Below are positions 1 to 10,691 of a stretch of 10,691 nt of DNA, piece by piece. The stretch's first letter is position 1. Each line of letters opens with the position of its first letter. The notes beneath the pieces are model-generated. The model searched no databases, had not been told where the DNA came from, and saw only the letters and a list, made by a program, of their open reading frames with translations. Origin of the DNA: Solirubrobacterales bacterium (GTDB lineage Bacteria > Actinomycetota > Thermoleophilia > Solirubrobacterales > Solirubrobacteraceae); NCBI GenBank assembly GCA_003134675.1, contig PLBZ01000080.1, forward strand, positions 1 through 10,691. The letters are read 5' to 3'. The position numbers and the translations under genes are program-made.

Positions 1-40
1 TCTACAGGCTCACGCCCAGGTAGGGTTGGCTGCTGCACGG

Positions 41-1687
41 TCAGTGAGCCTCCGTTCGCTCATCTCTCGCTGTCCCGTTCACCTCTCCCGCCGTGCTGCC
101 CGCATCAAGCGCCGATCCGTCGGCGGCGGTGAAACCTGGGAGATCGAGCGTGATCCGGGCGCCTCCCTCGGGTCTTCCTCCAGCTAGGACGTGTCCTTCG
201 TGTGCCTCGGCGATCGCGCGCACGATCGCCAACCCCAGTCCTGTCCCGCCCGAGGCGCGATCGCGGGCTGCGTCGGTGCGGTGAAAGCGATCGAAGACGC
301 GCTCACGCTGGTCTGCGGGGATGCCCGGCCCGTCATCTTCGACGACGAACCGCAGATGATCTGCGCCCTCACGCTCGACCCCTAGACGCACGAGTCCGTC
401 GCCGGGAGCGGTGTGTGCGATCGCGTTGCTGAATAGGTTGCGCAGTGCCTGCGCAAGGCGATCGGGATCGGCTCTCAGCGTCCCAGCCGGGATGGGGCCG
501 AGCTCGAAGCGCCGGTCGGCGATCAGGCTCATCCCGTCCCACAGCTCCTTGACGTAGACCGGCAGGTCGATCGGCTCGAGGCGCAGGAACTGCGTCTGCT
601 CGGCCTTGGCAAGTAGCAGCAGGTCATCGACGAGGCGGCTCATCCGGACGATCTCGGCCCGCACAAGACGCTCCACGCGACGCACCTCCTCACCGGGGGG
701 ATGCGGCTGGGAGGCGAGCACCTCGAGCTGGCCACCGATCACGGTCAGGGGCGTGCGCAGCTCATGGGATGCATCGGCGACGAACGCGCGCTGGCCCGCG
801 AAGGCGTCGGTCAGCCGGTCGAGCATATGGTTGAAGGCGACGGCCAGCACTCGCACCTCGCCCCCCTGGCTATCCAGGTCGTGGATGCGCGGGTGCAGGT
901 CGCCGGCATCCACCTGGGCGGCCACGGCGGCCATCCGGCGCAACGGACGCGACACGCGGGTGCCGATCAGATAGGAGGCTAGCAGCGCGCCGGCGAGCGT
1001 CAGGAAGCCGGCGAGGATGAACGCGCGCGCCACACCCCTCTGAGCATGAGCGACTGTCAGCAGGGGCTCGCCGACGCCGATAGTCACCCGAGCACCGCCG
1101 TAGGGGGCGGTGCTCCTGAACAGCTGGCCGATCTCCGATCGGCTCTCACCGGGGATACTCACCGTGTGCTTGAGCAGCCGCAGATCGCCGACGTCGGGGA
1201 GTCGCAGGGTCGAGTATCCGTCGTGCGCGCTCACCAGCTGCTGGGAGAGGCGGTTCTCTTGCGCTTGAGTGGCCGGTGTCTCACCGTTGTCGGGGGTCGC
1301 ATGGGCAAAGAGCTCGGGGCGGTTGGTGCTCGTTCCCGCCCCTGGGACGATCACGAACAGCAACGTGGAGCTCGCGCTGAACGGCTGAGCGCGCACGTAG
1401 CGCGTCGCGCGCTGGGCCACCTGTGCAGGGCGACGGTCGTCCGAGGAGGCGAGGGTGTGCGAGAGCTCACTCGCGTCGCCCGCGAGCTCCCGATCGATCT
1501 GGTGACGTAGCTGGGTCCCGGTGCCTCGATAGACGGTCACGAAGGTGATCCCAGTCGAGATCAGCACGACCACCGCGACCCACCCCGCGAGGCGCCAGCG
1601 CAGTCCGATTCCAGCCAGACGCCGGCGCAGGCTTGCTGGAGCAACCCTCCCGGTGGGCGGCGTGGGAGCCGGGTCGCTAAGCGCCAT
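41..1687 (-). CDS. HAMP-domain sensor histidine kinase (two-component system)
   Basis: Membrane sensor kinase that should autophosphorylate and pass phosphate to the response regulator encoded just upstream. I start at the ATG at 1687 (548 aa); an in-frame TTG lies six codons earlier. Numbering from the ATG: a basic cytoplasmic N-terminus, TM1 about 35-52, an extracytoplasmic loop of about 170 residues with no family I recognise, TM2 about 223-242, HAMP about 243-298, HisKA with the phospho-acceptor His308 in SHELRTP, N-box Asn421, the ATP-lid motif D451-D-G-P-G455, F-box FDRF, and G2 box GGTGLGLAI near 480-488. All catalytic boxes are intact. The ATG overlaps the last 11 nt of the regulator gene, so translational coupling is likely. 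The loop's ligand cannot be read from sequence; redox, metal or envelope signals would fit the neighbours. Confidence 0.96.
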   Translation of the reverse strand: MALSDPAPTPPTGRVAPASLRRRLAGIGLRWRLAGWVAVVVLISTGITFVTVYRGTGTQLRHQIDRELAGDASELSHTLASSDDRRPAQVAQRATRYVRAQPFSASSTLLFVIVPGAGTSTNRPELFAHATPDNGETPATQAQENRLSQQLVSAHDGYSTLRLPDVGDLRLLKHTVSIPGESRSEIGQLFRSTAPYGGARVTIGVGEPLLTVAHAQRGVARAFILAGFLTLAGALLASYLIGTRVSRPLRRMAAVAAQVDAGDLHPRIHDLDSQGGEVRVLAVAFNHMLDRLTDAFAGQRAFVADASHELRTPLTVIGGQLEVLASQPHPPGEEVRRVERLVRAEIVRMSRLVDDLLLLAKAEQTQFLRLEPIDLPVYVKELWDGMSLIADRRFELGPIPAGTLRADPDRLAQALRNLFSNAIAHTAPGDGLVRLGVEREGADHLRFVVEDDGPGIPADQRERVFDRFHRTDAARDRASGGTGLGLAIVRAIAEAHEGHVLAGGRPEGGARITLDLPGFTAADGSALDAGSTAGEVNGTARDERTEAH

Positions 1688-2393
1688 CGCCGAGGCGGTA
1701 GCCAACCGTGCGCACCGTGAAAATCGGGACCGGATTCTCAGGAAGGTTCAGCTTGCGCCTGAGGTAGCCAATGTAGACATCCACAACATTGGTGGTCGGG
1801 TCGTGCTCGTAGCCCCACACCGCGCTGAGGATCTGCTCGCGTGAGAGCACGCGTCCGCGGTGTCGAAGTAGATACACGAGCAGCTCGAACTCGGTGGTCG
1901 ACAGCCGCACCTGCTCACTGCCCCGGCGCACCTGGCGGGTGAGCAGGTTCACCTCGATGTCGCCGGCGCTCAGTATCCCTGTTGTGGTCTGCTCTGCCAG
2001 ACGCAGTTGAACTCTCACCCTGGCCGCGAGCTCAGCCAGGGAGAACGGCTTGACCAGATAATCGACAGCGCCCGCATCCAGCCCCACGACACGATCCTCG
2101 ATCTCACCGCGGGCGGTCAGCACAATCACCGGCACACTCGGCTTGGCCTGGCGGACGGAGGCGAGGATCTCCAGGCCGCTTCTCCCGGGAAGCATGAGGT
2201 CCAACACGATCAAGTCAAAACTGTCGTGCAGAGCTCGCCGCTCGCCCTCCGTTCCGTCCAGCTCGGCTTCCACAGCAAAGCCCTCGGCCTGAAGGCCCCG
2301 CCGCACGAAATCGACGATCCCCGGCTCATCCTCCACCAACAGGATCGTCGCCGAAACCGCCTGCTCCTCGGTGCGGTCAACGGAGCGCTGCAT
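1677..2393 (-). CDS. OmpR/PhoB-family response regulator
   Basis: DNA-binding response regulator of 238 aa, the partner of the overlapping kinase. Receiver domain about 16-130: acidic pocket Glu21-Asp22, phospho-acceptor Asp65 in LIVLDLMLPG, Thr93 in VLTA, and Lys115 in the V-K-P-F motif. The winged-helix output domain spans about 140-235, with the family-typical FTVRTVGYRL end. The first ATG is at 2393; a TTG at 2441 would add 16 residues lacking family resemblance, so I reject it. No clear Shine-Dalgarno precedes the ATG. A GAGGAG sits inside codons 9-10 but leads to no standard start codon in useful range. It is divergent from the membrane cytochrome gene at 2505. It is the only DNA-binding regulator encoded here, which makes it the prime candidate for reading the shared TCTCA promoter element (inference). 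Confidence 0.97.
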   Translation of the reverse strand: MQRSVDRTEEQAVSATILLVEDEPGIVDFVRRGLQAEGFAVEAELDGTEGERRALHDSFDLIVLDLMLPGRSGLEILASVRQAKPSVPVIVLTARGEIEDRVVGLDAGAVDYLVKPFSLAELAARVRVQLRLAEQTTTGILSAGDIEVNLLTRQVRRGSEQVRLSTTEFELLVYLLRHRGRVLSREQILSAVWGYEHDPTTNVVDVYIGYLRRKLNLPENPVPIFTVRTVGYRLGDGA

Positions 2394-2422
2394 CACGCCA
2401 GCATAGACCCATAAAACACGAG

Positions 2423-2451
2423 CTTTTACGGCCTGCGGCAATTACATGAAA
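2423..2451 (-). promoter_or_regulatory. Candidate promoter of the two-component operon
   Basis: On the minus strand TTTCAT (2451-2446) and TAAAAG (2428-2423) are separated by 17 nt and lie 58 nt upstream of the regulator ATG. TTTCA resembles the TCTCA element of the other promoters. It sits back-to-back with the plus-strand TCTCA (2454-2458), together forming the near-palindrome ATGAAA-TC-TCTCAT (2446-2459). Autoregulation would fit. The spacing differs from the other four units, so this is tentative. Confidence 0.3.
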
Positions 2452-2453
2452 TC

Positions 2454-2483
2454 TCTCATCATTCGATTACCGGGTCCTTAGCA
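2454..2483 (+). promoter_or_regulatory. TCTCA-N19-TTA promoter element of the membrane cytochrome gene
   Basis: TCTCA begins 51 nt before the ATG at 2505, and TTAGCA begins exactly 24 nt after the start of TCTCA, 27 nt before the ATG. The same geometry recurs at 6561 and 8343, and the TCTCA part also on the minus strand at 6492. TCTCA could be a regulator half-site at the -35 position or a non-canonical -35 element. No Shine-Dalgarno precedes the ATG. Confidence 0.5.
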
Positions 2484-2504
2484 AACCCCCACAGACTCAC
2501 CCTG

Positions 2505-3206
2505 ATGGCAGTCGATGACCGGACAAGAGCCCGCACAAGGCACGAACGAAATCTCACGGGGCCGGAGCCCCCCGCATCCCGGCCACCCTCATCCTCGGCA
2601 GGCTTGCTGCGCAGACGCCTGACCGCGGGCGGCCCGACCGGCAACGAGCGACTCACCGCAGCGACCGGGATCGTCCTCCTGGTCCTGTTCGCAGTCTTGG
2701 GCGTGACGCTTCTGCGGATCAGACCACTCCTGAGTGAGCATATGTTCCTCGGGATATTGCTGATCCCGCCCATCGCCCTGAAGATGGCGAGCACCGGCTA
2801 CCGGTTCATTCGCTATTACACCTCAAACCCCCGCTACCGGCTCAAGGGGGCACCCCCGCCCGCCCTGCGTCTGATCGCCCCGATCGTCGTAGCCTCGACG
2901 GTAGTCGTGTTCGCGAGCGGTGTCGCTCTGCTGCTCCTCGGGCCAAGCTCCCGTGGGCTCCTACTATTGGTTCACAAGGCGAGCTTCATCGTGTGGATAG
3001 CGGTAACCGCCATCCACGTACTCGGTCACCTTTCCGACCTACCCCGAGCACTGAAGAGTAAGCACGAAATCCAGCCGGAGCTAGACGGATATGGAACTGG
3101 CCGCGCGGGTCGAATCCTCTCTCTCTCTGGGGCGCTCGTCGCCGGGCTGGTACTCGCCATCCTCTACGTCCCCCAGTTCGCGCCCTGGCTAAACGCACAT
3201 CATTAA
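2505..3206 (+). CDS. Multi-pass membrane protein, putative b-type cytochrome
   Basis: A 233-aa protein I cannot assign to a named family. The first 50 residues are polar and Arg/Pro-rich (cytoplasmic). Hydrophobic segments follow at about 52-71, 78-94, 121-145, 152-175 and 204-222. Histidines in or beside them, His79 (EHMFLG), His157 (VHKASF), His171 and His175 (HVLGH), resemble the paired ligands of small di-heme b cytochromes. The Leu-Lys...Tyr-Arg...Arg-Tyr-Tyr signature after segment 2 looks conserved rather than random. Heme binding is inference from His placement. The gene has its own promoter element and is convergent with the ferredoxin gene. Its location between a two-component system and redox genes supports a membrane electron-transfer role. 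The ATG at 2505 is favoured because the promoter spacing matches that of three other genes. Confidence 0.85.
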   Translation: MAVDDRTRARTRHERNLTGPEPPASRPPSSSAGLLRRRLTAGGPTGNERLTAATGIVLLVLFAVLGVTLLRIRPLLSEHMFLGILLIPPIALKMASTGYRFIRYYTSNPRYRLKGAPPPALRLIAPIVVASTVVVFASGVALLLLGPSSRGLLLLVHKASFIVWIAVTAIHVLGHLSDLPRALKSKHEIQPELDGYGTGRAGRILSLSGALVAGLVLAILYVPQFAPWLNAHH

Positions 3207-3240
3207 CACCTAATCCCTGGTGGAACCGCTCATCATCTGG

Positions 3241-3308
3241 GGCTGAGCGTCGCATGCTGACTTTGAGGTTCGCCGGCTGAGCGCCGCATGTTGACTTTGA
3301 GGTTCGCC
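3241..3308. repeat. Tandem 34-bp direct repeat between convergent genes
   Basis: Copy 1 (3241-3274) and copy 2 (3275-3308) abut and match at 32 of 34 positions, differing only at repeat positions 10 and 17. Each starts GGCTGAGCG and ends TTGAGGTTCGCC. Inverted CGCTCA stretches flank the pair at 3227-3232 and 3308-3313; the latter overlaps the ferredoxin stop codon. The pair occupies most of the gap between the ends of the membrane cytochrome and ferredoxin genes. It could act in bidirectional termination, be a small dispersed repeat, or be the residue of an insertion-sequence end. No transposase is present. Confidence 0.85.
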
Positions 3309-3310
3309 GC

Positions 3311-3523
3311 TCAGCGCTGGGGTTGGCGGCGTTGGATGAGGAGAGCGAGAGTTGGACATGCGGCTGCGGCCCGCTGGGCGTGATCGAGCAGCTCGGGTGT
3401 GACCGGGTTTCCCTCGATGATGGGGTAGCCCCAGTCATCGAGGGTGATCATCTCGGGCAGAAGCTCGGCGCAGAGGCCGTGCGCCTCGCAGGTGATCGGG
3501 TTGACACGCAAATTGGTACTCAT
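3311..3523 (-). CDS. Small 3Fe-4S-type ferredoxin
   Basis: A 70-aa soluble electron carrier of the actinobacterial cytochrome-P450-type ferredoxin family. Ligand cysteines are Cys12 and Cys18 in C-E-A-H-G-L-C and Cys56 in A-C-P. The position that is Cys in 4Fe-4S relatives is His15 here, so a 3Fe-4S cluster is expected. Between them is the usual acidic L-D-D-W-G-Y segment. Length is normal for the family. I chose the ATG at 3523: it lies 4 nt after the NuoF-like gene's stop, whereas a longer reading would overlap that gene and add unrelated residues. It is the last gene of the 6441-3311 operon. No P450 gene is present, so the likely partner is the NuoF-like flavoprotein or the heme membrane protein encoded in the same operon (inference). 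Confidence 0.93.
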   Translation of the reverse strand: MSTNLRVNPITCEAHGLCAELLPEMITLDDWGYPIIEGNPVTPELLDHAQRAAAACPTLALLIQRRQPQR

Positions 3524-3527
3524 CGAC

Positions 3528-4838
3528 TCACGCGGCCACAGCCAGGTGTGGGTGCGACGGCAGTGGCAGCTCAGAGGGTCGTGCGCATGCCGCGCATGGC
3601 CCGTGGCGGGCATGCTCAGCGAACTCCTCAGCAAAGACGCTGAGCGCGCTTGCAACGAAACGGACCGTCCCGTCGGGGTGCGCGCAGGCACCGCGCCGCT
3701 GCACCATCGAGGCCCAGCGAGCGATGCGCTGCTCCGTTCCAGTGGCGGCGGTTCCAGCTTGGAGCTCCTCGATCGCTGTCGCGATTGTGTTTAGCCCGTG
3801 TACGCACGGTCCGCATTGCCCGGCTGTTTCCTCGGAGAGCCAGCGGGTGACCTGTGCTGTCTCGGCGACACCACACGCCTCCTCGGACAGCGCCATGACT
3901 ATGCCGGGGCCGAGTACTGCACCATAGGGTGCGAGCTGCTCCGTTGAAAGGGAGAGCGTGGATGCGAGCATGCCGGGTAGCCAGGTGCCTGAGTAGCCGC
4001 CGAGCAGTAGCGCCTTGATTTCGCTCGTCGAACCTCCGGCGGCCTCGATCAGGTCTCCCAGTGGCGCGCCGTGCTCGATCTCATAGACGCCCGGATATTC
4101 GATCGCGCCCGAGAGCGTCAGAAGCGCCGAGCCCGGTTGGGCGGGGGTCCCGAGCTCACGAAACCACTCAGGCCCATAGCGGGCGATCAGCGCGATATGT
4201 GCGAGCGTCTCGACATTGTTGATCAGTGTCGGGCGTTTCTGGACACCACGTTCGAAAGGCATCGGGGGTGTCAGCGTCGGCACGCCGGGGCCACCGTTGA
4301 GGTGACTGACAAGCGCTGACTCCTGTCCCGCGAGGTAGCGGTCCGGCACGAGTTCCACGCGCACCGGCACAGAGTCATATCGCTCTCTCTCACGTTCCCC
4401 CAGGGCTTGGGTGAGACTGTGCCGCGCTGTCTTCGCCGACCGTGGGATGCAGACGATGAGCTCGCTGGCGCCGACCGCCGCGACCGCGAGCGATCCGCCA
4501 TCCAGCACGAGGTGGGGCAGCGCCTCCAGCAGCAGCTTGTCCTTGAGGCTCGCCGGCTCGCCCTCGGCCCCGTTGGCAACGACGATTCCCCGACGTCGTT
4601 CTTTGGCTACCGCGCGCATCTTGACCGCGCTTGGAAACGCGGCGCCCCCGCGTCCGCATAGTCCCGCCCGCTCGATGCTCTCGACCAGTCCAACAGCATC
4701 TCGTCGCTTGTGCCGTCTGCCGTGGCCAGTGGGGATCTCGTCGTGGATCGCCAGATGCTCGCGCAGGCTCATTTGGCCCTGGTCCGGGGTGCCGATGAGC
4801 AGACGCGGTAGGCGCACCGCCTGTGCTTGGGTGCTCAT
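3528..4838 (-). CDS. NuoF-like FMN and iron-sulfur flavoprotein
   Basis: A 436-aa protein related to the 51-kDa NADH-binding subunit of complex I and hydrogenases. FMN/NADH domain: GRGGAAFP (62-69), NGAEGEP (89-95), GQESAL (171-176) and NNVET (207-211). A SLBB-like segment spans about 248-300. The Fe-S domain holds C342-G-P-C345 and Cys385 in GACAHPDG. In NuoF the cluster loop is C-G-x-C-x-P-C; the first cysteine is Ala339 here, leaving three classical ligands. An additional C415-A-A-C418 lies in the tail. The start ATG overlaps the upstream stop codon as ATGA, with AAGGTGG as a plausible ribosome-binding site. No other complex I genes are present, so this is a stand-alone paralogue, probably moving electrons between NAD(P)H, the ferredoxin and the heme membrane protein (inference). 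Direction and pyridine nucleotide are unknown. Confidence 0.93.
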   Translation of the reverse strand: MSTQAQAVRLPRLLIGTPDQGQMSLREHLAIHDEIPTGHGRRHKRRDAVGLVESIERAGLCGRGGAAFPSAVKMRAVAKERRRGIVVANGAEGEPASLKDKLLLEALPHLVLDGGSLAVAAVGASELIVCIPRSAKTARHSLTQALGERERERYDSVPVRVELVPDRYLAGQESALVSHLNGGPGVPTLTPPMPFERGVQKRPTLINNVETLAHIALIARYGPEWFRELGTPAQPGSALLTLSGAIEYPGVYEIEHGAPLGDLIEAAGGSTSEIKALLLGGYSGTWLPGMLASTLSLSTEQLAPYGAVLGPGIVMALSEEACGVAETAQVTRWLSEETAGQCGPCVHGLNTIATAIEELQAGTAATGTEQRIARWASMVQRRGACAHPDGTVRFVASALSVFAEEFAEHARHGPCAACARPSELPLPSHPHLAVAA

Positions 4839-5986
4839 TCGCCACCTTCGCTCGTGGTGGGAGAAGCGGCGAGCGTCCCGCTGACCGTGCCCGCACCAGT
4901 GTTGACCGCCAGGTTCACCTGTAGGGAGAGGCTGTGTCCTTCGCTACTGCGTACGCTCGCGACCAAGCGGCTTCCGTTCAGCGCGACGATCCGCCCGCGG
5001 TAGATCGCGGGCGTGGAGGTGCTGTGAAGCGTCACATGACTGCTGCGCAGCGAAACACCGCCTCCCCCCACTGGTTGACCGTCGATCTCGATATCAAGCC
5101 GCCCTGAAGGTGGGCCACTGAAGCTGGTCGCGATCTTGACCGCAACCAAGCCCGGCCCCGGCCCAGCACCCTGTTTGAGGCTGCCCGACATGCTCGCGTT
5201 GAAGGGACTGCCCAGCCCGCTCGATTGCGAGCTTTCAGCGCTCGCGGGTTCGCTCGCCTTCACGTTGGTGGTTGCGACTGGCGAGGACACGCTGGGGGAG
5301 CTGGACGCGAGTAGTGAGACCGGCGTGCCCGAACGGTGTGCCCAGCCGCGCCCCAGTGGGCCGCCCGGCAGCCACAGCACCAGGGCGATCAGGACGATTG
5401 CTGTGAGAGCCAACGCACCGCCGCGCACACGGCGGTGCTCAGGCCAGCCGGGGAGCGTCCGCGCACACACGGCGATCACCACAGCCACGACGCATATCAC
5501 GGTGAGGGCCAGCGACCATGCGCTCTTGACGTCGCTGCCCGTGCCGAGGCCATGCAGAAGAGCGATAGGCCAGCACGCGTATGCCAGCCAGTGAGTGATC
5601 CGCCACGCGCGATGCCCCAGCCGCTGGCGCACGAGGCTCGTGATGGCGATCGCGAGCAGCAGATCGAAAGCGACCGCTCCTAGCCCAAGCCAGAACGGCC
5701 GATAGCTTCCGATGAACGGCAGCACCGCATCGAGGAGCGCGATCGGCGCGAAGCTGTCAAGCGCCGCAGTGATGATGTGCAGGCCGAGGAAGACAAGCAC
5801 CAGCATCGAGATGCTGCGATGCAAGGAATCCAACACAAAGCGGGGCCAGCGCGGGTTGCTCCAGCGACTCACATCAATCACGCCAAGGACAACGCTCGCG
5901 GTGAGCAGCAGCAGCGACACCACGCCGGTAGAACGCGTCAGGTACCAGTAGACACTCGGACCCACAGTGCCCAGCACAAGCGTCAT
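4835..5986 (-). CDS. Ferric-reductase-like heme membrane protein with extracytoplasmic tail
   Basis: A 383-aa protein. The first ~206 residues contain about six membrane segments (near 13-36, 57-77, 97-118, 128-147, 154-174, 189-206), as in the ferric-reductase-like transmembrane domain. Histidine pairs His56/His70 and His132/His145 (LHR, GLH, THW, LHG contexts) are likely ligands for two b hemes. It has no FAD or NAD(P)H module, so electrons must come from another protein; the downstream NuoF-like protein and ferredoxin are obvious candidates. After the last membrane segment comes a Ser/Thr/Pro-rich linker (about 225-265), then a Gly-rich, beta-strand-like domain (about 267-375) that I do not recognise and that should face outward. 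The ATG lies 2 nt after the stop of the Pro-rich gene, and its own stop overlaps the next start, so the genes are tightly coupled. Confidence 0.9.
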   Translation of the reverse strand: MTLVLGTVGPSVYWYLTRSTGVVSLLLLTASVVLGVIDVSRWSNPRWPRFVLDSLHRSISMLVLVFLGLHIITAALDSFAPIALLDAVLPFIGSYRPFWLGLGAVAFDLLLAIAITSLVRQRLGHRAWRITHWLAYACWPIALLHGLGTGSDVKSAWSLALTVICVVAVVIAVCARTLPGWPEHRRVRGGALALTAIVLIALVLWLPGGPLGRGWAHRSGTPVSLLASSSPSVSSPVATTNVKASEPASAESSQSSGLGSPFNASMSGSLKQGAGPGPGLVAVKIATSFSGPPSGRLDIEIDGQPVGGGGVSLRSSHVTLHSTSTPAIYRGRIVALNGSRLVASVRSSEGHSLSLQVNLAVNTGAGTVSGTLAASPTTSEGGE

Positions 5987-5988
5987 CC

Positions 5989-6441
5989 TCAGGATCCACC
6001 CGAGACAACTGGTGCTTCTGGCGCCGGCTGGGCCGGTTCACTGTGTTCGACCGGCGCGGGTTCCTGGGCCGGTGGCGATTCTTTAGCCGGCGCGGATTCC
6101 TGGGCGGGCGCAGATTCTGGAGCTGGCGTGGGTTCCTGGGCCGGCGCCGATTCCTGGGGGGTGGTGGATTGCGGCGCTTGCGCAGGCGGCTTCAGCGAAC
6201 TGGACGAGCCCTGCGAGCTCTGGGTGTGGCGAGGCTGATGCTGTGTAGAGGCTTTGCTCGAATGTCCTGCGCTTGCCGCTCGGGCACTCGACGGCTTGAT
6301 TGTCTTACCCGGAAAGGCATTGGCCGCGACCGCTGTGAACACTCCCGTCAACGTCACGCTGCCGGCAACAAGCCAGCGCTTGGTGAATACGAGCCTGCGC
6401 AGCGCGGCATCTCTTGCGTGGGATGAATGCGATGGGATCAT
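5989..6441 (-). CDS. Membrane-anchored protein with Pro/Ala/Glu hexapeptide repeats
   Basis: A 150-aa protein of unknown function and the first gene of the redox operon. An Arg/Lys-rich start is followed by one hydrophobic segment (about 22-41) ending AANAFPG, which could be a signal anchor or an uncleaved or cleaved signal peptide. The rest is low-complexity and extracytoplasmic: a Ser/Gln/His-rich stretch (about 50-95), then about seven hexapeptides of the form xE(S/P)APA (96-137), then a Pro-rich end. I start at the ATG at 6441; GGGGAA lies about 10 nt upstream, and the TCTCA element lies exactly 51 nt upstream as in three other genes. An ATG at 6495 is also in frame but would start before that element. 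Such tails typically span or bind the cell wall, so it may hold or space the electron-transfer partner (inference). Confidence 0.75.
   Translation of the reverse strand: MIPSHSSHARDAALRRLVFTKRWLVAGSVTLTGVFTAVAANAFPGKTIKPSSARAASAGHSSKASTQHQPRHTQSSQGSSSSLKPPAQAPQSTTPQESAPAQEPTPAPESAPAQESAPAKESPPAQEPAPVEHSEPAQPAPEAPVVSGGS
6031..6156 (-). repeat. 18-bp tandem coding repeat (hexapeptide array)
   Basis: Seven consecutive degenerate 18-bp units encode Q-E-S-A-P-A-like hexapeptides: QESAPA, QEPTPA, PESAPA, QESAPA, KESPPA, QEPAPV, EHSEPA. Units one and four are identical at protein level, which suggests duplication rather than simple compositional bias. Repeat number may vary between strains. Confidence 0.85.
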
Positions 6442-6462
6442 CCAGTCATTATTCCCCGCCAA

Positions 6463-6492
6463 AACAAAATCCCAGCTAAGACACAGGTGAGA
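6463..6492 (-). promoter_or_regulatory. TCTCA promoter element of the redox operon
   Basis: On the minus strand TCTCA starts at 6492, exactly 51 nt before the ATG at 6441. The -10 region 24 nt further on (6468-6463) is T-rich (TTTTGT) but lacks the TTA box of the plus-strand promoters. Together with 6497-6501 the element forms the palindrome TGAGA-N4-TCTCA (6488-6501). Read on the minus strand this matches the palindrome upstream of 8394 at 14 of 16 positions, in the same orientation and at the same distance to the gene. Confidence 0.45.
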
Positions 6493-6493
6493 C

Positions 6494-6512
6494 ATCTCTC
6501 AGGATTAGAGAT
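6494..6512. repeat. Inverted repeat ATCTCT-N7-AGAGAT
   Basis: A perfect 6-bp inverted repeat with a 7-nt spacer, directly abutting the larger inverted repeat that starts at 6513. It overlaps the TGAGA-N4-TCTCA palindrome and lies upstream of both divergent genes. It is a probable protein-binding site rather than a terminator, since no gene ends here. Confidence 0.55.
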
Positions 6513-6555
6513 ATCTTCCTTGAGGGTTCGTCAAGGAAGATGACGAACCCTTAAG
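6513..6555. repeat. Two overlapping inverted repeats (a-b-a'-b' arrangement)
   Basis: The first is a perfect 11-bp inverted repeat: 6513-6523 pairs with 6531-6541 around the 7-nt loop GGGTTCG. The second, overlapping it, pairs 6519-6533 with 6541-6555 (15 bp, one G/T mismatch), again with a 7-nt loop. The loop of the first hairpin (6524-6530) is complementary to CGAACCC at 6544-6550, so the two structures are mutually exclusive, or form a pseudoknot in RNA. They lie between divergent genes. A minus-strand TTGACG (6534-6529) falls within them, and TCTAAT (6509-6504) follows at 19 nt, which could be a further weak promoter. Confidence 0.85.
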
Positions 6556-6560
6556 CGGTT

Positions 6561-6590
6561 TCTCATCGCCGGCTGATCCACGCTTTAGAT
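6561..6590 (+). promoter_or_regulatory. TCTCA-N19-TTA promoter element of the GT39 gene
   Basis: TCTCAT starts 50 nt before the ATG at 6611. TTAGAT starts 24 nt after the start of TCTCA and 26 nt before the ATG. Six bases of the element (TCTCATC in full) match the element at 2454. It lies immediately downstream of the overlapping inverted repeats. Confidence 0.5.
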
Positions 6591-6610
6591 GCGCGGCTGA
6601 AGCTGGCCGC

Positions 6611-8284
6611 ATGTTCTCCTGCCCGAATCGCACAAGCGTGAACGCCGGCACAGAACTGGCGATCAGGCCTGTAGAGACTCCCTCGCGCCCTCCTGGAGGC
6701 GCCCGTTGGGCGGTGTGGCTGGCGCTGGGTCTGATGCTTGTTCTGGCCAGCGCGCTGCGTCTGTGGAAGATTCACGATGTGACGGGCAACGTCTTCTACG
6801 ACGCGGCCGTGCGCAGCATGGGCACCTCCTGGCACGACTTCTTCTTCGGTGCGCTCGAGCCCAGTGGGACGGTCTCGATCGACAAGCCACCGGTCGACCT
6901 GTGGTTGCAGGTGGCCTCTACCCGTGTGCTGGGCTTCGACTTGGTCGGACTGCATCTACCGGAGGCGCTTGGCGGCGTGGCCGCCTGCGGGTTGCTGTTC
7001 GGCGTCCTGCGGCGCCCGTTCGGCTTCGCGGCGGCGCTTGCGGCAGCGCTCGCGCTCGCGGTACTGCCGGTGTCGGTGCTGACCGCGCGCAGCGACACGA
7101 TGGACTCGGTGCTTGCGGCCCTGGAGGTCGCTGCGCTGTGGTGCTCCTGGCGCGCGCTGGAGAGCGGGCGCATGCGCTGGTCGGTGCTGGCGGCCGCGGT
7201 GATGGGCTTGGCGTTCAATGTCAAGCTCTCCGAGATGCTGATCGCGCTCCCCGCCCTGGCGTTGCTGTGGCTGTGGGCGGCCGCGCCCGGAACCCGCGTG
7301 CGCGTCGCGCTGGCCACCGTCGGGACGTTTCTCGCGGTGGCGCTGTCGTGGACCGCGATCGCGTCGCTGACCCCCACCAGCATGCGGCCCTTTCCGATCG
7401 GCTCGGCCAACGGGAGCATCTGGCACGTCACGCTCGTATACGACGGCCTGGATCGTCTCTCCAGTCACGGCGGCACCGGAACGGCCGAAGGCGGCGCCGG
7501 CCCGCTGCGTCTGCTGAGCGCCGGCCCCACGCAGTACTGGACCCTGATCGGAGTCGCGCTGCTCGCCACCTCATTGCTTGGGCTATTGGCGCTGGTCGCG
7601 CTGGTCGCGCAGGGTCGTGAGCACCTGTTGAGCACTCTTCGCAGCCCGCCGGGACGGCTTGCCGTGGGAGTAGTGGTGTGGTTCCTCACCGGGCTGGTCG
7701 CCTTCAGCGCGATGGAACGCCTGCAGGTCCGCTACTTGGAGGCGTTCGCGCCGGCCGTCTGCGCCGTGTTCGGGCTGTCGCTGAGCGCGCTCTGGCGCGG
7801 CACTCTGCACCGTCGCCGTAGCTCGGGAGACCCGGGAAGCCGCAGAGTCCCGGTACTCCGCGTCGGCCTCCTATGCGTCGGGATCGGCCTATTGACGGCG
7901 TCACTGAACAAGGACGCCTACGTGATCCGCCGCGCTCGCTCCGACTCGCTGCTGACCGACTTCAGCACACCGGCGCTGAGCCGCTATCTGCGCGCCCATC
8001 GCGACGGGACCCACTACGAGGTCGCGGGCGCGAACATCAACGATGTCGTCGGACTCGTGGCGCGCGACGACCTTCCGGTCCTTGTCCTCAACAGCGTGGA
8101 CGGATCGCTCACACATACGAGAAGCCTGCGGGCTCTGGTGGCTGGGCGCCGTGTGCGGTTCTACTTCGTTGCGCCACACCCCTGTCATAGCGGGCGCCAC
8201 TGCCCATACAACCAGATCTGGGCCTATGCCCACAGCACCCCGGTACCGCGCCAGCCCGGTCTACGGCGCTTCACGGCAAGTTGA
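6611..8284 (+). CDS. GT39-family glycosyltransferase, YkcB/ArnT-like membrane protein
   Basis: A 557-aa integral membrane protein of the protein-mannosyltransferase/ArnT superfamily, which moves a sugar from a polyprenyl-phosphate donor to an extracytoplasmic acceptor. A short cytoplasmic start is followed by TM1 (about 33-50), then the first outer loop with the subgroup signature: FYDAAVRSM (62-70), SWHDFFFG (73-80) and SIDKPP (89-94). About ten hydrophobic segments follow to residue ~435. A C-terminal extracytoplasmic domain (about 445-557) has Cys525 and Cys531, which could form a disulfide. Length is slightly short for the family. The start is supported by the promoter spacing; the ribosome-binding site is weak. 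It is monocistronic, flanked by redox operons. Its acceptor is unknown; a cell-wall polymer or the neighbouring Ser/Pro-rich exported proteins are possibilities (inference). Confidence 0.9.
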   Translation: MFSCPNRTSVNAGTELAIRPVETPSRPPGGARWAVWLALGLMLVLASALRLWKIHDVTGNVFYDAAVRSMGTSWHDFFFGALEPSGTVSIDKPPVDLWLQVASTRVLGFDLVGLHLPEALGGVAACGLLFGVLRRPFGFAAALAAALALAVLPVSVLTARSDTMDSVLAALEVAALWCSWRALESGRMRWSVLAAAVMGLAFNVKLSEMLIALPALALLWLWAAAPGTRVRVALATVGTFLAVALSWTAIASLTPTSMRPFPIGSANGSIWHVTLVYDGLDRLSSHGGTGTAEGGAGPLRLLSAGPTQYWTLIGVALLATSLLGLLALVALVAQGREHLLSTLRSPPGRLAVGVVVWFLTGLVAFSAMERLQVRYLEAFAPAVCAVFGLSLSALWRGTLHRRRSSGDPGSRRVPVLRVGLLCVGIGLLTASLNKDAYVIRRARSDSLLTDFSTPALSRYLRAHRDGTHYEVAGANINDVVGLVARDDLPVLVLNSVDGSLTHTRSLRALVAGRRVRFYFVAPHPCHSGRHCPYNQIWAYAHSTPVPRQPGLRRFTAS

Positions 8285-8333
8285 ACCTAACGAGCACAAG
8301 CAGCCGAAATCACAAGTTAACGTTTGCCTATGC

Positions 8334-8372
8334 TGAGAAAGGTCTCACGAACGATTGAGGTACCTCTTATGC
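8334..8372 (+). promoter_or_regulatory. Palindrome plus TCTCA-N19-TTA promoter element of the FNR operon
   Basis: The palindrome TGAGA-N4-TCTCA occupies 8334-8347. Its TCTCA half begins at 8343, 51 nt before the ATG at 8394, and TTATGC begins at 8367, again exactly 24 nt later and 27 nt before the ATG. The perfect 10-bp palindrome GAGGTACCTC (8357-8366) fills the spacer and may be a second operator. The remainder of the 109-bp gap after the GT39 stop shows nothing else recognisable. Confidence 0.5.
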
Positions 8373-8393
8373 ATCTACTGTGTAGTACGGCCG

Positions 8394-9806
8394 ATGGAGC
8401 CCTCCGGCGGCGCCACTGTCCTAGACAGCTCACCGTTGGTTGCGCTCTCAAGTCGACTGTCGAGGGCGCGCAGGTCGCGCCGTGTGATCGCCACGTGCCT
8501 GTGGTTTGTGGTCGTCGTCAACGCCGTGGTGATCGTGTGGTTGTGGTTGCACGGCGGCGGTGTGAGCCGGGTGCACAGCTCGGCCGACGTGTTCACCAGC
8601 CTGGGACGGATCACGGGGCTCGTGGCGGTCTACCTTGCGCTGATTCAGGTCCTGCTGTTGGCGCGCCTGCCTCCGGTGGAGCGGTTGGTGGGCTTCGATC
8701 GCCTTACGGTGTGGCACCGGCGCAACGGCAAGGTGTGCATCTCGCTCGTGGTAGCGCACACCGTGCTGATCACGGTCGGGTACGCCAGCAGCGAACAGAT
8801 ATCGGTCCCCCGCGAGTTCTCGCGGCTGCTCTCGAGCTATCCGGGGATGGTCACGGCGACGGTCGGCACCGTGCTGATGGTGGGGGTAGTGATTAGCTCG
8901 TTGGTGATCGTGCGGCGGCGCCTGCCGTATGAGGGGTGGTATTTCGTGCATCTCTCCATTTACGCCGGGATCGCACTCTCCTACCTGCACCAGCTACCGA
9001 CCGGCAACGAGTTCACGACACACGCCTCCCAGGCCGACTACTGGATCGCCCTGTATGTGGTGACTTTAGCTTTGCTGGTTTGCTTCCGCTTGGCGGTGCC
9101 GGCATGGGGAGCATTCCACTACCGTCTGCGGGTCTCCGGCATCACGCAGGAGGCTCCCGGGGTCGTCTCGCTGCATATCACCGGCCAGCACCTCGATCGC
9201 CTGGACGCACACGCGGGCCAGTTCATGCTCTGGCGCTTTCTCACACGCGGCCGCTGGTGGCAGGCGCACCCATTCTCGCTGTCGGCCTCGCCCGACGGAC
9301 AGTCTCTGCGGCTCACCATCAAGAACGTCGGCAACTTCACCAGCCGCATAGCCGATGTGGCACTCGGCACCGCAGTGCTCGCCGAAGGACCTTTCGGCAC
9401 CTTCACGCACCTCCAGCGCACTCGACCACGCGTAGCGCTGATCGCGGGCGGCATCGGCATCACCCCGATCCGGGCGCTCTTCGAGGAACTACCCGCTGCA
9501 CCCGGTGGGCTGGCGCTCATCTACCGCGTGATCCGCGAGGAGGATCTCGTCTTCCGCACCGAGCTCGAGGAGATCGCCCGCGAACGGGGCGCCGAGCTCT
9601 TCTTCGTCGTCGGCGATCACCGCACGATAGCCGGCCGCGACCTGCTCTCACCGACGCACCTGCTGCAGCTGATCCCGGACATCGTCGAGCGCGAGGTCTA
9701 CCTCTGCGGACCCCACACGATGATGATCAGGACCGAAGGAAGCCTGCACGGCGCCGGTGTGCCGGCCCGCCAAATCCACAGCGAGCGATTCGCGCTCGCC
9801 GCCTGA
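8394..9806 (+). CDS. Ferric reductase/ferredoxin-reductase fusion (heme membrane domain plus FAD/NAD(P)H domain)
   Basis: A 470-aa transmembrane oxidoreductase. The membrane part (about 33-237, six segments) has His108 (VWHRR) and His122 (AHT) paired with His186 (VHLS) and His199 (LHQ), the expected ligands of two b hemes. The cytoplasmic part has an FAD barrel (about 240-340) with HPFSLS (292-297) and GPFGTF (332-337), then an NAD(P)H domain with AGGIGITPIR (351-360) and the terminal CGPHTMM (438-444). It should pass electrons from NAD(P)H through FAD and hemes to an extracytoplasmic acceptor. I use the ATG at 8394; a TTG at 8355 falls inside the promoter region. ApbE follows after 19 nt, so the two are co-transcribed. 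The acceptor could be ferric iron, a quinone or a flavinylated protein. Confidence 0.94.
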   Translation: MEPSGGATVLDSSPLVALSSRLSRARRSRRVIATCLWFVVVVNAVVIVWLWLHGGGVSRVHSSADVFTSLGRITGLVAVYLALIQVLLLARLPPVERLVGFDRLTVWHRRNGKVCISLVVAHTVLITVGYASSEQISVPREFSRLLSSYPGMVTATVGTVLMVGVVISSLVIVRRRLPYEGWYFVHLSIYAGIALSYLHQLPTGNEFTTHASQADYWIALYVVTLALLVCFRLAVPAWGAFHYRLRVSGITQEAPGVVSLHITGQHLDRLDAHAGQFMLWRFLTRGRWWQAHPFSLSASPDGQSLRLTIKNVGNFTSRIADVALGTAVLAEGPFGTFTHLQRTRPRVALIAGGIGITPIRALFEELPAAPGGLALIYRVIREEDLVFRTELEEIARERGAELFFVVGDHRTIAGRDLLSPTHLLQLIPDIVEREVYLCGPHTMMIRTEGSLHGAGVPARQIHSERFALAA

Positions 9807-9825
9807 CGAGGCGAAAGGAAAGCCC

Positions 9826-10662
9826 ATGTCCGAGCAGACCTACATCCAGGACGCTCCCGGCGTGGGCGCTCACCTGCACCGCCTCGAGCACGTTATGGGC
9901 ATGCCCATCGGCGTGGACGTGTGCGATCCCGAAATCGAAGCGAGCACCGTGGACCGCGTCTATCAGTGGCTGCGATTTGTGGACGCCACGTTCAGCACCT
10001 ACAAAGAGGACAGCGAGATCAGTCGTCTGAACCGGGGCGAGCTCGCCCTCGAGCAGACGCACCCCGCCGTGCGCTCAGTGCTGCGTCGCTGCGAGCGCCT
10101 GCGGGCACAGACCGACGGCTACTTCGACATTCGAGCGCCGCTTCAGAGCACCGTGCAAACCACAGCCGAAGGCGACCCTGGGCGCCCGATCGACCCATCC
10201 GGACTGGTCAAGGGATGGTCCGTCGCCGGAGCCGCCCGCATCCTCGAGCGGGCGGGAGCGCGCAACTACTGCGTAAACGCGGGCGGGGATGCTCGTCTGC
10301 GCGGTTGCTCTTGGAACGGTGAGCGCTGGCGCGTGGGGATCCAGCACCCCACGATCCGCGACCGCCTGGCGGCCGTACTCGTCGCGAGTGAGGTGGGGAT
10401 CGCGACCTCCGGAGCCTACGAGCGGGGCGAACACATCATCGATCCCCACACAGGCAGCCCTTCCGAGGGAGTCCTGTCGGTGACGATCGTCGGTCCCGAC
10501 GTGGCCACTGCCGACGCGTACGCCACGGCCGCTTATGCCATGGGCCCCAAGGGAGCGCAGTGGTGCGCCGGGCTGAAGGACTACGCGGCGATGATGATCC
10601 TCGCCGAGGGAAACGTCCTATCCACACCAGCCATGAGCCGCTATCGCGCCGATGCACCCTGA
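9826..10662 (+). CDS. apbE: ApbE-family FAD:protein FMN transferase
   Basis: A 278-aa enzyme that attaches FMN from FAD covalently to a Thr or Ser of target proteins. Family motifs in order: MGMPIGVDV (24-32, the usual MGT region), FSTYKEDSEISRLN (56-69), TDGYFDIRA (96-104), LVKG (127-130), NAGGD (151-155), TSG (194-196), HIIDPHTG (203-210), and the metal site D230-AYA-T234. All key positions look intact. There is no signal peptide or lipobox, so it should act in the cytoplasm, unlike classical ApbE lipoproteins. The ATG at 9826 has AAAGGAAAG upstream, a clear ribosome-binding site and one of the better ones here; a GTG 23 codons earlier lies inside the preceding gene. No FMN-binding-domain target is encoded in the window; it may lie just downstream. 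Confidence 0.93.
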   Translation: MSEQTYIQDAPGVGAHLHRLEHVMGMPIGVDVCDPEIEASTVDRVYQWLRFVDATFSTYKEDSEISRLNRGELALEQTHPAVRSVLRRCERLRAQTDGYFDIRAPLQSTVQTTAEGDPGRPIDPSGLVKGWSVAGAARILERAGARNYCVNAGGDARLRGCSWNGERWRVGIQHPTIRDRLAAVLVASEVGIATSGAYERGEHIIDPHTGSPSEGVLSVTIVGPDVATADAYATAAYAMGPKGAQWCAGLKDYAAMMILAEGNVLSTPAMSRYRADAP

Positions 10663-10684
10663 CGCACACGAATGTCCAGCCTAT

Positions 10685-10691
10685 TCTCACC
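10685..10691 (+). promoter_or_regulatory. Possible TCTCA promoter element at window edge
   Basis: TCTCACC lies 23 nt after the ApbE stop codon. If it is another copy of the shared element, a start codon is predicted near 10735-10736 outside the window. A five-base match alone is weak evidence. Confidence 0.2.

Follow-up and report, generated by a model that had tools for sequence, protein, structure and literature searches.

A phased 11-bp repeat array, the probable operator of an OmpR/PhoB-type response regulator, precedes four transcription units of a putative flavin-based electron-transfer regulon in a soil actinobacterium

Among the closest described systems is the PHO box of PhoB/PhoP in E. 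coli and Streptomyces, in which tandem 11-nt direct repeats are bound head to tail (PMC4415409, accessible portion). The arrays described here resemble it in their tandem 11-nt units and in their association with an OmpR/PhoB-type regulator, whose binding is predicted in our case, but they differ in consensus (GTTCACC for the PHO box of S. coelicolor), in comprising three to five units rather than two, and in lying before redox genes. The regulator encoded at our locus also falls below the NCBI cut-off for PhoB, scoring 203.3 bits against the equivalog model TIGR02154 (cut-off 296.2). A PHO regulon was rejected, since neither the consensus nor the regulator fits. The MtrA site of Corynebacterium glutamicum, with 8-bp direct repeats and a 3-bp linker, is likewise an OmpR-type site at an 11-bp period (PMC3353115, accessible portion); its consensus, (A/G)TAACAAT, and its targets differ from those found here, and our regulator stays under the cut-off of the MtrA model (197.3 against 300). 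For the MprA box of mycobacteria, a further lead, a literature search gave nothing usable.

In gene content, the nearest counterparts are the MsrQ-like flavinylation clusters of Actinobacteria, which combine a PF01794 protein with ApbE and an FMN-binding protein and in addition have an NAD-binding domain or, alternatively, a NuoF-like partner; the accessible portion of the source describes their genes, and a regulator or operator was not encountered in that portion (PMC8238504). In promoter layout, the leaderless promoters of Mycobacterium tuberculosis place a -10 element just upstream of a start site that coincides with the start codon, without a -35 consensus (PMC3898074, accessible portion). 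Compared with these, the promoters analysed here have a degenerate -10, an operator array in the -35 region and putative leaderless starts.

The window, by which we mean the whole 10,691-nt stretch of DNA analysed, comes from a soil actinobacterium. On its minus strand, a sensor histidine kinase with HisKA, HATPase_c and HAMP domains (41–1705) is the probable partner of an OmpR-type response regulator (1677–2393, ATG at 2393; Response_reg and Trans_reg_C), our candidate activator, and the hexamer TATGCT lies at 2400–2405, 6 nt 5' of the regulator ATG. A cytochrome-like small membrane protein follows on the plus strand (2505–3206); it has no Pfam match at 0.001, and an orthologue matches DUF4405 at 0.0055, under the cut-off of that family. 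The minus-strand operon starts with an Ala/Pro-rich membrane protein that has no Pfam match (5989–6441), and continues with a ferric-reductase-like (MsrQ-like) membrane protein (4835–5986; PF01794), a NuoF-like protein (3528–4838; PF01512, PF10589, PF10531) and a small ferredoxin (3311–3523; Fer4_15). On the plus strand lie a GT39-type glycosyltransferase (6611–8284; PMT_2) and an operon encoding a ferric-reductase-like protein (FNR) with matches to FAD- and NAD-binding domains (8394–9806) and an ApbE flavin transferase (9826–10662). With an FMN_bind protein encoded just outside the window, downstream, the locus holds all three components of an MsrQ-like flavinylation cluster, and the NAD-binding and NuoF-like forms both occur in the window.

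The first-pass annotation had reported the word TCTCA at a fixed distance from four start codons, followed in the three plus-strand cases by TTA at +24, and had held such a coincidence to be rare by chance. All of these positions are correct: TCTCA starts at 2454, 6561 and 8343 on the plus strand and at 6492 on the minus strand, and the respective start codons (ATG at 2505, 6611, 8394 and 6441) follow at 51, 50, 51 and 51 nt; TTA begins at 2478, 6585 and 8367. The minus-strand promoter has TTT rather than TTA at +24, and its TTAGC lies one unit further upstream, in phase with the 11-bp repeat. A chance coincidence of a short word would agree with the frequency of TCTCA, which occurs 23 times in the window against 19.2 expected and so shows no enrichment by itself; its significance rests on the common position. 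Within ±1 nt, the 100-nt upstream regions of the four units have no 5-mer in common other than TCTCA, and none of 3000 dinucleotide shuffles of these regions gave any position-matched common 5-mer, a test made after the fact on four starts picked beforehand in the first-pass annotation. The extended pattern TCTCA-N8-TNA-N8-TTA, itself taken from the window and its relatives, occurs three times in the window and in 0 of 300 shuffles. Chance is contradicted by these shuffles as well as by the orthologue alignment and genome scans described below, and we regard it as hardly credible.

The two words are real, but the two-box model built on them gives way to a phased array: TCTCA and TTA are two units of a longer direct repeat, with a unit of about TNA[G/T/C] and a period of 11 bp. 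Relative to the start codon, units begin at about -48, -37 and -26, and in three of the four promoters also at -59. Before the cytochrome-like gene the array spans 2456–2482 (TCATC 2456–2460, TTACC 2467–2471, TTAGC 2478–2482), all in 11-bp phase, and before GT39 it spans 6552–6589 (TAAGC 6552, TCATC 6563, TGATC 6574, TTAGA 6585). The FNR-ApbE operon is preceded by an array at 8334–8371 (TGAGA 8334, TCACG 8345, TGAGG 8356, TTATG 8367); this array and that of GT39 were also matched by the genome pattern. On the minus strand, the array at 6464–6501 comprises TGAGA 6501–6497, TCACC 6490–6486, TTAGC 6479–6475 and a weak TTTGT 6468–6464, and so lacks a final TNA unit. Direct repeat units at a 10–11-bp period characterise OmpR/PhoB-type tandem-repeat operators, and, as judged from the sequence, this is the layout of the predicted operator.

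The same bases could be read as an operator formed by the palindrome TGAGA-N4-TCTCA, to which a repressor would bind as a dimer, with the direct repeats arising as by-products. This palindrome is present at 8334–8347 and 6488–6501, and members of the cytochrome-like family share a conserved ATGAG-N4-CTCAT. However, promoter classes differ by 2 bp in the spacing of its arms, the left arm is weak at the GT39 site, and the downstream units are conserved as well as the palindrome itself; because TGA and TCA are mutually complementary, phased repeats mimic a palindrome. We consider this explanation very unlikely. The distance from the TGAG arm to the next unit, 11 bp in three window promoters against 9 bp in the cytochrome-like family, is a difference left unexplained by a plain direct-repeat array.

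Conservation of spacing and motif in orthologous promoters, on which the first-pass annotation had staked its proposal, was found for two of the four promoters, those of the cytochrome-like gene and of the minus-strand operon, the latter in a single relative, genome G006. Sixteen orthologous cytochrome-like promoters (15 from the same genus, one from a sister genus) align to that of the window without gaps, the 17 promoters coming from 18 loci, of which L046 dropped out; the lag-11 self-match of this alignment is inflated, as the pattern already fixes T and A in every unit. Among 13 promoters, the lag-11 self-match was 0.396, column shuffles giving 0.249 (0 of 300), a result that is not independent since these promoters came from earlier genome-pattern matches. 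We count as fairer a test with no promoter preselection and no choice of start codon, in which the word T[CT]A was the sole input taken over from earlier analyses: of the 22 regulator loci from the same genus, 18 (all but L045, L046, L049 and L051) contain T[CT]A-TNA-T[CT]A triples at an 11-bp period, against at most one locus for each other period from 7 to 18. Where the regulator type is absent, 2 of 44 loci also have such triples, and lag 11 is again the commonest lag (13 pairs). The GT39 promoter has no orthologous counterpart for comparison: in G006 the GT39 gene immediately follows that of the ferric-reductase-like protein, downstream of the conserved minus-strand-type promoter.

One genome pattern gave 21 matches in 15 of 61 genomes and none with letter-reversed elements; 13 of the 21 precede the cytochrome-like gene and 19 an open frame of at least 150 aa. 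Another pattern gave 37 sites in 21 of the 61 genomes, against four sites in four genomes at a 12-bp period. Thirty of the 37 were read as loci, the other seven being three on the window contig (GT39, FNR and L098), L096 and three in G018.

In a set of 80 loci scored by one rule, with the best-scoring in-frame candidate taken as start codon, the array is present in 31 of 36 loci with this regulator type (assigned manually, from 55% identity upwards) and in 2 of 44 without it, a contrast whose Fisher value is inflated by the common ancestry of the loci. This set overlaps the 61 genomes (for example L099 and L100 with G002:C1 and G006:C124), and the two are not independent. L107, L114, L116, L117 and L120 have the regulator and fail the array rule, while L108 and L122 carry the array with no regulator in the stretch examined.

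A regulator paralogue at G000:C67, 79% identical to that of the window, could bind the array in place of the adjacent regulator. That the array is the operator of a different OmpR-type regulator, this close paralogue or a PhoP, would be in keeping with the paralogue's similarity and with the 11-bp layout shared by PHO boxes (PMC4415409, accessible portion), but the array adjoins the regulator gene and co-occurs with this regulator type, and no phosphate gene was recognised among the 30 matches read of 37. We therefore consider a different regulator unlikely and favour the adjacent OmpR-type protein, one of the two candidates of the first-pass annotation.

The other candidate was an alternative sigma factor, with the common elements as its -35 and -10 boxes. 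A position fixed relative to the start codon and the strong conservation of two words suit this reading, but three or more similar units at an 11-bp period, with five in a row in L044, disfavour it, as does the co-occurrence with one response-regulator type. Furthermore, a separate -10-like block, ACACT in relatives, lies further downstream of the array, so that the last array unit is too near it to serve as a -35. We accordingly regard an alternative sigma factor as improbable.

The window has putative -10 hexamers: CAGACT before the cytochrome-like gene (2492–2497, 7 nt before the ATG, corresponding to the ACACT block of relatives), GAAGCT before GT39 (6599–6604, 6 nt), TGTAGT before the FNR-ApbE operon (8381–8386, 7 nt), all three degenerate, and AATAAT before the minus-strand operon (6448–6453, 6 nt). 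None of the four fits TANNNT, though their position 6–7 nt before the ATG fits a leaderless layout; lineage-wide, TANNNT peaks 6–7 nt upstream of candidate starts (7 nt in a non-redundant subset). A sigma-70 promoter scan of the window found 0 sites against 1.4 expected, in agreement with a missing -35. We infer leaderless starts at these promoters, which would explain the constant distance from operator to ATG.

Taken together, the four transcription units are likely to share one OmpR/PhoB-type response regulator, with an operator for it before each of them; their transcripts are probably leaderless, with the operator in place of the -35, and the regulon probably serves flavin-based electron transfer. 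According to our model, the phosphorylated regulator would bind the 11-bp units head to tail, substitute for the missing -35 element and recruit RNA polymerase to a degenerate -10 ending 6–7 nt before the ATG, with transcription beginning at the start codon. We favour one regulon over the four units, as first proposed; most likely, the adjacent regulator controls it, and it would serve MsrQ-like/ApbE flavin-based electron transfer across the membrane. A literature search found no such regulator or regulon in this lineage, which is no proof of absence, as subscription journals lay mostly outside its coverage.

More broadly, and with about an even chance of being right, this may be a two-component regulon, conserved in Solirubrobacterales and their kin, that is dedicated to flavin-based transmembrane electron transfer. 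One regulator would drive the NuoF-coupled and NAD-binding MsrQ-like systems and envelope lipoproteins from leaderless promoters, the array replacing the -35 box. A single operator would head one long operon in relatives, whereas here the operon would be broken up, each piece with its own operator. The array is also carried by Conexibacter sp. S30A1 (L134) and Conexibacter sp. DBS9H8 (L122), named strains with complete genomes, so the proposal may be testable beyond uncultured bins. If true, the MsrQ-like/ApbE electron-transfer systems of Actinobacteria would gain a computable regulator and operator, GT39, DUF2231 and an unassigned lipoprotein family would become linked to this redox function, and the array would give a yardstick for placing start codons across a lineage seemingly rich in leaderless genes.

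The first-pass annotation placed four TCTCA words at 50–51 nt from the ATGs at 2505, 6611, 8394 and 6441 (−); re-reading the sequence found them there, and the TTA box at +24 after TCTCA is present in three of the four promoters and absent from the fourth. TCTCA occurs 23 times in the window against 19.2 expected, so the word itself is not enriched, and it is the single 5-mer that the four upstream regions have in common at matching positions, give or take one nucleotide. None of 3000 shuffles of these regions yielded any 5-mer so positioned, in a test made after the fact on starts picked in the first pass. The telling feature of TCTCA is its common position, not its frequency.

A phase table of the four promoters shows elements starting at about −59, −48, −37 and −26 relative to the start codon, in steps of 11 bp. 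The units read TCATC, TTACC and TTAGC before the cytochrome-like gene (2505..3206, +), which has no in-phase unit at −59; TAAGC, TCATC, TGATC and TTAGA before GT39 (6611..8284, +); TGAGA, TCACG, TGAGG and TTATG before the ferric-reductase-like FNR gene (8394..9806, +); and TGAGA, TCACC, TTAGC and TTTGT before the minus-strand operon. TCTCA holds the −48 unit, and the TTA is the −26 unit, two steps (22 bp) downstream. The upstream TGAG arm of the cytochrome-like family stands 9 bp from the next unit; in some promoters this spacing is 11 bp. The stretch separating the minus-strand operon from GT39 holds, at 6513-6555 (+), a pair of overlapping inverted repeats (6513-6523/6531-6541, 11 nt, 100%; 6519-6533/6541-6555, 15 nt, 93%), which may fold into alternative hairpins or serve as an additional binding site. 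Elsewhere on the window's contig (L077:2300-2470 and L077:5770-5960), more TGAGA/TCTCA words lie upstream of two genes, without a clear 11-bp array.

The array is conserved in relatives. In the region that separates the regulator from its divergent neighbour, sixteen promoters align gap-free with that of the window, and the blocks ATGAG-N4-CTCAT, TTA, CTTAG and ACACT are invariant or nearly so, although the pattern used already fixes some block letters; L046 dropped out of the alignment. With promoters not preselected and start codons not chosen, T[CT]A-TNA-T[CT]A triples with an 11-bp period were found in 18 of 22 same-genus loci (420 nt beyond the regulator), and none of the remaining periods between 7 and 18 accounts for more than one locus. 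In the relative G005 (L044), five consecutive units were read by eye.

A search with an alignment of the cytochrome-like protein gave 80 loci, from Solirubrobacterales, Conexibacter, Streptomyces, Acidimicrobiaceae and others, 36 of which carry a regulator at least 55% identical to the window's OmpR-type protein (1677..2393, −). The recognition-helix stretch TN[VIL][VL][DEQ]VY[IV]GYLRRKL is nearly unchanged across the 36, with deviations at its end in L152 and L147, and among 18 weaker matches GYLRRKL is kept in L178 (47%) only. An array stands at the expected distance in 31 of these 36 loci versus 2 of the 44 remaining ones (Fisher p 1.1e-14, a value that common ancestry inflates). Under the stricter definition of a divergent regulator within 1.5 kb, 26 loci have both, 8 the regulator only, 7 the array only and 39 neither. 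Five loci (L112, L140, L147, L162, L173) combine the array with a non-divergent regulator of this type, and two (L108, L122) have the array and no regulator within the stretch read. A further five (L107, L114, L116, L117, L120) have the regulator and no array by our rule; in L107 and L114 a position matrix detects one, but with no correctly placed start. Within 260 nt before the cytochrome-like match, TCA/TTA pairs at lag 11 number 51 in the 36 loci, followed by lags 22 (22 pairs) and 24 (13); lag 11 also leads in the other 44 (13 pairs, against 7 for the runner-up), so the layout extends to some degree beyond this regulator type. The window's own genome has a second regulator copy on another contig (G000:C67; L057, L073), 79% identical and adjoining NuoF and an Ala/Pro-rich protein, with no kinase match in the 20 kb read; it may use the same sites.

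Scanning 61 genomes with TCTCA-N8-TNA-N8-TTA-N23/24-ATG gave 21 matches in 15 genomes. The window's own genome supplies five, including three that define the pattern; letter-reversed elements gave none. The cytochrome-like gene follows in 13 of the 21, window counted, and 19 lead into frames of 150 aa or longer (only 22 codons in L083, 61 in L098). A near-identical operator and gene start occur at G000:C49:3560 (L078) and G000:C89:19842 (L098), with 304 codons in the C49 copy and only 61 in the C89 copy. A relaxed pattern (CTCA start, RTG) gave 37 matches in 21 genomes versus 4 in 4 at a 12-bp period. Gene content, taken from 30 of the 37, comprised 16 cytochrome-like genes (L188 with a broken frame); seven members of one lipoprotein-like family of 331-430 aa from several genomes of the genus (L182, L184, L185, L194, L200, L204, L205), with no significant Pfam match in the three scanned; two resembling DUF2231 proteins (one scanned, confirmed); one Ala/Pro-rich homologue, by eye; one kelch protein; one resembling a phosphodiester glycosidase by eye, with no Pfam match; and two unassigned genes.

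The window contains two MsrQ-like forms. In one, a PF01794 protein that has FAD- and NAD-binding domains adjoins ApbE (9826..10662, +); in the other, a PF01794 protein adjoins NuoF-like and ferredoxin partners. PMC8238504 documents both for Actinobacteria. An FMN_bind protein follows ApbE outside the window. In G006 and G002 (L074, L076), cytochrome-like, Ala/Pro-rich, ferric-reductase-like, NuoF and ferredoxin genes run co-directionally behind one array, and of the two only L074 showed an ApbE-like gene in that run. The window has these pieces split up, each with its own array. G006 also keeps the minus-strand promoter, followed on the same strand by the ferric-reductase-like gene and then GT39 (85% identical), an order that would tie GT39 to the same regulation. 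Two tandem repeats lie nearby: a 34-nt unit, GGCTGAGCGTCGCATGCTGACTTTGAGGTTCGCC (94% identity), at 3241-3308 (+) between the cytochrome-like and ferredoxin genes, and an 18-nt repeat at 6053-6178 (+) that codes for the small membrane protein's Ala/Pro/Glu-rich tail.

Each of the four promoters in the window has a hexamer with final T (CAGACT, GAAGCT, TGTAGT, AATAAT) that ends 6-7 nt before the ATG; relatives have ACACT at this place, and TATGCT lies 6 nt upstream of the regulator's own ATG at 2393. Across 70 loci longer than 9 kb, many of them copies of the regulator locus, counting TANNNT ahead of 3745 candidate starts gives 31 at a distance of 6 nt and 32 at 7 nt; every other distance up to 29 nt has between 1 and 14. 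In 12 loci with GT39 homologues or the window's flank, counts are smaller (4 at 6 nt and 10 at 7 nt, of 783; others 0 to 4), so only the 7-nt peak stands out. Together, these counts and the hexamer position make leaderless transcripts probable, a likeness to M. tuberculosis, for which PMC3898074 describes them. With a leaderless start, a distance measured to the ATG would also be the distance to the transcription start, and the array would span the −35 region. PhoB-type activators act from this region.
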